Source: Dolichospermum sp. DET69 (lineage in GTDB: Bacteria > Cyanobacteriota > Cyanobacteriia > Cyanobacteriales > Nostocaceae). From it: DNA of 64,000 nt. The notes under the pieces are model-generated. The model was not told the DNA's origin, did no database searches, and worked only from the letters and a program-made list of their open reading frames with translations. The DNA is taken from NCBI GenBank assembly GCA_017355425.1, contig CP070233.1, forward strand, positions 598,501 to 662,500. The letters run 5' to 3'. Shown piece after piece: positions 1 through 64,000 of this stretch (the stretch's first letter is position 1; the number at the start of each line of letters is the position of its first letter). The position numbers and the translations under genes are program-made.

Positions 1-252
1 ACAGCCTGCTAATAATATCAGGACGGGCAGGATGCCCATCCCACAAGATTGGATCATCTTTTTTGTGAAGTCCTCTAATTCAGCGAAGCAGGCGGTTAAT
101 TGTACCGGACACTTGGAGACTGTAGTATTTAATCCTAAAAGGGTTAAAATGCGAACCGCTATCCCTCCTGAAGTTGTTATGCAGCTTGGGCGGCGTTCAC
201 GATAGCGTGCCGGAGGCATTAGCCATATTTGGGGTATTTCGCGGCAGGAAAG
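1..252. repeat. Leading intergenic region with two dispersed repeats
   Basis: No gene is seen here. Positions 6-80 (cctgctaataatatcagg through the atgcccatcccacaagattg block and ttttttgtgaagtcctcta) match a segment near 13889-13967, so this is a two-copy dispersed repeat. Positions 194-228 carry a short dispersed repeat (core gatagcgtgccggaggcatt) related to others in this window near 17900, 22378 and 35622. The following gene's promoter should lie here, but no clear -10/-35 pair stands out. Confidence 0.6.
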
Positions 253-2868
253 ATGAAAACGCAGCAATTTTTGCATTCCTTGAGTCAGCAATTAAGGCAA
301 TGGCAGCGACAGTATAAAATCCTATTTTGTGAAGGAAAGTGTCAACAGAAACTGCATAGGAATTTTTTCAATAATCTACTTCTGTATTTATCAGCACATA
401 GTCACCAGGGAAAACAAGGAAAACGGGGACAGACACAAAAATCAACTGTTAAATTAGTTAGAAAAACCAGTGGTATTGATAAAGTTATTTTCAGATGGGT
501 ACACCAAAAACGCGCCTCACTAATTTTGGTGTTGGCCATATTATCACTAACAAGTGTAGTGGGTCATGACTTATATAATCAACCAAGAATGAAAGTTGAT
601 AATATTGCTTTCCAAACATTTATTGCTCCCTATTCGGATCATATTGAAGATCGACAGGAGACAGAACAGCAACGACAAAATGCTATAGATAGATCTGCGC
701 CAATTTTGATGATTGATAACCAAATAAATGAGGAAATCAATGAGTATTTAGAAGAAATTTTCGATAAAAGTAATCAATTGCGGGGGATAGTTGGTACTTT
801 TCCCTTTGCTGACACTTCACGGTTATCAATTTCTACTCAACGTTATCTTAGGACTTTTCCTGAATCGGAATGGCAGAAAATCACAGGAACTTTAGAAAAT
901 AATAGAAAACAGAATTTAAAAAAACAAAGTTCAAAATTGTTGTTACTGCCGCAAAGTTTAATAAATGGCAAAAAACTCTCTAATTCATCAAATTTTCCAG
1001 GATTACCTTTGCCTAGTTATGGAAATCATAGTGATGAAGCATCTTTTATTCAAGCATTATCAGAACTGGAAGCTGATCAATTTACTGCATCAGAATCTGA
1101 TTTTTTAGAACTGATTAATCAAATATCACAAGTTAGGCAAGGATATAATCAAGCTATTAAGAAAGCATCACAACTAGAAACTGGACAAGTAAAAAAAATT
1201 TATATAGAACCTATTATTTTAGATTTAACTGATAATGATTGGTTAAAAACACAAACTGGAATTCATAAAATTGCCGAGCGAATTCTTGCCCAAGGTATAT
1301 CTGCTGGATTACCTAAAACTATTTTGAATGATGCAGTTAGTTTGCAAGTAGAATTATCTGTACCTAGTGAAGCTGAACCATTAGCAAAAAATGTATTATT
1401 AGCCGTACTAAAGCCAAATATTAAACAAGATGAAGCACAAACTAAACAACAAGGTGAACTGGTAGCCAATAAAATACCATCTGTAATGATGCAGGTAGAA
1501 AAAGGAGAGATAATTGTTAGTAAAGGAGAAAAAATTACAATCAGGAAATTTCAGGTATTAGAACATTATCGCCTGATTTTCCGCCAAGTGAATTGGATGG
1601 GTTTAACAGTTGTTTCCATACTTATTACGCTAGTAATTGGAATTTTTGTTTGGTTAGAAAGAAAAAGTCATAACTATTTGCGACAACGCGATCGCCTATT
1701 AGTTTTACTACTTACCATCAGTGTTCCCGGAGTATTAGCAATGAGTTTACCCTATACTACATGGAGCGCTATTGGTTTATTATTAGGCAGTTTCTATGGC
1801 CCAACTATAGGGATAACAGTGGTGGGGCTATTGTCGTTGGTACTACCGATTACCACCGATACAAATATTTTGGTATTGCTGGCTGGGGCTGCGGGAGGAA
1901 TGTTAAGTAGTTATGTAGCGCATAGATTGCGATCGCGTGAAGAACTAGCATTATTAGGTGTTATCACTGCCTTAACCCAAGGTGGGGTATTCTTATTATT
2001 AAAAATTCTCACTGGTGGGGTATTTGGTTCAGGTTGGTATGTTCTCCAAGAAGCAGGTTTATTTGCTGTCTCTGGCTTATCTTGGAGTGTTGTGGCTTTG
2101 GGTTTAAGTCCTTATTTAGAAACACTATTTGATGTCATTACCCCCATCCGGTTGGCGGAATTAGCTAACCCCAACCGCCCATTATTAAAGCGACTAGCTA
2201 CAGAAACTCCAGGAACTTTTCAACATACTTTATTAGTGGCAACTTTAGCGGAAGCTGCGGCTAAACAATTGGGATGTAATGTAGAGTTAGTTAGGGCTGG
2301 AACTCTATATCATGATATTGGGAAAATGCACGATCCTCTAGGATTTATTGAAAATCAAATTGGTAGTCCTAATAAACATGAAACAGAAATTAAAGATCCT
2401 TGGGAAAGTGCAAGACTAATTAAAAAGCACGTTACGGAAGGGTTAGTAATGGCCAAGAAACACAGTTTACCAACGGCAATTCAGGCTTTTATTCCCGAAC
2501 ATCAAGGAACAATGGCGATCGCCTATTTTTATCACCAAGCACAACAAATAGCTCAAGAAAATCCGCATATCATCGTAGATAAAGCCGATTTTTGTTATGA
2601 TGGACCTATACCCCAATCACGGGAAACAGGAATCGTTATGTTAGCAGATTCTTGTGAAGCCGCATTAAGAAGTCTTAAAGATGCAACTCCAGAAAAAGCA
2701 TTAAATATGCTGAATAATATTCTCAAAGCAAAATGGCAAGATGAACAATTAATAGATTCAGGATTGACAAGAGAAGAAATGCCAAAAATTGCCCAAATCT
2801 TTGTAGATGTTTGGCAACAATTTCATCACAAACGCATTGCTTACCCTAAGTCCAAAACTAGTAATTAA
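253..2868 (+). CDS. HD family phosphohydrolase, 7TM-HD (PgpH-like)
   Basis: Membrane-bound metal-dependent phosphohydrolase of the 7TM-HD family; its best-known members (PgpH) hydrolyse cyclic di-AMP. The architecture is a basic cytoplasmic N-terminus, one membrane segment near residue 90, a large extracytoplasmic domain, about seven hydrophobic segments between residues ~450 and 660, and a cytoplasmic HD domain. In the HD domain the first metal His is in QHTLL (about 658) and the HD pair is in YHDIGKMHDP (687-688). The ATG at 253 is preferred over an in-frame TTG at 229 because aggaaag precedes it and the upstream codons lie close to a dispersed repeat. Domain assignment is firm; c-di-AMP as substrate is inferred from the family. 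Confidence 0.88.
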   Translation: MKTQQFLHSLSQQLRQWQRQYKILFCEGKCQQKLHRNFFNNLLLYLSAHSHQGKQGKRGQTQKSTVKLVRKTSGIDKVIFRWVHQKRASLILVLAILSLTSVVGHDLYNQPRMKVDNIAFQTFIAPYSDHIEDRQETEQQRQNAIDRSAPILMIDNQINEEINEYLEEIFDKSNQLRGIVGTFPFADTSRLSISTQRYLRTFPESEWQKITGTLENNRKQNLKKQSSKLLLLPQSLINGKKLSNSSNFPGLPLPSYGNHSDEASFIQALSELEADQFTASESDFLELINQISQVRQGYNQAIKKASQLETGQVKKIYIEPIILDLTDNDWLKTQTGIHKIAERILAQGISAGLPKTILNDAVSLQVELSVPSEAEPLAKNVLLAVLKPNIKQDEAQTKQQGELVANKIPSVMMQVEKGEIIVSKGEKITIRKFQVLEHYRLIFRQVNWMGLTVVSILITLVIGIFVWLERKSHNYLRQRDRLLVLLLTISVPGVLAMSLPYTTWSAIGLLLGSFYGPTIGITVVGLLSLVLPITTDTNILVLLAGAAGGMLSSYVAHRLRSREELALLGVITALTQGGVFLLLKILTGGVFGSGWYVLQEAGLFAVSGLSWSVVALGLSPYLETLFDVITPIRLAELANPNRPLLKRLATETPGTFQHTLLVATLAEAAAKQLGCNVELVRAGTLYHDIGKMHDPLGFIENQIGSPNKHETEIKDPWESARLIKKHVTEGLVMAKKHSLPTAIQAFIPEHQGTMAIAYFYHQAQQIAQENPHIIVDKADFCYDGPIPQSRETGIVMLADSCEAALRSLKDATPEKALNMLNNILKAKWQDEQLIDSGLTREEMPKIAQIFVDVWQQFHHKRIAYPKSKTSN

Positions 2869-2933
2869 CAATTAATTACTTTATCCTCAAAACGGCTAGA
2901 ACTTGGACTTTTTTATAATATAACGAACAGGCT

Positions 2934-2976
2934 CAAAGCCTCTCCCCGTTGCGGGGAGAGGTTGGGAGAGAGGTTC
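2934..2976. repeat. Palindromic REP-like repeat (cctctcccc family)
   Basis: The sequence cctctccccgttgcgggg followed by agaggttgggagagaggtt folds into a hairpin. A close relative lies near 50693-50733 behind ndhJ. Dispersed palindromes of this kind are common in Nostocales intergenic DNA. It lies 66 bp past the phosphohydrolase stop and could act as a transcript end, but no T-run follows directly. Confidence 0.6.
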
Positions 2977-3113
2977 CATATTTGGTTAAATTATAAACCG
3001 TTTGCAGTATACTGTGCCTCTTGGCTCTTGCCTTTAAAAAATATTACTATTGATAATGCTGTATTCATACTCAACAGTTAAAATAGAGATAGAAAAATAA
3101 CAATAGGGCAATT

Positions 3114-3719
3114 ATGATGAGCGATAGAGATTATACCTTAATTATTGACAAAAGTGGCAGTATGTCCACACCAGATCAAGTGGGTGGTAGAAGTAGATGG
3201 AAGATAGCCGAAGAATCTACCATTGCTTTAGCCAGAAAGTGTGAAGAATTTGATCCTGATGGCATTACAGTTTACGTTTTTTCCGGCAAATTTAAACGTT
3301 ATGAAAATGTTACTGCTGCCAAAGTAGCCCAGATATTTCAGGAAAATGATCCAGCAGGTACGACTAACTTAGGAAGTGTACTCCAAGATGCCCTGAATAA
3401 CTACTTTCAACGCAAAACCGCTGGGACAACAAAACTTAATGGAGAAACCATTTTAGTTATTACTGACGGGGAACCAGATGATCGCAAAGCCGTATTTGAA
3501 ATCATCATCCGTGCTACCCAACAAATGGAAAAAGATGAAGAATTAGGAATTTCCATGATTCAAGTTGGTTCAGATCCGCAAGCAACCAAATTTCTCAAAG
3601 CCTTAGATGATCAATTAGAAGGTGTTGGGGCAAAATTTGATATTTGTGACACCATTACTTTAGATGATTTAGAAGATATGAGTTTGGCTGATGTTTTAAT
3701 GAATGCCATCACTGATTAA
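3114..3719 (+). CDS. von Willebrand factor A domain protein (copy 1)
   Basis: A 201-residue protein that is essentially one vWA domain. The MIDAS metal site is visible: DKSGSM at residues 12-17, a Thr in the GTTN segment, and TDGEPDD after the central strand. vWA domains bind partner proteins through a divalent metal. No signal peptide or membrane segment is seen, so it is probably cytoplasmic. The adjacent gene is a paralogue of the same length, and a third small gene follows, suggesting a three-gene unit. Two ATGs occur in tandem at the start and either could be used. The partner and pathway are unknown. Confidence 0.85.
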   Translation: MMSDRDYTLIIDKSGSMSTPDQVGGRSRWKIAEESTIALARKCEEFDPDGITVYVFSGKFKRYENVTAAKVAQIFQENDPAGTTNLGSVLQDALNNYFQRKTAGTTKLNGETILVITDGEPDDRKAVFEIIIRATQQMEKDEELGISMIQVGSDPQATKFLKALDDQLEGVGAKFDICDTITLDDLEDMSLADVLMNAITD

Positions 3720-3753
3720 TTAACAAAAACACTAATATCTGGAGAGTTTAGTC

Positions 3754-4359
3754 ATGCTAGAAAACCGTGATTACACCTTAATTATTGATAAAAGCGGTAG
3801 CATGGCTACCCCAGATCAAAAAGGTGGGAGAACTAGATGGGCAACAGCACAAGAATCTACTTTTGCCTTAGCAAGTAAATGTGAACAATTTGATCCAGAT
3901 GGCATTACTATTTACTTGTTTTCTGGGAGATTTAAACGTTATGAAAATGTTACATCTGCCAAAGTATTACAGATTTTCACAGAAAATGATCCTTCGGGAA
4001 CAACAGATTTAGCTGGTGTTTTAAAACACGCTACTGATGATTATCTACAACGCAAAGCCTCCGGTACAAATAAACCGAATGGAGAAACAATTTTAGTAGT
4101 TACTGATGGTGAACCAGATGATCGCAAAGCAGTAATGAAGGTCATTATTGAAGCTTCTCGTCGTCTGGATAAAGATGAAGAATTGGCTATTTCCTTTATT
4201 CAGGTTGGTAATGATCCTCAAGCTACCCGCTTTTTGAAAATCTTGGATGATGAACTACAAAGTGCAGGTGCTAAGTTTGATATTTGCGACACTATCACAA
4301 TGGATGATATGGAAGATATGAGTTTATCAGAAGTTTTACTTAATGCGATTAATGATTAA
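3754..4359 (+). CDS. von Willebrand factor A domain protein (copy 2)
   Basis: Tandem paralogue of the preceding gene: same length, same MIDAS motif (DKSGSM), same TDGEPDDRKAV segment and same end (MSL..VL.NAI.D), with scattered substitutions that show an old duplication. A strong ribosome site (ggagag) sits upstream of its ATG, 34 bp after the first gene, so co-transcription is likely. Like its neighbour it is a single soluble vWA domain without membrane segments. Function beyond metal-dependent protein binding cannot be told from the sequence. Confidence 0.85.
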   Translation: MLENRDYTLIIDKSGSMATPDQKGGRTRWATAQESTFALASKCEQFDPDGITIYLFSGRFKRYENVTSAKVLQIFTENDPSGTTDLAGVLKHATDDYLQRKASGTNKPNGETILVVTDGEPDDRKAVMKVIIEASRRLDKDEELAISFIQVGNDPQATRFLKILDDELQSAGAKFDICDTITMDDMEDMSLSEVLLNAIND

Positions 4360-4434
4360 TGATTAATGGGTAGGGTTTGGTGGGCATTGCCCACCAAACT
4401 TCGATGGTAATATATTTTTTAAGGAATTATAGAT

Positions 4435-4944
4435 ATGGATTCTATTGATAAGCTTTTATCTGAAATTAAAACTGAATATACAGAAGCAAAAACCACAGCA
4501 CAACAGAATAATTTAGCCCCAGTTAAATTGATTTCACCGACAATAAAATCAGATGTATTTATAGATAAGTTGCTATCAGAAGTACAAGCTGATTTTGCTG
4601 AAAATAAAACAGGATTACAGAATAATTTACCCCCAATTCAATTTATACATTCACCTGCTACTAAGTCTGATGTATTTGTAGATAAATTATTAGCAGATGT
4701 TAAAGCTGATTTAGCAGAACAAGATGCGGCTGAACAACTGCGAAAAAAAGAAGAATTAACACAGGAGAAAATTCGTCAAGCCAAACTTCAAGCTGAACAA
4801 AAAAAAGCCCTAGAAAAACCTGCTAAACAATGGTTAGCTAAGTTAGATCCATTATCATCAGAAGGATTATGGTTTGAAAGATTTGCTGAAGGTTATCCTG
4901 ATAAATTAGCAGCCGCAATTGATTATTTACAAACTAATTCCTAA
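4435..4944 (+). CDS. Slr1339-like repeat protein, function unknown
   Basis: A 169-residue soluble protein with three internal repeats built on (I/V)DKLL(S/A)(E/D)(I/V)(K/Q), near residues 4, 43 and 81, each followed by an acidic helix and the first two by a proline-containing linker. A charged coiled-coil follows (about 98-130, rich in K/E/Q), then a C-terminal segment WLAKLDPLSSEGLWFERFA. That C-terminus resembles what I recall of the cyanobacterial Slr1339 (salt-stress-associated) family; this is from memory and not verified. It follows the two vWA genes by 75 bp in the same direction, so it may be functionally linked with them. Confidence 0.7.
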   Translation: MDSIDKLLSEIKTEYTEAKTTAQQNNLAPVKLISPTIKSDVFIDKLLSEVQADFAENKTGLQNNLPPIQFIHSPATKSDVFVDKLLADVKADLAEQDAAEQLRKKEELTQEKIRQAKLQAEQKKALEKPAKQWLAKLDPLSSEGLWFERFAEGYPDKLAAAIDYLQTNS

Positions 4945-5039
4945 ATCTCTAGGACTTACGCACTGTACAAATCAATTATGATATGCCTTTACTAAAATAC
5001 CTGATTTCAGGCTGCAACCAATTCTATTATTACCGATAA

Positions 5040-5094
5040 ATCAACCTTGGGGTAGGGGTTTAGAACTGCTCATTGGTGTCAACTTAACGGTAAT
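5040..5094. repeat. Dispersed repeat with cattggtgtcaactta core
   Basis: The segment gtaggggtttagaactgctc plus attggtgtcaacttaa recurs, complete or partial and in either orientation, near 6645-6690, 12930-12947, 13655-13672 and 52526-52566. The rest of 4945-5314 shows no gene, only AT-rich sequence and a short tandem tttagaa near 5226-5256. Confidence 0.6.
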
Positions 5095-5314
5095 TAATTC
5101 TTCTTCTATTTGTGGTCTATTAATTTAGATGAAACCCTTGTACACCAATGGTTTTAGATATATAAAAAGGATGTTTGATCACAAGGGGATCTGTAGAGCC
5201 TATTAAATTAAGTTGCTAGTACCGCAAGGCGGAATTTAGAATTTAGAATTTAGAATGAATACAGCATAAGCTTTTCACTGATTCGGAATGGTTCATTAAC
5301 TTACGCCGTACTGT

Positions 5315-5476
5315 ACTAGTAGTCTGTCAAGTAAATTTTGACGGATAAGAAACGAACCACGTTCGCGGAGCGTCCCGGAGGGATATAGGAACGAAGGACA
5401 CGAAGGAAGAAGGAAGAAGGAAGAATCAAAATGGCAACGAATGAACCCGTCAATTAGTTCTTGACAGACCACTAGT
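5315..5476. mobile_element. MITE-like element, 162 bp, with inverted ends
   Basis: The two ends are inverted copies: actagtagtctgtcaag on the left and cttgacagaccactagt on the right, with the similarity continuing inward (ttttgacgg against cccgtcaatt). There is no coding capacity. The interior contains a dispersed-repeat block (gttcgcggagcgtcccgg, then gaacgaaggacacgaaggaa) that also occurs near 14766. The outer actagt hexamer is itself palindromic, so it could be part of the terminal repeat or a 6-bp target duplication. Confidence 0.6.
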
Positions 5477-5530
5477 TATCTACTTGAGGTTAGTTATTGG
5501 TAATGGGTAATTAATAAAATATCTATTATC

Positions 5531-5997
5531 AATCCTGTTAATCCTTAAATCCTGGGTATCCTGATTCAGACAAAAAATTCAGATAATTAGGAATTAAAAT
5601 CCTGTTAATCCTTAAATCCTGGGTATCCTGATGCAGACAAAAAATTCAGATAATTAGGAATTAAAATCCTGTTAATCCTTAAATCCTGGGTATCCTGATG
5701 CAGACAAAAAATTCAGATAATTAGGAATTAAAATCCTGTTAATCCTTAAATCCTGGGTATCCTGATGCAGACAAAAAATTCAGATAATTAGGAATTAAAA
5801 TCCTGTTAATCCTTAAATCCTGGGTATCCTGATTCAGACAAAAAATTCAGATAATTAGGAATTAAAATCCTGTTAATCCTTAAATCCTGGGTATCCTGAT
5901 GCAGACAAAAAATTCAGATAATTAGGAATTAAAATCCTGTTAATCCTTAAATCCTGATAGCGAAGTGTGGCGTTAGGCATATATCCTGATTCAGACA
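5531..5997. repeat. 67-bp tandem repeat array, seven copies
   Basis: Units begin at 5531, 5598, 5665, 5732, 5799, 5866 and 5933, exactly 67 bp apart. Each starts aatcctgttaatccttaaat and ends with an attcagataattagg block. Copies differ mainly at a t/g in ctgat(t/g)cagac. The last copy is interrupted by a short dispersed repeat (atagcgaagtgtggcgttagg). There is no open frame and there are no unique spacers, so this is a long tandem repeat and not a CRISPR array. It ends just before an Uma2 gene and may carry its promoter. Confidence 0.9.
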
Positions 5998-6054
5998 AAC
6001 AAAATCTTATTTATTTAAGATATCATGTAATCATTGCCAAAAAGAAAGTTAGTT

Positions 6055-6612
6055 ATGATTTCTATTAAACATCAACTGACATTACAAGAGTTTCTGAATC
6101 TTCCCGAAGAGGATATCACTTATGAATTAGTTAATGGGGAAGCAAAACCAAAAATGTCACCAAAAAGATTCCATTCCAGATTAACTATTGCATTGTGTAT
6201 AATTCTCACCCAATGGGCAGAGAATAAAGGTGAAGTTGGAGTAGAATGGGCGGTTATTTTAAAAAAGCGTGGTCAGGATTGGGTTCCTGTACCAGACTTA
6301 TTATATATTTCTTATGCTCGTTTTTCTAGTGATGTGATTGAAAATGAAGCTTGTCCAATTCCCCCAGATTTAGTAATTGAAATTATATCACCTGATCAAT
6401 CTTTTGGAGAGATGAGTGCTAAAGCTAGTGATTATCTTGATGCTGATGTGATGAGAGTTTGGGTAATAGATCCTAAATCGAAAACTGTAACTATATTTTA
6501 TCCTGATGTCCGTCCACAAACTAAGCACGGTACAGATAGTTTAGAAGATGCTCTTTTTCCAGGTTTGGTAATTTCTGCTGAACAAATTTTCAACCAAGCT
6601 GGTATTCCTTAA
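6055..6612 (+). CDS. Uma2 family (PD-(D/E)XK-like) protein
   Basis: A 185-residue protein of the Uma2 family, very abundant in cyanobacteria and related to PD-(D/E)XK nucleases. Visible signs are the N-terminal YELVNGE segment, the central PDLLYIS and PPDLVIEIISPDQS strands, and the following MSAKASDYLDADVMRVWVID helix-strand; D and E in these strands correspond to the nuclease-like core. The ATG at 6055 is preferred to an in-frame TTG 21 bp upstream because family members start close to the TLQEFLNLPE segment. Its biological role is unknown. It follows a 67-bp repeat array. Confidence 0.8.
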   Translation: MISIKHQLTLQEFLNLPEEDITYELVNGEAKPKMSPKRFHSRLTIALCIILTQWAENKGEVGVEWAVILKKRGQDWVPVPDLLYISYARFSSDVIENEACPIPPDLVIEIISPDQSFGEMSAKASDYLDADVMRVWVIDPKSKTVTIFYPDVRPQTKHGTDSLEDALFPGLVISAEQIFNQAGIP

Positions 6613-6644
6613 GAGGGTGTAGAAGCCTACAGATAAGGCATTTT

Positions 6645-6690
6645 TGGGCTAAGTTGACACCAGTGATCACTGCTAAACCCCTCCGATAAA
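6645..6690. repeat. Inverted copy of the ttgacaccaatg dispersed repeat
   Basis: taagttgacaccagtgatca followed by ctgctaaacccctcc is the reverse complement of the repeat near 5050-5090 and 52526-52566. It lies in the short gap between the Uma2 gene and the convergent glycosidase gene. Confidence 0.55.
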
Positions 6691-6773
6691 TGTGGTTTCT
6701 ACAGCCATAAATATTTGATATTTTTGTCAATGCGTAAGTCCTAATCTCAATAAAAAATCAATCAAATGACATA

Positions 6774-8039
6774 TTAAAATGGTATTTTGTCAGTCACAGT
6801 TAGATTCGTTTCCCCTTCTGGATTTATTGCCCCTTTCCCAGACTCTACAACCGTTCTTAATGCAGGATATGGAAATAAACTTTGAAATCCAGCCAAACGT
6901 TCTTTTAATGGTTCTGGTGCAGTATTCCAAAGACTTTCATAATAGAAAAAAGCTACACCGAGTCCCCGTTGTTGGGCAGCACGAACTTGAGATTGAATCT
7001 GTTGAATTGATACGGGTTTAGTTCTTAAACCTGCCATGATACCGATTCCCGCTGGAATTTTTTGTTTTACTTCTGCCATTTCTGGACGGGAAAGTTTATC
7101 AATAAAATGATCTAAATTCTCCCGATAAACTTGCACAATTAACTCATCTACTATATCTAATCTCACCCAATTTAACCAATCTTGAAGGTGAAATTTATAG
7201 GCATAATCATAGTAATTAGGAGAGACAGAGAAAATCATTTTCGGTTTTATCTGTTTAACTGTTTGGTTAAGTCTCACCATAAAATCTGTAATCTTATTGG
7301 CCCGCCAATTTATCCATTCTGGATCTTGAGGATCACTTGGTGGAGTTTTTTGGGTTTCTTGTTGATATAAGGCAACTGTATATTTATCGTAGCCAAATTC
7401 AGAAGGTAAACTCATATGATCATCAAATTGGATACCATCAAGATTATATTTGTTTGTAAGTTCTACAAGTAAATCGCTAATAAACTGTTGTACTTGTGGA
7501 TGAAATGGATTTAACCAAGAAACCTCACCAGCAGCACCAACAGATAGTTTACTACCATCTTTTTTTTGTGTGAGCCATTCTGGTTTATTCATGGCTAATT
7601 CTGAACTGGGAGGAACCATAAACCCAAATTCAAACCAGGGAATTACCAGTAAATTTTGCCGATGAGATTTATCAATTAAATCGGCAAGAATATCATGTCC
7701 ATCTAGTCCTTGAAATACAAATGGTTGAATTTCTAACCGCTTGGCTACAGCACTAGGATACATGACATAACCAGAATTCCAAACTACAGGATAGATAGTG
7801 TTAAAATTGAGTTTTTGCAGTTGGATTACTGCTTCCTGAACTTTAGTCCTATCTCTAAGAATATTCAGATCATTATTTGTCATCCACACACCACGAATTT
7901 CTTGACGTGATCCTTCTTGTGCGATAACCGGTATAAAGCTGTTTTCCCAAAAAACCATGAGTAGGGAAATTAAAAACAAAGGCAGAAATAACTTTTTCAG
8001 TAGTTTCTGAGAACTAAATTTATGGAAATTGAATTTCAT
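6774..8039 (-). CDS. Family 10-like glycosyl hydrolase (GHL10), exported
   Basis: A 421-residue protein with an N-terminal signal or anchor (basic KFNFHKFSSQKLLKK, then a hydrophobic stretch to about residue 41 ending VIAQ), followed by a TIM-barrel of the GHL10/DUF187 type: EIRGVWMTNND, LNFNTIYPVVWNSGY, VIPWFEFGFM, and an acidic strand GIQFDDHMSLP. Such proteins are predicted glycosidases acting outside the cytoplasm, in some bacteria on cell-wall or exopolysaccharide glycans. The substrate cannot be read from sequence. The gene stands alone, with repeat-rich DNA upstream. Confidence 0.85.
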   Translation of the reverse strand: MKFNFHKFSSQKLLKKLFLPLFLISLLMVFWENSFIPVIAQEGSRQEIRGVWMTNNDLNILRDRTKVQEAVIQLQKLNFNTIYPVVWNSGYVMYPSAVAKRLEIQPFVFQGLDGHDILADLIDKSHRQNLLVIPWFEFGFMVPPSSELAMNKPEWLTQKKDGSKLSVGAAGEVSWLNPFHPQVQQFISDLLVELTNKYNLDGIQFDDHMSLPSEFGYDKYTVALYQQETQKTPPSDPQDPEWINWRANKITDFMVRLNQTVKQIKPKMIFSVSPNYYDYAYKFHLQDWLNWVRLDIVDELIVQVYRENLDHFIDKLSRPEMAEVKQKIPAGIGIMAGLRTKPVSIQQIQSQVRAAQQRGLGVAFFYYESLWNTAPEPLKERLAGFQSLFPYPALRTVVESGKGAINPEGETNLTVTDKIPF

Positions 8040-8069
8040 TTTAATTTGAAACCATTGTATTGAAGAAGG

Positions 8070-8400
8070 AGAGGGGCAACCACGGGGGGATTGCCCCTAC
8101 CGTTTGAGGGCAACCACGGGGGGATTGCCTGACAGGTGTAGGTTTTTAATATTCTCTGTAAAGGCAAGACCAGGAAGACAAGGAGGGATAGTAGACAAGG
8201 AAGATTTTATCCATAAAATACCCAATTTATGGTTTGTTTTATGACCAATCATCCATTTCTTGTCCGGTTTTCCTCCCTTGTCACCTTGTCTGCCTTGTCT
8301 TCCAAGTCCTGTCCTCACCCAATTGTAAAAAACCTACACCTGTCAGGGGGGGATTGCCCCTATCGTTTCAGGGCAACCACGGGGGGATTGCCCCTACCGT
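8070..8400. repeat. Tandem palindromes (gggcaaccacgggg family)
   Basis: The palindrome ggggcaaccacggggggatt followed by gcccctac occurs at 8072-8099, again from 8109 (split by the MITE at 8130-8346 and resuming at 8347), and at 8370-8397. Further copies are at 31353-31382 and, in a degenerate form, inside a coding sequence at 43813-43838. It fills the gap between the glycosidase and histidine kinase genes; no gene is seen in 8040-8484. Confidence 0.75.
8130..8346. mobile_element. MITE-B copy 1, with 12-bp target duplication
   Basis: A non-coding element with terminal inverted repeats tgacaggtgtaggttttta and ttgtaaaaaacctacacctg. The interior is also largely self-complementary (gacaaggaggga against tcccttgtc; ggaagacaagg against ccttgtcttcc), so the element can fold into one long hairpin. 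It splits a gggcaaccacgggg palindrome and is flanked by the direct repeat ggggggattgcc at 8118-8129 and 8347-8358. A second copy lies at 13331-13559. Confidence 0.8.
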
Positions 8401-8484
8401 TTGATATTTTTGAATAAAATCAAGATATTTGACGGATTTAATCCAAAGTAGTGCCTGTTTTGCAAAATTCTTCTACACAACCGT

Positions 8485-11400
8485 TTATAAATCCGGACTT
8501 AGCACATTGTGTTTCACCAAACTAGCCACAACTGTAGCCAATTCCTCTGGTTCAATGGGCTTAGGCAAATACAACTGAAAGCCTGTCTGGATAGCTCGCA
8601 TTCTATCTTCTACACCTGCATAAGCTGTTAATGCGGCTGCGGGAATATTTCCGCCTTTTTGTGGAGATAGCGATCGCACTTTACGAATTAAAGAGTAACC
8701 ATCTTCTCCTGGCATCCCAATATCACTAACTAAAACATCAGGTTGCCATTGGATCAGCATTTGCAATGCTTCTGGCACAGATGTCACTGCTGTAACTTCT
8801 GCTTGACATTCTTTGAGTACCATAGCAATAAATTCACGACTATCAGCTTCGTCATCTACAACTAACACTTTTACGCCTTCAAGTATTGGCAAACAGGCTG
8901 AAGAACCCAGCAAGACAGAAGGAGATTTTTCTGTTTCTCCCTCAAACTTTTGCTCCTGGGCATTTCTGCTTGCTTCTAGGAGTGGTATTTTGACTGTAAA
9001 TGTTGATCCTTGATTTTCACCTAAACTTTCGACATCAACAGTACCACCATGCATTTCTGTTAAATGGCGCACGAGTGATAATCCCAGTCCTAGTCCACCA
9101 TAAGACCTAGTGCTGGAACTATCAGCTTGACGAAAGCGATCAAAGACGTAGGGGAGGAAATCAGCAGTAATCCCAACTCCGTCGTCAATTACTTGAATTT
9201 CAGCATATTTTGTCAATTGAGGATGATCACTTTTTAGCTCTGGGCTGCAAATCCCAGTCTTATTTAGTCTGATTTCTACATTACCGCCTTGGGGTGTGAA
9301 CTTGATAGCATTGATTAACAAATTCCAGATAATCTGTTGTAAGCGATCGCTATCACCGGAAACAATCACAGAAGAGGCTAACTGCCTTGTTTGGGTTCCC
9401 AACTCCCCAGACTCTTCAGAATAGGGGTAAAAGTGCAAATTGATTTCCTTCGCTTGGGCAGCTAGGGAGACAGTATCAATTGCTAACTTAATGATGGGAA
9501 CTAAATCGCAATTCCGAGGATTAAACTTCAACTTGCCTCTAGTGATGCGCGAAATATCCAACAGATCATCAATTAGCTGGTTTTGCATCTTCGCATTGCG
9601 CTCTATAGTTTCTAAACCTTGTGCCATCTGATCTTCGCTGAACTTGCGAATCTGTAGTAGATGAGACCAGCCGACTATGGCATTGAGAGGCGATCGCAAT
9701 TCATGGGATAAAACCGCCAAAAACTCATCTTTCATCCGGTTAGCATCCCGTAACTCCTCAGTTTGTACCTGTAAGGAAGCGATCAAATTAGCTCTATCCT
9801 TAGCGATCGCTATTTGGTCACACACTGCTTGCATCAGAGATTTTTGAGTTTCATTGAATTTACACAGACTCCGACTACCAAAAGAAAGAGTCCCAATCAG
9901 TCGTCCCTGAGCAATCAACGGATAACCATAAAAAGTTTTAATTCCCAGAGAGCGGAGTATCTCTGTTTTTGGGTCGGTAGATTCCTGAACATGATCTAAA
10001 GCAATTGTCTGGAGTGTCTGAGCTACAGTACCGCACAGACCTTGACCAAACTCCAGCATTTCAATTTTTTCAGCCAATTCCTCAGAAATACCTTCATAAG
10101 AAACTAACCGCATCACCTGAGAGTTTCCTTCAACCGCATAGTTAAAGTAAACATCCAAATCAATCTGCTCTGCTAGTTGTTGAAAAATACTGTCAATCAA
10201 TGCTAATGGTTGCTGGGTAGATAGGAGACTGTTAGCCGTATTAAATAGTAGCTGGAGATTTTTGTAGCCTGATAACAGATCTTTTTGAATTTGTTTGAGT
10301 TTAGTAACATCTTGGAAGGTCATAATACAGGTTATTGGATAACCGTGTATAGCTGGCAGAGCATCAGAATATATGAGAAGAGAGTAAATACCTTTAGATG
10401 TATGCCAGTCTACCTCAACTCCCACCAAACTTTCTCCACGCGCCACTCGCACCCCTGGCATTTGTTCATTAGGGATGCGATTACCTGCGGCATCCGTACA
10501 ATGGTAAATAGTGTGATATTCTTCCGCTGGTTTGTTTTTGGGAAATTCACCCCCAGCTAATTTATCAGCAGCTTGATTAGAAAATGTCACCCGCGCCGTT
10601 ACTGGTTCGAGAAATATTACTGGAATCGGTATCCAGTTAAGTACATCCTCTAGCCATTTTTGGTGATTTCGCAGCAAATTCTCGGACTGCTTTCGCCCTG
10701 TAATATCTAAGAATGCTCCGATACATCCTCTGGTTTTACCATCTTCACTAAATAGCGGGGTGACAGACTCTAACAAAGTCATGACTGTGCCATCGTCATA
10801 GACAACATCAACTTCAAAATCCAAAATTTCTACACCATGAGCCGCAGAATACTGCATGGGCAGTTCTGTTTCGGTCAGTTCTTTACCTTCATGGAACACT
10901 TTAAATTTTGTTGGCCTTTCTTCTGGGGGAGCAGTAAGAGAGCCATTTTGATCAGTCTGCATCCTTAGTAACTTGGCAAAAGCCGGATTCATGTTAATAG
11001 TTTTGCATTCTGGATCTTTTGCGATGCCAATACCAATAGGAATCATGTCCAACAAAGTTTGTAACTCGGTGACTTTTCGCTGTAATTTTTGGTTGAGTTG
11101 GAGGATTTTTTCCTCAGTCTGCTTTTTATCGGTAATATTCCGTGTCACAGTAGCGAAGGCTATTGGCTCTCCTGTGTTTCTATCATTGATAGTGAAGAGT
11201 TGATAATCAACGGGTATTGCTTGGCCTGTCTCAAAGTTACGGAAACGAAATTCTCCTTGCCAACGTCCAACTTTGATTGCAGTTGGTAAAATATGCTCTT
11301 GTAGATATGCCTGATCTGCCGAAATGATGAAATCTGATATTTGCTTTTGCTTTACCTCTTCCATGCTTGTCAGCCCAACCAACTTTTGCCCCGCCTCATT

Positions 11401-12861
11401 GATATAAGTAGCTTGTCCTGTAAGAGTAGCTATCCCAATAAAGTCTGAGCTATTTTCGATCACGGATACTAATTTTTGTTGTGCCGCTTCTGCTTCTTGG
11501 AGTTGACGAAGTGCAGCTTGCTGTTCCGTTAAATCTAGAATAAAGCATACTGCTTTCTCCCGTTCTTCTCCCAGTAACACAAAACCAACTAACACGGAAA
11601 CACGACTACCATCTTTGCGAATATATTCTTTGTTAAATGGTACACAATTGGCATCCGCACTAGACTGGGCTTGAGCGATTACTTGTTCATCAAAATCTAT
11701 ATATTCTGGTGGTGTCAGATTCCACCAATTTATCCTCCCAGCTAATAAATCCTCTTGTGTATAACCAACTATTCTCAGAAATTCGTCGTTTCCTTGGTAA
11801 ATACTCCCATCAATATTGCTAAATAAAATCCCAATAATATTAGCGTTGACGAAACTTTGCAGTTTCTCTTCATTTTCTTTCAATGCTGCTTGGGTGCTTT
11901 TACGCTGACGACTAAGGCGATCAATTACCATAGCCATTTGCCAAATTAAAACGCTAAAAATTATAATTAGAATAGTAGCAAACAGTGAAATGGCAAGGAC
12001 AGGATCATACATCCTCCCTTGTAAACCTTTAAGTATTAACCAACCGACAACAAAAGGTACTGTTATTGCTGGGAATAATAAACGCCGAGCTATTAAACCA
12101 CCATCACTCTTACTGGTTATTACCTGCATTAAACCATGTTTTGAACCCGCCCACAGAATGCCGATAGATAACGCCATTAAAGTCAGTGCCGTATGCAATG
12201 CCATTGATGTTGTATATCGGGTAACACCATAGAGAATTTTCTGTTCGTAGGCATAACCCAGCAACGACTCTAAGGAAATAAAAGCGACTATGAGGGCAAA
12301 AATTTGGGTAGACCAATAGGTAAGCTGTTTTTTTGGCTGAACAATGAAATATAGTGCTAAACCAATTAGCGTAAAACTTGTTGCCGTATTAATCCCCATC
12401 CGTCCAGCATGGGATGTCGTCACTACTATTGGTGAGTCCGGAAATAACAGTTCGTCAATACCGAAATTCCAGTCAAACAAATATTGAATAAGGGTCAGTA
12501 AACCAATTCCAGTTACTGTTACCGCACAAAATCGAGCCAGCCACAAATAAAGAAAATACCGACGGGGAGAATTCCTATTATTTACCTCTGTCTCTGTTTC
12601 CCCTAAACTTATCCTCCGAGCCGCTATGATTTGGGATAGCCAGAGGGACAATCCAGACAACAAAAAACACAGTGCTGTATTCGCCTTCATTGTGGCAGGA
12701 CTACCTGGAAAGCCCTTTTTAAGAATTTCAATATCAAAATACCAACCTAGTATTACCAAACTACCAATGAAGATAGCGATTACACTAGTAACTTTGACTA
12801 CCCCTAGCCGTGCAAGTATTGTCGGTAAATATTTTATCCTCAAATAATGAATATTTAACAT
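8485..12861 (-). CDS. Large multi-PAS hybrid sensor histidine kinase
   Basis: A 1458-residue hybrid kinase. About eight hydrophobic segments fill the first ~320 residues (an integral-membrane sensory region), followed by four PAS-type modules (first one around FVNANIIGILFSNIDG), a GAF domain (LLFNTANSLLSTQQPL onward), a HisKA domain with phospho-accepting His1053 in SHELRSPLNAI, a HATPase with the GLGLGLSLV box, and a C-terminal receiver with phosphorylatable Asp1380 in VSDIGMPGEDGY. No DNA-binding output is present, so phosphate is probably passed to a separate partner. The stimulus is unknown and no response regulator gene is adjacent. Confidence 0.93.
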   Translation of the reverse strand: MLNIHYLRIKYLPTILARLGVVKVTSVIAIFIGSLVILGWYFDIEILKKGFPGSPATMKANTALCFLLSGLSLWLSQIIAARRISLGETETEVNNRNSPRRYFLYLWLARFCAVTVTGIGLLTLIQYLFDWNFGIDELLFPDSPIVVTTSHAGRMGINTATSFTLIGLALYFIVQPKKQLTYWSTQIFALIVAFISLESLLGYAYEQKILYGVTRYTTSMALHTALTLMALSIGILWAGSKHGLMQVITSKSDGGLIARRLLFPAITVPFVVGWLILKGLQGRMYDPVLAISLFATILIIIFSVLIWQMAMVIDRLSRQRKSTQAALKENEEKLQSFVNANIIGILFSNIDGSIYQGNDEFLRIVGYTQEDLLAGRINWWNLTPPEYIDFDEQVIAQAQSSADANCVPFNKEYIRKDGSRVSVLVGFVLLGEEREKAVCFILDLTEQQAALRQLQEAEAAQQKLVSVIENSSDFIGIATLTGQATYINEAGQKLVGLTSMEEVKQKQISDFIISADQAYLQEHILPTAIKVGRWQGEFRFRNFETGQAIPVDYQLFTINDRNTGEPIAFATVTRNITDKKQTEEKILQLNQKLQRKVTELQTLLDMIPIGIGIAKDPECKTINMNPAFAKLLRMQTDQNGSLTAPPEERPTKFKVFHEGKELTETELPMQYSAAHGVEILDFEVDVVYDDGTVMTLLESVTPLFSEDGKTRGCIGAFLDITGRKQSENLLRNHQKWLEDVLNWIPIPVIFLEPVTARVTFSNQAADKLAGGEFPKNKPAEEYHTIYHCTDAAGNRIPNEQMPGVRVARGESLVGVEVDWHTSKGIYSLLIYSDALPAIHGYPITCIMTFQDVTKLKQIQKDLLSGYKNLQLLFNTANSLLSTQQPLALIDSIFQQLAEQIDLDVYFNYAVEGNSQVMRLVSYEGISEELAEKIEMLEFGQGLCGTVAQTLQTIALDHVQESTDPKTEILRSLGIKTFYGYPLIAQGRLIGTLSFGSRSLCKFNETQKSLMQAVCDQIAIAKDRANLIASLQVQTEELRDANRMKDEFLAVLSHELRSPLNAIVGWSHLLQIRKFSEDQMAQGLETIERNAKMQNQLIDDLLDISRITRGKLKFNPRNCDLVPIIKLAIDTVSLAAQAKEINLHFYPYSEESGELGTQTRQLASSVIVSGDSDRLQQIIWNLLINAIKFTPQGGNVEIRLNKTGICSPELKSDHPQLTKYAEIQVIDDGVGITADFLPYVFDRFRQADSSSTRSYGGLGLGLSLVRHLTEMHGGTVDVESLGENQGSTFTVKIPLLEASRNAQEQKFEGETEKSPSVLLGSSACLPILEGVKVLVVDDEADSREFIAMVLKECQAEVTAVTSVPEALQMLIQWQPDVLVSDIGMPGEDGYSLIRKVRSLSPQKGGNIPAAALTAYAGVEDRMRAIQTGFQLYLPKPIEPEELATVVASLVKHNVLSPDL

Positions 12862-12947
12862 TGAGGTTTTTGCACCTGTATCTTAGCTATGAAAAAAATG
12901 ATTTTACTATTTTTAATACTTTAATAGCAATCATTGGTGTCAACTTA

Positions 12948-13003
12948 AGTAAGGGCGTATTTTTTAATTAGGGGCGTATTGCAATACGCCCCTACTTATC
13001 CGT
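12948..13003. repeat. Palindrome gggcgtattgcaatacgccc
   Basis: A perfect inverted repeat (aggggcgtattgcaatacgc with matching ends), preceded by a partial cattggtgtcaactta repeat. Related copies are at 14735-14758 and within a coding sequence at 42250-42271. It sits in the 1.2-kb gap 12862-14072, which holds no gene, only stacked repeats. Confidence 0.7.
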
Positions 13004-13163
13004 CGGCTTCCACACCCGCGGTGGGAATAAATTCCCTGTCTAATAGCTCAAGTCCACGCTCAGTGGACTAAGAGGATGAATGAACTGGTGTACCAAATGT
13101 TATTTTACCCCTCCCTAACCCTCACCTCTCTTTAGAGAGGTGACTTGATTTTCTGTTGGAAAG

Positions 13164-13310
13164 CTGCGGTGTACACACAAGTGATTGAATCGCCCCCTAA
13201 CCCCCAAAATTGGGGGAACAAGAATTTTCAAAGTCCCCCAAAATTGGGGGATTTAGGGGACGAAATAGGCCGAAACTAAGACAGGTAAGACTTGTGCGTA
13301 CACCGCAGCC
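13164..13310. mobile_element. MITE-A, 147 bp, with 8-bp target duplication
   Basis: Inverted ends: ctgcggtgtacacacaagt on the left and acttgtgcgtacaccgcag on the right, one mismatch. The element is flanked by the direct repeat ttggaaag at 13156-13163 and 13311-13318. The interior contains two inverted gene-free blocks (cccccaaaattggggg) of a common palindromic repeat near 13203-13255. No coding capacity. It lies immediately beside MITE-B copy 2. Confidence 0.7.
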
Positions 13311-13330
13311 TTGGAAAGGGGGGACTAAGG

Positions 13331-13559
13331 CTGACAGGTGTAGGTTTTTTACATTGAGATTTATAATAGGGGCCAGACTTGGCAGACAAGGAGGGAAAGT
13401 GGACAAGGAAGAAGGACAAAGAAGAATTAAAACCCATGAAGATAGGGAACATATCGGGCAGAATTTTCCGGTTCTTTCTCTTCACACTCCCTTGTCTACT
13501 TTCCTTCCTTGTCTTCCAAGTCCCGCATAAAACCCAATTGTAAAAAACCTACACCTGTC
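13331..13559. mobile_element. MITE-B copy 2, with 13-bp target duplication
   Basis: Same terminal repeats as the copy at 8130-8346 (ctgacaggtgtaggttttt and aaaaaacctacacctgtc), and the same self-complementary interior (gacaaggagggaaagtgg against cctccttgt-type sequence). It is flanked by the exact direct repeat ggggggactaagg at 13318-13330 and 13560-13572. The pre-insertion sequence can be rebuilt as a ttggaaaggggggactaagg palindromic repeat. Confidence 0.8.
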
Positions 13560-13868
13560 GGGGGGACTAAGGGGGGTAAACAATCATACCTGATACCACT
13601 TTTCAAACAACCGCTAAGGAATTTGAATACCTTACAGGATATGGGTTTTACGTTAAGTTGACACCAATGAATATCAATATAATCCTACACCTTTAATAAT
13701 ACTTCTAGTTGAAATAATTCTCATCTAACTATTAGCATAATATTGCACATAGGGATATAGAAGATAATCATGGTTAAAAATCTATCTTAGGAAGTATTTT
13801 ATAATTATCTCTGTTGAAATCCTGGATGATCTAGGAGACTTCCAAATAAAAAAATATCCCAAAATTTC

Positions 13869-13967
13869 TTGTGGTGCAGGCATCTGTCCCTGCTAATAAT
13901 ATCTATCAGGAGGGAACCAGATGCCCATCCCACAAGATTGAATTATCTTTTTTGTGGAGTCTTCTAG
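13869..13967. repeat. Foldback dispersed repeat, second copy
   Basis: cttgtggtgcaggcatctg and cagatgcccatcccacaag are inverted arms around ctgctaataatat, followed by attatcttttttgtggagtc. The right half matches the start of the window (6-80). No gene is seen between here and the bifunctional nuclease gene stop at 14073. Confidence 0.6.
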
Positions 13968-14072
13968 GATGCGAAATCTCAACTTGTTATGATTGTTGAG
14001 TATGAAGAAAAAAGCCGAAATTTTAGCTTTTTTGCTACTTTCTTTTTCTTCTCCATTCTCAGCATTCACAAC

Positions 14073-14567
14073 TTAATCACCATTACCAAAGCGCTTAATT
14101 AAATCCTCAGGACGAAGATTAGAAATAAATTCGCGGAAAGCTTCCTGTTCAGCTTCATCAGCATCACGATCTACAGGAATAGAAGCATCAGCAACGACTT
14201 CTTCCATCACCCAAATGGGGGTATTTGTCCTGAGAGCGATCGCTATCGCATCACTGGGACGAGCATCAATTTCTTTTTTGACATCCCCTTGCTGAAGAAT
14301 CAACGCCGCATAAAAGGTATCCTTTTGGAGAGTATGAATAATGACCCGATCTAAAGTCATATTCCATATTTCCAACATATTCACAATCAGATCATGGGTT
14401 AAAGGTCGAGGAGGCTTTTGATTTTCCATCGCCCCCATAATTGCCCTAGCTTGTTCCTGACCGATGTAAATGGGCAAAGCGCGACGATCTGAACCATCCT
14501 TCAGAAGTACAATCGGGCTGCGGGTGAGCGCATCTAATGCTATACCAGCGACTTTCATTTCTATCAT
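14073..14567 (-). CDS. Bifunctional nuclease family protein (DUF151/BFN)
   Basis: A 164-residue soluble protein of the BFN (DUF151) family. Signs are the N-terminal VAGIALDALTRSPIVLL strand pair, LPIYIGQEQARAI, the RPLTHDLI helix and the hallmark IDARPSDAIAIALR segment near residues 120-133. Plant and bacterial members have been reported to have RNase and DNase activity; many stay uncharacterised. The start could be either Met1 or Met4. It is a single gene, convergent with nothing and followed by repeat DNA. Confidence 0.87.
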   Translation of the reverse strand: MIEMKVAGIALDALTRSPIVLLKDGSDRRALPIYIGQEQARAIMGAMENQKPPRPLTHDLIVNMLEIWNMTLDRVIIHTLQKDTFYAALILQQGDVKKEIDARPSDAIAIALRTNTPIWVMEEVVADASIPVDRDADEAEQEAFREFISNLRPEDLIKRFGNGD

Positions 14568-15262
14568 TGGTTTAGCCTCTAAGATTCTTTAATCGCTTGG
14601 AACTATGTTGCAGGTAATACATTTCTTCAGTTTTTTCTAGGACAGAAATAAACATAGGAATTTTCTTGTCTATAATGCTTCTATTAAACTCCGATAGCGT
14701 GGCATAAGCCATGGGCTAGGAGTCACCGAGTCAGTAGGGGCGTATAGCAATACGCCCGTACTGAACCACGTTCGCGGAGCGTCCCGGAGGGATATAGGAA
14801 CGAAGGACACGAAGGAAGAAAGAAGAAGGAAGAAGGAAGAAGGAAGAAAGAAGGAAGAGAAGAGTTCACCAATGAGTCCTCAAATTTATCCGGTTATAGA
14901 AGAGTGAAAATGCAAGGGTTTTCAACATCTATTTTCAATAATATTGCACTTGTTTGCTGATAAAACTCTGTAAACATTTATCTATCAACGCTTTGGCTTT
15001 CTTTCAGCAAGTCCTATCTACTGATCAGGTATAAATGAGCCAATTACATACCCTCGTAACAACTAATTTATTTATCCTTCATAATTTTATCCTTCTTTAA
15101 TCTTATGATTCAAGTATGCCTTGGGATTGATGTTAATATGTTAATATTCATTTACCAGAATTGGGAAATAAATTAAACTTACAGGCTTTACATTTTTTCC
15201 GAGAATTATTAGTTGATTTCCGCCAAAATTAGGCAATAAATAAAATTAGTTTCCCAAAAGCT
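14568..15262. other. Intergenic region with dispersed repeats
   Basis: No gene is seen. It contains a gatagcgtggcataagccat dispersed repeat (14692-14711), the palindrome aggggcgtatagcaatacgc (14735-14758), the gttcgcggagcgtcccggag block with an aggaagaaggaa purine run (14766-14863), then about 380 bp of plain AT-rich sequence that should hold the ribE promoter. The block at 14766 matches the interior of the MITE at 5315. Confidence 0.6.
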
Positions 15263-15931
15263 GTGTTTACAGGATTAATTCAAGGTTTAGGAACCATAAA
15301 ACCCTTAACGGCAGATTCGTGGCAGATTAGTTATCTTAGTCAGCCAGAGATGATTATTCAGGATTTAGCCTATGGTGATAGTGTGGCAGTAGATGGAGTC
15401 TGTCTCACAGTTGAAGAGATATTAAAGGATGGGTTTATTGCCACCGCTTCACCAGAAACCCTCCGCCGCACAACATTAGGTAAAGAAGAAACACAACAAA
15501 GATATGTAAATTTAGAAGCGTCACTGCGGGTGGGTGGTAAAGTCGGCGGTCATTTTGTCATGGGTCATGTAGACGGAATTGGTCAGTTAATTACATCTGA
15601 ACAAACGGCTAGTTCGTGGGAAATGACCTTTCTTGCACCACAAGCGATCGCGCGTTATATTGTCCCTAAAGGTAGCATTGCTGTAAATGGTATCAGCCTC
15701 ACCGTAGCTGAATATAAATCAGAATCATCTCAATTTACAGTTGCAGTCATCCCCCTCACATATAGCGAAACTAATTTAAGTCATTTAATCGCCGGTAGTT
15801 GGGTAAATCTGGAAGGAGACATCCTCGGTAAATACGTAGAAAAATTCCTAACTCCTGGAAATAATCACCATCAACAAGAGGAAATTACAACTGCATTCCT
15901 AGCAGAAAATGGATATTTGGAGAAGGAATAG
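15263..15931 (+). CDS. ribE: Riboflavin synthase, alpha chain
   Basis: Catalyses the dismutation of two 6,7-dimethyl-8-ribityllumazine molecules to riboflavin, the last step of riboflavin synthesis. The 222-residue length and the two tandem lumazine-binding domains are typical: the first begins with MFTGLIQGLGTI and contains AVDGVCLTVEE, the second holds GHVDGIGQL and the paired motif AVNGISLTVAEY. The start is GTG; this codon places the conserved FTGL(I/V) at residue 2. The gene ends against a heptamer repeat array and is convergent with the M23 peptidase gene. Confidence 0.95.
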   Translation: MFTGLIQGLGTIKPLTADSWQISYLSQPEMIIQDLAYGDSVAVDGVCLTVEEILKDGFIATASPETLRRTTLGKEETQQRYVNLEASLRVGGKVGGHFVMGHVDGIGQLITSEQTASSWEMTFLAPQAIARYIVPKGSIAVNGISLTVAEYKSESSQFTVAVIPLTYSETNLSHLIAGSWVNLEGDILGKYVEKFLTPGNNHHQQEEITTAFLAENGYLEKE

Positions 15932-16210
15932 GTGACTGTTGACTGTTGACTGTTGACTGTTGACTGTTGACTGGTGACTGTTGACTGGTGACTGTTGACT
16001 GTTGACTGTTGACTGTTGACTGTTGACTGTTGACTGGTGACTGTTGACTGTTGACTGTTGACTGTTGACTGGTGACTGTTGACTGCCAAGAAGTAAGAGA
16101 CAATATCAATATTCTCTCTGTTTCCTATTCCCTGCCCCCTGTCACCTGTCAACGGTCAACGGTCAACGGTCAACGGTCAACGGTCAACTGTCAACTGTCA
16201 ACTGTCACCT
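15932..16210. repeat. Heptamer tandem repeats in two inverted arms
   Basis: About 22 copies of a 7-bp unit (gttgact, with ggtgact variants) run from 15932 to 16085, starting right after the ribE stop. After a 55-bp unique spacer, a second run reads ggtcaac and tgtcaac (16148-16207), which is the inverted orientation. The whole region between the two convergent genes can thus fold back on itself. Such short tandemly repeated heptamers are known from Anabaena-type genomes. Confidence 0.9.
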
Positions 16211-16212
16211 AA

Positions 16213-17781
16213 TTACTGAGCTTGGGCTGTTTTTGTGCCTTGTGTGCCTTGTGCCAACTGGCTGATGCCACCTTCTAACTGCACACCTGGGTCAACAGCA
16301 ACCCATCCATCTTGGGTGAGGTGACGAATTTCAAAGTGGAGGTGGGGACCAGTAGATTTACCGGTGCTACCAACTCGACCAATGACAGTTCCGGGTTCTA
16401 CCCATTGACCAGGTTGAACAAAGATTTCTGACATATGCCCGTAGAGACTTTGTTGCGCCGAACTGTGATTAATGGTGACAGCTAAACCATAACCACCCTG
16501 CCAGTTAGCAGATTCTACTTGACCCCTAGCTGCTGCTAAAATTGGTGTGCCTGTGGGCGCTCCTAAGTCTGTACCAGCGTGAAAACGGCGATCGCCTGTG
16601 ATAGGATGAACCCGCCAGCCAAATAAAGACGTAATTGGTGCAGCAGCAGCCAGAGGGAAGATCATTCCGCCACCGACAGTGCCACGATAGGCCAGGGTAT
16701 TAGTATAAGGAACTTCAGGTAATACTGATGCCAGAGCGAAGTTATAAGACACCATACTAGGACGGGGGGCAAGATTACCCTCCATCATTGGTACTGGTAA
16801 ACTGCCTACCTGGGGAGCGATAGGAGCAGAACTCACTTTTGTTGTACTAAACTCGCTAGGACTGGGGATAAAGCGATTAGCATGATAGGCAGCCTTGGTA
16901 TGACTGCTCGTATTAGTTCTGGAAATCCGCCAATTATTTTGAGGTTGACTAATTTTACTGACATTACTAGCAACAGTTTCAGTAATGTTCTTAGCAACAT
17001 TCTCACTTTGATTGCTGTTTGTAGTTATAGTTTTCCAGCCTAATTTATTTGGCACAGAGACTGGAGTTAATTTAGCAATTTCACTTTTCTTCAGCCAAGT
17101 TGGTGATGATTCTTTAGACTTAGCTACAGTAGGAATTTGTTTCGCTTCAGCGCAACTATCTTGTCTAATAGATACAGTTAGACCACAACCGCTAGACCGT
17201 TCTGTCACCACTACAGAACTAGGTGGTTGATATTTTTCCGCAGCCACACTATTGTATTCATTGGTATCAATATAAGCGTTGTTATAATCCTTGGGTTTAT
17301 TCTCTGTATCCTTAGTAATGTCTTGAGAATTATTACCTGCTTGAGAAACTTCTGGGAGTTTTTTAATTACAGAATCAACTTTACTAACACTAGCAGCGGG
17401 TTGAGTATTTTCTGCTTTGGATTTAGAAATTCTTACACTAGCAGTCGGTTGAGCATTTTCTGATTCAGAAACACTTTTGCTATTTAGCCTCTTTCTCAGA
17501 TTAGCTTGACGGGCAGAAAAATCTGGTTGTTGCTTGACTATTTCTGGAACAATAGTTTCTTTCTGAACTGGATTTGCAACTACTGTTGGTTGAGAATTCT
17601 CAATAGTGGGGACAATGTTGTCTATTGATGAAGTTTCTGTTTGAGCAGTTACAAACCCGCTACCGATAAGACTAAAACTACTTAATAAGCAGAGACTTTG
17701 TGCTGGTAGTCTAGAAGCCAAGCGTTTACTCGTACCACCGGAGTAAGATTTTTTATGGGCAGATTTATGGTGCTGCGGCAT
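16213..17781 (-). CDS. M23 family metallopeptidase (murein hydrolase-like)
   Basis: A 522-residue exported protein: basic N-terminus and hydrophobic segment (about residues 27-48, ending VTAQ), a long low-complexity linker rich in S/N/Q/K, and a C-terminal LytM/M23 domain. The zinc ligands are visible in HAGTDLG and HLHFEIRH, with GYGLAVTINH and LYGHMSE between. It is expected to cut peptidoglycan cross-links or regulate amidases in the periplasm. The ATG at 17781 follows aagagaaaa; the same frame stays open 213 bp further, but that stretch is dispersed-repeat DNA and unlikely to be coding. Confidence 0.88.
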   Translation of the reverse strand: MPQHHKSAHKKSYSGGTSKRLASRLPAQSLCLLSSFSLIGSGFVTAQTETSSIDNIVPTIENSQPTVVANPVQKETIVPEIVKQQPDFSARQANLRKRLNSKSVSESENAQPTASVRISKSKAENTQPAASVSKVDSVIKKLPEVSQAGNNSQDITKDTENKPKDYNNAYIDTNEYNSVAAEKYQPPSSVVVTERSSGCGLTVSIRQDSCAEAKQIPTVAKSKESSPTWLKKSEIAKLTPVSVPNKLGWKTITTNSNQSENVAKNITETVASNVSKISQPQNNWRISRTNTSSHTKAAYHANRFIPSPSEFSTTKVSSAPIAPQVGSLPVPMMEGNLAPRPSMVSYNFALASVLPEVPYTNTLAYRGTVGGGMIFPLAAAAPITSLFGWRVHPITGDRRFHAGTDLGAPTGTPILAAARGQVESANWQGGYGLAVTINHSSAQQSLYGHMSEIFVQPGQWVEPGTVIGRVGSTGKSTGPHLHFEIRHLTQDGWVAVDPGVQLEGGISQLAQGTQGTKTAQAQ

Positions 17782-17889
17782 TTTTTCTCTTTTGTTGTGT
17801 GTAATAAAGGATAAATAATCAATTTTGGACTTTGAACTTCGGCAAAAACGCGCAGTCGAACCATGTGGGATTAACTCTAATCTTAGAGG

Positions 17890-18076
17890 TTGTTTAATAG
17901 CGTTCACGAAGTGTGCCGTATCCCTGCGGGAGCCGGAGGCATCAGGCATAGCGTGGCGTAGCCATAAAGTGTTTCGCTGTGACTTTAGGCACATTTAGAT
18001 CCCCCCTAACTCCCTTAAAAAAGGGGGAACGGTCAACAAATTCTCCCTTTTTAAGGGAGATTTAGAGGGATCTAAA
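17890..18076. repeat. Dispersed repeat plus cctaactccctt palindrome
   Basis: 17899-17965 is a composite short dispersed repeat (gcgttcacgaagtgtgccgt, then ggagccggaggcatc and gcgtggcgtagccat). 18001-18076 is a palindromic pair (ccccctaactcccttaaaaa against tttttaagggagatttagag). Neither is coding. The gap 17782-18213 holds no gene. Confidence 0.65.
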
Positions 18077-18213
18077 ACTTTTGATACCGACAAGAGAACT
18101 TTATGGCTAAAACCACGCAAGCTATCAAACATCCTCTTATATATTAAATCCCAACTTGCTGCACTCAGTTATTGGTTTTGCTCAAAGCACTAAGTTTTTA
18201 ACAAACTGAATCA

Positions 18214-19029
18214 CTAAATAGAAGTTTGACGATAACCCAAACTAATTGTACCTGGTTGGACAGAAATTTCTGGTGTTAAAGCTGCTTTTGGATCATAAGT
18301 TGCCATTTTTAACCGCAGATTACCCTCTTGAGTTACTCCAACTACTTTACCTAAAAAATTATTGACATAAACCTGATCACCCATATTTGTGAGTAGATCA
18401 AGGTAGCGAGATAAAAGTATGCTTATTCCTTCTACCTGTAGGCACTCTATACCGGACTTAATTCCGATTAAAACCTGTGAGGTTAAGATTTCCAGATGAT
18501 GAATCATCTGACAATTCTGGGAATTTTGCCATAATTGCAGATTAATTCCAGTTTCTGGAACTTGATTTGCCCAATTAATCCCCACACCAATAACGGCTTG
18601 AGTAATTTGTCCTTGATTAACCTTAGTTTCCGTTAAAATACCACCTAACTTACGACCATCTAATACTAAATCATTTGGCCATTTTATGCCTACAGATATA
18701 CCACATTTTCTGAATTGTGCGGTAATTCCCCACGCACTGGCTAAAGTAAGTTGATAACTGCTGGTAGCTTCTAAGTTAGGAGTTATTGCCATCGAAAGAT
18801 ATAGACCCCCTGTAGAAGACTGCCATTGACGACCCCATTGCCCCTTGCCAGCGGTTTGCTGGGTGGCAATAACCACAGAGCTAGGTTTTTCTCCTTGGTC
18901 TATTAGTTCCCACAGGGTTTGATTTGTAGAGGATACTGTGTTAAAAATATGTAGAGAGAATGGTATATCTTGATGCTTATATTCTGCTTTTAAGCTATCT
19001 ACCAGAAGTTGCTGATTAAATTCCACCAC
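18214..19029 (-). CDS. birA: Biotin--[acetyl-CoA-carboxylase] ligase
   Basis: Activates biotin with ATP and attaches it to the carboxyl carrier protein of acetyl-CoA carboxylase. The 271-residue length and absence of an N-terminal winged helix indicate the ligase-only form with no repressor function. Visible motifs are the substrate loop TAGKGQWGRQW (GRGRRGR-type) near residue 61, the catalytic-domain KWPNDLVLDGRKLGGIL, and a small C-terminal beta domain. It is a single gene; a tnpB-less mobile remnant lies immediately upstream of its start. Confidence 0.93.
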   Translation of the reverse strand: MVEFNQQLLVDSLKAEYKHQDIPFSLHIFNTVSSTNQTLWELIDQGEKPSSVVIATQQTAGKGQWGRQWQSSTGGLYLSMAITPNLEATSSYQLTLASAWGITAQFRKCGISVGIKWPNDLVLDGRKLGGILTETKVNQGQITQAVIGVGINWANQVPETGINLQLWQNSQNCQMIHHLEILTSQVLIGIKSGIECLQVEGISILLSRYLDLLTNMGDQVYVNNFLGKVVGVTQEGNLRLKMATYDPKAALTPEISVQPGTISLGYRQTSI

Positions 19030-19077
19030 AGTTCACCATAGTTCAATTTTTTTTTGGCTGTTGTTCAAGTTATTATA

Positions 19078-19507
19078 AGAGCATCCGGTAAGCGTAAAGC
19101 TCACTGGCACTTAGCCTGTGAGATACAAGCGACACGGGGGATTTTAATCCATGCGGTATGTTAGAATTAAATTGTGAGTAAGAACAAAAAACATCTACGT
19201 ATTGAAGCATCCTAGTCCGGAGAAATCCCGGCTCTTATGAAACAACGGTTAGGTTTAAGTCCTAACGGCAGTAAGACAAGAAAGAGCGAATAATGGCAGG
19301 TTGTGGAGCGTACCACATCTTGGCTTAGTGATGGATTCACAAAAACACTGAAAACAATAAAAGTAAGCGCAATTTCGACACTTTGATTAGCAGTTGTTTT
19401 GAGCGTTTAGGCGGCGTTTGACGGTCGCAGCAAGATTGGATTGGGCTAAACCCTTAATCTAATTCTGTTAGCAGAATCTCACAGGCTAAAGCCAGTGAGA
19501 GTGTCAA
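19078..19507 (+). mobile_element. tnpB-less IS605-type element keeping both ends
   Basis: 430 bp without a gene. The left end (ccggtaagcg, hairpin ctcactggcacttagcctgt gag at 19100-19122, then agcgacacgg and attttaatc) matches the left end of the tnpB element at 37620-39237. The right end (ggcgtttgacg, cgcag, gcagaatctca, hairpin 19478-19499, gagagtgtcaa) matches that element's right end over about 100 bp. Positions 19403-19462 still encode a TnpB C-terminal remnant (RRRLTVAARL against RRCLTNAARI). TTATA precedes the left end in both. It points into the pgeF upstream region. Confidence 0.8.
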
Positions 19508-19548
19508 TGATTAACGGTTGTTAATTTTCTGTTTAGGTTTGGTTAAAG

Positions 19549-20328
19549 ATGCACACTTGGCACTGGCACAATTGGGAAGGTCTACCTTACCTAACCTGTA
19601 ATCTTCTAAAACCCTGGTCTCATGGTTTCTTTACCCAACAGTTTTGGCCACGCTTACCTCATGAGCTAACTCTGGCACTACAACCAGAGGCTTTAGCTTA
19701 TCGCTTAAAACAGGTACATGGCAATACTGTTTTAACTCCCCAGGAAGTTGATGATCATGTCAATACCAGTGATGATAATTTGGCATTGGCAGATGGTTTA
19801 ATTAGTCAGCAAGCTTTACAAGCTGTGTGGGTAGCTTCTGCTGATTGTACACCTGTTTTGATTGGAGATGTGAAAACCGGACAGGTGGCAGCTTTACACG
19901 CTGGTTGGCGGGGGACTGCGGCGAAGATTATTCCGGAAGCTATTATGAGAATGCAATCTCATGGTAGTAATTTAGCAGATTTGCGCGTGGCTATGGGTCC
20001 GGCTATTGCAGGAGAAGTTTACCAAGTTTCTGTGGAAGTGGCTGCGGAAATCGGCAGTAGTGTTGTACCACATAATGAACCAGAAAAAATAGTTAATGCG
20101 TTACACGATTTACCCAATTCACCTTTACTTGTAGATACAGAACCGGGAAAGGTGCGTTTAGATGTGCGGCGGGTAAATGCTTTACAGTTGGAACAGTTAG
20201 GAATTAGTTTAGAACAAATTGCGATCGCTCCCTATTGTACTTTCCAAACTCCCGAACATTTCTTTTCTTATCGTCGAGAAAGGGAAAAAAAGGTGCAATG
20301 GTCAGGAATCGTCAGTACAGGTAAATAA
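19549..20328 (+). CDS. pgeF: Peptidoglycan editing factor / laccase-domain (PgeF)
   Basis: A 259-residue protein of the YfiH/LACC1 family. Members have purine nucleoside phosphorylase and adenosine deaminase activity, and the E. coli protein corrects misincorporated peptidoglycan precursors; many databases still call it polyphenol oxidase. The zinc and active-site segments are visible: KQVHGNTV, SADCTPVLIGD, ALHAGWRGTAAKI and MGPAIAGEVYQV, then a C-terminal FFSYRRE. The ATG is 42 bp past the right end of the tnpB-less remnant, so the promoter probably lies within or next to that element. Confidence 0.92.
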   Translation: MHTWHWHNWEGLPYLTCNLLKPWSHGFFTQQFWPRLPHELTLALQPEALAYRLKQVHGNTVLTPQEVDDHVNTSDDNLALADGLISQQALQAVWVASADCTPVLIGDVKTGQVAALHAGWRGTAAKIIPEAIMRMQSHGSNLADLRVAMGPAIAGEVYQVSVEVAAEIGSSVVPHNEPEKIVNALHDLPNSPLLVDTEPGKVRLDVRRVNALQLEQLGISLEQIAIAPYCTFQTPEHFFSYRREREKKVQWSGIVSTGK

Positions 20329-20359
20329 TTACATCTATAGTTTTTAAGGAAGCATTGTT

Positions 20360-20962
20360 ATGACTATGCCACTTGTAGATGATCAAGTAATAGAAGAAAA
20401 ATTGGTGACACTAAAAGATGTTTCTTGGGAGCAATTCAAAGGCATTGAAGCACATCTTCATGAAAAACAAAATGTTCGCTTGTCTTATTTATCAGGGATT
20501 TTAGAAATTATGGCTCCTATTGGTGAAAAACACGAAAAAGTTAAAAGAACTCTTGGCTATTTGTTAGAAGTTTACATGAGAGAGAAAGGAATCCGCTTTT
20601 ATGGTCGAGGTGGTTTCACGTTAGAAGAACCTGGATATGCTGCGGGAACACCAGATGAATCTTACAGCATTGGGACAGAAAAGGAAATTCCCGATATCGT
20701 TATTGAGGTTATTGTCACCAGCGGAACTATTAACAGAACAGAGTTATTTAAACCTAAGAGAATACCAGAGATTTGGTTTTGGAAATCTAATCAAATTAAA
20801 ATATTCAGTTTTACAGAATCTGGAGAATATGTAGAGGTAAATCGGAGTAGGTTTTTTCCAGATTTAGATCCAGCTTTGCTACTACATTATATTGCTATGC
20901 CTGATCAATATGATGCCGTTATTGCATTTGGGAAAATTATCCGAGAGCAAATTAATAAATAA
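20360..20962 (+). CDS. Uma2 family (PD-(D/E)XK-like) protein
   Basis: A 200-residue Uma2-type protein: SYLSGILEIMAP near the N-terminus, a GRGGFTLEEPG strand, then EIPDIVIEVIVTSGTINRTELFKPKRIPEIWFWKSNQIKIF, where D, E and K match the nuclease-like core order. A clear ribosome site (aaggaag) precedes the ATG 31 bp after pgeF, so it may be co-transcribed with it. It faces another Uma2 gene with only 3 bp between the stops. Biological role unknown. Confidence 0.8.
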   Translation: MTMPLVDDQVIEEKLVTLKDVSWEQFKGIEAHLHEKQNVRLSYLSGILEIMAPIGEKHEKVKRTLGYLLEVYMREKGIRFYGRGGFTLEEPGYAAGTPDESYSIGTEKEIPDIVIEVIVTSGTINRTELFKPKRIPEIWFWKSNQIKIFSFTESGEYVEVNRSRFFPDLDPALLLHYIAMPDQYDAVIAFGKIIREQINK

Positions 20963-20965
20963 TCT

Positions 20966-21544
20966 CTATCCCCAGATAATTTGCATATCTAAAATAAAAC
21001 CTGGTAAAATATCCTCACCTGATAATTCTTGAGGAAAATCTAATATTTCTATTGGTTTACCAAGACGATAAATTTCCACTTGCCGCATTTTCCGATTAAT
21101 TAACCATCCTAATTTAACTCCATTATTGATATATTCCTGCATTTTTGCTTGAGTTTCCTGCAAAGTATCGCTCGGTGACATTAACTCTAAAACAAAATCA
21201 GGAGCAATGGGGGGAAACTTTTCTTGTTCTTCTGCTGTCAGTGAATTCCATCTATCATTTTGTATCCAAGCAACATCAGGAGAACGATTTGCACCATTGG
21301 GAAGTTTAAAACAGGTAGAAGAATCGAAACAAACTCCTAGTTTAGTTTGACGATTCCACATACCAAAATCTGCTGAAATTTCAGCATTTTTATTTCCTGT
21401 TATTCCTCCTGTCGGTGATATTATCAATAATTTTCCGTCTGCACTTCGTTCAAATTTAACTTCAGGATTTTCCCGACAAAGTTGATAAAATTGATTTTCG
21501 TTAAGTTGGATAATGGGGTTTAAGTTGACGGTAATAGCTGTCAT
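20966..21544 (-). CDS. Uma2 family (PD-(D/E)XK-like) protein
   Basis: A 192-residue Uma2-type protein, convergent with the preceding gene. Seen are the FERSADGKLLIISPTGG strand pair, the RSPDVAWIQNDRW segment, PPIAPDFVLELMSPSDTLQETQAKMQEYINNGVKLGWLIN and a C-terminal YRLGKPIEIL strand. The ATG at 21544 is chosen because aaggag lies 6 bp upstream; another ATG at 21550 would abut that site directly. It belongs to a different subgroup from its neighbour, so the pair is not a recent duplication. Confidence 0.82.
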   Translation of the reverse strand: MTAITVNLNPIIQLNENQFYQLCRENPEVKFERSADGKLLIISPTGGITGNKNAEISADFGMWNRQTKLGVCFDSSTCFKLPNGANRSPDVAWIQNDRWNSLTAEEQEKFPPIAPDFVLELMSPSDTLQETQAKMQEYINNGVKLGWLINRKMRQVEIYRLGKPIEILDFPQELSGEDILPGFILDMQIIWG

Positions 21545-21588
21545 AATCATCTCCTTGTGGATTGTATCAATTTGAGTTAGTAAATTAT

Positions 21589-22200
21589 TTAAACAATACC
21601 AATTTGATTTTTAATATAGCTAAATCCAGAATCAAATTTAAATAATATACGGCAACTATATTTATCTAAAGCTTCTGCAATATCTGGATTATCAAAGTCT
21701 TTAGAGTTTCTATTAATAAAACAGCATTGGCGTTCATTTGACTTACTTAAATGCTCAACAATCGAAGCATAAACAATAGCATCTTGGGGTGTAAAGTCAA
21801 GTTCAGACTGATGTTTTATAGCTGCGGTTAGTATCTCCACTGTTAAAGGTATAATTTCACTAATCCCTAATAACTTTTCTACAATTATTTGGAATCTTTC
21901 CTTTTCTTCTTTCCCACTATTGACTAAAAACTCAGTAATTTCTTGATAAGTACGCACCTGTTGTTGATAAGGTAGAGAACGTCCAAGCTGAGAAAGCTCT
22001 TGGTGCAAATTTTGTGATAAATTTCGGCGTTTTTTTTCCCTACGAATCAGTGTTTCATAAGGTTCTGTGAAACTGAATGCAGGTAAAATCAAATTTATTC
22101 TGTCGGCTTCTGCTAAGTTTAGCAATTGTTGACAACTCTCCTGCTGTTCCTGAAGCAGTGCTAGTTCTAAAACAAAATTCGTTTCTACATAAACATTCAT
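21589..22200 (-). CDS. PIN-domain-like protein
   Basis: A 203-residue protein with PIN-like organisation: an N-terminal acidic strand VYVETNFVLELAL (E in place of the usual first D), an E in SFTEPYETL, DFTPQDAIVYASIVEHL and a closing FINRNSKDFDNPDI. PIN domains are Mg-dependent RNases, often toxins. The gene begins 5 bp after the stop of the upstream nuclease-like gene, so the two form an operon. Similar genes follow a similar partner near 50841-51421, where the PIN-like gene is broken. Toxin function is inference only. Confidence 0.7.
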   Translation of the reverse strand: MNVYVETNFVLELALLQEQQESCQQLLNLAEADRINLILPAFSFTEPYETLIRREKKRRNLSQNLHQELSQLGRSLPYQQQVRTYQEITEFLVNSGKEEKERFQIIVEKLLGISEIIPLTVEILTAAIKHQSELDFTPQDAIVYASIVEHLSKSNERQCCFINRNSKDFDNPDIAEALDKYSCRILFKFDSGFSYIKNQIGIV

Positions 22201-22205
22201 TGCAA

Positions 22206-22682
22206 TTAAACTAATTCCTCCAATTTTAGGTAACCGTTGTGAATAGCATCAAATAAACCTGAATTCACTATCCAATTCATATTTGCTGGGAGTAAATCAA
22301 CCGACGGTACTGTTAATATTTGATGCAGCCAAGCAGAAAGTATGAGTTCAAAACCTTCGCTACTAATGTCATATTCTGATAGCGTAAGCGTAACGTTAGG
22401 CATAGTATATGCTTTAGGATAATAAGCTTCAAGAAAAGGTTCTGGATTAATTTCATAATCTGGTTCTATTAAATCAGTAGATAAGCCTACATCTTTCCAC
22501 AAATAAAACTTATCTGGGAGTGCTAATAGAAAAAAAGGTGTTTCTGGGAGTAAACCATGAGCATACATATTGCGTCGCATTTTGGCTGCCCAAATTTTAG
22601 ATGTACCACGTTTATTTTTAGCTTCAAGTAAAAGCTGTAAATGTTGATCTTTGCCTTGTACAGCCATGTCCGCATAATACAT
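22206..22682 (-). CDS. Nuclease-like hypothetical protein upstream of PIN gene
   Basis: A 158-residue protein I cannot assign to a named family. The N-terminus (ADMAVQGKDQHLQLLLEAKNKRG) has the D...(E)xK spacing of PD-(D/E)XK-like proteins, followed by AAKMRRNMYAHG and a PFFLLALPDKFYLWKD strand. The start may be the ATG used here or a GTG 9 bp upstream. A short dispersed repeat (22378-22404) lies inside the gene in frame and encodes part of MPNVTLTLSE. It is the first gene of a two-gene unit with the PIN-like protein. Confidence 0.6.
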   Translation of the reverse strand: MYYADMAVQGKDQHLQLLLEAKNKRGTSKIWAAKMRRNMYAHGLLPETPFFLLALPDKFYLWKDVGLSTDLIEPDYEINPEPFLEAYYPKAYTMPNVTLTLSEYDISSEGFELILSAWLHQILTVPSVDLLPANMNWIVNSGLFDAIHNGYLKLEELV

Positions 22683-22691
22683 AATTATCAC

Positions 22692-23182
22692 ATAGTAACT
22701 AAGGGGATGACAAACCTATCTTTTGTTATTAATTATAATAATAATTAGATTGTAATTATCAGGTTATTAGCGATAAATACATATTATGGCTGTGTACAAT
22801 AAAAAATTGACCTAAAAGCCTTACTGTATATGAACAATCCATTATTCAAGGAAAAATTAGTGTATAAATTATTTATGTCAAAATAAAATAATGCTTGCAA
22901 GCGAGTATAATAAATGGAAATTACACATAAAATTCTTGCAAGCGATATTCCCAGTCTGTATTAAAAATGAAAATCATGTAAGTTAGTAGGTGTAACAGCT
23001 TATCATATTCATGGGATAATTCTCTAGACATATCTTTTCTCAATGAGCAAAGAGCCTTTTGGAAGATACTACCTACCAGAATCATCACCAAGAAGCGTAA
23101 AACTAGTTATCTCAGAGAAAGAAAACTACAATTTTCCCAGATTTTCTATACTAGTATAAACAAAACATAAAGAGACACAATC
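22692..23182. other. Intergenic region upstream of CP12
   Basis: No gene is seen. It is AT-rich, with the two ccttgcaagcga-type sites described separately around 22893-22945 and a -10-like TATAAT at 22906-22911, which would give CP12 a long 5' leader of about 260 bp. Confidence 0.5.
22893..22945. promoter_or_regulatory. Paired cttgcaagcga sites, probable CP12 operator
   Basis: The 11-mer cttgcaagcga occurs at 22894-22904 and 22935-22945, exactly 41 bp apart (about four helical turns). Each centres on the palindrome cttgcaag, and the first copy extends to gcttgcaagc and abuts a TATAAT. Spacing and palindromy suggest a dimeric regulator bound at two sites on one face of the DNA. The regulator is not known to me. 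Confidence 0.45.
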
Positions 23183-23428
23183 ATGACCAATACCCAAACA
23201 GAAGTTACCACAGGCATCCAAGAAAAAATCCAAGAAGAAGTTGAACAAGCTCGGGCTGTATGCGATATTTCCGGTGGTAACTCCGCTGAATGTGCTGCGG
23301 CTTGGGATGCTGTAGAAGAATTGCAAGCTGAAGCCTCTCACCAGCGTCAAGTCAAGCCTAAAAATGCTTTGGAAAAATACTGCGATGATAATCCAGAAGC
23401 AGATGAGTGCCGTCTTTACGAAGACTAG
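23183..23428 (+). CDS. cp12: Calvin cycle protein CP12
   Basis: Small, mostly disordered redox switch that joins GAPDH and phosphoribulokinase into an inactive complex in the dark. The 81-residue protein has both cysteine pairs (VCDISGGNSAEC and YCDDNPEADEC), the conserved AAAWDAVEELQAE core and the acidic C-terminus RLYED that inserts into the GAPDH active site. The N-terminus (about 15 residues) is slightly longer than the shortest homologues. It is a single gene with a long leader carrying a paired palindromic site. Confidence 0.95.
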   Translation: MTNTQTEVTTGIQEKIQEEVEQARAVCDISGGNSAECAAAWDAVEELQAEASHQRQVKPKNALEKYCDDNPEADECRLYED

Positions 23429-23637
23429 AACCAGCAGTTGTACCTTTTTTTAATAAGTGACAATTTACTGAAATATCAATGGTTTTATACTCCATTGGTA
23501 TAGGGATTGGAAGCAGACGGGGAATAAACTCCCCGTTTTTCACTTTTGAATCAAACCCCCCAACGCACTTTTTTCTTACATGGCTAACGCCACGCTACGC
23601 TATTAAATATCCAGTCACACATTTTTCTATTGACTTT

Positions 23638-24228
23638 ATGACACAAGTATGGTTTCGCCCTTATGTTTGGATGGACTACCGACTGGCGTTATTATTTACG
23701 CTTATTATTCCTTTAATTATTCTTGTATGGGCATTTGTGCAAAAAGCAGAAGTAGTCCAACGCTTATTAATGATTTACTGGCGAGTAGCTAGTTTATTAG
23801 CGATTAGTATGTACTTAATGATTGGCGGTTTTGGAGTGAGTTTTATCTCCGCTTTAATGGCGCGGATTCTCATCCCTATTTCACTATGGTTTTGGGTAGA
23901 TATCAATGATGAAATTGACTACTATCCCAATAGTCCATTAAAATTGATTTTTACTTCTTGGCGTTGGGCAACAACAGTTTATTGTAGTTTAGGAGCAATA
24001 GCCCTTCTACCTTTTTTGGGTTGTGCTTTTTCAGGAACTGCTCTCAAAACTCCTTACTGTAGCGTCTGGTTAGAAGCACCATTAATCTTTAAAGACTACT
24101 TTCACTACAATAGTAAACCTGCTTTTCTAGGATTTCTGGGTATAGTTACTTTAGGATTTTACATCGTTTATTTAAGTTATTTTGTCGCCGTTAAACTGGG
24201 TAAACATGGGCGTTCGGCTACACACTAA
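23638..24228 (+). CDS. DUF3177-like membrane protein
   Basis: A 196-residue integral membrane protein with about five hydrophobic segments (ALLFTLIIPLIILVWAF, LLAISMYLMIGGFGVSF, a tract around ILIPISLWFWV, TTVYCSLGAIALLPFLG, and a C-terminal FLGIVTLGFYIVYL). It resembles the cyanobacterial DUF3177 family as I recall it; function unknown. The frame is open 159 bp further upstream, but that stretch contains a dispersed repeat (atggctaacgccacgctacg at 23580), so the ATG at 23638 is the likely start. Confidence 0.7.
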   Translation: MTQVWFRPYVWMDYRLALLFTLIIPLIILVWAFVQKAEVVQRLLMIYWRVASLLAISMYLMIGGFGVSFISALMARILIPISLWFWVDINDEIDYYPNSPLKLIFTSWRWATTVYCSLGAIALLPFLGCAFSGTALKTPYCSVWLEAPLIFKDYFHYNSKPAFLGFLGIVTLGFYIVYLSYFVAVKLGKHGRSATH

Positions 24229-24364
24229 AGAATCTAGAATTTAGAATCAAAAAAGTAGATGATACTAGCTTTCTAGAGATCTTCAATTCTTTTTTTTATT
24301 ATAGCGGTATGCATTTAAATGATATACATCATAGCCTTACCGGGTAATACTGTAAAAATAATCA

Positions 24365-24664
24365 ATGAATAACTCTGTTGGTAAAAGACTGGAACAATAT
24401 ACAGTCAAAAAATCACAAGAAGTTCTTATCGTCACTGTAGAAATTGATGATGAACCCGACCAAATTGCTGTGTTTAAAGGTTTTTCTAGTTCTTTAATGC
24501 GCCCTACTGCTTATGATCCAGATGTTCCTGTATTACCAGATACGGCTAAAATTATCACAATTGACCGCATAGCAAGTCCCTATAATCCAGACGCACCTCT
24601 TTATCTTCAACAAGATATTTCTTGGAAAGATATGCAAGTTTTATTATCAAAAGTTGGTGTGTAA
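24365..24664 (+). CDS. Conserved cyanobacterial hypothetical, 99 aa
   Basis: A small soluble protein without a recognisable catalytic motif. It begins with a basic segment (KRLEQYTVKK), has alternating strands (EVLIVTVEID, QIAVFKGFSSSLMRPT), and a proline-rich patch YDPDVPVLPDTA followed by ITIDRIASPYNPDAP. Codon use matches its neighbours and the protein looks like a real conserved family (possibly DUF7734-like, unverified). The stop is followed within 10 bp by the large heptamer array. Confidence 0.65.
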   Translation: MNNSVGKRLEQYTVKKSQEVLIVTVEIDDEPDQIAVFKGFSSSLMRPTAYDPDVPVLPDTAKIITIDRIASPYNPDAPLYLQQDISWKDMQVLLSKVGV

Positions 24665-24672
24665 ATTGGGAA

Positions 24673-25244
24673 CAACTGACAACTGACAACTGACAACTGA
24701 CAACTGACAACTGACAACTGACAACTGACAACTGACAACTGACAACTGACAACTGACAACTGACAACTGACAACTGACAACTGACAACTGACAACTGACA
24801 ACTGACAACTGACAACTGACAACTGACAACTGACAACTGACAACTGACAACTGACAACTGACAACTGACAACTGACAACTGACAACTGACAACTGACAAC
24901 TGACAACTGACAACTGACAACTGACAACTGACAACTGACAACTGACAACTGACAACTGACAACTGACAACTGACAACTGACAACTGACAACTGACAACTG
25001 ACAACTGACAACTGACAACTGACAACTGACAACTGACAACTGACAACTGACAACTGACAACTGACAACTGACAACTGACAACTGACAACTGACAACTGAC
25101 AACTGACAACTGACAACTGACAACTGACAACTGACAACTGACAACTGACAACTGACAACTGACAACTGACAACTGACAACTGACAACTGACAACTGACAA
25201 CTGACAACTGACAACTGACAACTGACAACTGACAACTGACAACT
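24673..25244. repeat. Perfect heptamer array (caactga), about 82 copies
   Basis: The 7-bp unit caactga repeats without interruption for about 572 bp, with no deviating copy seen. On the minus strand all three frames stay open and read the same heptapeptide LSVVSCQ, because 7 and 3 share no factor; these open frames are a by-product of the repeat. The array ends 20 bp before the cbiD start. The near-perfect identity suggests recent expansion by slippage, or assembly compression or expansion of a longer or shorter array. Confidence 0.95.
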
Positions 25245-25264
25245 AACTATTTTTAATTGTTGCT

Positions 25265-26380
25265 ATGTCCCGTTCTGGATACACTCTCCCGGTTTTTGCT
25301 TGTGCTGCTGCTGTTGCAGCTTTGTATTGGTTACGTCATCATCAACCTCTAACTGTTATTTCTATAGATTTACTTCAACCTGCGGAAATTGCCGAAATAC
25401 CGATTGAGCAAGTCGCAGGAATATCTGAAAATCAAGCTTTGGCTATTACTCGTAGTGATCCTGGTGATAACCTGGATTTAACGAAGAATACACCAATTTG
25501 GGCTGTAGTGGAATGGTACGAGGGAGATGGAGAAGCGGTAATTATTCAGGGTGGAGAGGGGATTGGGAAGCAATTCAATGGCGAGGGGAAAGCCGCAATT
25601 TATGGTTATGCTCAAAGGTTATTAACAGAGAATTTACAGCGATTATTAGCACCCACAGAAAAAATCAAGGTAACAATTATTTTACCAGAGGGGCGATCGC
25701 TTGCTGTCCGAACTTCTAATTCCGCGTTTGGGGTAGTAGAAGGACTGTCTTTATTAGGAACAACAGGGATTTCTCAACCTTTAAGTACACCAGATCAATT
25801 AACAGCTTTCCGCGCTGATTTGGCAGAAAAAGCTAGTCAATTTACAACTTTGGTATTTTGTATTGGCGAAAATGGACTAGATTTAGCCCAAAAGCTGGGT
25901 ATTAAGCCCGCACAAATGGTAAAAACTGCTAATTGGTTGGGGCCAATGTTAGTTGCTGCTGATGCCTTAGGTGTCAAAGAAATTTTATTATTTGGTTATC
26001 ACGGTAAATTGATGAAATTAGCGGGGGGAATCTTTCATACTCATCATCATTTAGCCGATGGTCGGCGGGAAATTTTAACCGCCCATTGTTCTATGCTGGG
26101 TTTACACTCTCCAGATATTCAAGCCATTTTTCAAAGTCCGACAGCAGAAGCAGCTTTAAAATATCTGAGAATTCTAGATAGTAATACAGGTAGTAATTGG
26201 GTAAATCAGGTTTATAGTGCCATTGCAGAAACAATTGATACCCGCACTCAAGCATATATGAATAGCCACAATGAACAAGGTAAAACCAGCATAGCCTGTG
26301 GTTCTGTGCTTTTTGACCGCGATCGCCAAATCCTCATTAAAAGCAAAACTGGTTGGATGTTACTGGAAAAATTGTGCTAA
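25265..26380 (+). CDS. cbiD: Cobalt-precorrin-5B (C1)-methyltransferase
   Basis: CbiD of the anaerobic-type cobalamin pathway, methylating C1 during ring contraction. The 371-residue protein starts with the family hallmark RSGYTLPVFACAAA, contains RSDPGDNLDLT, the GEGKAAIYG segment and ILLFGYHGKLMKLAGGIFHTHHHLADGRREI, typical of CbiD. No other cobalamin gene is adjacent; cbiT is 37 kb away. The promoter must lie within or upstream of the heptamer array, since only 20 bp separate the array from the ATG. Confidence 0.93.
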   Translation: MSRSGYTLPVFACAAAVAALYWLRHHQPLTVISIDLLQPAEIAEIPIEQVAGISENQALAITRSDPGDNLDLTKNTPIWAVVEWYEGDGEAVIIQGGEGIGKQFNGEGKAAIYGYAQRLLTENLQRLLAPTEKIKVTIILPEGRSLAVRTSNSAFGVVEGLSLLGTTGISQPLSTPDQLTAFRADLAEKASQFTTLVFCIGENGLDLAQKLGIKPAQMVKTANWLGPMLVAADALGVKEILLFGYHGKLMKLAGGIFHTHHHLADGRREILTAHCSMLGLHSPDIQAIFQSPTAEAALKYLRILDSNTGSNWVNQVYSAIAETIDTRTQAYMNSHNEQGKTSIACGSVLFDRDRQILIKSKTGWMLLEKLC

Positions 26381-26460
26381 CTTAATAAGAATTATCATAA
26401 TTACCCCAAATAAATATTTTTCAAACCCAAACTATGATTTACATGATTAATTTGTCTGAA

Positions 26461-27866
26461 CTATGATTTGCGTGATTAATTTGATGGAGATGATTAATTG
26501 ATCTGTGATCACGAGGAATCATCTAAGTCACAAAAATCACAGTTCTGAACTATGATTTGCGTGATTAATTTGATGGAGATGATTAATTGATCTGTGATCA
26601 CGAGGAATCATCTAAGTCACAAAAATCACAGTTCTGAACTATGATTTGCGTGATTAATTTGATGGAGATGATTAATTTATCTGTGATCACGAGGAATCAT
26701 CTAAGTCACAAAAATCACAGTTCTGAACTATGATTTGCGTGATTAATTTGATGGAGATGATTAATTTATCTGTGATCACGAGGAATCATGTAAGTCACAA
26801 AAATCACAGTTCTGAACTATGATTTGCGTGATTAATTTGATGGAGATGATTAATTTATCTGTGATCACAAGGAATCATCTAAGTCACAAAAATCACAGTT
26901 CTGAACTATGATTTGCGTGATTAATTTGATGGAGATGATTAATTTATCTGTGATCACAAGGAATCATCTAAGTCACAAAAATCACAGTTCTGAACTATGA
27001 TTTGCGTGATTAATTTGATGGAGATGATTAATTTATCTGTGATCACGAGGAATCATCTAAGTCACAAAAATTACAGTTTTGAACTATGATTTGCGTGATT
27101 AATTTGATGGAGATGATTAATTGATCTGTGATCACGAGGAATCATCTAAGTCACAAAAATCACAGTTCTGAACTATGATTTGCGTGATTAATTGATCTGT
27201 GATCACGAGGAATCATCTAAGTCACAAAAATCACAGTTCTGAACTATGATTTGCGTGATTAATTTGATGGAGATGATTAATTTATCTGTGATCACGAGGA
27301 ATCATCTAAGTCACAAAAATTACAGTTCTGAACTATGATTTGCGTGATTAATTTGATGGAGATGATTAATTTATCTGTGATCACGAGGAATCATCTAAGT
27401 CACAAAAATCACAGTTCTGAACTATGATTTGCGTGATTAATTTGATGGAGATGATTAATTTATCTGTGATCACGAGGAATCATCTAAGTCACAAAAATCA
27501 CAGTTCTGAACTATGATTTGCGTGATTAATTTGATGGAGATGATTAATTTATCTGTGATCACGAGGAATCATCTAAGTCACAAAAATCACAGTTCTGAAC
27601 TATGATTTGCGTGATTAATTTGATTGAGATGATTAATTTATCTGTGATCACGAGGAATCATCTAAGTCACAAAAATTACAGTTCTGAACTATGATTTGCG
27701 TGATTAATTTGATGGAGATGATTAATTTATCTGTGATCACGAGGAATCATCTAAGTCACAAAAATCACAGTCCTGAACTATGATTTGCGTGATTAATTTG
27801 ATTGAGATGATTAATTTATCTGTGATCACGAGGAATCATCTAAGTCACAAAAATCACAAAAATCAC
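26461..27866. repeat. 89-bp tandem repeat array, 16 copies
   Basis: Units begin at 26461, 26550, 26639 and so on every 89 bp; the ninth (27173) is 18 bp short, and the last starts at 27778. Each unit starts ctatgatttgcgtgattaat and contains ctgtgat and atcacag as inverted arms around cacgaggaatcatctaagtc. Copies differ by single bases (a/g in cac(g/a)agg, c/t in at(c/t)acag). A 48-bp direct duplication (27840-27938) follows. There are no unique spacers. The array abuts guaA and occupies its whole upstream region. Confidence 0.95.
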
Positions 27867-27954
27867 AGTTCAGACAATTATGAATCATCTAAGTCACAAA
27901 AATCACAAAAATCACAGTTCAGACAATTATCCTTAACGACACACTTTCTCTACC

Positions 27955-29577
27955 ATGAATACAGCGGTGACTCTACCAACTGAAGCAGTACCTCAAACAT
28001 TAGAAAATTTGGGGAAACTGAAAGGTCAAATAATTGTAATTTTAGACTTTGGCTCTCAATATTCTGAATTAATTGCTCGTCGTATCCGCGAAACTCAAGT
28101 ATATTCAGAAGTTATTTCCTATCGCACTACAGCAGAACAGTTACGCCAAATTAATCCCAAGGGAATCATCCTCTCTGGTGGTCCAAATTCTGTATATAGC
28201 GACTACGCTCCCCATTGTGACCCAGAAATTTGGCAATTGGGCATACCCGTTCTCGGAGTCTGCTATGGTATGCAACTCATGGTTAATCAATTGGGTGGGG
28301 AAGTTCTCAAAGCAGAACGGGGTGAATACGGTAAAGCATCTCTATACATAGATGACCCTACAGACTTATTAACTAATGTCGAAGAGGCTACAACTATGTG
28401 GATGAGTCATGGGGACTCAGTTAAAACCATGCCTCCAGGATTTGAGTTACTAGCACATACTGATAATACTCCTTGTGCAGCGATCGCTGACCATCAGAAA
28501 AAACTTTATGGTGTCCAGTTTCATCCAGAAGTCGTCCATTCTCAAGGTGGTTTAGCCTTAATTCGCAATTTTGTTTACCATATCTGTGACTGCGAACCTA
28601 CCTGGACAACAGCCGCTTTTGTCGAAGAATCAATTCGAGAAATTCGCGCTAGAGTTGGTGATAAGCGAGTGCTGTTGGCACTTTCTGGCGGTGTAGACTC
28701 CTCGACTTTAGCGTTTTTACTCTATAAAGCCATTGGTGAACAATTAACTTGTGTGTTTATTGACCAAGGCTTTATGCGGAAATTAGAACCAGAAAGATTA
28801 CTGAAGTTATTTAAAGAACAATTTCATATTCCTGTAGAATACGTCAGTGCCCGCCAGCGATTTATTTCAGCTATCGCTGGAGTAACAGATCCTGAAGAAA
28901 AACGGCGCATCATTGGACATGAATTTATCAGTGTTTTTGAGGAGACATCAAAGGAACTCGGTCATTTTGATTACTTAGCCCAAGGAACACTTTATCCAGA
29001 CGTAATTGAATCTGCTGATACCAATGTTGATCCGAAAAATGGTGAACGGGTAGCAGTGAAAATTAAAAGTCATCACAATGTTGGTGGTTTACCAAAAGAT
29101 TTAAGATTTAAACTAGTAGAACCGCTCCGAAAACTCTTTAAAGATGAAGTCCGCAAAGTTGGGCGTTCCATTGGTTTACCAGAAGAAATTGTTCAACGTC
29201 AACCTTTCCCTGGACCTGGTTTAGCTATTCGCATTTTAGGTGAAGTCACCTCTGAGCGCTTGAATATTTTGCGAGATGCTGATTTAATTGTCCGTCAGGA
29301 AATTAATCAACGTGGCTTATATCATGAGGTTTGGCAAGCTTTTGCTGTCTTGTTACCTGTTCGTAGCGTTGGGGTTATGGGTGATAAGCGTACCTATGCC
29401 TATCCTATTGTTTTACGAATTGTTACCAGTGAAGATGGAATGACAGCAGACTGGGCGCGGATTCCTTACGATGTATTAGAAGCAATTTCTACTCGCATTG
29501 TCAATGAAGTCAAAGGCGTTAACCGTGTGGTTTATGACATCACCTCCAAACCACCTGGAACTATTGAGTGGGAATAG
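27955..29577 (+). CDS. guaA: GMP synthase (glutamine-hydrolysing)
   Basis: Converts XMP to GMP with glutamine and ATP, the last step of guanylate synthesis. Domain order in 540 residues: class I glutamine amidotransferase with nucleophile Cys in GVCYGMQLM and His/Glu in FHPEVVHS; the ATP-pyrophosphatase with the P-loop [11 protein letters not shown]; and the C-terminal dimerisation domain with [16 protein letters not shown] and [13 protein letters not shown]. Length and motifs are normal. It is flanked by an 89-bp array upstream and a heptamer array downstream. Confidence 0.97.
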
Positions 29578-29714
29578 GTAATGGGTAATGGGTAATGGGT
29601 AATGGGTAATGGGTAATGGGTAATGGGTAATGGGTAATGGGTAATGGGTAATGGGTAATGGGTAATGGGTAATGGGTAATGGGTAATGGGTAATGGGTAA
29701 TGGGTAATGGGTAA
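29578..29714. repeat. Heptamer tandem array (gggtaat), about 19 copies
   Basis: The 7-bp unit gtaatgg repeats perfectly right after the guaA stop codon for about 137 bp, then gives way to ordinary sequence upstream of grxC. It is the same class of short tandem heptamer as the others in this window but with a different unit sequence. Confidence 0.92.
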
Positions 29715-29801
29715 TTGGGAAGTATCTATTCCTTTATCTTTTGCCTTTTGCCTATGACTTTCAGTAAAATTAAGAAGTATTACAATTTCGTTGAGAATAT
29801 T

Positions 29802-30077
29802 ATGGCTGCAAAAGTAGAAATTTATACTTGGAGAACCTGCCCTTTTTGTATTCGTGCTAAAGGTCTACTGAACAACAAAGGTGTTGAGTTTATCGAATAC
29901 AGTATTGACGGAGACGAAATAACAAGAGATAAAATGTCCCGAAGAGCTAATGGAAAACGCTCTTTACCCCAAATTTTTATTAATGATAAACACATAGGTG
30001 GTTGTGATGATATACACGATTTAGAGAGTCAAGGTAAATTAGAGGAGATGCTAGTTTCTGAAAATATTGTGGATTAG
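29802..30077 (+). CDS. grxC: Glutaredoxin 3 (GrxC)
   Basis: A 91-residue dithiol glutaredoxin. The active site CPFC is at residues 14-17 within TWRTCPFCIRAKGLL (the usual CPYC with Phe at the third position), followed by the glutathione-binding SLPQIFIND cis-Pro segment and GGCDDIHDLE. The ATG at 29802 is chosen because it gives normal family length; the frame is open 87 bp upstream without homology. The stop codon lies at the edge of a palindromic repeat. gshB follows, an arrangement typical of cyanobacteria. Confidence 0.94.
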   Translation: MAAKVEIYTWRTCPFCIRAKGLLNNKGVEFIEYSIDGDEITRDKMSRRANGKRSLPQIFINDKHIGGCDDIHDLESQGKLEEMLVSENIVD

Positions 30078-30230
30078 ATCCCCGACTTCTGAAATTAATT
30101 TAATCGTCTCCGAGAAAAATTTAGCAAAGAAGTCGGGGATCTTTAAGAGGAATGTGGATCAGATCCCCGACTTCTAAAATTAATTTAATCATCTCCGAGA
30201 AAAATTTAGCAAAGAAGTTGGGGATCTTTA
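30076..30230. repeat. Two tandem palindromes (agatccccgacttct family)
   Basis: Two copies (30076-30144 and 30161-30230) of an element with inverted ends agatccccgacttct and agaagtcggggatct around attaatttaatcgtctccga. The left edge of the first overlaps the grxC stop codon. A shorter member without the centre is at 57269-57301. Each can form a strong hairpin and could trim or terminate the grxC transcript before gshB. Confidence 0.8.
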
Positions 30231-30278
30231 GTAGGACATTTAAATATTAAAAATCGTAAATATAAAGAGGTATAAAGA

Positions 30279-31241
30279 GTGAAATTAGCTTTTATTATTG
30301 ATCCTATCCATCGGCTTGATCCATGTCATGATACCAGTGTTGCTCTGATGGAAGCAGCGCAAATTCTGGGACACGAAATTTGGATAACTCAGGCAAATTT
30401 GCTGAGTGTTATTGATGCTAAAGCTTGGGCTGTTTTGCAACAGGTAGAACTTGTTCCCGTGGAGTTGTTAGAGGGACGTTGGTTAGCAGCTAATCCTTGG
30501 TTTAAATTAAGCCCTAGTGCCTTTACTGCTTTAGAAACAATGGATGCCGTATTTATGCGGACAGATCCACCAATCAATGATGCTTATCTTTATGCTACTT
30601 ACATTCTTGATTACGTTGACCAAAACAAAACTTTAGTCATCAATAATCCTGCGGGAATTCGTAGCGCTAATGAAAAAATGTATGCTCTCCAGTTTAGGGA
30701 ATGTATTCCTGAAACCATTGTCAGTGCTGATAAGCAAGTAATCCGCCAATTTGTGTCAGCGAAAGAGGCAACAATTCTCAAACCACTGGGGAATAAAGCT
30801 GGGGAAGGAATTTTATTTTTACAATCAGGCGATCGCAATTTTAATTCTATCGTCGAACTTAGCACACTCCAAGGGCAAGTTCCCGTCATGGTACAGAACT
30901 ATTTGCCCCAAGCCAAGGAGGGAGATAAACGGATTATCCTACTCAATGGTGAACCTATAGGGGCGCTTAATCGCCTTTCTAGTAGTAGTGATTTTCGTAA
31001 TAACATGGCAACTGGTGGCACAGTGGCTCAAACCATTATCACCCCAAGAGAACAGGAAATTTGCCGCCATTTAGCCGCAAAACTCCGCCAAGATGGCTTA
31101 ATTTTCGTTGGTATTGACGTAATTGGTGGCTACTTAACGGAAGTCAATGTCACAAGTCCCACCGGCATCCGTGAAATTGACCGTCTTGATGGTACTCATC
31201 TTGCTTATCAGGTTATTAAATGGGTAGAAGCCAATATATAA
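30279..31241 (+). CDS. gshB: Glutathione synthetase
   Basis: ATP-dependent ligation of gamma-glutamylcysteine and glycine. The 320-residue length and ATP-grasp layout fit the bacterial enzyme: N-terminal KLAFIIDPIHRLDPCHDTSVALM, MRTDPPIND, the ATP-binding ILKPLGNKAGEGILFL, and metal-site strands GLIFVGIDVIGGYLTEVNVTSPTG. The start is GTG behind aaagaggtataaagag. It pairs with grxC upstream, with two palindromes in between. Downstream a complete IS element separates it from the convergent ftsZ. Confidence 0.95.
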   Translation: MKLAFIIDPIHRLDPCHDTSVALMEAAQILGHEIWITQANLLSVIDAKAWAVLQQVELVPVELLEGRWLAANPWFKLSPSAFTALETMDAVFMRTDPPINDAYLYATYILDYVDQNKTLVINNPAGIRSANEKMYALQFRECIPETIVSADKQVIRQFVSAKEATILKPLGNKAGEGILFLQSGDRNFNSIVELSTLQGQVPVMVQNYLPQAKEGDKRIILLNGEPIGALNRLSSSSDFRNNMATGGTVAQTIITPREQEICRHLAAKLRQDGLIFVGIDVIGGYLTEVNVTSPTGIREIDRLDGTHLAYQVIKWVEANI

Positions 31242-31352
31242 TCTGCCCCAAGAGCAGGAATCAGGGGATAAATTAATTAATTAATTTATTTATTTACTTC
31301 CTTCTTTCTTCTTCTCTCTTGACTCGGTGACTCGGTGACTCCTGACTTCACA

Positions 31353-31382
31353 AGAGGGGCAACCACAGGGGGATTGCCCCTA
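31353..31382. repeat. Palindrome aggggcaaccacagggggat
   Basis: A copy of the gggcaaccacgggg palindrome also seen near 8072-8397. It is flanked by short gactcggt repeats (31319-31339 and 31386-31394). It lies between gshB and the left end of the insertion sequence; nothing coding is seen in 31242-31437. Confidence 0.6.
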
Positions 31383-31437
31383 CTCTGACTCGGTGACTTC
31401 TCCTATTAAAACCCTGAAACTAACAACTTGTATACAG

Positions 31438-33717
31438 CCCACATTCCGCACCCTTGACTGTCACAAACGGTGATTACGGAGGTAAATTGATGAAGAAGGA
31501 GTAAAAGAATACATTGATATATAAAAAAACAAATTTTAGATAGGAAAATTGATTCAGATGTATTCTCAATAAGAAGCAATAAAGAATAAGGGTGGTTTCT
31601 GGCAAAAAATATAATATAATTTTATTGTTAGTCTATCAAGACTTAATCATAACTTATATCCTTCTAGAAATAAACTTAAAAATAGCATTAAAACTTAAAC
31701 TCATTAATAAAATTAATGAGTCAAATTGTATAATTAAACTATTAATAATGTTGATAAATCAACTTATATATCTGTAGTAATTACGGCAAGCTTCTGGGAG
31801 AAATAGAAGAATGTACTTCATTTCAGATGTTAAGTTATAAAAGTCTGTTTTTTGTTGAAAAGTAACAAGATGAACTGATTGAAAACATTGAAATATCCAC
31901 CGCATTGTTGGATTGTTGATGGCTTTGCCCAATTGATTTTTTACAGTATAGTTTAAGGATTTTAAAGCAGCCCTAATTTCTCTTTGTGCTAGAGTATAAA
32001 CTAGCAGACATAACCCCATTATCATTGCTAATGCCTCTATTCTTTCTGGGCTTTTCAGGAAAATACTATCTGCTAAAAATAAAGGATTTTTGAGAAAACT
32101 AAATCCTCGTTCACAGGATTGCTGTGCTTTATATTCAGACAGCATTTTCTCTTTACTCAGTTCTTTTTCTGATAAAACATTTGTGGCAATTATAAACCTT
32201 CCTGCACTTAATACTTCTTGGTCAATAGCATCTTTATTTTCAGCAACTGTTGCTAAGATTTGATAGCATTTTGATTGATTTTCTTCTTTGATGTTAGGAC
32301 TTTTTTCGATAACTTCGATATTTTCTACTTGATGATATTTAAATTCTTTACTTATTTTGATTAATTCTTTTCTAGCATCAGCAGCACAAGCAAATTTTTC
32401 TTGCAATAGGTTTTTTAACTTAGTTTGAGTATTAGTCAAAGCTTTTTCTATTTTCTTTGATAATTTCTTTAAGTCAGATTTTTTTCTATCTTGACTTTGC
32501 ACAACTAACCATCTTTGTTCTATATCTCCATAAGTTATTTTCTTTTCGGCATAAGAATATCCTACTTTTTCACTTTTAACAAATTCCGATTCTGCTAAAC
32601 TCATCACTAAGTTTTTTGCTGATTTTATCGTTAAGGGTACTCTGGTTAACCATTTGAGACTCGACATTAACTTGATATTTGATTCTGTATATAATGCGCT
32701 ATCTGCTACTATCAAACTATCAACTTGTATTCTTTTCTGATATTCAACTGCGATTTCTCCAAATTTTTTAGAATCAACTTCATTCCCTGATACTGCTTTT
32801 ATATATATTGGTATATCTCCATCTCCTGAACATACTAATTGTGTAATAAATTGTTTTAAATCTGGACGATGATCTCTTGAATAACCATAGGTCAGCTTTA
32901 TCGCTTGAGGTGATTGACTCTCTTCATTTTCTTTTTCCAATGAACCTGATTCTTTTTGATTTTTAAATATTACTGATGGTAAACTATTTTCATATTCTCC
33001 ATCTACATGAAATGATGTCGAATCCAAGTGTGATGATGAAAGTGATATCTGATATATTTTTACCGCATTTAAACTGACTGCTAAAAATGTTGTATCTAGT
33101 CCTTTTATAAATAATTTATCTAATACTCTTCCCAGCTTATCATCGTTGAAATATTCTGGTTTTGCTCCTGCACCAATTAAGTGTTCACAAGCGATTAATT
33201 CAAAGAATTTTGGGAACATATATAAAGGCTGTGACATCATGCTTAATCCATTTAAAATCATCGCCTTTACTACCTGACCCGCACTGACTTTTTCTTCTGG
33301 TTCTGACCCTAGTAAATTATTAATTATTTCTACTATCCCAATTGAATCTACTATTCCTGCTACTATTCCTAAATGGTCAATCTTCTTCAATTCAAGGTCT
33401 TTTATATTCAACATGACAACAGAAACTCCACAAAAGTATCTGTTTTGTATTTTCTCATTTTTCTGTTGAGTCAACACATTTTTTTAGTTTTTTCATTGTC
33501 ATTGAGGATAAACCTTTCAATGATTTTAAACTAAGTTTTCTATCAAAATAACCTAAGAACCAATAATTTCGTACTTAGTCGTGAATATTTAACTGTATCT
33601 CTAACTTAATAGTAATAATTCCTATTTAGCTTTAACAAATCCTCTCAACATTTAGTTCTTATGTACTAAATACATCCGTTTGCTTGGGGTGTGACAGTTG
33701 TGGGTGCGGAATGTGGG
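31438..33717 (-). mobile_element. Complete insertion sequence, IS1634-type, 2280 bp
   Basis: Terminal inverted repeats of 28 bp (cccacattccgcaccc, then three mismatched bases, then actgtcaca) bound a single transposase gene. The element is flanked by the 6-bp direct repeat atacag at 31432-31437 and 33718-33723. Identical target repeats and an intact gene point to a recent insertion. It landed between the 3' ends of gshB and ftsZ, where neither gene is damaged. The non-coding parts (31438-31758 and 33415-33717) hold no other gene. Confidence 0.9.
31759..33414 (-). CDS. IS1634 family (IS4 superfamily) transposase
   Basis: A 551-residue DDE transposase. An N-terminal region (ELKKIDHLGIVAGIVDSIGIVE, DUF4277-like) is followed by the catalytic core: first Asp in SSHLDSTSFHVDGEYE, second Asp in SLIVADSALYTESN, and the C-terminal glutamate in QQSCERGFSFLKNPLF (YREK-like box). 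No stop or frameshift interrupts it, so it is probably active. The ATG at 33414 gives the family-like MLNIKDLELKK start; an alternative start 63 bp upstream would add an unrelated segment. Confidence 0.87.
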   Translation of the reverse strand: MLNIKDLELKKIDHLGIVAGIVDSIGIVEIINNLLGSEPEEKVSAGQVVKAMILNGLSMMSQPLYMFPKFFELIACEHLIGAGAKPEYFNDDKLGRVLDKLFIKGLDTTFLAVSLNAVKIYQISLSSSHLDSTSFHVDGEYENSLPSVIFKNQKESGSLEKENEESQSPQAIKLTYGYSRDHRPDLKQFITQLVCSGDGDIPIYIKAVSGNEVDSKKFGEIAVEYQKRIQVDSLIVADSALYTESNIKLMSSLKWLTRVPLTIKSAKNLVMSLAESEFVKSEKVGYSYAEKKITYGDIEQRWLVVQSQDRKKSDLKKLSKKIEKALTNTQTKLKNLLQEKFACAADARKELIKISKEFKYHQVENIEVIEKSPNIKEENQSKCYQILATVAENKDAIDQEVLSAGRFIIATNVLSEKELSKEKMLSEYKAQQSCERGFSFLKNPLFLADSIFLKSPERIEALAMIMGLCLLVYTLAQREIRAALKSLNYTVKNQLGKAINNPTMRWIFQCFQSVHLVTFQQKTDFYNLTSEMKYILLFLPEACRNYYRYIS

Positions 33718-33767
33718 ATACAGCACTCAGCCTTAACTGAGACTGTGAATTTAATCTAAAATCTCAT

Positions 33768-35069
33768 TTAATTTCTTGGTGGAGTCCGTCGTCTTTGCAG
33801 AAAATCAGGAATATCCAATGAAGGTTTTTCTTTCGGTTGTTCTACAGATGGAGCGGGGTTATTAACAGGTTGTTGCAATGGTGTAGGTCTTCTAGTAGTG
33901 CTAGTGGGAGTAGGTGTGACAACTCTAGGAGTAACTACAGTTTGTGCTGATGGAATTTGGATTTCCCCAGTAAATCCAGTAGCAATCACAGTAATTCTGA
34001 CTTCTCCTTGAAGTCTGTCATCAATGACCGCTCCAAAAATAATATTGGCATTAGGATCAACCACTTCATAGATTGTTTCCGCCGCAGCATTAACTTCATG
34101 GAGCGTTAGATCACTACCACCAGTAATATTAAAGACAACTCCTCTAGCTCCTTCAATAGAACATTCTAATAAAGGTGAAGAAATGGCAGCGATTGCCGCT
34201 TCTCTGGCTCTAGACTTGCCAGAACTCACACCAATCCCCATCAAAGCTGATCCCGCATCTGCCATCACAGCCCGCACATCAGCGAAGTCAACGTTGACTA
34301 ACCCAGGGATGGTAATAATATCGGAAATTCCTTGCACACCTTGACGTAATACATCATCAGCATAGCGAAAAGCTTCTTGCACAGGAGTTTGTTCAGGAAT
34401 AACTTCCAACAGCTTATTATTAGGAATAATAATTAAGGTATCCACCCGACTTTTCAAGCCTTCAATCCCTTGTTCTGCTTGCTGGGTGCGTCTGCGTCCC
34501 TCAAAAATAAATGGCCGAGTAACAACACCAACAGTAAGAGCGCCCATTTCCTTGGCTATTTCTGCCACAATCGGGGCTGCACCTGTACCTGTACCACCAC
34601 CCATGCCAGCAGTAATAAATACTAAGTCTGCACCTTCTAAAGCAGTAGCAATTTCATCACGAGATTCTTCCGCTGCCTTTTGGCCAATAGCAGGATTTCC
34701 CCCCGCACCCAATCCTCTGGTTAATTTTTGCCCAATTTGTAAGCGACTAGGAGCGCCCGCTAAAGTCAGAGCTTGAGCATCAGTATTAATTGACCAAAAC
34801 TCAACACCAGATACATCAGACTCAATCATGCGGTTAACAGCATTACCACCGCCACCACCCACACCAATCACTTTAATGTTGGCAACACGACCTGGCACGA
34901 TTTCACCAATACCGCTATGTTCGACAGAAATTCTCTTGCCATCTTTAGCTTGGGCGAAATTTAGCCCAGAATTATTAAAGGGATTGTTGGAGTTAACTGC
35001 CAGAGAGAACCCTTGTTGTCCCGGAGTTTGAGAGTTATGAGTAAGCCCTTGGTTCTTATCAAGTGTCAT
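33768..35069 (-). CDS. ftsZ: Cell division protein FtsZ
   Basis: Tubulin-like GTPase forming the division ring. The 433-residue protein has a cyanobacterial N-terminal extension (about 62 residues), the Rossmann start [18 protein letters not shown], the tubulin signature [14 protein letters not shown], the T7 segment [12 protein letters not shown], and a Pro/Thr-rich linker ending in [13 protein letters not shown], the C-terminal peptide that binds FtsA/SepF/ZipN-type partners. The upstream gap to ftsQ is 1.07 kb and carries a probable IS605-type remnant, so transcription from ftsQ may not reach ftsZ. Confidence 0.97.
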
Positions 35070-36136
35070 TGGATTTGTGAAAGGTAGATAAACGACTTTT
35101 TCCGGTGTGATTCACCTAAGAGTTAACCAACTGCCAAGATAAACTTTGGCACCGAATTTTATTTTTTTTACTATTCCGCAACCTACATAATGGCAGGTGA
35201 AATGTGGCAATTTGTCCGTGAGTGAGGTATAAAACCTCTGGCGGAGAGTCAGATATCTAGCCTATTGCCTTCTAACTCTTGTATTTATGAATTTTTGATT
35301 AGTTATACAGTTTATGATACCGTCCGCTCATTTTACTGACTCCCCCCTATTCTTAAAAAGTATAGTTCCAAAAAGCATAGACATTTATTTATCTCATAAA
35401 AATACCCGGTAAGTGGGAAACTCAGACACAAAGCGTGCTGAGAGGGAAACGACTCGTGCGGTTTTAACCGCCTTGAATATTTTTTCATTACCGCCTTGGA
35501 GTTGGTAAATTCGGTGTACTTTTGTAATGTACTTTCAACGGGACAATTACCGATTCAAAATTCCCAACTCTGTACGCATAATGTGTTGCACGCGATGTGC
35601 CTCCCTTTCGGGGTGATGTTAGCTGAATGCCTCCGGCACGCTGGCGCGAACGTCAATGTTTTAAGAGCTTTTTAAACTTGCAACACTGTTTCAGTGACTT
35701 TAAAACTGTTTAATTGCAAATGACAGAGCAGGGAACTAGCTACGCATTCCGGGGTGTCGTGACTCAAAAAACGTAGTCAGTGAAGACTTAGACTGGTCAG
35801 TACAGCTGGCAATTTCTTACAAGCTCAGTCCCTTTAGGGCTGAGTTACTGACATTATTTATCAGCGGCAGATTACTCTAACAATAGCGTCAACCAAATTG
35901 ATCCGCAGACTCGACCATAATAACCCTATCTATGGTTGAACAGCAGTTACTTTAGCAGGATTTTTTAACTAAGGGCTAAAAAATTCTATATCTATATGTA
36001 TAATATATACCTAATTTACAAAAATATAAAATTAGTAACTTGAGTTGTTAAGTTGGAATATCTGTTTATTTAGATAAACAAAGGACAAAGGGAGCAGAAA
36101 GAAAAAATATTTATCTTCAGCGCATTGGTGTTTTGT
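35070..36136. other. Long ftsQ-ftsZ intergenic region
   Basis: No gene is seen. 35403-35852 is a probable mobile remnant, described separately. The parts 35070-35402 and 35853-36136 are AT-rich, ordinary-looking sequence that should hold the ftsZ promoters. Short dispersed repeat atgcctccggcacgctggcg is at about 35627-35646 inside the remnant. Confidence 0.55.
35403..35852. mobile_element. Probable tnpB-less IS605-type remnant
   Basis: The left part reads cccggtaagtgggaaactca with a hairpin (35421-35442: ctcag.cac against gtg.ctgag) and a second hairpin cggttttaaccg, the same layout as the left ends of the elements at 19078 and 39237. The right part has hairpin ctcagtccctttagggctga g (35825-35845) followed by ttactgac. 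There is no open frame. A short dispersed repeat has inserted in the middle. Right-end similarity to the other two elements is weaker, so this may be another subgroup. Confidence 0.5.
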
Positions 36137-37042
36137 TTAGTTCTTAATAACTAAGCCTGATTTTTTTTGATTCATTTGTACTAATGGAATAGCCGGATTT
36201 TTGAGATCAATGTGATCTATATTACTAGGATTAACTTCATTCGGTAAACGGCGCATTTGTGCGAGCGCTTGAATTTGCTCAGGTAATCTATTGCTGGGGC
36301 TGCCTAAATGCACATTTCCTAATTCAGTTTTCAAAATTAAATTTGTCGGATCTTGAAAATTAATTTCCGTTACCTTGAGAGAACTTTGGCTAATAGCTTC
36401 ATAAAGTTGCGTCCAGAATGGCTTGTATTGTGCAGTCGAGCCAATCACTATGAGTTGAGGTAATTTTACTTTAGGGTTAATGGAGATATACCTTGATAAA
36501 GGCATCCATACGCCACTAGCATCTAGTAAACCTAGTTCATTCGGTTTATTACCGCTATTTTGTAAACAAGACTTAATCTCAGAAGACTTCCCCATAAATG
36601 AAGGGTTAAGAACACAACTAATCACTGTTTGATCTTGGCTTATTTGAGCTATAGCCACTGGGATTCGTTCCTGGATTTCAATAATTAAACCAGGCGGTAA
36701 TAAACGACGATTAACCGTAACTTGGGCAATATGCGGTTGTTTTCTGAAAGAATCAGCGATTAGGGAGGGTTCAACTCGCCATAAAGACTGGGGAGATGAT
36801 AACCCCAACAATGAATAAATGTCTTTTTGTGTCAAAACCTGATTACCAGATTTGATCACTATTTGCCCTGAATCCTTTAATACCCACATTGGCTGGATTG
36901 CCACCCAGAACAAAACTGAGGCAAATCCAGTTACAGCAATTGTGCGCCAAATAGCCTGAATAATTTTGATTTGCCGCTGTCGGCGTAATTTTTGGCGGCG
37001 TTGAGCTAAATTTGTCCGAGAAACTGATAATATCCCAGCCAT
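36137..37042 (-). CDS. ftsQ: Cell division protein FtsQ/DivIB
   Basis: Bitopic divisome protein linking early and late division proteins. The 301-residue protein has a basic cytoplasmic head (QRRQKLRRQRQIK), one membrane segment at about residues 35-52 (TGFASVLFWVAIQPMWVL), then the extracytoplasmic POTRA domain (GNQVLTQKDIYSLLGLSSPQSLW... IEIQERIPVAIAQI) and the beta domain. It is upstream of ftsZ on the same strand, as expected for the division cluster. A small conserved gene lies 45 bp upstream; ddl or murC is not adjacent here. Confidence 0.9.
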   Translation of the reverse strand: MAGILSVSRTNLAQRRQKLRRQRQIKIIQAIWRTIAVTGFASVLFWVAIQPMWVLKDSGQIVIKSGNQVLTQKDIYSLLGLSSPQSLWRVEPSLIADSFRKQPHIAQVTVNRRLLPPGLIIEIQERIPVAIAQISQDQTVISCVLNPSFMGKSSEIKSCLQNSGNKPNELGLLDASGVWMPLSRYISINPKVKLPQLIVIGSTAQYKPFWTQLYEAISQSSLKVTEINFQDPTNLILKTELGNVHLGSPSNRLPEQIQALAQMRRLPNEVNPSNIDHIDLKNPAIPLVQMNQKKSGLVIKN

Positions 37043-37087
37043 ATAAACCTCTTATGAATATCCATCCCACTTATTCTATAAATTGAA

Positions 37088-37441
37088 TTATTCTGACGAG
37101 TTATCAATTTTAAAAACATCATGAGTATAGTTGGCAAGAGCCTCCTCATCACTAACTTCCTCTGATAAATTTACCAACAAAGCTTGTACTCGCATCCGGG
37201 CAATATAAGGCCAACCCCCCTCAGATTCAATATCTCTGAGAAGCGAGTATAGTCTTTGGCGATTAGCAGGCAAATTTTCCTGAAATACTCCATCCCGAAT
37301 TTCTTTGTGCAACTGTTCTAAATGACGCAACAAAGCCAATAGAGCAATGACATCGCCTTTGCATTCTTGAGCTACATCTTTAACTGCACCGGAAATCGCT
37401 TGTAGTTCGCTGGACAAATCCTTATTTTGATCATGGTTCAT
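37088..37441 (-). CDS. Conserved hypothetical protein upstream of ftsQ
   Basis: A 117-residue, mostly helical soluble protein with no recognised domain. It contains KDVAQECKGDVIALLALLRHLEQLHKEIRDGVFQ, RQRLYSLLRDIESEGGWPYIARMRVQALLVNL and an acidic C-terminus. The spacing (45 bp) and direction fit co-transcription with ftsQ, so a role linked to the cell envelope or division is possible but unproven. Composition is like the neighbouring housekeeping genes, which argues it is a true gene. Confidence 0.7.
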   Translation of the reverse strand: MNHDQNKDLSSELQAISGAVKDVAQECKGDVIALLALLRHLEQLHKEIRDGVFQENLPANRQRLYSLLRDIESEGGWPYIARMRVQALLVNLSEEVSDEEALANYTHDVFKIDNSSE

Positions 37442-37619
37442 GGAACGTTTTAATCCATAAAACTAATACGATACTGGAAAAGTCCCTAAATTGATCAACA
37501 AAACAGTCAAATACAACAGTCTATAATAGATTGAGGGACAAAAATTAGGGACAAAACATCCAGTCACTGCCCCAAACTCCTGAATGGGCATAGTTCCTGC
37601 GCCCCTACCTCGTGAATAT

Positions 37620-37760
37620 TTGACACTCTCAGGTCTAAAGACACTGAGATTCTGCGGACAGAGTAAGCTTAGGGCTTAATACCCAAAGTCTAATTCTCGC
37701 TGCGTTCGTCAAACAACGCCTACCCAGTAAGCCCAAGTCTAAGCTTAGATTGCTGGCTAC
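37620..37760 (-). ncRNA. Predicted omega RNA (right-end RNA) of the tnpB element
   Basis: In IS605 elements the guide RNA of TnpB is made from the 3' end of tnpB and the right end, with the guide taken from flanking DNA. Here that region overlaps the tnpB stop at 37635-37637 and ends gtcaa at 37620. It is strongly conserved with the right end of the tnpB-less element at 19078-19507. The 5' boundary is a guess. The guide would be the minus-strand sequence below 37620 (atattcacgaggtaggggcg). Confidence 0.5.
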
Positions 37761-38960
37761 TTTTCTTAAAATGTTCGCTGCACCATTTAAATCAGCGTTA
37801 ACAATTGAACCATTAGCGGACCGATACAATCCACGTTTAACGCGCTTACCTGATGCTTTCCACCCATCTGGTTTTTGACCATAAACGGGTAGGGAGTCTC
37901 CATCTAAGAAAGATGCTTTTGACGTATAAGATTCTTCGGTTTCTTGAAATCTAATCCCGTGTAAATCACATAATTGTTTTAATCGGTCTTTGAGTTTACC
38001 TAAAGGCATTTGAACAAACTTTTGATTGTTCAATCCACCCATATTAGCGTGAGATTTAAAGCCTTCATTCCAGCCAATGATTAATGTGCCAATGCCGTAT
38101 TTTAGGCAATGGTCAATAATTAGTTTTGCAGCTTTATTAACGCCATCTCGCATTTGATGATTGCGTTTACGGGTTACTCGGTCTAGCCAATTATCCCAGT
38201 AAGCTTCCGGTTTATTTTCTTTACGGGTTGATACTTTCTTGTTCCATAACTGATTCATTGCTTTCATCGCCCGAGCATCAATCAATAAAGAATTGCCCAA
38301 AGTATCAACACAAGCTGCTAAATTGTCAGCAGTTCCTAGATCAATTGATAAAGCTTGATTGATGTCTAAATCATGTTTTTGCCTCTCGACTTGGTATGAC
38401 ATTTCCAGATAAAAAGCCCCATTTTTTGGGGAGATCGTAAACTCTTTAACCTTTGAATAATCAATGTTTGAAGGCATTGTCAAGAAGAAATCAGAAATAC
38501 CAAACCATCGCCTAACAGTTGTTCCTAATGAAAATCTAAGTTGTCCGTTAATTAATGTCGGAGGCTGTCCTCCTGAGTTTGGATAAGCTACCTTAAATAA
38601 CTTAGATCCTGTTAAGTAATCTGGTACTTTAGGTTTAAAATGTAACTGACCTTTCAGAAATAAATCTCGCAACTCTTTAAAAGATTTAAACCCCTCTGCT
38701 ACTGACATTAGAGTCTGCTGCATCGGAACTGATGGCAAAGACTTAGCAACAAGTGATTTACTAATAGATTTTTCGTAAATCAAATCAAACTTGTTAGTTA
38801 GCAACTTTCCGGTTTTAAAAAATGTCTGTCTGGCAAAGTAAACACCACTATTATAAATCTTACCTGACTGTTGACAAAGATATTCCAATAATGCTTTCGT
38901 CTCGTTGTCTGGGGATAACAAAACTTGTTGAACCCCCATTGACTTCTTAATTTTAGACAT
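37635..38960 (-). CDS. tnpB: RNA-guided endonuclease TnpB (no zinc ribbon)
   Basis: A 441-residue TnpB/OrfB protein. RuvC residues are present: Asp207 in LSIDLGTADNLA, Glu299 in IIGWNEGFK and Asp390 in VNADLNGAANI, so it should be able to cut. The CxxC...CxxC zinc ribbon usual between the second and third RuvC motifs is absent; instead there is TEESYTSKASFLDGDSLPVY, a pattern I recall from a particular cyanobacterial TnpB subgroup. The ATG at 38960 follows cagg; an in-frame TTG is 15 bp upstream. The 3' end overlaps the element's right end. A palindrome and divergent gene lie upstream. Confidence 0.9.
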   Translation of the reverse strand: MSKIKKSMGVQQVLLSPDNETKALLEYLCQQSGKIYNSGVYFARQTFFKTGKLLTNKFDLIYEKSISKSLVAKSLPSVPMQQTLMSVAEGFKSFKELRDLFLKGQLHFKPKVPDYLTGSKLFKVAYPNSGGQPPTLINGQLRFSLGTTVRRWFGISDFFLTMPSNIDYSKVKEFTISPKNGAFYLEMSYQVERQKHDLDINQALSIDLGTADNLAACVDTLGNSLLIDARAMKAMNQLWNKKVSTRKENKPEAYWDNWLDRVTRKRNHQMRDGVNKAAKLIIDHCLKYGIGTLIIGWNEGFKSHANMGGLNNQKFVQMPLGKLKDRLKQLCDLHGIRFQETEESYTSKASFLDGDSLPVYGQKPDGWKASGKRVKRGLYRSANGSIVNADLNGAANILRKVASNLSLDLGLLGRRCLTNAARIRLWVLSPKLTLSAESQCL

Positions 38961-38973
38961 TGTTTCGACCTGC

Positions 38974-39006
38974 AATGTTGTGATAATATTATATTAGCAC
39001 AACATT
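38974..39006. promoter_or_regulatory. 33-bp near-perfect palindrome between tnpB and RHH gene
   Basis: aatgttgtgataatat and its inverted partner atattagcacaacatt meet at a central base; 15 of 16 pairs match. It lies 13 bp upstream of the tnpB start and 14 bp upstream of the divergent small gene, where both promoters must be. Size, symmetry and place fit an operator bound by a dimer or tetramer of the ribbon-helix-helix-like protein encoded next to it. Binding is inferred. Confidence 0.65.
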
Positions 39007-39020
39007 AGTAGATTGGATAT

Positions 39021-39155
39021 ATGTCTAGGAAAAAAGGTTCTATGGTTTATTTGTCCGAAAAAGACAAAGAAAAATTAGAGAGTATTGCTCAAAACTGGGG
39101 AGTCTCTCAATCGTCGGCAATACAAAGGTTGATTAAAGAATATAAACTAGAATAG
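39021..39155 (+). CDS. Small ribbon-helix-helix-like protein in tnpB element
   Basis: A 44-residue protein, starting MSRKKGSMVYLSEKDKEK, with a short beta strand (GSMVYLS) followed by two helices (EKDKEKLESIAQNWG and QSSAIQRLIKEYK), the CopG/Arc/MetJ ribbon-helix-helix pattern. Such proteins dimerise and bind palindromes with the strand. It is divergent from tnpB across a 33-bp palindrome and lies inside the element ends, so it probably travels with tnpB and represses it and itself. Short length makes family assignment tentative. Confidence 0.65.
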   Translation: MSRKKGSMVYLSEKDKEKLESIAQNWGVSQSSAIQRLIKEYKLE

Positions 39156-39562
39156 AGAATGTCACGGCGATTAAAATCGCCCGTGTCGCTTATATCTCAG
39201 GGCTTAAGCCACTGAGTTTTCCGCTTACCGAGTGATCCTATAAGTTTCTAACTATTCTCAAGCAACAAGAATCCTTGATGGTAAGGTAGAGAAGGCTTTT
39301 TGATGATTTGTGCTGGATGACAGCAAAATTTAACCACTAGAGCGCTTTGATTTTGAGTTAAAAAAAATCGTATGATCTGGCTAATTTCCCTATCCAAACA
39401 TTCTTGTTGTATGTACTAACAACATATACATCATCCAAAATGGATGTGGTTCGCTGCTTAGTCTATGGTTTGAATTCCAGACTCAGGAACGCAATGCGTT
39501 TAAGTAAGTTTACTAAAGCAGCTCGACAACTTAGATATTAATTTTTGAAATTGAGGTTAACC

Positions 39563-40393
39563 ATGAGGTATCGCGCTTTAATTGTTGCTTTTTTCGCTCT
39601 CTGCCTAGGGCTAATCACTGCTTGCAGTGATGCACCTTCTACCAGCGTTCGTGATGTCCTCACTTACGAACAAATTCGCGGCACTGGCTTGGCTAATAAA
39701 TGCCCTCAACTGGCAGAAACTAGTCGTGGTTCAATTGCTCTTGATCCCAACTTGACATACAGCATCAAAGAACTTTGTTTAGAACCAACCAATTTCTTTG
39801 TCAAAGAAGAACCTGCTAACAAACGTCAAATAGCAGAATTTGTACCTGGTAAAGTTATGACTAGGTATACTTCTACCATTGACCAAGTACAAGGTCAACT
39901 AAACATTAATTCAGATAATAGCTTAACCTTTACGGAAGAAGATGGTCTTGACTTCCAAGCTATTACTGTTAAACTTCCTGGTGGTGAACTAGTACCTTTC
40001 TTATTTACCATCAAAAACTTAGTTGCACAAACACAACCTAATTTGACCAGCATTAATACATCCACCGACTTTAAAGGAACTTTTAAAGTCCCTTCCTATC
40101 GTGGTGCTGCTTTCTTAGATCCCAAAGGTCGTGGTGTTGTGAGTGGCTATGATAACGCTGTAGCTCTGCCAGCCCAAGCTGATGATGAAGATTTAACACG
40201 GACTAATGTTAAACGTGCAGAAGTCCTCAAAGGTAAAATTTCCTTGCAAGTCGCCAAAGTAGATAATATTTCTGGTGAAATAGCTGGAACTTTTGAAAGT
40301 GAACAACCTTCAGATACAGATTTAGGTGCAGGTGAACCTAAAGAAGTGAAGATTCGTGGTTTGTTCTACGCACACATTGAACCCCGCGCCTAA
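39563..40393 (+). CDS. psbO: Photosystem II manganese-stabilising protein PsbO
   Basis: The 33-kDa extrinsic subunit that stabilises the Mn4CaO5 cluster on the lumenal side of photosystem II. The 276-residue precursor has a lipoprotein-type signal (hydrophobic run to LITAC, Cys21), then the mature start SDAPSTSVRDVLTYEQIRGTGLANKCP; the conserved disulfide pair is in NKCP and KELCLEP. The beta-barrel segments GGELVPFLFTIKNLVAQ and SYRGAAFLDPKGRG are typical. The ATG at 39563 follows gagg; an in-frame TTG 18 bp upstream is rejected. sigF follows, as in Anabaena. Confidence 0.96.
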   Translation: MRYRALIVAFFALCLGLITACSDAPSTSVRDVLTYEQIRGTGLANKCPQLAETSRGSIALDPNLTYSIKELCLEPTNFFVKEEPANKRQIAEFVPGKVMTRYTSTIDQVQGQLNINSDNSLTFTEEDGLDFQAITVKLPGGELVPFLFTIKNLVAQTQPNLTSINTSTDFKGTFKVPSYRGAAFLDPKGRGVVSGYDNAVALPAQADDEDLTRTNVKRAEVLKGKISLQVAKVDNISGEIAGTFESEQPSDTDLGAGEPKEVKIRGLFYAHIEPRA

Positions 40394-41148
40394 ATATTGA
40401 CACAACATTATGGAAGCGTGAAATTCATAAATATTTTGGTGATTCAGTAACCTAATATACCTCCATAATGTTAAGAGTTCAGAAGTCACAAAAATATATT
40501 TGTGGAAATTTCCTTAACCAAGATGCACTTTTATACCAGAGTGTATCTTGGTTTTTTTTTTGAGAAAACTAGGGCTTTTTGATAGCTGCGTAAATTTACT
40601 GACTTAAAATTTTATTTTATTTTTTTTTAAAGTTCGAGATGAATTTATTTATTTAATTACGTAATATTACTCACTCAACAAAGAGAAGACGGTTGATAAA
40701 CAAAAATAATCGCCGTCTCAGGCTTGATAATCATCAATTGTTTGTAATTTTTGATACCTGCAAGCAAGTCTCATAGTTAATTAGTGAAATTAAGTATAAT
40801 CCCGGTTTAATATTGGATCGCTAATTGTATATTTTAAGTCTATGATAGGTTTTCAATAAATTACGAAACATACTCAAATTAGTTGAGTAAAAAATATCGA
40901 GGTAATGTTGCAATTACTTATTGTACTGTTTAAAGCATTTACGGCAATTTTGTAGAGGCAAAACTTTTATTTGATATGGAGCTTTATAAATTCTGTATCT
41001 CAACATCTGTCTGAATATAGTTCTTCTGTCTTGTGGCAACTTTTTCGGGAAGCAAGATACGCGCATCGTCTCGACTCAAAAAGTAGCTGTCGCAGCTAAA
41101 TTCAAAAACGATTATACACCAAACCTACTTGCTTGAAATCAAATTATC
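40394..41148. other. Intergenic region between psbO and sigF
   Basis: No gene is seen. It starts with the psbO 3' region and terminator (40516-40561). The remaining ~590 bp is AT-rich with poly-T/A tracts (40611-40630). The sigF promoter should lie in the last part; cgcatcgtctcgactcaaaa near 41062 is the only GC-richer stretch. No repeat family was recognised here. Confidence 0.5.
40516..40561 (+). terminator. Rho-independent terminator after psbO
   Basis: Hairpin aaccaagatgcact / agtgtatcttggtt with one mismatch and a 10-base loop, followed by a run of ten T. It lies 122 bp past the psbO stop, giving a clean end to the psbO transcript. Confidence 0.85.
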
Positions 41149-41925
41149 ATGTCTAATACAATCACAAATGAAGTCAAACATGAAATTTCACAGTTGTTAC
41201 GAGAGTATCAACAATCCCGCTCGGAAAAAGTCCGCAATCAACTGGTACAAATCAATTTTGGACTAGTCAGAAAGGAAGCCCATTATTGGATTAATCAGTG
41301 CAATGAGAGCTATGAGGATCTTCTTCAGGTAGGTTGTATGGGCTTAATTAGAGCAATTGAGAAATTTGAACTTTCTAAGGGAAATGCTTTTAGTTCCTAT
41401 GCAATGCCCTATATTCGTGGTGAAATTCAACACTATCTGCGAGATAAAGGCGTAACTATAAAAATACCCAGACGTTGGTTAGCACTCCAACAACAAGCTG
41501 TTGGGCTTTCCCGTTCTCTCCAGGAACAATATAATCGCCCCCCTACTGATAGGGAATTAGCCGTTGCATTGGAAATTTCTTTGAGTGAATGGCAAGAAAT
41601 TAAATTAGCATGGATTAACCGCGCTCCATTAAGCTTAGATGTACCAATACAAGATGCAGAAGAAGGCTCTACTTGTTTGGGTGAATTAGTTCCAGATAAC
41701 AACTATCGTAGTTTTCAATTAGCACAAGAAGATCAAATTCGTTTGCAACAAGCCCTAATTCAGTTAGAACAACGGACTCGTGACGTTGTTGAGTGTGTAT
41801 TTTTGTATGATTTAACACAAAAGCAAGTAGCAGCGCATTTGGGTATTAGTGTTGTGACCGTTTCTCGTCAAGTCAAGAAAGGCTTGGATTTGTTGAAAAA
41901 AATCATGGGTGTGGCAGAAAATTAG
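41149..41925 (+). CDS. sigF: RNA polymerase sigma factor SigF (group 3)
   Basis: Alternative sigma-70 factor of the SigB/SigF/FliA type, 258 residues. Region 2 is seen in LVRKEAHYWINQCNESYEDLLQVGCMGLIRAIEKFE and AFSSYAMPYIRGEIQHYLRDK, region 3 in IPRRWLALQQQAVGLSRSLQEQ and region 4 with its helix-turn-helix in LTQKQVAAHLGISVVTVSRQVKKGLDLL. In cyanobacteria SigF controls motility and pilus genes and envelope functions, and its position next to psbO matches my memory of Anabaena. No anti-sigma partner is adjacent. Confidence 0.9.
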   Translation: MSNTITNEVKHEISQLLREYQQSRSEKVRNQLVQINFGLVRKEAHYWINQCNESYEDLLQVGCMGLIRAIEKFELSKGNAFSSYAMPYIRGEIQHYLRDKGVTIKIPRRWLALQQQAVGLSRSLQEQYNRPPTDRELAVALEISLSEWQEIKLAWINRAPLSLDVPIQDAEEGSTCLGELVPDNNYRSFQLAQEDQIRLQQALIQLEQRTRDVVECVFLYDLTQKQVAAHLGISVVTVSRQVKKGLDLLKKIMGVAEN

Positions 41926-42129
41926 CTGTTTATATAGGACTCCAATTTGATGTTTTTAGTGAAGTGTGGGCTGACAAAACATTGGATAATATAACAAGCA
42001 ACTTCCGCATTATCAAAATTTAGGTTATAAAGAAAACAGATTAAGCCTGTGATTTAAAACAAAGGCTTATCAGATCAGGCAAATTGTATTCCTATAAACA
42101 AACTTTTCTATAGTTTTTGAGAGCAGCTA

Positions 42130-43044
42130 ATGAGTAAAAATTCACATATTACAGCCGCAGTTATTTTAACAACCTTGGCACTTACTGGATGTACGATAGG
42201 TGAAACGCCAACCGCTACTAATACTGCTAGTCCTGTGCCAAATCCTGTAGGGGCGTATAGCAATACGCCCGGGCTTCAAGCAACTGCTCCGCAGATGGCA
42301 CAGCCACCTTCTTTGACTCAACCCTTTAATAATCCTATTGTATCTAGCAAACTACCAATAAATCCTGGGTCAGTTGCGAGTTTGATTCAACCGACAAATA
42401 GCACAGAGCGCTTGGGTGTTGTCCAGAAAGGACGAACAGATCCCTTTGGGCAAATTGTGGAGCCGATAGGTGTGACAAATACTAAGGTACCAGGTGACAA
42501 AATTGCAGTTCCTAAATTACCCCCTTTACCTACTACAGCAACTCTGCCGAAATCAATCCCACCGCAACCCACCAAGACAATAGTAACTAAACCAGCAATT
42601 TCATTACCCAAAAAACCAACGCAAATAGCACAAAAACCCCTAATAAAACCAGTTCTACCTACGGTTTTACCTGGATCTGTCCCCTCGCCTCAACTCAAGA
42701 CAGTATTGCCAGTAGCACCACAGCCAGAAACTGCTAGAGCAGTTATTGTTACTGGTGTAGTCTTGATTGGTAAAGTACCTCAAGCAATTGTTAAAGTGCC
42801 AGATGAGCCAACTAGTAGATATGTACAACCGGGACAGAGACTAGTAAATGGGGTGTTGGTAAAACGGATTGAGATGAGCAACGGTGGTAATCCTACTGTG
42901 ATTTTTGAACAGTATGGGATTGAAGTTGCTAAACAAGTAGGAGACCAACCTACTAAAGTATCTAAACCAGCTACTACGGCTGCTTTGGGTAATGCCATTT
43001 CGGTGATTAAGCCTATTGAAAATCTTGTGGGGGCGGCTTTATAG
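42130..43044 (+). CDS. Proline-rich putative lipoprotein, function unknown
   Basis: A 304-residue exported protein with a lipobox (TLALTGC, Cys21) and a long Pro/Thr/Ala/Gln-rich region to about residue 195, then a compact C-terminal domain (AVIVTGVVLIGKVPQAIVKVPDE, RYVQPGQRLVNGVLVKRIEM, TVIFEQYGIEVAKQVG) that looks like a PilP/SpoIVB-type beta fold. A dispersed palindrome (42250-42271) has entered the linker in frame and encodes VGAYSNTPG. The next gene starts 2 bp later, so they are an operon. Role unknown. Confidence 0.7.
   Translation: MSKNSHITAAVILTTLALTGCTIGETPTATNTASPVPNPVGAYSNTPGLQATAPQMAQPPSLTQPFNNPIVSSKLPINPGSVASLIQPTNSTERLGVVQKGRTDPFGQIVEPIGVTNTKVPGDKIAVPKLPPLPTTATLPKSIPPQPTKTIVTKPAISLPKKPTQIAQKPLIKPVLPTVLPGSVPSPQLKTVLPVAPQPETARAVIVTGVVLIGKVPQAIVKVPDEPTSRYVQPGQRLVNGVLVKRIEMSNGGNPTVIFEQYGIEVAKQVGDQPTKVSKPATTAALGNAISVIKPIENLVGAAL
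42250..42271. repeat. Intragenic palindrome ggggcgtatagcaatacgcc
   Basis: Essentially the same sequence as the intergenic palindrome at 14735-14758 (aggggcgtatagcaatacgc). Here it lies within the coding sequence of the lipoprotein, in its low-complexity linker, without breaking the frame. Confidence 0.8.
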
Positions 43045-43046
43045 AT

Positions 43047-43301
43047 ATGGATATACAGGAGAAAATAGAATTTCCTGATTTACCTTTGGCTGTATATCGG
43101 GAAATAGCGGCGCATCTGGGTCAGGTGGTAGGGGTACAAGTGGGATTAATACCACAAACATCCTTGGAGTTTGATTACAATCAAAGTCAAATTTCTGGCT
43201 TGTGGATTTTATGGACACCAAATGCTGATGCAGAAAGTCGAGAAAGGTTCAAGCAGATAGTGGCTTATTATCAAAATCGCTATGAACTTGAAGGAACATA
43301 A
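43047..43301 (+). CDS. Conserved small hypothetical protein, 84 aa
   Basis: A soluble acidic protein with helix LPLAVYREIAAHLGQVVGVQVGLIP, a strand pair QISGLWILWTP, and a helical end SRERFKQIVAYYQNRYELEGT. No catalytic motif is seen. The start overlaps the upstream lipoprotein operon (2-bp gap), so the two are co-translated. I do not recognise the family, but its compact form and codon use indicate a true gene. Confidence 0.68.
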   Translation: MDIQEKIEFPDLPLAVYREIAAHLGQVVGVQVGLIPQTSLEFDYNQSQISGLWILWTPNADAESRERFKQIVAYYQNRYELEGT

Positions 43302-43438
43302 AATTTAAGGGGATGTAGAAACCCCATCTTCAACGAAGTAAGATGGGGTAGTTCATTAGAAGATAGCTGGGTTAAACTGACAAGCAAGTTAATGCAAAAT
43401 ATTAATTGGCTGTTCTTCAGTTTAGGCGCTTATTTATA

Positions 43439-45913
43439 ATGGAAAACTGGCAATTTCTGATCCAGAAACAGGGGGATCACACTTGGCGCACTTTGGATTC
43501 GCCAAATTTAAATATTTGGGCGGGTAATTATCGAGTTTTAGCTCGTTCTTCTCTGAAGAATACGGCTGTAGATGTGCGGGTGACTCATATATCAATTGAT
43601 GAAATTCCACCCAAACGGAGAGTCCTCAAGCGATCGCGCCGGACTAATAGCGAAGGACTAATGGCAGTAATTCCCTTTACCCACTTTAAACCAGGGATTT
43701 GGGAGTTACGATGCTCTGGCGATGTCATGTCAGATATGCTGGGTAAATCCTGGCAAAGTACGCTCATCATTCAAGTATCACCCCCAGAAACCAGCCCAAC
43801 GCTGCCAACGTCCGGGCAAACCCCCCGTGGTTGCCCTGAGGAATCTGATCTGGCTTCAGAGGCTGATACTGAAGTAAATATAGTGATGAATTATGGGACT
43901 CCAGTTTGGTTTAAGGGGGAAACAACAGAGCAGATTTTACAAAACTTATTAGATCTAGCTCTACCCAAAGATGAACCCCTACTAGATGAGGAAACTATTG
44001 AGAATGCTCCCACTCTCCCACCACCTCTAGCACTGAATTTGAGTCTAGATCAAGATAATTATATTGCTCGTTGGGGAGATAATTTTATCATTCATGGCGA
44101 TGTGGAAGTAAATGAAATAGAAAATCTGGAAGATGAACGATTTTCTCTGGATGGACTTTGTCAACTTCGGCTAGAAATTGCTCTGCGATCGCCTTTAGAA
44201 TCAAGAATCTTTAACCAGATCCAGCAACCATTAACAGATCAAATCTTACCTTTCAGCTTTAGTACCCTGATTGATATTCCCCGTAACTGTGAATCTAAGT
44301 TACTTTTAGCAGATATTAATTTATATGGTGCATTAACTGATATTGGTGAAGTCATACTTTTAGCTAACCATACCTTCACAATTACAGCCGATGTCACTGA
44401 ATTATTATCACTGCAAACCTCCCAATCCCATTCCCGTGAATCTTTAGCAGCAAGTAACCCATCAGTTAAGCCAAAGCCTTCTGTTAAGATTCGGTTAGAA
44501 CTTTTCAATTTAGCTAAGACTCCTAAGTTAGCGCAGTTTCATCTTTTAAAGCCATCCCCAAACCATCCTTTACCACCCCAAATTAAACCCATCGTATCCC
44601 AGAAGATTTTTTCACCACAATTGCCAAATTTACCTCATAATCCTACCCCTGAGATTACTACTGCTTCGGAAAAGGACTCCCTCACAAAAACCCTGGCTAT
44701 CCACCCAATTGATTTAAAAAAGTTGGTAATTAAACCAGTCAACACTACTTTTCCGTACTTAACACGGTTAAAAGTTAAGCCAGCTAAAAGGGAAACAGTT
44801 AATGACAAGTTAGATGTTGAAGAATTAGCAACTTTGAATAAATCCCCACATTTACCCACTGTAGGCACTTTATCAGCAAAAATATCAGAATTCCCCACAG
44901 ATGATCTTTCACTGACTGATGAGTCTATGACAGATGACACATCCTATGCAGAATTAATAGCGGAGATTGTGACGGGGGTGATCAAGAGTGAAGCATTGGA
45001 TGTGGTTGATACTGGGGAAAATTTCTTAGTTCCCAATGGTGAAGAATTGGATGTGGTTGATACTGGGGAAAATTTCTTAGTTCCCAATGGTGAAGAATTG
45101 GATGTGGTTGATACTGGGGAAAATTTCTTAATTCCCAATGGTGAAGAATTGGATGTGGTTGATACTGGGGAAAATTCCCCGCTCCTGCAACAATGGATAG
45201 ACAGTCAAGGATACTTATTAACTGAATCTATTGCGGAAGGATCATTAGACAATGATCCTGGGGAAGAAACTCAACCTCTAGATGGAGAAGTTTTGTTAAG
45301 TGGGGAAATACAAACCCAGGAAGATCCTATTGCTGAGAATATTCTTTTAGAACTTAATGAATCGGAAATAGTCACTCTCACTAGTCTAATACCCACCCAG
45401 CCAGTATGGTTGTCTCAGGAAATAGTTATAGATGATCTGGTTATTAAACTAGACGCGGATAGCTTGAGTGATGAAGCTATAGAAGATAATAATTATTCTC
45501 TCCTACTGGAGGATGAAACTACGCCAGACTTCTCTTCTGTGATGATGGAGTCTTTACCAACTCCCCAATTGTATTTACCAGAAGGTGAACTTGTCGCTGG
45601 TACATCCGTAATCGTGCGTATAAAATTATCTGAAGTCTCATCTTCTGTAGCAGTCAAATTATGGGTTGAAGATTACCAAACCCGGAGTCTACTAGATGGA
45701 CCACATATTCTGCCAGATTTACGTTCTAATGCCTGGGGAGGAGGGGAAACGACAATTTACCTAAAAATTCCTTTTGGCTGTTTAGAAATCCGTTTATCAG
45801 CGATCGCTCTTGATCAGGCTACCCAACAGGAAAGTAACAAAGTTACCATAATTAAGACAGTGATTCCACCTGATTTACCAAAAATAGAATTGGATGAAAT
45901 CCTGGGAATGTAA
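43439..45913 (+). CDS. Large cyanobacterial protein with acidic tandem repeats
   Basis: An 824-residue protein without a signal peptide that I cannot assign to a named family. The N-terminal ~115 residues (MENWQFLIQKQGDHTWRTL, GNYRVLARS, HFKPGIWELRCSGD) and the C-terminal ~130 residues (LPEGELVAGTSVIVRIKLSEV, LKIPFGCLEIRLSAIALDQAT) look like beta-sandwich domains, with a long low-complexity middle. The middle holds nearly four copies of a 17-residue repeat (ELDVVDTGENFLVPNGE) and an inserted palindrome encoding GQTPRGCPEES. The ATG is chosen over a TTG 33 bp upstream. psaI follows 77 bp later. Confidence 0.7.
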   Translation: MENWQFLIQKQGDHTWRTLDSPNLNIWAGNYRVLARSSLKNTAVDVRVTHISIDEIPPKRRVLKRSRRTNSEGLMAVIPFTHFKPGIWELRCSGDVMSDMLGKSWQSTLIIQVSPPETSPTLPTSGQTPRGCPEESDLASEADTEVNIVMNYGTPVWFKGETTEQILQNLLDLALPKDEPLLDEETIENAPTLPPPLALNLSLDQDNYIARWGDNFIIHGDVEVNEIENLEDERFSLDGLCQLRLEIALRSPLESRIFNQIQQPLTDQILPFSFSTLIDIPRNCESKLLLADINLYGALTDIGEVILLANHTFTITADVTELLSLQTSQSHSRESLAASNPSVKPKPSVKIRLELFNLAKTPKLAQFHLLKPSPNHPLPPQIKPIVSQKIFSPQLPNLPHNPTPEITTASEKDSLTKTLAIHPIDLKKLVIKPVNTTFPYLTRLKVKPAKRETVNDKLDVEELATLNKSPHLPTVGTLSAKISEFPTDDLSLTDESMTDDTSYAELIAEIVTGVIKSEALDVVDTGENFLVPNGEELDVVDTGENFLVPNGEELDVVDTGENFLIPNGEELDVVDTGENSPLLQQWIDSQGYLLTESIAEGSLDNDPGEETQPLDGEVLLSGEIQTQEDPIAENILLELNESEIVTLTSLIPTQPVWLSQEIVIDDLVIKLDADSLSDEAIEDNNYSLLLEDETTPDFSSVMMESLPTPQLYLPEGELVAGTSVIVRIKLSEVSSSVAVKLWVEDYQTRSLLDGPHILPDLRSNAWGGGETTIYLKIPFGCLEIRLSAIALDQATQQESNKVTIIKTVIPPDLPKIELDEILGM
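43813..43838. repeat. Intragenic palindromic repeat (gggcaaccac family)
   Basis: cgggcaaaccccccgtggtt followed by gccctgag is the reverse complement of the gggcaaccacgggggg palindromes at 8072-8397 and 31353. It lies in frame within the 824-residue protein gene, just after its N-terminal domain. Confidence 0.75.
44991..45175. repeat. 51-bp intragenic tandem repeat, about 3.6 copies
   Basis: The 51-bp unit (starting ggatgtggttgatactgggg) repeats in frame and encodes 17 residues each. Copies 1 and 2 are identical over most of their length; copy 3 has one g-to-a change (V to I); the fourth ends early. The very high nucleotide identity indicates recent expansion by replication slippage. Confidence 0.9.
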
Positions 45914-45990
45914 AAATCTGTGTTAAAAATCTTCATAATTTAACAAATTGGGTAGAATTTTCTAGTAACACTTTACAGGACTTAAACATA

Positions 45991-46131
45991 ATGTCAAGTT
46001 CATTTTTCCCTACTATTTTGGCTTATTCTTCCTTTTTGCCCTCTGTTTTGGTTCCCCTAACCGGCTTGGTTTTACCAGCAGTTATTTTTGCGTTTTTATT
46101 TTCATACATTGAACGTGAAGATGTTGCTTAA
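45991..46131 (+). CDS. psaI: Photosystem I reaction centre subunit VIII (PsaI)
   Basis: A 46-residue single-span thylakoid membrane protein of photosystem I, near the PsaL/PsaM trimer interface. Seen are the N-terminal SSSFFPTILAYSSFLPSV, the membrane span VPLTGLVLPAVIFAFLFSYI and the typical cyanobacterial end IEREDVA. Too short for routine ORF callers. It is convergent with psbJ; a shared hairpin terminator lies between them. Confidence 0.9.
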   Translation: MSSSFFPTILAYSSFLPSVLVPLTGLVLPAVIFAFLFSYIEREDVA

Positions 46132-46189
46132 TTAGGGTATGGGTAGTTGGTGACTTAATTTTTTTACCAACTACCTATTTGAAAACAAA

Positions 46190-46225
46190 CAAAACCGCCT
46201 ACCTCTATGAGATAGGCGGTTTTTA
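46190..46225. terminator. Bidirectional terminator between psaI and psbJ
   Basis: Stem aaccgcctacctc against gataggcggttt with a short loop; T-run on the + side and A-run on the other side, so it can end both psaI and the convergent psbE-F-L-J transcript. Confidence 0.85.
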
Positions 46226-46314
46226 TGCCGATTTTTGCAGAAGCAGTTCAGAAATGATGATCAAGGAAAAATCTAGTTTTTTATATTTCTAATTACTATC
46301 TTCTTCCCGTAGCA

Positions 46315-46434
46315 TTACATTGAAGAACCAACTCCTGCATAAGATCCATAAAAGAAAATACCTACAACAGTAATTACACCTAAACCTGCGATCGTAGCCA
46401 CGACCCACAGGGGAATTCTTCCACTTCCAGACAC
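46315..46434 (-). CDS. psbJ: Photosystem II protein J
   Basis: A 39-residue one-span subunit next to cytochrome b559, needed for correct electron flow and assembly of photosystem II. The sequence V(M)[16 protein letters not shown], then [17 protein letters not shown] and VGSSM, is unmistakable. The start is GTG with gtgagg upstream. It is last in the psbE-psbF-psbL-psbJ operon; a 132-bp gap with heptamer repeats separates it from psbL, longer than the other gaps in this operon. Confidence 0.95.
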
Positions 46435-46459
46435 AGTTTTTTCCTCACTTATAAAAATT

Positions 46460-46560
46460 GTCAGTTGTCAGTTGTCAGTTGTCAGTTGTCAGTTGGAAGA
46501 ATTTATTCTTCTGTTCTGGTGTTCCCTGTTCCCTGTTGCCTGTTCCGGTGTTCCCTATCT
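46460..46560. repeat. Short heptamer repeat between psbL and psbJ
   Basis: gtcagtt repeats about 4.5 times at 46460-46494, followed by a degenerate ttccctgttccctgttgcct run (46523-46556). It lies in the middle of the psbE-F-L-J transcription unit. Confidence 0.8.
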
Positions 46561-46566
46561 ACCCAG

Positions 46567-46686
46567 TTAGTTAAAGAAGTAACTGGAAAATAGAATTCCG
46601 AGAACGAAGACTAATAGTAGTCCGAGGTAGAGAGAGGTACGGTTTAATTCAACCGGTTGTTGATTAGGATTAGGCGTTCTTTCCAT
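46567..46686 (-). CDS. psbL: Photosystem II protein L
   Basis: A 39-residue one-span subunit at the photosystem II dimer interface, needed for QA function. Sequence [20 protein letters not shown] followed by [19 protein letters not shown] is nearly invariant in the family. The start ATG is preceded by ctaggagttaatc, a good ribosome site, 9 bp after the psbF stop. Confidence 0.97.
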
Positions 46687-46695
46687 GATTAACTC

Positions 46696-46833
46696 CTAGC
46701 GTTGAATAAATTGCATTGAGGCGATCGCGCCCAAAAAGAATACAGTGGGGACAGCTAATGTATGAATTGCGATCCATCTGACTGTAAAAATGGGATAGGT
46801 AACGGGTTGATTAATGTTATTACCGCTAGTCAT
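46696..46833 (-). CDS. psbF: Cytochrome b559 beta subunit
   Basis: A 45-residue one-span protein that provides one of the two heme-ligating histidines of cytochrome b559 in photosystem II. Visible: [20 protein letters not shown], the heme His in [19 protein letters not shown] and the end SMQFIQR. It starts 9 bp after psbE. Length and sequence are typical. Confidence 0.97.
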
Positions 46834-46842
46834 GATGTCAAA

Positions 46843-47091
46843 TTACTTTCCAATAAAGGTTTCTACTTGTTTTTTTGCTTCAAAACGATTGCTCACAATT
46901 GGCACTTCTTGACGGATTTGAGTAAAATACTCATTAGGACGAGGTGTGCCAAATACATCATAAGCCAAACCAGTGCTGACAAATAACCAACCTGCCACAA
47001 ACAATGCAGGAATGGTGATGCTGTGAATTACCCAGTAACGAATACTGGTAACAATGTCAGAAAATGGACGTTCTCCAGTGGTACCTGCCAT
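46843..47091 (-). CDS. psbE: Cytochrome b559 alpha subunit
   Basis: An 82-residue one-span protein, the other heme-binding chain of cytochrome b559. Heme His is in [20 protein letters not shown]; the lumenal tail [22 protein letters not shown] is conserved. It is the first of the four psb genes and lies 101 bp downstream of ycf48, in the order rubA-ycf48-psbE-psbF-psbL-psbJ common to cyanobacteria. Confidence 0.98.
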
Positions 47092-47192
47092 TTATTTCAC
47101 TCCCTTATCAAAAACTATTATTGATTTTATTATCCTACAGAGTTACAACTTACAGCTTCACTTCTGGTGAATACATCCATTGTGGGGTGTAA

Positions 47193-48212
47193 TTACGCCG
47201 CTGGTGCTGGTGCTGCCTCTGTTTTGGGGTTATACTTGAGCAAAACGCCGCGATCGCCAATGATAAAGCCTTGATCAGGGCTAAAAAACACAATTTTGTA
47301 AAGATTAGCCGCAACTTTTTCTACACCACGGTCTTTTTCCCAAGTTTCACCACCGTCACCACTGCGAAGTAAATTACCGCTACCACCACCAATCCAAATT
47401 TCATCAGGTGTGCGATAAGCTAAATCGAGTAAACCCCAACTTGTGGACAACTCTGGATATTTTACCTTTAACCACTCTTCAGGTTTAGTAGGATCACTAA
47501 ACTGCACTTGGCCACCGCGAGCTAATAACCACATTTGTCCATCGTTAGTAAAACCCATATTTTCCAAACGGCGGGAACTATTGCGGTTATGGGGTTGCCA
47601 AGCATTTTGTCCAGGTTCCCAAGTGGAGTAAAAACTACCTTTAGCAGAAACAGCGATATACTTACCGTCAGGCGATCGCTCCATATTCCGCACTACACCA
47701 ACGGCTGCTTCCAAACTAGCTTTCCAGTTTTGACCACCATCTGTAGTTTGGTAAATAGCTCCCACATCAGTAGCCATTTCCGCTGTATTTTCACCTGTGG
47801 CGGTAATTGAAATTGGGCTACCAGGTAACTTTTCGCTTAAAGCAATCCGTGACCAAGACTTGCCTTCATCAGTAGTATGGAGCAGTAGAGAAGGCTCTCC
47901 CGCAATCCAACCTTCCTGACCAGAAAAACTCACAGAGTTAAACCGATATCTGGGATCATCTAATTCTAACTTTAGTGGTTGCCAAGTCCCACCACCATCA
48001 TTAGTTTCTAAGAGAGTGGCATTACCACCCACCAAATAACCATGTTGAGAGTTATTAGCAAAGCCAATGTCTAACAATTTCGCGTTTGTTGGCACATTAA
48101 TTACCTGCCAAGGACTGGAGCTAATAGAAGGAACACTACTACACCCAATACAGGCGATAACTACTATTAATGCGGCAATAAATCCTTGCCACTTCTTTAC
48201 AATTGAGTGCAT
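47193..48212 (-). CDS. ycf48: Photosystem II assembly factor Ycf48/HCF136
   Basis: Assembly factor for D1 insertion into the photosystem II reaction centre, a seven-bladed beta-propeller on the lumenal side. The 339-residue precursor has a lipoprotein signal (ALIVVIACIGC, Cys24). Repeating blade motifs with BNR/Asp-box form are visible: TNDGGGTWQPL, TTDEGKSWSRI, TTDGGQNWKAS and SGDGGETWEKD. It is in an operon with rubA upstream (74 bp gap) and psbE downstream. Confidence 0.96.
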   Translation of the reverse strand: MHSIVKKWQGFIAALIVVIACIGCSSVPSISSSPWQVINVPTNAKLLDIGFANNSQHGYLVGGNATLLETNDGGGTWQPLKLELDDPRYRFNSVSFSGQEGWIAGEPSLLLHTTDEGKSWSRIALSEKLPGSPISITATGENTAEMATDVGAIYQTTDGGQNWKASLEAAVGVVRNMERSPDGKYIAVSAKGSFYSTWEPGQNAWQPHNRNSSRRLENMGFTNDGQMWLLARGGQVQFSDPTKPEEWLKVKYPELSTSWGLLDLAYRTPDEIWIGGGSGNLLRSGDGGETWEKDRGVEKVAANLYKIVFFSPDQGFIIGDRGVLLKYNPKTEAAPAPAA

Positions 48213-48286
48213 CAGTATTACTGAGGTTTTCCAGTTCAGGTTTAATTAGATTATTGTCGAATTGAGGTAAATAAAGATAGCGGTTT

Positions 48287-48631
48287 TTACTGTAGTCCGT
48301 AAAGACTCAAAAAAAACAAGAATCCCAGAGCCAAAGCCCCAAAAATCAAAATGTTCTTTTGGTTTGGTGTCATTGTATTAACACCTAAACCGTAACCTAG
48401 GTTTTCCTTAAAACCAGACGCAGTACCCGCTGGTCCAATATTTGCAAAAACAGTTTTTTTAGCTACACAAACGGGACAACGCCAATTTGTAGGTAGCTGT
48501 TCAAAAAGTGTTCCTGCGGGAATATCATTCCTGTCGTCTCCCTTTTCAGGTTCATAAACGTAACCGCAAGAGCGACACTCATAGCGGTCTAACTCTGGAG
48601 TTTCCACAGCTTCTTCAGCTTTTTCACTCAT
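48287..48631 (-). CDS. rubA: Membrane-anchored rubredoxin RubA
   Basis: A 114-residue rubredoxin needed for photosystem assembly in cyanobacteria. The Fe(Cys)4 site is in ECRSCGYVYEP and WRCPVCVAKK; a flexible linker then leads to a C-terminal membrane span (NILIFGALALGFLFFLSLY) that anchors it in the thylakoid. It opens the photosystem II assembly operon and is divergent from ndhC across a 260-bp promoter region. Confidence 0.96.
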   Translation of the reverse strand: MSEKAEEAVETPELDRYECRSCGYVYEPEKGDDRNDIPAGTLFEQLPTNWRCPVCVAKKTVFANIGPAGTASGFKENLGYGLGVNTMTPNQKNILIFGALALGFLFFLSLYGLQ

Positions 48632-48892
48632 AGCTCTTAGTCTCGCAGAGGGGAATTATTAAAGATACGTTACAAATTATGACATAATTGCTGGACTTTT
48701 CTATCACGAATCAAAAGGATTCAAATATAAGGATCTACTCTGTCACCCAGATTTCAGAAAGCCCTAACAGATATAATGTAGAAGAAGATTATCCATATAT
48801 TTCAGTCAACAGTTGTCAGTAACCATCTGTCAAGCTATGAATCTGATAACTGATAGCTTATTCCCTTACACCATTAGCGGTAGAAAACCATT

Positions 48893-49255
48893 GTGTTTGT
48901 TCTTAGCGGTTACGAGTACCTTCTAGGCTTTTTTATTCTGTGTAGCCTAGTTCCAGCCCTAGCACTGTCAGCCTCAAAAATTCTTAGACCCAGTGGGAAC
49001 AGTCTAGAAAGACGCACTACCTACGAATGCGGACTAGAACCCATTGGCGGAGCTTGGATTCAGTTCAACATTCGTTACTATATGTTTGCTCTGGTCTTCG
49101 TTGTTTTTGACGTAGAAACAGTATTTTTGTATCCTTGGGCAGTTGCTTTTAACCGTTTGGGTTTATTGGCATTCATTGAAGCCCTGGTCTTTATTTCAAT
49201 TCTCATCATCGCCTTAGTTTACGCATGGCGTAAAGGAGCTTTAGAATGGTCCTAA
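48893..49255 (+). CDS. ndhC: NAD(P)H-quinone oxidoreductase subunit 3 (NdhC)
   Basis: A 120-residue subunit of the photosynthetic complex I (NDH-1), with three membrane segments ([55 protein letters not shown]) and the conserved loop [23 protein letters not shown]. The 3' end overlaps ndhK by 10 bp, which points to translational coupling in the ndhC-ndhK-ndhJ operon. Confidence 0.97.
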
Positions 49256-49983
49256 ATTCTAATATTATTACCCAGGACACAGAAGAAATCATCAACCCCA
49301 TGCAACGGCCGACAGTTACCCATGAACTGTCAGAAAACGTTATTTTAACCACCGTTGATGACCTTTACAACTGGGCGCGGCTTTCGAGTTTGTGGCCATT
49401 ACTATTTGGTACAGCTTGCTGCTTCATTGAATTTGCCGCGTTAATCGGCTCTCGCTTTGACTTTGACCGCTTTGGGTTAATCCCTCGTTGTAGCCCCCGC
49501 CAAGCGGATTTAATCATCACTGCGGGAACAATTACCATGAAGATGGCTCCTCAATTGGTGCGTCTTTATGAACAAATGCCCGAACCCAAGTATGTGATTG
49601 CTATGGGTGCTTGTACAATTACTGGTGGGATGTTTAGCGTTGACTCACCTACAGCAGTGCGCGGAGTTGATAAGCTAATTCCTGTAGATGTATATTTGCC
49701 TGGTTGTCCTCCCCGTCCAGAAGCGATTATTGACGCAATTATTAAACTGCGGAAAAAAATCTCCAATGAGTCCATGCAGGAACGGGATAACATCAAGCAA
49801 ATTCACCGCTACTACAGTACAACTCATAATCTCAAGCCAGTTCCCGAAATCTTGACTGGTAAGTATATGCAGTCAGATACTCGCTTTAATCCTCCCAAAG
49901 AATTAACAGAAGCAATTGGTATGGCTGTACCCCCAGGATTGTTGACAGCAAAGACACAGAAGGAGGAACAAGCGCGTGGCTGA
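49246..49983 (+). CDS. ndhK: NAD(P)H-quinone oxidoreductase subunit K (NdhK)
   Basis: A 245-residue peripheral-arm subunit that carries the terminal 4Fe-4S cluster N2. The cysteines are seen in [22 protein letters not shown] and [11 protein letters not shown], with [15 protein letters not shown] and [13 protein letters not shown] in between. The C-terminal extension (~40 residues) is cyanobacterial. It overlaps ndhC upstream and ndhJ downstream (8 bp). Confidence 0.97.
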
Positions 49984-50503
49984 AGCAGAATCTAAACCAG
50001 TTCCCGCAGAGGAAGTATCTTTAGTTCAAGCTGGCAAAATTTCCCAATGGTTAGCGGACAACGGCTTTATCCATGAGTTTTTAGAACTTGATGCTAACGG
50101 TGTAGAAATAATTAAAGTCCCAGCAGATTTCCTCCTTCCTATTTCTACAGCTTTGTATGCTTATGGGTTTAATTATCTCCAATTTCAGGGAGCTATGGAC
50201 TTAGGTGCGGGACAAGATTTGGTAAGTATTTATCATTTACTCAAAGTTAGTGATAATGCTGACCGTCCCGAAGAAATCAGGGTAAAAGTGTTTTTACCGA
50301 GAGAGAATCCCTCTGTGCCTTCAGTTTATTGGATTTGGAAAACAGCAGACTGGCAAGAACGGGAAAGCTATGATATGTATGGCATCATCTATGAAGGTCA
50401 TCCTAACTTAAAGCGGATTTTGATGCCAGAAGATTGGGTAGGTTGGCCTTTACGTAAAGATTACATCTCACCTGATTTCTACGAGTTACAAAATGCTTAT
50501 TAA
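49976..50503 (+). CDS. ndhJ: NAD(P)H-quinone oxidoreductase subunit J (NdhJ)
   Basis: A 175-residue subunit (30-kDa, NuoC-like) of the NDH-1 peripheral arm. The signature [21 protein letters not shown] and [17 protein letters not shown] is present near the C-terminus. It starts with GTG inside the ndhK reading frame (8-bp overlap), behind aaggaggaac. It is last in the operon; a hairpin terminator follows. Confidence 0.96.
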
Positions 50504-50537
50504 GGATTGCTGGAATTGAATTTTCAGTAGTAACAAT

Positions 50538-50571
50538 TAACCCCTTTCCAGTTGTGGAGAGGGGTTTAAGT
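50538..50571 (+). terminator. Hairpin terminator after ndhJ
   Basis: aacccctttcc / ggagaggggttt stem with a short agttgt loop, 35 bp past the ndhJ stop. The T-run is short (tttaag), so it may be weak or act as a processing stem. Confidence 0.6.
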
Positions 50572-50647
50572 TGTAAATCTTTATTTGTGTAATAGGGAAT
50601 TATAAATAATTAGGCTAAGTAAGTGGGCGTTAAAAAATATAATATAA

Positions 50648-50740
50648 ACCTAACCCCCCAACCCCCTTCCCTGGTAGGGAAGGGGGAGTCAAAGCCTCTC
50701 CCCTCGCAGGGGAGAGGTTTGGAGAGAGGTTTTATATTTA
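50648..50740. repeat. Palindromic repeats after ndhJ
   Basis: Two adjacent palindromes: cccccaacccccttccctgg with gggaagggggag, then cctctcccctcgcaggggag with aggtttggagagaggtt. The second is a close relative of the repeat at 2934-2976. No gene is seen in 50504-50840. Confidence 0.7.
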
Positions 50741-50840
50741 ATTGTGCCAAGGTACTTATCATCAATTACTGTAATTATAAGTTAAGAATTTTAGTTATAA
50801 TAAAAAATATAAATGCTGGTTAATTAAGAGGTAAAATATC

Positions 50841-51284
50841 ATGTTAAAAATACAACCTCCAACCATAATTGATTTTTATCCTTCCATAGTTGCTAAAGAT
50901 AAAGATGATAAATCTATTTTGATCATAGATGTGAGATTTTCCGCCATGTATTCTTCCCCGGATCTGAAAATCTTAAAAATGGAACAATACCAGCATATTC
51001 CTTTTTTAATGTTCGTTAATTCTCATGTCATGAGAATTTTTAAGAGTCCGACTTTTACAGAAGTAGCAAGATTGGACACGAAAAAGGTTTTAGGATATTA
51101 TAATCCAAAAAGTATCGAAGGAATCATCTATCAATCTACTTTAATAACTTTAATTCAATCTTGGTTAAGAGATTTAGCTTATCATTGGAAAAATGAAACC
51201 CCTCCTTACATTGAGGAAATGAAGGAAATTGGCTTATTTACTCTTTTGTTTGATGGCACTACAGAGGAGTTAGAATTATTATGA
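50841..51284 (+). CDS. Nuclease-like hypothetical protein (paired with PIN remnant)
   Basis: A 147-residue protein of unknown family. After a short helical lead it has KDKDDKSILIIDVRF, an acidic strand like a PD-(D/E)XK core, then a helix with PDLKILKMEQYQHIPFLMFVNSHVMRIFK, which corresponds in layout to the EAKNKRG ... PFFLLALPDKFYLWKD part of the gene at 22206. Its stop overlaps (ATGA) the start of a truncated PIN-like gene, so the two copy the same operon layout as 22206/21589. AT-rich composition fits accessory DNA. Confidence 0.6.
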   Translation: MLKIQPPTIIDFYPSIVAKDKDDKSILIIDVRFSAMYSSPDLKILKMEQYQHIPFLMFVNSHVMRIFKSPTFTEVARLDTKKVLGYYNPKSIEGIIYQSTLITLIQSWLRDLAYHWKNETPPYIEEMKEIGLFTLLFDGTTEELELL

Positions 51285-51421
51285 TTATTATTTATTTAGA
51301 AACTAATTCAATTATGGCAATTGCCAAAGGAAGAAACAAAGAATTAGAAGAGTTTGTCTATCATTCATCAGACAATTTAAAATTTGTCATAATGATGGAT
51401 TTGAATATAATTTTAATCTGA
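51281..51421 (+). pseudogene. Truncated PIN-like gene
   Basis: Starts in an ATGA overlap with the upstream gene and reads MIIIYLETNSIMAIAKGRNK, a PIN-like first strand with the ETN acidic motif as in the intact protein at 21589 (VYVETNFVLELAL). It stops after 46 residues and the remaining ~150 residues of a PIN-like domain are missing, so the gene is broken. Frameshift or deletion would explain it. Confidence 0.6.
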
Positions 51422-51498
51422 TTATAGAATGATATAATAAAATGTAATAGAAATATCTTCTGCATCAAAATTAGTTAAACAAAAAGCAGCTAAAAACT

Positions 51499-51735
51499 AT
51501 GAAAGCCTTAGAAGTTACTGGAAAAATACAAGAAGGACAATTAACCCTAGATTATCCTTTACAAATTGATAATTTTAATGCTGTTAAGGTAATTATTCTT
51601 TTACCAGAAGCGGATGATCCTGATGATACTCCCATTGAGGAAATAAAAGAGAGTTTAAAAATATCATTGCAAGAAGCAAAAGCAGGAAAAAGAATACCTT
51701 TAGAACAAATGTGGGAAGGAATTGATGCAGAATGA
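51499..51735 (+). CDS. Antitoxin-like protein beside a broken RelE-like toxin
   Basis: A 78-residue protein: N-terminal beta hairpin (ALEVTGKIQEGQLTLDYPLQ, VKVIILLPE) like AbrB/DUF2281-type antitoxins, then an acidic linker and helix EIKESLKISLQEAKAGKRIP, ending LEQMWEGIDAE, a segment typical of antitoxins paired with RelE/ParE toxins. The next gene overlaps its 3' end by 11 bp and is a broken RelE-like toxin. Its role is inferred from this neighbour. Confidence 0.65.
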   Translation: MKALEVTGKIQEGQLTLDYPLQIDNFNAVKVIILLPEADDPDDTPIEEIKESLKISLQEAKAGKRIPLEQMWEGIDAE

Positions 51736-51859
51736 TTCTTTCTTAATTAAAATTGATTTAACTCCTGAATATCAGAGAAATTTAAAAAAATTAGCCAAAA
51801 AATACTGTTTTAGGAAAAGATCAAGGAATCTCTTCTCAATAATTGAGATCACCATATAA
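51725..51859 (+). pseudogene. Truncated RelE/ParE-like toxin
   Basis: Begins inside the antitoxin frame (11-bp overlap) and reads MQNDSFLIKIDLTPEYQRNL, then KKLAKKY, the normal start of a RelE-family toxin. After KKY the frame diverges (CFRKRSRNLFS) and ends after 44 residues in total, about half the usual length. The active-site C-terminal part is gone, so the toxin is dead while the antitoxin remains. Confidence 0.65.
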
Positions 51860-52235
51860 GATTAACTTTGTATGAATCAAACATAGAATCTCGACTAATA
51901 ATAGGGATATTTTTGACCATAGCTTGTGCTATTAATAATCTATCAAAGGGGTCATTATGATGAAAAGGCAAGCTAGAAACTGCTTGTAAATGACTTAGTT
52001 GAATATATAGGATTTTAAAATCAGCAAATTGGATTTTTTGTTGAATATAATCATCTATAGGTACAGACAAATTCAGCCTACCTTTACTTTGCTTAATTGC
52101 CATTTCCCAAACACTAGCAATACTTATATATTTGAGATTATTGGTATCTTCAATTAATTCTCTAGCAGTTATACTAATATTTTCATTGCCTGAGAAAAAC
52201 CATAAAAGTGTATGAGTATCTAATAAAACTTGCAT
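51849..52235 (-). CDS. vapC: Type II toxin VapC, PIN-domain RNase
   Basis: A 128-residue PIN domain: first Asp in VLLDTHTLLWF, Glu in SVWEMAIKQ, and the Asp pair in HHNDPFDRLLIAQAM and ISRDSMF. This LDTHTLLW form is typical of plasmid and cyanobacterial VapC toxins, which cut specific RNAs. Its antitoxin gene ends 2 bp upstream, so they form a standard module. Convergent with, and slightly overlapping, the broken RelE-like gene. Confidence 0.88.
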   Translation of the reverse strand: MQVLLDTHTLLWFFSGNENISITARELIEDTNNLKYISIASVWEMAIKQSKGRLNLSVPIDDYIQQKIQFADFKILYIQLSHLQAVSSLPFHHNDPFDRLLIAQAMVKNIPIISRDSMFDSYKVNLIW

Positions 52236-52237
52236 GG

Positions 52238-52459
52238 TTAATCTTCAAATTCTTCTAATGGGGCATCAAAATTATCAGCAATAGAAATGATATCTTTATC
52301 TGTACCAAATAAAGGAGGACGTTGAGATTTAGATTTAAGTGCTGTTAATTTTAATAAAGGTTGGTGGTTTTCGGTAATAATAATTTCTTCTCCATTTAAT
52401 GCTAAATGGAATAATTCTGATATTTGGTTAATTGCCTGTGTGATTTCTATGGAAGACAT
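52238..52459 (-). CDS. Antitoxin of the Phd/YefM (VapB-like) type
   Basis: A 73-residue protein starting SSIEITQAINQISELFHLALNGEEIIIT, the DNA-binding fold of Phd/YefM antitoxins, followed by an acidic toxin-binding tail (GTDKDIISIADNFDAPLEEFED). It sits directly upstream of vapC with a 2-bp gap and should neutralise it and repress the operon. Confidence 0.85.
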   Translation of the reverse strand: MSSIEITQAINQISELFHLALNGEEIIITENHQPLLKLTALKSKSQRPPLFGTDKDIISIADNFDAPLEEFED

Positions 52460-52525
52460 AGTAAGCGATTTTCATGAAATTTTGTAATTTTGATATGATT
52501 ATAGCATTTTTTATGCAAAAATAAC

Positions 52526-52660
52526 GTAGGGGTTTAGCATTGCTCATTGGTGTTAATTTAATCTGAAATCATTAATAAATGATGAATAAAAAACGCCAAT
52601 AAGAGAAATATCATAAATGTTGGGTTATGGCTAACGCCTCCCGTCAGGGATACGTTACCT
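52526..52660. repeat. Two dispersed repeats upstream of the VapC module
   Basis: 52526-52566 holds gtaggggtttagcattgctc with attggtgttaattta, the fullest copy of the cattggtgtcaactta repeat. 52624-52660 is a short dispersed repeat (atggctaacgcctcccgtca, then gggatacgttacc). No gene is seen between 52460 and 52682. Confidence 0.65.
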
Positions 52661-52682
52661 CAACCCAACCTACTTAACTAAA

Positions 52683-52901
52683 TTAATTAAATAAGTTAAG
52701 TCCATAGTGAATCAAACTTTCAAGAGCAGCTTTCCCCAGTCCTATACCAATACCTTCAGCCAATTTCAGACATAAATCACGTACAAATTTCCTTAAAGAT
52801 GCCTCTCCTTTATGTTTAGTTTTTAGTGTAGCAGCGTCCATAGCTTTAATTTCTGCGATTAGTTTATCTCTAATTTTAGCTATTTCTTGGGAATCATCCA
52901 T
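52683..52901 (-). CDS. Small protein downstream of a GTPase, unknown
   Basis: A 72-residue helical protein (IRDKLIAEIKAMDAATLKTK, then LRKFVRDLCLKLAEGIGIGLGKAALESLIHYGL). The C-terminal half is amphipathic with small residues, which could associate with membranes or with the GTPase. It lies 33 bp downstream of the GTPase gene on the same strand, with a good ribosome site (aggagatgg). Function unknown. Confidence 0.55.
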   Translation of the reverse strand: MDDSQEIAKIRDKLIAEIKAMDAATLKTKHKGEASLRKFVRDLCLKLAEGIGIGLGKAALESLIHYGLNLFN

Positions 52902-52934
52902 AATTATCCATCTCCTAGTTATAGGCTAAATTAA

Positions 52935-53757
52935 TTAGTTATTTTCTTTTTGTTTTAACCAAGCTAAAAATGCTTCTTTGTTATTTGCAAATTTAGCAAA
53001 ATCTTCGTCTGACATACTGTTTACAACATCGGAAATTTTTGATGATTGCACTTGTTGATTAATAAATTTTTGCGGTATTTTATCTGGAGGTAGTAATTTA
53101 GGATCAACTAATTCTAAAAAATCAGCCAAAGATTTACGAGAAGCAACTACCCATTGTCTTTCTGCGGGTACAGCATCCATAATTGCATCAAATAGTTGAG
53201 GTAATTTATATCTTTTGTTTGCAGAATAACCTACAATTATTCCTTTCCAATTTGGTAGGACTTCTCGAATTTTATTTTCCACATCCTTAATTCTACCATT
53301 GATGTTTTCTTCTTGTTCATCACTTGGTATATTTGCCGAAGGATGCCAATCTCCAGGATGCACTAAATCCACTTTATTTAAAGCAATTACCATTCTTTCT
53401 AATAATCTTGGATCAAGAAATTTAAGGTCAGTTTCTAAATACTGTTGTACTGAAGCGATCGCTCTACCTTGTGCATCCAAAATCCACAAAGCAACATCAA
53501 CATCTTTTAACACTTCCTCATAAAGAGCAATATGTTCTTTCTGCTTTAAACGACTTTCTCCCAATCCTGGCATATCATAGAAAATTAATGACCCTTGTGT
53601 ACCCTGAACTTCACTCAAAGGGATTTCTATTAAATTAGGAGCTTGAGTACAAGCTTCCGTATGACTGACTTCTACACCTGCATTAAATAGTGCATTCAGT
53701 GTAGATGATTTTCCTACTCCTGTTTCACCAATAAAAGCAACCCGAGGAGGTGGAGTT
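52935..53757 (-). pseudogene. 5'-truncated TRAFAC GTPase (Era/dynamin-like)
   Basis: GTPase motifs are all visible: P-loop FIGETGVGKSSTLNALF (G1), DMPGLGES (G3) and ALNKVDL (G4), with a ~100-residue C-terminal extension. The frame containing the P-loop runs upstream to a rearrangement point near 53757 (ITPPPRVAF) and meets a TAA 27 bp beyond without any good start codon. A start inside (TTG at 53618) would lose the P-loop. I therefore read it as having lost its first residues. The upstream sequence belongs to the opposite-strand STAND gene, also truncated. Confidence 0.65.
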
Positions 53758-54943
53758 ATATAAAATCCTAGGAAAAGAATTAGGTGAAGATGTTACTAAA
53801 TCTAATTTTTGTTGGTCAATAGAAAGAATAGCAAATTCATTTAATCAGCAAATCCTGGGAATAGGAATAAAAAATCATGTTAATTGGTGTCCTAACAATA
53901 CAGATACTCAAAAACAAGCAATTACTGATGAAGTTAAAATTAAACAAAAAACATCTTATATTAACCTCAAACAATCTCCAAAAATAACCCATTTTCTCGG
54001 ACGAACCTACGAACTATCAACTCTATCCAAATGGATAGAAAATCCCAATATTCGCTTAATCTCAATCTTAGGAATTTCCGGTATTGGTAAAAGTACATTA
54101 GTGAAACACTTTCTTGATACTCACACAATACCATTTGATGCAATTATCTGGAAAAATATTAAATTATCTAATTCTTTAAATTCTATCCTAATAGAAATTC
54201 TCACTGAATTAAACGTAAACACTCAAGATATAAATACTAATAACTTATTAAATCAATGCTTACAATTATTTAATCAAAAACGCTGCTTAATTATTCTCGA
54301 TAACCTAGAAGAAATATTTACCCCTCAACAATTTGCAGGACAATATAAACCAGAACACCAAGATTATCAAACCTTCCTCCAAATGATCACAGAAATTGAA
54401 CATCAAAGCTGTTTAATTCTCATCAGTCAAGAAAAATGCCAAGAAATGATTTCTTTAGATAGTGAACTTTACCCAATTCATTGTTTGGAACTATCAGGAT
54501 TAGATAATTCAGCTACAGAAATATTAAAAAATCAAAGATTAAAAAATGAGGAAACTTGGTTAGACTTAATTAACTTATATGAAAGTCATCCTAGACATTT
54601 ACAGTATATCAGCATCTTAATTAAAGAAGTATTTCAGGGAGAAGTTTCAGAATTTATCAAAGAAAATAATTTGATATTAACAGAAGATTTCAAATCTCTG
54701 TTTGATTCAATATGGATAAGATTATCTAACATTGAAAAAGAAATATTATTAAAAATCAGTCAACATGATCAACCCATATCTAGAGATGAGATAAAACAGT
54801 CTTTATCATTGTCATCAATGGATATAATTAACGGCTTACAATCATTAACAAGAAGATTTCTATTAACAAAATTAGAAAGTGATCAAAAACTATATACTCT
54901 CTCTGCTGTTTTTAGAGAATATCTAAGAATTTATCATCAGTAA
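53750..54943 (+). pseudogene. 5'-truncated NB-ARC/STAND ATPase
   Basis: The 397-residue open frame begins in the middle of the N-terminal winged-helix-like segment (ELYKILGKELGEDVTKSNFCWSIERI, normally preceded by ~60 residues in Nostocales homologues as I recall them). Then come the ATPase parts: HFLGRTYELSTLSKWI, Walker A ILGISGIGKSTLVKHF, Walker B RCLIILDNLEEIF and a winged helix near the C-terminus. No sensor repeats (WD40, TPR) follow. The only start is a GTG at the junction with the GTPase gene. Probably not functional. Confidence 0.6.
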
Positions 54944-55041
54944 TCAGACTCATTTCTTCTCAAAGTTTGAGTACATTCAAAGAATTAATTTCAATAACTG
55001 GTTAAACTAGAATTTACAACCTGAATACAGGAAAACCCATC

Positions 55042-55752
55042 ATGATCATTGCTACCCAAGCATACCAAATCACTTGGGAAAAACTACCCGATGATTACAT
55101 TCTCCCAGATGATCCAGTGGACAACATCTACCAACCAGCCCAAGCCGCAGCCCTGACTGAAAGCCTGCAACTAGCAGGTAAACTTCCCTCCAATTGCCTC
55201 ACACCGACTAACTACGGTATCTGTGCCACCGTAAATGGCAAATTTGTCATTAAAGCTCCTGATTGGGCTTATATACCGGAAATTCGGGCAACTAAAAAAG
55301 AAGTTTTTCGTAGTTATACACCCCAACTACAGGGAGATATTCCGGTTATCGTGATGGAATTTATTTCTGATACAGACGGAACAGAATATTCCATTAAACC
55401 AACTTATCCTCCAGGAAAATGGTTTTTCTATGAAAAAATCTTAAAAGTACCCAATTACGCTATTTTTGAACCAGATAGCGGCATTTTAGAATTTTATCAG
55501 CTAAATTTCAATACAGGTTTGTACACTTTGCAAAACCCTAATGAAAACCAACATTACTGGATAGAAGAAATGAACCTTTTCCTGGGACTGTGGGAAGGAA
55601 CAAGGGAAAACCTAACTAGTAAATGGTTAAGATGGTGGGATGAACAAGGTAACTTATTATTATGGGGTTCAGAATTAATCAGCCAAGAACGACAACGGGC
55701 TGAAAAACTAGCTGCACAACTACGAGCATTAGGAATTGAACCAGAAAACTAA
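55042..55752 (+). CDS. Uma2 family protein with C-terminal coiled coil
   Basis: A 236-residue Uma2-type protein of the longer subgroup: APDWAYIPEIRATKKEVFRSY, QGDIPVIVMEFISDTDGTEYS, KWFFYEKILKVPNYAIFEP and a strand-rich middle, ending in a coiled coil (SQERQRAEKLAAQLRALGIEPE), a common feature in this subgroup. The start ATG follows aggaaaaccc. Biological role unknown. Confidence 0.82.
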   Translation: MIIATQAYQITWEKLPDDYILPDDPVDNIYQPAQAAALTESLQLAGKLPSNCLTPTNYGICATVNGKFVIKAPDWAYIPEIRATKKEVFRSYTPQLQGDIPVIVMEFISDTDGTEYSIKPTYPPGKWFFYEKILKVPNYAIFEPDSGILEFYQLNFNTGLYTLQNPNENQHYWIEEMNLFLGLWEGTRENLTSKWLRWWDEQGNLLLWGSELISQERQRAEKLAAQLRALGIEPEN

Positions 55753-55785
55753 ACGTAGGGTGGGCATTGCCCACCTTATAATTAT

Positions 55786-56181
55786 TTAACCACCAATCAC
55801 CGCAATACAATCAATTTCTACCAACACATTTTTAGGCAAACGCGACACCTCCACACAAGCACGCGCTGGGGCTGTATCTTCGGAAAAATATTTTGCATAA
55901 ACCGCATTTACAGCGGCAAAATCATTCATATCAGCTAAAAATACACCTGTTTTGACAACATCTGCAAAAGTCGCACCGGCTTCTGTCAGAATAGCTTCAA
56001 TATTTCTCATCACTTGCTCAGTTTGTTTAACTACATCTTCTGTGTAAACAACATCACCCAAACGCGGATCTATGGCAATTTGTCCAGCCACAAACAACAT
56101 TTGTCCAGAAGCGAGAATTGCTTGATTGTAGGGGCCAACTGGTGCGGGGGCTTTATCGGTACGGATTACTTGACGAGTCAT
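55786..56181 (-). CDS. RidA family reactive enamine/imine deaminase
   Basis: A 131-residue RidA (YjgF/YER057c) protein that hydrolyses reactive 2-aminoacrylate and related enamines. The family signature is near the C-terminus: ARACVEVSRLPKNVLVEIDCIA with the substrate Arg; the start RQVIRTDKAPAPVGPYNQAI is typical. The ATG at 56181 has aagaga upstream and gives normal length. The frame also continues upstream without a stop into a pentapeptide-repeat sequence, so a read-through fusion is possible on paper. Confidence 0.88.
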   Translation of the reverse strand: MTRQVIRTDKAPAPVGPYNQAILASGQMLFVAGQIAIDPRLGDVVYTEDVVKQTEQVMRNIEAILTEAGATFADVVKTGVFLADMNDFAAVNAVYAKYFSEDTAPARACVEVSRLPKNVLVEIDCIAVIGG

Positions 56182-56838
56182 AATATTAATCTCTTTTGGC
56201 TGGTTTGCTAATGGTGTTTCTGGTTTACCGAAATCTAAATCAGTAGATGTTTGATAAACTTCTCCATCTGGCATTATCGCACCTGTGAGGTCAGCATTTT
56301 TAAAGGTTGCACCATAAATATTTGCACCTTTTAAATCTGCTTTTCTTAAATTTGCATCATTGAGATTTGCTTTCATTAAATCTGTTTTTTGCAAATCTGC
56401 TCTTTCTAAATTTGTCCCTTGTAAATTGGCTTTTCGGAAATTTACACTGTTGAGATTTGCTGCACCTAAATCAGCATTAGCAAGATTTATACCTGATAAA
56501 TCTTTATTTGGTAGATTAACACCTCAAATCTTTGAACCTTGAAAATTTGTATTTTTGATTGTGATATTAGCTAAGTTATTAGCTTGACTTAAATCACAAT
56601 CATTCAAGTTAGCTTTAGTGAAATTTGCAGAATTCAGGTTAGTTTTGGCAAGGTTTGCATCTATCAAAGAAGCTTCAGTGAAATTTGCAGATTGTAGAGT
56701 AGCATCTTTTAAGTTAGCGCTATCCAAGTTAGCATTACTGAAATTTGCATTATCTAAGTTTGCTTTCCCCAAATTAGCACCACTCAAATCAGCCCAAGTT
56801 AAATTTATTTTCTTACCCCAACCTCGGACGAATCCCAT
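56182..56838 (-). pseudogene. Pentapeptide-repeat gene broken by an in-frame TGA
   Basis: About 35 A(D/N)LXX pentapeptide units (for example ANLGKANLDNANFSNANLDS) form a beta-helix-type protein. A TGA at 56524-56526 interrupts the frame between GSKI and GVNLPNKDL; the repeat pattern is in register on both sides, so a sense codon (probably CGA) has become a stop. No stop separates the last repeats from RidA. The likely start is the ATG at 56838, overlapping the NUDIX gene's 3' end by 26 bp. Confidence 0.7.
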
Positions 56839-57244
56839 AATGCCGATATTGCCAATAATCCCGTAAAATCCGGTCATGATCAAAACACAAATTACCAGGA
56901 ACAGACCAAGGCTCAAAAATACCCACATTCTTAGCATCATCACCCGCCAAAGGTTCACCTGTAGCTGTTGCTAAAAACACAATACTAATAGTATGCTTAC
57001 GAGGGTCACGACTGGGATCAGAATAAACTAATAACTGTTCGATTAACTCTATTTTTAAACCTATTTCCTCTTCTGCTTCCCTAATTGCCGCCTTTTCCAC
57101 CGATTCACCATAATCCACAAAACCACCGGGAAGCGCCCAGCCTAAAGGCTCATTATGCCTTTCAATGAGAATAATAGGACGATGAGGTTTATCAATTAAT
57201 TCAATAATAATATCAACGGTAGGTGCAGGATTTCTGTAAGTCAT
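56813..57244 (-). CDS. NUDIX hydrolase
   Basis: A 143-residue NUDIX protein. The catalytic box GGFVDYGESVEKAAIREAEEEIGLKI matches the GX5EX7REUXEEXGU pattern in full. The substrate (ADP-ribose, nucleotide or other pyrophosphate) cannot be told. N-terminal TVDIIIELIDKPHRPIILIERHNEPLGWALP is typical of the ADP-ribose pyrophosphatase-like group. The pentapeptide-repeat gene begins inside its last codons, suggesting an operon with RidA. Confidence 0.9.
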   Translation of the reverse strand: MTYRNPAPTVDIIIELIDKPHRPIILIERHNEPLGWALPGGFVDYGESVEKAAIREAEEEIGLKIELIEQLLVYSDPSRDPRKHTISIVFLATATGEPLAGDDAKNVGIFEPWSVPGNLCFDHDRILRDYWQYRHYGIRPRLG

Positions 57245-57268
57245 GGTTTAGTTATTGTTAAGGATTAT

Positions 57269-57301
57269 AGATCCCCGACTTCTCAAAGAAGTCGGGGATC
57301 T
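57269..57301. repeat. Palindrome agatccccgacttct
   Basis: Perfect inverted repeat agatccccgacttct / agaagtcggggatct with a tiny loop (caa), related to the two longer copies at 30076-30230. It lies between the divergent NUDIX and malQ genes. Confidence 0.75.
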
Positions 57302-57391
57302 GGGGATCATTGTGGTCAAGACTGACTAGTCCATGATAAATTCGATGCGTGCCTTATAAGCAATTACGTTTTCCTATATTTCAGGTTAAAT

Positions 57392-58894
57392 ATGCCTTTT
57401 CCTAGATCAAGTGGTATTTTACTGCATCCTAGTTCTTTCCCCAGTCGTTTTGGTATTGGGGATTTAGGTTCGGAAGCTTATCGGTTTATTGATTTTCTCA
57501 AAAATAGTCATCAGCAATATTGGCAAGTTTTACCGCTTGGTCCGACTGGTTACGGTAATTCTCCTTATATGTGTTATTCCGCAATGGCAGGAAATTACTT
57601 TTTAATTAGTCCCGAAAAGTTACTGGAAGAGGGTTTGTTAGTTGAGGAAGATTTGGCAGATTTACCAGATTTTTCGGGAGATAAAGTTGATTTTAACGAA
57701 GTTATCCCTATTAAGGTTGATCTCCTCATTAAAGCTTGTGAGGATTTTAAAACTAAGGCTAATTCAACCCAAAAACAGGCTTTTGCTAAGTTTTGTGTTG
57801 ATAAAGGCTATTGGTTAAATAATTACGCGCTGTTCATGGCGATTAAAGATACTCAAAAGGGTGAAAGCTGGCATAATTGGCAACCAGAATTGGCAAAGCG
57901 TGAACCAGCAGCAATAGCCAAAATTACCCAAGAGTTAGAACAGGAGATTTTTTATTACAAGTTCATTCAATATGAGTTCTTTCGGCAGTGGTCAGAACTC
58001 AAAAATTATGCTAATGAAAACGGTGTAGATATTATTGGTGATATTCCCATTTACGTATCCCATGATAGTGCTGATGTCTGGGCGAATCCTGAGATTTTCG
58101 CTTTAGACGCAGAAACAGGAGAAGTGGCTTTAATGGCGGGTGTACCACCGGATTATTTTAGTGCCACAGGTCAATTATGGGGTAATCCTGTTTATAACTG
58201 GGAAGAATTGCAAAAACAAGACTTTAAATGGTGGATATTACGCTTTGAGGCGATGCTGGATTATGTAGATATAATTCGCATTGATCATTTCCGGGGTTTT
58301 GAGGCTTATTGGGCTGTACCCCAAGGAGAAACCACTGCTATGAATGGGGAATGGATAGAAGCCCCTGGTGTGGCTTTGTTTGAAACTATTAGAAAGCAGT
58401 TAGGTAAGTTACCCGTTTTGGCGGAAGATTTGGGGATTATTACTCCAGAGGTGGAAGCACTGCGAGATCAGTTTGAGTTTCCAGGAATGAAGGTATTACA
58501 GTTTGCTTTTGGTTCTGATCCCGGTAATCCGTTTTTACCGTTTAACTACACTCGAAATGCCGTAGTTTATACTGGTACTCATGACAATGATACGACTATA
58601 GGCTGGTTTAACACTGGAAATGATTACGAAAAGCAAAATTTATTGTTGTATTTGGGTTGTATCAGTCCCGATGGTATACACTGGGATTTAATTAGATTAG
58701 CTTTAAGTTCTATCGCCAATCAAGCGATTATACCTTTGCAGGATGTATTAGGTCTGGGTACTGATGCGCGGATGAATTTTCCGAGTACAGCAGAGGGAAA
58801 TTGGGGATGGCGTTACCAAGCAGGTGTATTAACGCCAGAATTAAGCGATCGCTTAAAAACCCTCACTCTCCGTTATGGACGCGCCCATAGATAA
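57392..58894 (+). CDS. malQ: 4-alpha-glucanotransferase (amylomaltase)
   Basis: Transfers alpha-1,4-glucan chains between maltooligosaccharides in glycogen metabolism (GH77). In 500 residues: RSSGILLHPSSFPSRFGIGDLG, YWQVLPLGPTGYGNSPY, IIGDIPIYVSHDSADVWANP, nucleophile Asp in IIRIDHFRGFEAYW, acid/base Glu in PVLAEDLGIITPEV and transition-state Asp in YTGTHDNDTTIGW. Length and motifs are complete. Single gene; downstream is a heptamer repeat array. Confidence 0.96.
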   Translation: MPFPRSSGILLHPSSFPSRFGIGDLGSEAYRFIDFLKNSHQQYWQVLPLGPTGYGNSPYMCYSAMAGNYFLISPEKLLEEGLLVEEDLADLPDFSGDKVDFNEVIPIKVDLLIKACEDFKTKANSTQKQAFAKFCVDKGYWLNNYALFMAIKDTQKGESWHNWQPELAKREPAAIAKITQELEQEIFYYKFIQYEFFRQWSELKNYANENGVDIIGDIPIYVSHDSADVWANPEIFALDAETGEVALMAGVPPDYFSATGQLWGNPVYNWEELQKQDFKWWILRFEAMLDYVDIIRIDHFRGFEAYWAVPQGETTAMNGEWIEAPGVALFETIRKQLGKLPVLAEDLGIITPEVEALRDQFEFPGMKVLQFAFGSDPGNPFLPFNYTRNAVVYTGTHDNDTTIGWFNTGNDYEKQNLLLYLGCISPDGIHWDLIRLALSSIANQAIIPLQDVLGLGTDARMNFPSTAEGNWGWRYQAGVLTPELSDRLKTLTLRYGRAHR

Positions 58895-59008
58895 GCGTAA
58901 GTTAGACAATTCTCAATTAATACTGTTTGGTTAAAAACAGTAGCTGAGAATTCTAACTAAGATAGTGAAAAGGAGGAAGGGGAGAAAAGATAATTCCAAT
59001 TCCTCCTA

Positions 59009-59150
59009 ACAACTGACCAATGACAACTGACAACTGACAACTGACAACTGACCACTGACAACTGACAACTGACAACTGACAACTGACAACTGACCACTGA
59101 CCACTGACAACTGACCACTGACCACTGACCACTGACCACTGACCACTAAC
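59009..59150. repeat. Heptamer tandem array (caactga with accactga variants)
   Basis: About 20 copies of a 7-bp unit, mixed between caactga and ccactga, end 3 bp before the stop of the minus-strand RodZ-like gene. It resembles the array at 24673-25244 but is shorter and imperfect, so older or less recently homogenised. Confidence 0.88.
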
Positions 59151-59152
59151 TA

Positions 59153-59926
59153 TTAGTTTGGTTTAGCAGCAATCTTGATTTCTTGAGTTTTCCCAAGTTC
59201 TCCCATTTCCTTTGCTTCCTGCTGATTCACGCTCATTAATACACCACCGGCATTATCAGTTTTTACTGTCAGTTGCTCAGTGGCTTTCCAAGTGCGACTA
59301 GAACCTTGTGGTAGAACTCCCTCAAAGGCGGTTTTACCATCCGTAACCACACTAATCCAAGATGAGGCTTTTAAAGTAACACCAATTTGTACGGATTGAT
59401 CCTCTTTCTTGCTGATTAATGTATTATTCGCTGTTTCTTGACCTGGTGTTTGGGTTAGAGTTTTTGGTTGAACTTGGCGGTTATTTGCCTGTAATGAGGC
59501 ATTATTCAATAACTGGGATAAACCATTCACAGAGGAGAAAATTAGGACAATGTAAAGCACATAAAGATGAATAGGACGTAATTGAGGAATAGATTGGCTT
59601 TTCCATTTGGATTGCACACCCACTGATTGAGAACCAATGGGGAAATGACTGGCAAATTCCCCTCCCTGAATTCCTAAAGCGTCTGCAAATTGTCTAATTA
59701 AGCCTTGAATATAGATTGGTTCTGGTAAGTCAGTTAAATTACCTTCTTCAATTGCTTGCAAAAGTCGTCGAGGAATTCTAGTGAATACTACTAACTCATC
59801 CAGAGTTAAACCCTTTTCCTGCCGTAGTGAAGCTAGTTGAGAGCCAAGTTGTCCTAACTTTTCGGCTTGATATTCCTGGATAGAAGGTTTGATTGGCTGT
59901 TCATCCTTCTTTCTGAACCATTTCAT
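59153..59926 (-). CDS. RodZ-like helix-turn-helix membrane protein
   Basis: A 257-residue RodZ family protein: cytoplasmic HTH (LGSQLASLRQEKGLTLDELVVFTRIPRRLLQAIEEGNLTDLPEP, IRQFADALG), one membrane span at about residues 122-138 (LYVLYIVLIFSSVNGLS), a Q/N-rich linker and a C-terminal DUF4115 domain (LKASSWISVVTDGKTAFEGVLPQGSSRTW). RodZ links MreB to the cell-wall machinery; whether this homologue does so is inference. It follows the pseudouridine synthase gene by 16 bp on the same strand. Confidence 0.87.
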   Translation of the reverse strand: MKWFRKKDEQPIKPSIQEYQAEKLGQLGSQLASLRQEKGLTLDELVVFTRIPRRLLQAIEEGNLTDLPEPIYIQGLIRQFADALGIQGGEFASHFPIGSQSVGVQSKWKSQSIPQLRPIHLYVLYIVLIFSSVNGLSQLLNNASLQANNRQVQPKTLTQTPGQETANNTLISKKEDQSVQIGVTLKASSWISVVTDGKTAFEGVLPQGSSRTWKATEQLTVKTDNAGGVLMSVNQQEAKEMGELGKTQEIKIAAKPN

Positions 59927-59942
59927 GTTTTTCCTTTACTCC

Positions 59943-60716
59943 TTAACTCGGCTTTGTCTTAATAGGTGTGCAACTTATCTGCTTATTTAAAAAACTAATC
60001 TCATCTGCACTGAGATGACGATATTTACCCGATGGCAAAAATGCTGTTGTTGACGTTTTTAATTGGATTGAACCAATGGCCGTCCGATGTAGCTTAATAA
60101 CTGGATATCCCAACTGTTCTGCTATTCGGCGAATTTGACGGTTTCGTCCTTCCTGTAAAACTATCTCTAAACAGCTTTGATCAATATAATTTTCAATCAA
60201 ACGCACTTGAGCAGGTCTTGTTATTCTTCCTTCCAGAACTATACCCTGACTCCACCTTTTGAGAACTGTTGCTGGGGGGTATCCTTGAACTACAACACGG
60301 TAGGTCTTGGAAATACTATGACTAGGATGAGTAAGTCCATAGGTCAGTTCCCCGTCATTGGTTAAAATCAATGCTCCTGTCGAGTCTACATCTAAACGGC
60401 CTACAGGGTGAATACCCCATCCTGCTCTTAATTCTGACGGTAGCAGATCTAAAACTGTTGGTCTTCCTTGGGGATCATGACAAGTAGAAACAACTCCTAC
60501 TGGTTTATGCAATAGTAAATATATTAGTGATGGACGTTGTTGGGCTATTACAGGTTGACCATCAATAGATATTTTGTCCTGGGAGGGATCAACTTTTTGA
60601 CCTAAGTGTGCTAATACCCCATTAACAGATACCCGTGATTGCCTAATCATTTCTTCAGCTTCACGACGTGAGGCAATACCCCATTGAGCTAAAATCTTTT
60701 GTAACCGTGCCTCCAT
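59943..60716 (-). CDS. RluB/RsuA-type pseudouridine synthase
   Basis: Converts specific rRNA uridines to pseudouridine. The 257-residue protein starts with an S4 RNA-binding domain (RLQKILAQWGIASRREAEEMIRQSRVSVNGV) and has the catalytic domain with Asp in GRLDVDSTGALILTNDG, then the GRNRQIRRIAEQLGYPV box. These mark the RsuA/RluB/RluE/RluF group; the exact rRNA site cannot be assigned. Upstream is a divergent DUF2993 gene. Confidence 0.92.
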   Translation of the reverse strand: MEARLQKILAQWGIASRREAEEMIRQSRVSVNGVLAHLGQKVDPSQDKISIDGQPVIAQQRPSLIYLLLHKPVGVVSTCHDPQGRPTVLDLLPSELRAGWGIHPVGRLDVDSTGALILTNDGELTYGLTHPSHSISKTYRVVVQGYPPATVLKRWSQGIVLEGRITRPAQVRLIENYIDQSCLEIVLQEGRNRQIRRIAEQLGYPVIKLHRTAIGSIQLKTSTTAFLPSGKYRHLSADEISFLNKQISCTPIKTKPS

Positions 60717-60858
60717 GTCTAAATTGTTAATTTTTTGCTGAATATTTTTATACTGTTAATGTTGGCGCTTTGTTGTTAACAAACTTCCATGTTAAAGTTA
60801 AGAATTGTTTAAGATGCTCAGTTTTTGAGCATATTTACATTGACACAACCGTCGAAAA

Positions 60859-61572
60859 ATGACCCAAGTAAGTTCCCCAAAAACAAATAATAGCAAAGTC
60901 AGGATAATTACAAAGGTTTTAACCTCAGCGATTAAGCTATGGTTAAGAAGCCAATTAAACCAAGTATCTCATTTAGAGGTACAGATCACAGCAAGCGATC
61001 GCCAATTGCTTTCTGGTTGTATTCCCAGTGTATTTATTTCTGCCAGTAACTTGGTATATCAAGGTCTGCATATTACAGAAATCGAACTTCACGCAGAAAA
61101 CATCCAACTGAATGTGGCCTCAATATTAAAAGGACAACCTTTGCAATTATCAGCAATAGTACCTGTGGTTGGTAAGCTGATCATTACAGAACAGAATCTG
61201 AATAACTCCCTTTCGTCTCCATTATTGTTAACGGCTGTAAATGATGTACTGATTCCACTATTAGCAGAATACAGCCCAAATTCCAAGTCCATTACTTGGC
61301 GAAAAATCACCCTTGACAATCAGCTACTAATTCTGCATGGTATCCCCATCTCTGAGATAGAAGGGGCATTCTTCAATATTTATTTAGGCTTAGAACTACT
61401 TAATGGTCAAGAACTGCAATTAACACAGATTCAGGTCAAGACCGATCAAGAGATGCTTTTAGCAAGGAATTCTCCTTATATTATAAATTTAGGAACAGAT
61501 GTTGATTTTGAGAAAATTTCTCTGATGCCAGGACAACTCAGTTGTTATGGACGTATCAACATTAACCCATAA
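60859..61572 (+). CDS. DUF2993 (LmeA-like) protein
   Basis: A 237-residue protein of the DUF2993 family. N-terminal part RIITKVLTSAIKLWLRSQLNQVSHLEVQITAS, then SVFISASNLVYQGLHITEIELHAENIQLNVASIL, typical of the family's lipid-binding beta folds; the mycobacterial relative LmeA binds phospholipids and is involved in lipomannan elongation. No clear signal peptide is seen here. Function in cyanobacteria unknown. Confidence 0.82.
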   Translation: MTQVSSPKTNNSKVRIITKVLTSAIKLWLRSQLNQVSHLEVQITASDRQLLSGCIPSVFISASNLVYQGLHITEIELHAENIQLNVASILKGQPLQLSAIVPVVGKLIITEQNLNNSLSSPLLLTAVNDVLIPLLAEYSPNSKSITWRKITLDNQLLILHGIPISEIEGAFFNIYLGLELLNGQELQLTQIQVKTDQEMLLARNSPYIINLGTDVDFEKISLMPGQLSCYGRININP

Positions 61573-61676
61573 ACATCAAAAAATCCAAACTCAATATTCC
61601 CTGAATTTACTTTAAATTATATGGCTTATTATGAGTTACATCAGCAACTGAAGATTAAATCTTATCTTAGTTCGAA

Positions 61677-62567
61677 TTACAGCGTTTTTTCTAATAAAGG
61701 TAAAAGTAATGTAACGAAATAATACACTAAAGGCGCAGTGAAAATATAGCTATCAGTGCGATCTAAAATCCCTCCATGACCGGGGATCAATTGCCCTGAA
61801 TCTTTCACACCAGCATCACGTTTAAGCAAGGATTCTGTTAAGTCACCTAATAAACTAGCAATACCAATAATTAAACCCAATGTTATCCCAGTGATTAACC
61901 AGTAGGGAAAATGCAGAAAGTAAGATCCTAATATAGCAACAGCTACACTGGCAGTAATACCGAAAACTGCACCTTCTACAGTTTTTTTGGGACTAATATC
62001 TGATAACCGAGTTTTACCGAAGAATTTGCCAAAAGTATAAGCACCAATATCAGCAGCCCAAATACATAAAAATGTGAGGATAGTTGCTGTTAAACCTGTT
62101 GGGAAAGAAGTAAAATTGCCTTGTCCAATATCTTGCCAATTAGATGGCCAATAACCACCTAAAGGTAAATTACTGCTAATAGTATGTTCAATTCCCCGTA
62201 AGCGTACCCAGTAACTTGGTAAGTAACCTACATAAAACAAACCCATAATAGAAGCGGAAATATCAGCAATGGTGGCTAATTTGGGTTGAAAAAGCAGGTA
62301 AAAACAAATAAGTGTCCCGGCTATGGGCATAATTGCATCAGCTAAACTACTATTAAGGGTACAAATTGCTAGTAAAACTTGACTAACAATCATAGTAATT
62401 TTGACTGAGGGTGTTATGCCTCGAGAACGCACCAAATTAAAATATTCTTGTTGACCTAAAAATACGACAATAGCGATCGCTACTGTAAAATACCAACCCC
62501 CTAAGAGGGTTGCAGATAGCGCCATGATAATCGCAATAATTCCACTAATAATTCGAGGCCAGGGCAT
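61677..62567 (-). CDS. cdsA: Phosphatidate cytidylyltransferase
   Basis: Makes CDP-diacylglycerol from phosphatidic acid and CTP, the branch point to phosphatidylglycerol. The 296-residue protein has about eight membrane spans and the CDS signature near the C-terminus: ESLLKRDAGVKDSGQLIPGH followed by GGILDRTDS. N-terminal ISGIIAIIMALSATLLGGWYF is the first span. Downstream of cbiT on the same strand with a 66-bp gap. Confidence 0.95.
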   Translation of the reverse strand: MPWPRIISGIIAIIMALSATLLGGWYFTVAIAIVVFLGQQEYFNLVRSRGITPSVKITMIVSQVLLAICTLNSSLADAIMPIAGTLICFYLLFQPKLATIADISASIMGLFYVGYLPSYWVRLRGIEHTISSNLPLGGYWPSNWQDIGQGNFTSFPTGLTATILTFLCIWAADIGAYTFGKFFGKTRLSDISPKKTVEGAVFGITASVAVAILGSYFLHFPYWLITGITLGLIIGIASLLGDLTESLLKRDAGVKDSGQLIPGHGGILDRTDSYIFTAPLVYYFVTLLLPLLEKTL

Positions 62568-62574
62568 AGGATAG

Positions 62575-62626
62575 TATTTTGGATTTTAGATTTTGGATTT
62601 TGGATTCCATCCAAAACCGAAAACCG
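62575..62626. repeat. Short tandem ttttggatt repeat
   Basis: attttggattttagattttg and the following ggattttggattcc form a small tandem of a ~9-bp unit, ending in ccaaaaccgaaaaccgaac. It lies between cbiT and cdsA. Confidence 0.6.
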
Positions 62627-62633
62627 AACGAGT

Positions 62634-63236
62634 TTAATCTAGTTTCTCACCACTGAGAATGAAAATGGGATCGGCTGCTACAAAGGTTTGAGAATAGCCC
62701 CGTGTTTCTAAGCGATTTACCGCTGACTGGACAACTTCAATATTCCTAACTCTCAATTGAGAAAAGCTTTGAGAAATAGCATACAGACTTTCTAGACTAG
62801 CAGCAGTGGCGACCACTCGGCCAGATGTTGGTAAATATTGCCAGGCAGCTTGGACAATTTCCTGTATGGCTTTTCCACCTTCAATGCAGATCCGATCAGG
62901 TAGTAACTTGATTTGATCTAAGCATTCTGGGGCGCTACCTTCAATTACTTCGACGTTTTTGACTTCAAAGCGATCGCAGTTGCGTTTAATTAGATTAGCA
63001 ACATCCTCATCTCTTTCGATAGCAATCACCCGTGCTTGGGGACACAATAAACCCACCTCTATAGGAATTGTACCTGTTCCTGCGCCAATATCCCACAATA
63101 CAGAATCGGCTTGTAGTCGCAATTGGGAAATTAACAGCAATCTTAATTCTCGCTGACTGAGGGGAATACCTGGTAAATTCTCAAATAATTCGTCGGGAAT
63201 ACCTGGGGTAATATAAGGCCAAAGTGGGGAAGGCAT
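62634..63236 (-). CDS. cbiT: Cobalt-precorrin-6B C15-methyltransferase (CbiT)
   Basis: A 200-residue SAM-dependent methyltransferase of the cobalamin pathway, the decarboxylating C15 subunit (equivalent to the C-terminal half of CobL). Visible: start PSPLWPYITPGIPDELFEN, GIPLSQRELRLLLISQLRL, the SAM-binding VLWDIGAGTGTIPIEVGLL, VIAIERDEDVANLIKRNC and DRICIEGGKAIQEIVQAAW. The ATG at 63236 gives this canonical start; a TTG 6 bp upstream is rejected. CbiE is not adjacent. It is divergent from the kinase gene. Confidence 0.93.
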   Translation of the reverse strand: MPSPLWPYITPGIPDELFENLPGIPLSQRELRLLLISQLRLQADSVLWDIGAGTGTIPIEVGLLCPQARVIAIERDEDVANLIKRNCDRFEVKNVEVIEGSAPECLDQIKLLPDRICIEGGKAIQEIVQAAWQYLPTSGRVVATAASLESLYAISQSFSQLRVRNIEVVQSAVNRLETRGYSQTFVAADPIFILSGEKLD

Positions 63237-63329
63237 AAGCAATTAAAAATTAACAATTAAAATTTAACAGTTGGGAAAGGGGAAGATAATTTTGGTAGTT
63301 ATGCTCATCAATGACATCAGGAAACTGCA

Positions 63330-64000
63330 ATGATGAATAGGGAAATATTAGCCGACCGCTATGAAGTTCAACAACAGCTAGGCAAAAAAGCCGGGAGAAG
63401 GACTTTTTTAGCTACTGATTTAGTAACTGGAAAATCGGTAATTGTCAAGTTACTTGCTTTTAGTAGTGATTTTGAATGGGATGATCTGAAGTTATTTGAG
63501 AGAGAAGCTCAAACTTTAAAATCTTTATCACATCCCTGTATCCCTCTTTACTTAGACTATTTTGAGGTAAATTCCCCTGAATATAAAGGATTTGCCCTTG
63601 TTCAGACTTATATATCGGCCCAAACCATAGAACAATATTTACAAGCTGGGAGGAAATTTACAGAAATTGAAGTTAAAGAAATTGCTAAAGCAGTTTTAGA
63701 GATCCTTAAATACTTGCATGAGTTAAATCCACCTGTTGTCCACCGTGATATTAAGCCTAGCAATATTTTATTAGGAGAGCGCTCTGGCAATAGTATTGGT
63801 ACAGTTTATTTAATAGATTTTGGTTCAGTTCAGACCGTCCTAGCAGCAGAAGGAGGGACAAGAACTGTTGTCGGGACCTATGGTTATATGCCACAGGAGC
63901 AGTTTGGAGGGAGAACTGTTCCTGCTTCTGATCTTTATAGTTTAGGATGCACAATGATTTATTTGGTGACTGGTACTAACCCAGCAGATTTACCCCAAAA
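63330..64000 (+). CDS. Serine/threonine protein kinase, 3' end off the window
   Basis: An open frame from two tandem ATGs to the window end (223 codons, no stop), so the gene is partial. Hanks-type kinase motifs: glycine loop replaced by QLGKKAGRRTFLATD, Lys in VIVKLLAF, catalytic loop VVHRDIKPSNILL, metal site LIDFGSVQT, activation-end GTYGYMPQEQFGG and the ASDLYSLGCTMIYLVTG helix. This GxxxGYMPxEQ pattern is typical of cyanobacterial PknB-like kinases. What follows the kinase domain is outside the window. Confidence 0.93.
   Translation, partial: MMNREILADRYEVQQQLGKKAGRRTFLATDLVTGKSVIVKLLAFSSDFEWDDLKLFEREAQTLKSLSHPCIPLYLDYFEVNSPEYKGFALVQTYISAQTIEQYLQAGRKFTEIEVKEIAKAVLEILKYLHELNPPVVHRDIKPSNILLGERSGNSIGTVYLIDFGSVQTVLAAEGGTRTVVGTYGYMPQEQFGGRTVPASDLYSLGCTMIYLVTGTNPADLPQ

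Follow-up and report, generated by a model that had tools for sequence, protein, structure and literature searches.

A protein-less IS200/IS605-type element of Dolichospermum carries a conserved structured RNA that may guide TnpB in trans

Trans-acting omega-RNA loci of the nuclease IscB were reportedly described in Ktedonobacter by Altae-Tran et al. in 2021. The guide of an IscB omega-RNA sits at the 5' end. TnpB trims its omega-RNA (reRNA) out of its own mRNA (PMC10278001). The RAGATH-18-derived reRNAs of IS607 TnpBs are structured RNAs that co-occur with an upstream tnpB (PMC11061315). The miniature inverted-repeat elements (MITEs) of Anabaena sp. 90 are classified as type II and are stated to have no evident similarity to the inverted repeats of the IS elements of that genome (PMC3542288). 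The entries listed by a literature search, taken together with passages of PMC10278001, PMC11870625, PMC3542288 and PMC10969869, did not describe a guide RNA in an element lacking tnpB.

The window analyzed here is a stretch of 64,000 nucleotides from Dolichospermum sp. DET69 (contig CP070233.1, positions 598,501 to 662,500), and all positions are counted from its first letter. It contains a 431-bp element without a protein gene (19077-19507), located directly 3' of the target tetranucleotide TTAT (19073-19076, plus strand), the putative TAM. The left end of the element comprises the end recognized by the transposase and the promoter region (19077-19173, plus strand), and can be aligned across eight full-length copies in the same genome. 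It is identical in 63 of 77 positions (82%, E 7e-16) to the left end of a tnpB element of the same end family (37620-39239, minus strand), which is a candidate source of the protein partner. The right ends of the two elements share 83 of 113 positions (E 3e-12). The alignment of both ends, noted in a first-pass annotation of this DNA, is thus confirmed, and the similarity of the right ends exceeds chance. The ends are IS605-like, as in non-autonomous IS200/IS605 elements.

Related elements keep T(T/C)AT and vary in the fifth base. Because of this variation and the fitting lengths of empty sites in sister genomes, we assign TTAT as the target and 19077 as the first base of the element; the same boundary rule gives the span of the tnpB element. 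The first-pass annotation had placed a 430-bp element at 19078-19507, of which the right boundary stands and the left boundary moves by one base. The 260 bases before pgeF were compared in 16 genomes of the genus that have this gene. The insertion is present in the genome of the window and in genome G002, and was not seen within the 260 bases in the other 14, one of which (L306) is half masked and some of which contain unrelated repeats. A clean empty site (L313) reads ...GTTAGCAT/TGATTAAAG..., and the occupied site in the window reads ...GTTATTAT/A...TCAA/TGATTAACG, with slashes at the junctions. At this one insertion, the element lies right after the short target without target duplication, and the length of the empty site fits the order TTAT, element, flank.

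No open frame of 80 amino acids is present within the 431 bp. TnpB queries had no match inside the RNA elements of the searched loci, in a search in which TnpA was not among the queries and the longest frame of a locus served, in several cases, as the query in place of a transposon protein. A readable C-terminal remnant of TnpB had been proposed for the right end. The short frame in question, FRRRLTVAARLDW, lies in the omega-RNA-like scaffold, and the RNA homology continues beyond the frame and explains it; we therefore reject the coding remnant.

The interior of the element reaches further among relatives than its ends, as found in a search of 120 relatives. Alignments of 16 diverse members, and then of 43, delimit a conserved RNA of about 330 nt (19174-19507). 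The right end is kept, as stated in the first-pass annotation, and the conserved stretch is considerably longer than the 100 bp given there. The RNA is composed of a 5' domain (19174-19359, plus strand), with a structured core at about 19190-19338, and a 3' domain (19360-19507, plus strand), which resembles the omega-RNA scaffold of TnpB and ends in a terminal hairpin followed by GTGTCAA. An extended -10 motif, TG-T-TAGAAT (19159-19167, plus strand), is positioned 6 nt before 19174, the RNA start predicted from this motif. In 38 of 43 RNAs the best -10 hexamer departs from TATAAT at one position at most, a score reached by about 30% of shuffles, and in 35 of 43 it is located 15-16 nt before an AGTA anchor, a fixed spacing that shuffles lack.

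The helices of the 5' domain were evaluated in 41 sequences and 32 named pairs, in which 91.6% of cells are paired, compared to 32-37% with partners slid. Two-sided changes affect 18 of the 32 pairs and amount to 55 cells, against 9.2 in shuffles, and none of 500 shuffles reaches 55. The covariation spans genera and families. Judged from these alignments, the first 160 nt or so of the RNA are a multibranched, covarying, new conserved domain. Single-sequence folding energies are not better than those of shuffles (z -0.99, 0.57 and -0.26), and the case for an RNA structure therefore rests on covariation. Of the alignments used, A1 excludes L073 and L092 (partial), A2 holds 43 of 70 distinct cores that are less than 90% identical to each other, A3 and A4 are made from these 43 sequences with two and six dropped, respectively, and A5 contains 30 chosen sequences, 15 RNAs and 15 tnpB.

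The window stretch has no match to an Rfam covariance model at E up to 1. For eight relatives, searched with E up to 5, the sole matches were two to snoRNAs, which lie outside the RNA and score below gathering, and 18 loci searched at the gathering threshold gave two tRNAs only. The 5' domain is thus an RNA structure absent from Rfam 15. HEARO, the IscB-associated RNA, and other Rfam RNAs were rejected as identities of the element, given the lack of an Rfam match and matches to IscB loci that are short or confined to the left end. A scan of genome contigs with a 21-23-nt motif of the 5' domain selected 57 stretches, 56 cyanobacterial and one haloarchaeal, and 51 of the 57 loci carry the model from the start region to the omega-RNA-like last positions. 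The haloarchaeal stretch, from Halorubrum (L144), contains the motif without a model match and is not counted as an RNA. Among viral contigs the motif had no match. Four elements of about 237-257 bp in the genome of the window (L234-L237) consist of a left end, a -10-like box and a directly joined 3' domain without the 5' domain, which suggests that the 5' domain is not strictly required.

The tnpB gene of the window (37635-38975, minus strand) encodes a 446-amino-acid protein of the RNA-guided endonuclease family (guided_TnpB NF040570, E 5.5e-46). Its D, E and D residues are invariant among 13 aligned sequences, that is, in this protein and 12 others, and presumably form the RuvC site. A sequence search for relatives in the PDB gave none at E 0.001. 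The omega-RNA scaffold region of the tnpB element (37620-37770, minus strand) overlaps the end of tnpB and is matched by positions 164-300 of the RNA model (nhmmer, E 6.1e-15, L047) and by R2, a covariance model trained on the 3' domains of standalone RNAs alone (E 5.3e-12). The RNA model matches tnpB elements of this genome only from about position 162 onward (E down to 6e-15), and its first 160 or so positions have no counterpart in them. One TnpB clade thus has an omega-RNA scaffold homologous to the last 140 nt or so of the standalone RNA. The standalone RNA is not encoded with tnpB and does not overlap a tnpB 3' end.

R2 finds 38 places in the genome of the window. These are eleven RNA elements (L001-L011), five further RNA elements (L228-L232), the four minimal elements L234-L237, eleven full-length tnpB elements of the clade of the window's TnpB, five remnants or fragments, and two weak matches (L266 and L267). 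All eleven full-length clade members of the genome are recovered, together with a fragment of a relative (L265). Among the other matches to PF07282, of which the genome has 53 in all, only L267 is found by R2, weakly (E 7e-4), and nhmmer aligns it in the terminal hairpin only. Since R2 finds this clade among the 53 matches, the scaffold belongs with one TnpB clade. When 15 RNAs and 15 TnpB scaffolds are aligned together, four helices are shared, with 85.2% pairing and 121 two-sided cells, against 43.9 in shuffles; the numbers of pairs with two-sided change and of further pair types do not exceed those of shuffles. The terminal hairpin of the window copy has a mismatch that is absent from the copy in G002.

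In locus L153 (2796-4526), the sole such case among the searched loci, a tnpB element that has an omega-RNA-like end of its own comes directly after a standalone RNA element. Divergent from the tnpB of the window, positions 39021-39152 encode a 44-amino-acid ribbon-helix-helix protein (PF01402, E 2.2e-4), with related frames in L050, L051 and L261; it is possible that this protein is a regulator in an element without tnpA. The window also contains long tandem arrays at about 24532-25242 and 26402-27930, built from a 14-nt repeat and an 89-nt repeat family.

The last 88 nt of 26 RNAs and 20 tnpB scaffolds, chosen by hand, were compared with regard to the target class; L246, L247, L252 and L254 have no target type. 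RNAs of the TYAT and TGAC types are 63-89% identical to tnpB scaffolds of the same target class and about 30% identical to others, and the matching scaffold is mostly, but not always, found in the RNA's own genome. All ten typed TYAT RNAs of the window's genome are nearest to TYAT scaffolds (63-83%; 28-35% to the least alike scaffold), and for nine of them the nearest one resides in that genome. TCAT RNAs lie nearest to TTAT scaffolds in six of seven cases, so that only the target class is matched and not the exact tetranucleotide. In Sphaerospermopsis NIES-73, the two TGAC RNAs share 79% identity with the TGAC tnpB scaffold of their own genome, whose RNA elements and tnpB elements have a common left end and target, and 82% with an untyped scaffold of G253. 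For the two RNAs of G301, identity to the scaffold of that genome is 82 and 88%. Co-residence is less regular in G194 and G302: L255 and L257 of G194 are 60-61% identical to the home scaffold and 70-71% to scaffolds of other genomes. The TGAC RNA of Scytonema NIES-4073 (L264) is 48% identical to the only tnpB scaffold found there and 81% to those of other genomes. Between the TYAT and TGAC types, the 5' blocks are 71-87% identical and the 3' block 39%.

A further RNA type is represented by L228-L232 in the genome of the window and L238-L242 in NIES-73, with the target TCAC in most readable copies and a scaffold that ends in GCAGAGTGTCAA. None of the scaffolds compared matches these RNAs, the best being 46-51% identical.

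The putative guide is the flank directly after the right end (19508-19527, plus strand, of presumed length). Independent insertions have different flanks immediately at the end of the 3' domain, and the sequence of the putative guide differs among them; it is unchanged in the G002 ortholog. The first-pass annotation had suggested looking for matches to the guide elsewhere. The genome contains no second target beyond chance, as the only other match has three mismatches and a reversed control pattern gave six matches. The first-pass proposal of two loci, with an RNA that could load in trans and read its guide from 19508, is supported by the homology of the 3' domain, the shared helices and the promoter motif, and also because scaffold type and target class agree for two element types. 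The new 5' domain, the number of copies and the spread across the order had not been anticipated there. The two-locus guide appears to be the best reading of these sequences.

The genome of the window contains eight near full-length copies of the 431-bp element, including itself, at 86-100% identity, then one partial copy and more distant ones. Both domains of the RNA model are present at 16 loci, L001-L011 and L228-L232. The search for more such ends, recommended earlier, thus reveals a family that is multicopy in this genome and present in relatives. Of ten stretches of G002, two of which begin at a contig end and have one flank that is not comparable, only the window copy is at the orthologous place. 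Copies at unshared sites of G000 and G002 are 97-99.7% identical, and we conclude that the protein-less family has moved recently. Genes for TnpA of the same end and target types are present in the genome of the window (C1:687091, 5815060 and 4667257), and TnpA accompanies both TTAT and TCAT elements.

The ortholog in G002 has an interruption of about 95 bp in its left end. Between it and the window copy, 5 of 334 RNA sites have changed, whereas the two flanking genes have changed at 24 of 230 fourfold sites (p 2.7e-6). Changes are equally rare in the left end (1 of 96 compared sites) and in other flanks (2 of 88), and the slowness is therefore not specific to the RNA. We do not take this ortholog as proof of selection on the RNA, which evolves more slowly than fourfold sites and not more slowly than nearby non-coding DNA.

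Model R1, which represents the 5' domain, has matches at E 1e-5 in 53 of the 243 genomes sampled from the order. At E 1e-8 it matches 28 of 386 genomes of the phylum, all 28 in the same order, a result for which the number of the 386 genomes outside the order is not given. Only the best 12 candidates per genome in the 243-genome set and the best eight in the 386-genome set were scored, and copy numbers are thus lower bounds. As far as these searches can tell, this is a new RNA family, widespread and with a 5' domain of its own. A member of the TnpB clade (E <= 1e-70) is present in 37 of the 53 RNA-bearing genomes and in 69 of the 190 others (Fisher p 1.8e-5, ignoring relatedness); the remaining 16 of the 53 have no TnpB match at this threshold.

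Carriage of the RNA by phages or plasmids was considered and rejected, with no plasmid match and one phage match that is limited to the left end and the final 44 nt or so. This match, in an Aphanizomenon phage (MG209611.1, 14468-14842, L326), is an element of about 375 bp with the same left end and right-end tail and no RNA scaffold. Other tnpB-less elements with the same ends, of about 378 and 470 bp, are present in the genome of the window (L014, L015, L016, L017, L020, L023, L024, L026 and L030). Their 3' region reads like the C-terminal and omega-RNA region of another TnpB clade. Other MITEs may also keep the scaffold of their TnpB clade.

In our view this is likely a non-autonomous transposon of the IS200/IS605 type whose only product is an RNA that guides TnpB in trans. 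Counted against this explanation are the 16 RNA-bearing genomes without a close TnpB, the TCAC-type RNAs without a matching scaffold, the irregular pairing of L264, L255 and L257, the untracked exact tetranucleotide within the TYAT class, the single-sequence folds that do not surpass shuffles, and the clean sister empty sites, which have GCAT, ACAT, GTAT or GGAT in place of the window's TTAT. The element probably borrows TnpA and TnpB from full-size relatives. Transcription would start at 19174 and run through the right end into the flank, so that the last 16-20 nt or so copy the DNA to the right. TnpA of full-size relatives would peel and paste the element, and TnpB of the 446-amino-acid clade would bind and trim the RNA. 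Following established IS605 biology, TTAT plus the flank would be the site to which this RNA directs TnpB. Loaded TnpB would then cut the emptied site, TTAT plus guide, and repair from a sister copy would bring the element back, just as autonomous IS605 elements are restored. A possible role of the 5' domain is to keep the free RNA stable or to bring it to TnpB produced at another locus.

A functional structured RNA that is not a working TnpB guide seems unlikely to us, whether it acts, for example, as a decoy or regulator by occupying TnpB or holding back TnpA, or is a regulatory RNA whose omega-RNA end is kept only for transposition. The foreign nature of the 5' domain with respect to the compared TnpB omega-RNAs, its higher conservation across types than that of the 3' block, and the RNA-bearing genomes without a close TnpB would all fit such a role. 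However, the 3' scaffold reaches about 90 nt beyond the 40 nt or so that are common to the right ends of other MITE families, covaries with TnpB scaffolds, and ends flush with different flanks. That the locus is an ordinary dead MITE, a deletion derivative with a right end kept for TnpA and a similarity due to recent bursts, is improbable. Bursts do exist, with at least eight equal-scoring copies in G510 and at least seven in G074, and the other non-coding DNA of the G002 ortholog is as conserved as the RNA. Such a derivative would not account for covariation across genera and families, a conserved promoter motif, the 160 or so model positions foreign to the tnpB elements of the genome, or scaffold types that follow TnpB types.

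A guide RNA for another effector, IscB or some other RNA-guided nuclease acting in trans, is the least probable of these explanations. The genome of the window has 16 RRXRR (IscB-type) matches, including fragments, as well as many other TnpBs, and the TCAC-type RNAs lack a matching clade scaffold. Yet the 5' domain does not align with IscB loci, the RNA belongs to no Rfam family, and its 3' homology is to a TnpB clade. Returning to the trans-acting TnpB guide, we speculate, with some doubt, that there are RNA-only selfish elements, whose sole gene is a structured guide RNA, in which an exchangeable 3' module fits different TnpB and TnpA hosts, the 5' domain allows loading in trans, and the element returns to its vacated sites with borrowed enzymes. 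Their types would be TYAT, TGAC and possibly TCAC or TTAC.

If the guide reading holds, the retention of transposons by TnpB would be open to parasitism by an element that needs a guide RNA and no protein, and the locus would provide a TnpB system that occurs in nature, has two components and is programmed in trans. About one fifth of the sampled genomes of the order would then have an RNA gene that is free of protein and structurally constrained, and the family would supply natural sequence data on the pairing of omega-RNA parts with TnpB and target.

The RAGATH-18 reRNAs are, like the RNA described here, conserved and structured, and were recognized as TnpB guide RNAs; they have an upstream tnpB, and the present RNA has no Rfam match. 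The trans-acting IscB loci of Ktedonobacter, like the present putative guide locus, have no adjacent nuclease gene, but they belong to another nuclease family, and the comparison with IscB loci revealed no homology. With the TnpB omega-RNA, the RNA shares a 3' scaffold with a UUUGAC-loop hairpin, a terminal hairpin at the right end, the position of the guide in the flank, the target class and the TnpB clade. It differs in being a standalone RNA apart from tnpB, with its own promoter motif, a 5' domain of about 160 nt and no coding overlap. As a transposon, the element has the properties of IS200/IS605 MITEs or PATEs, which are short, transposase-less and multicopy and have IS605 ends, and is distinguished from them by its conserved RNA gene.
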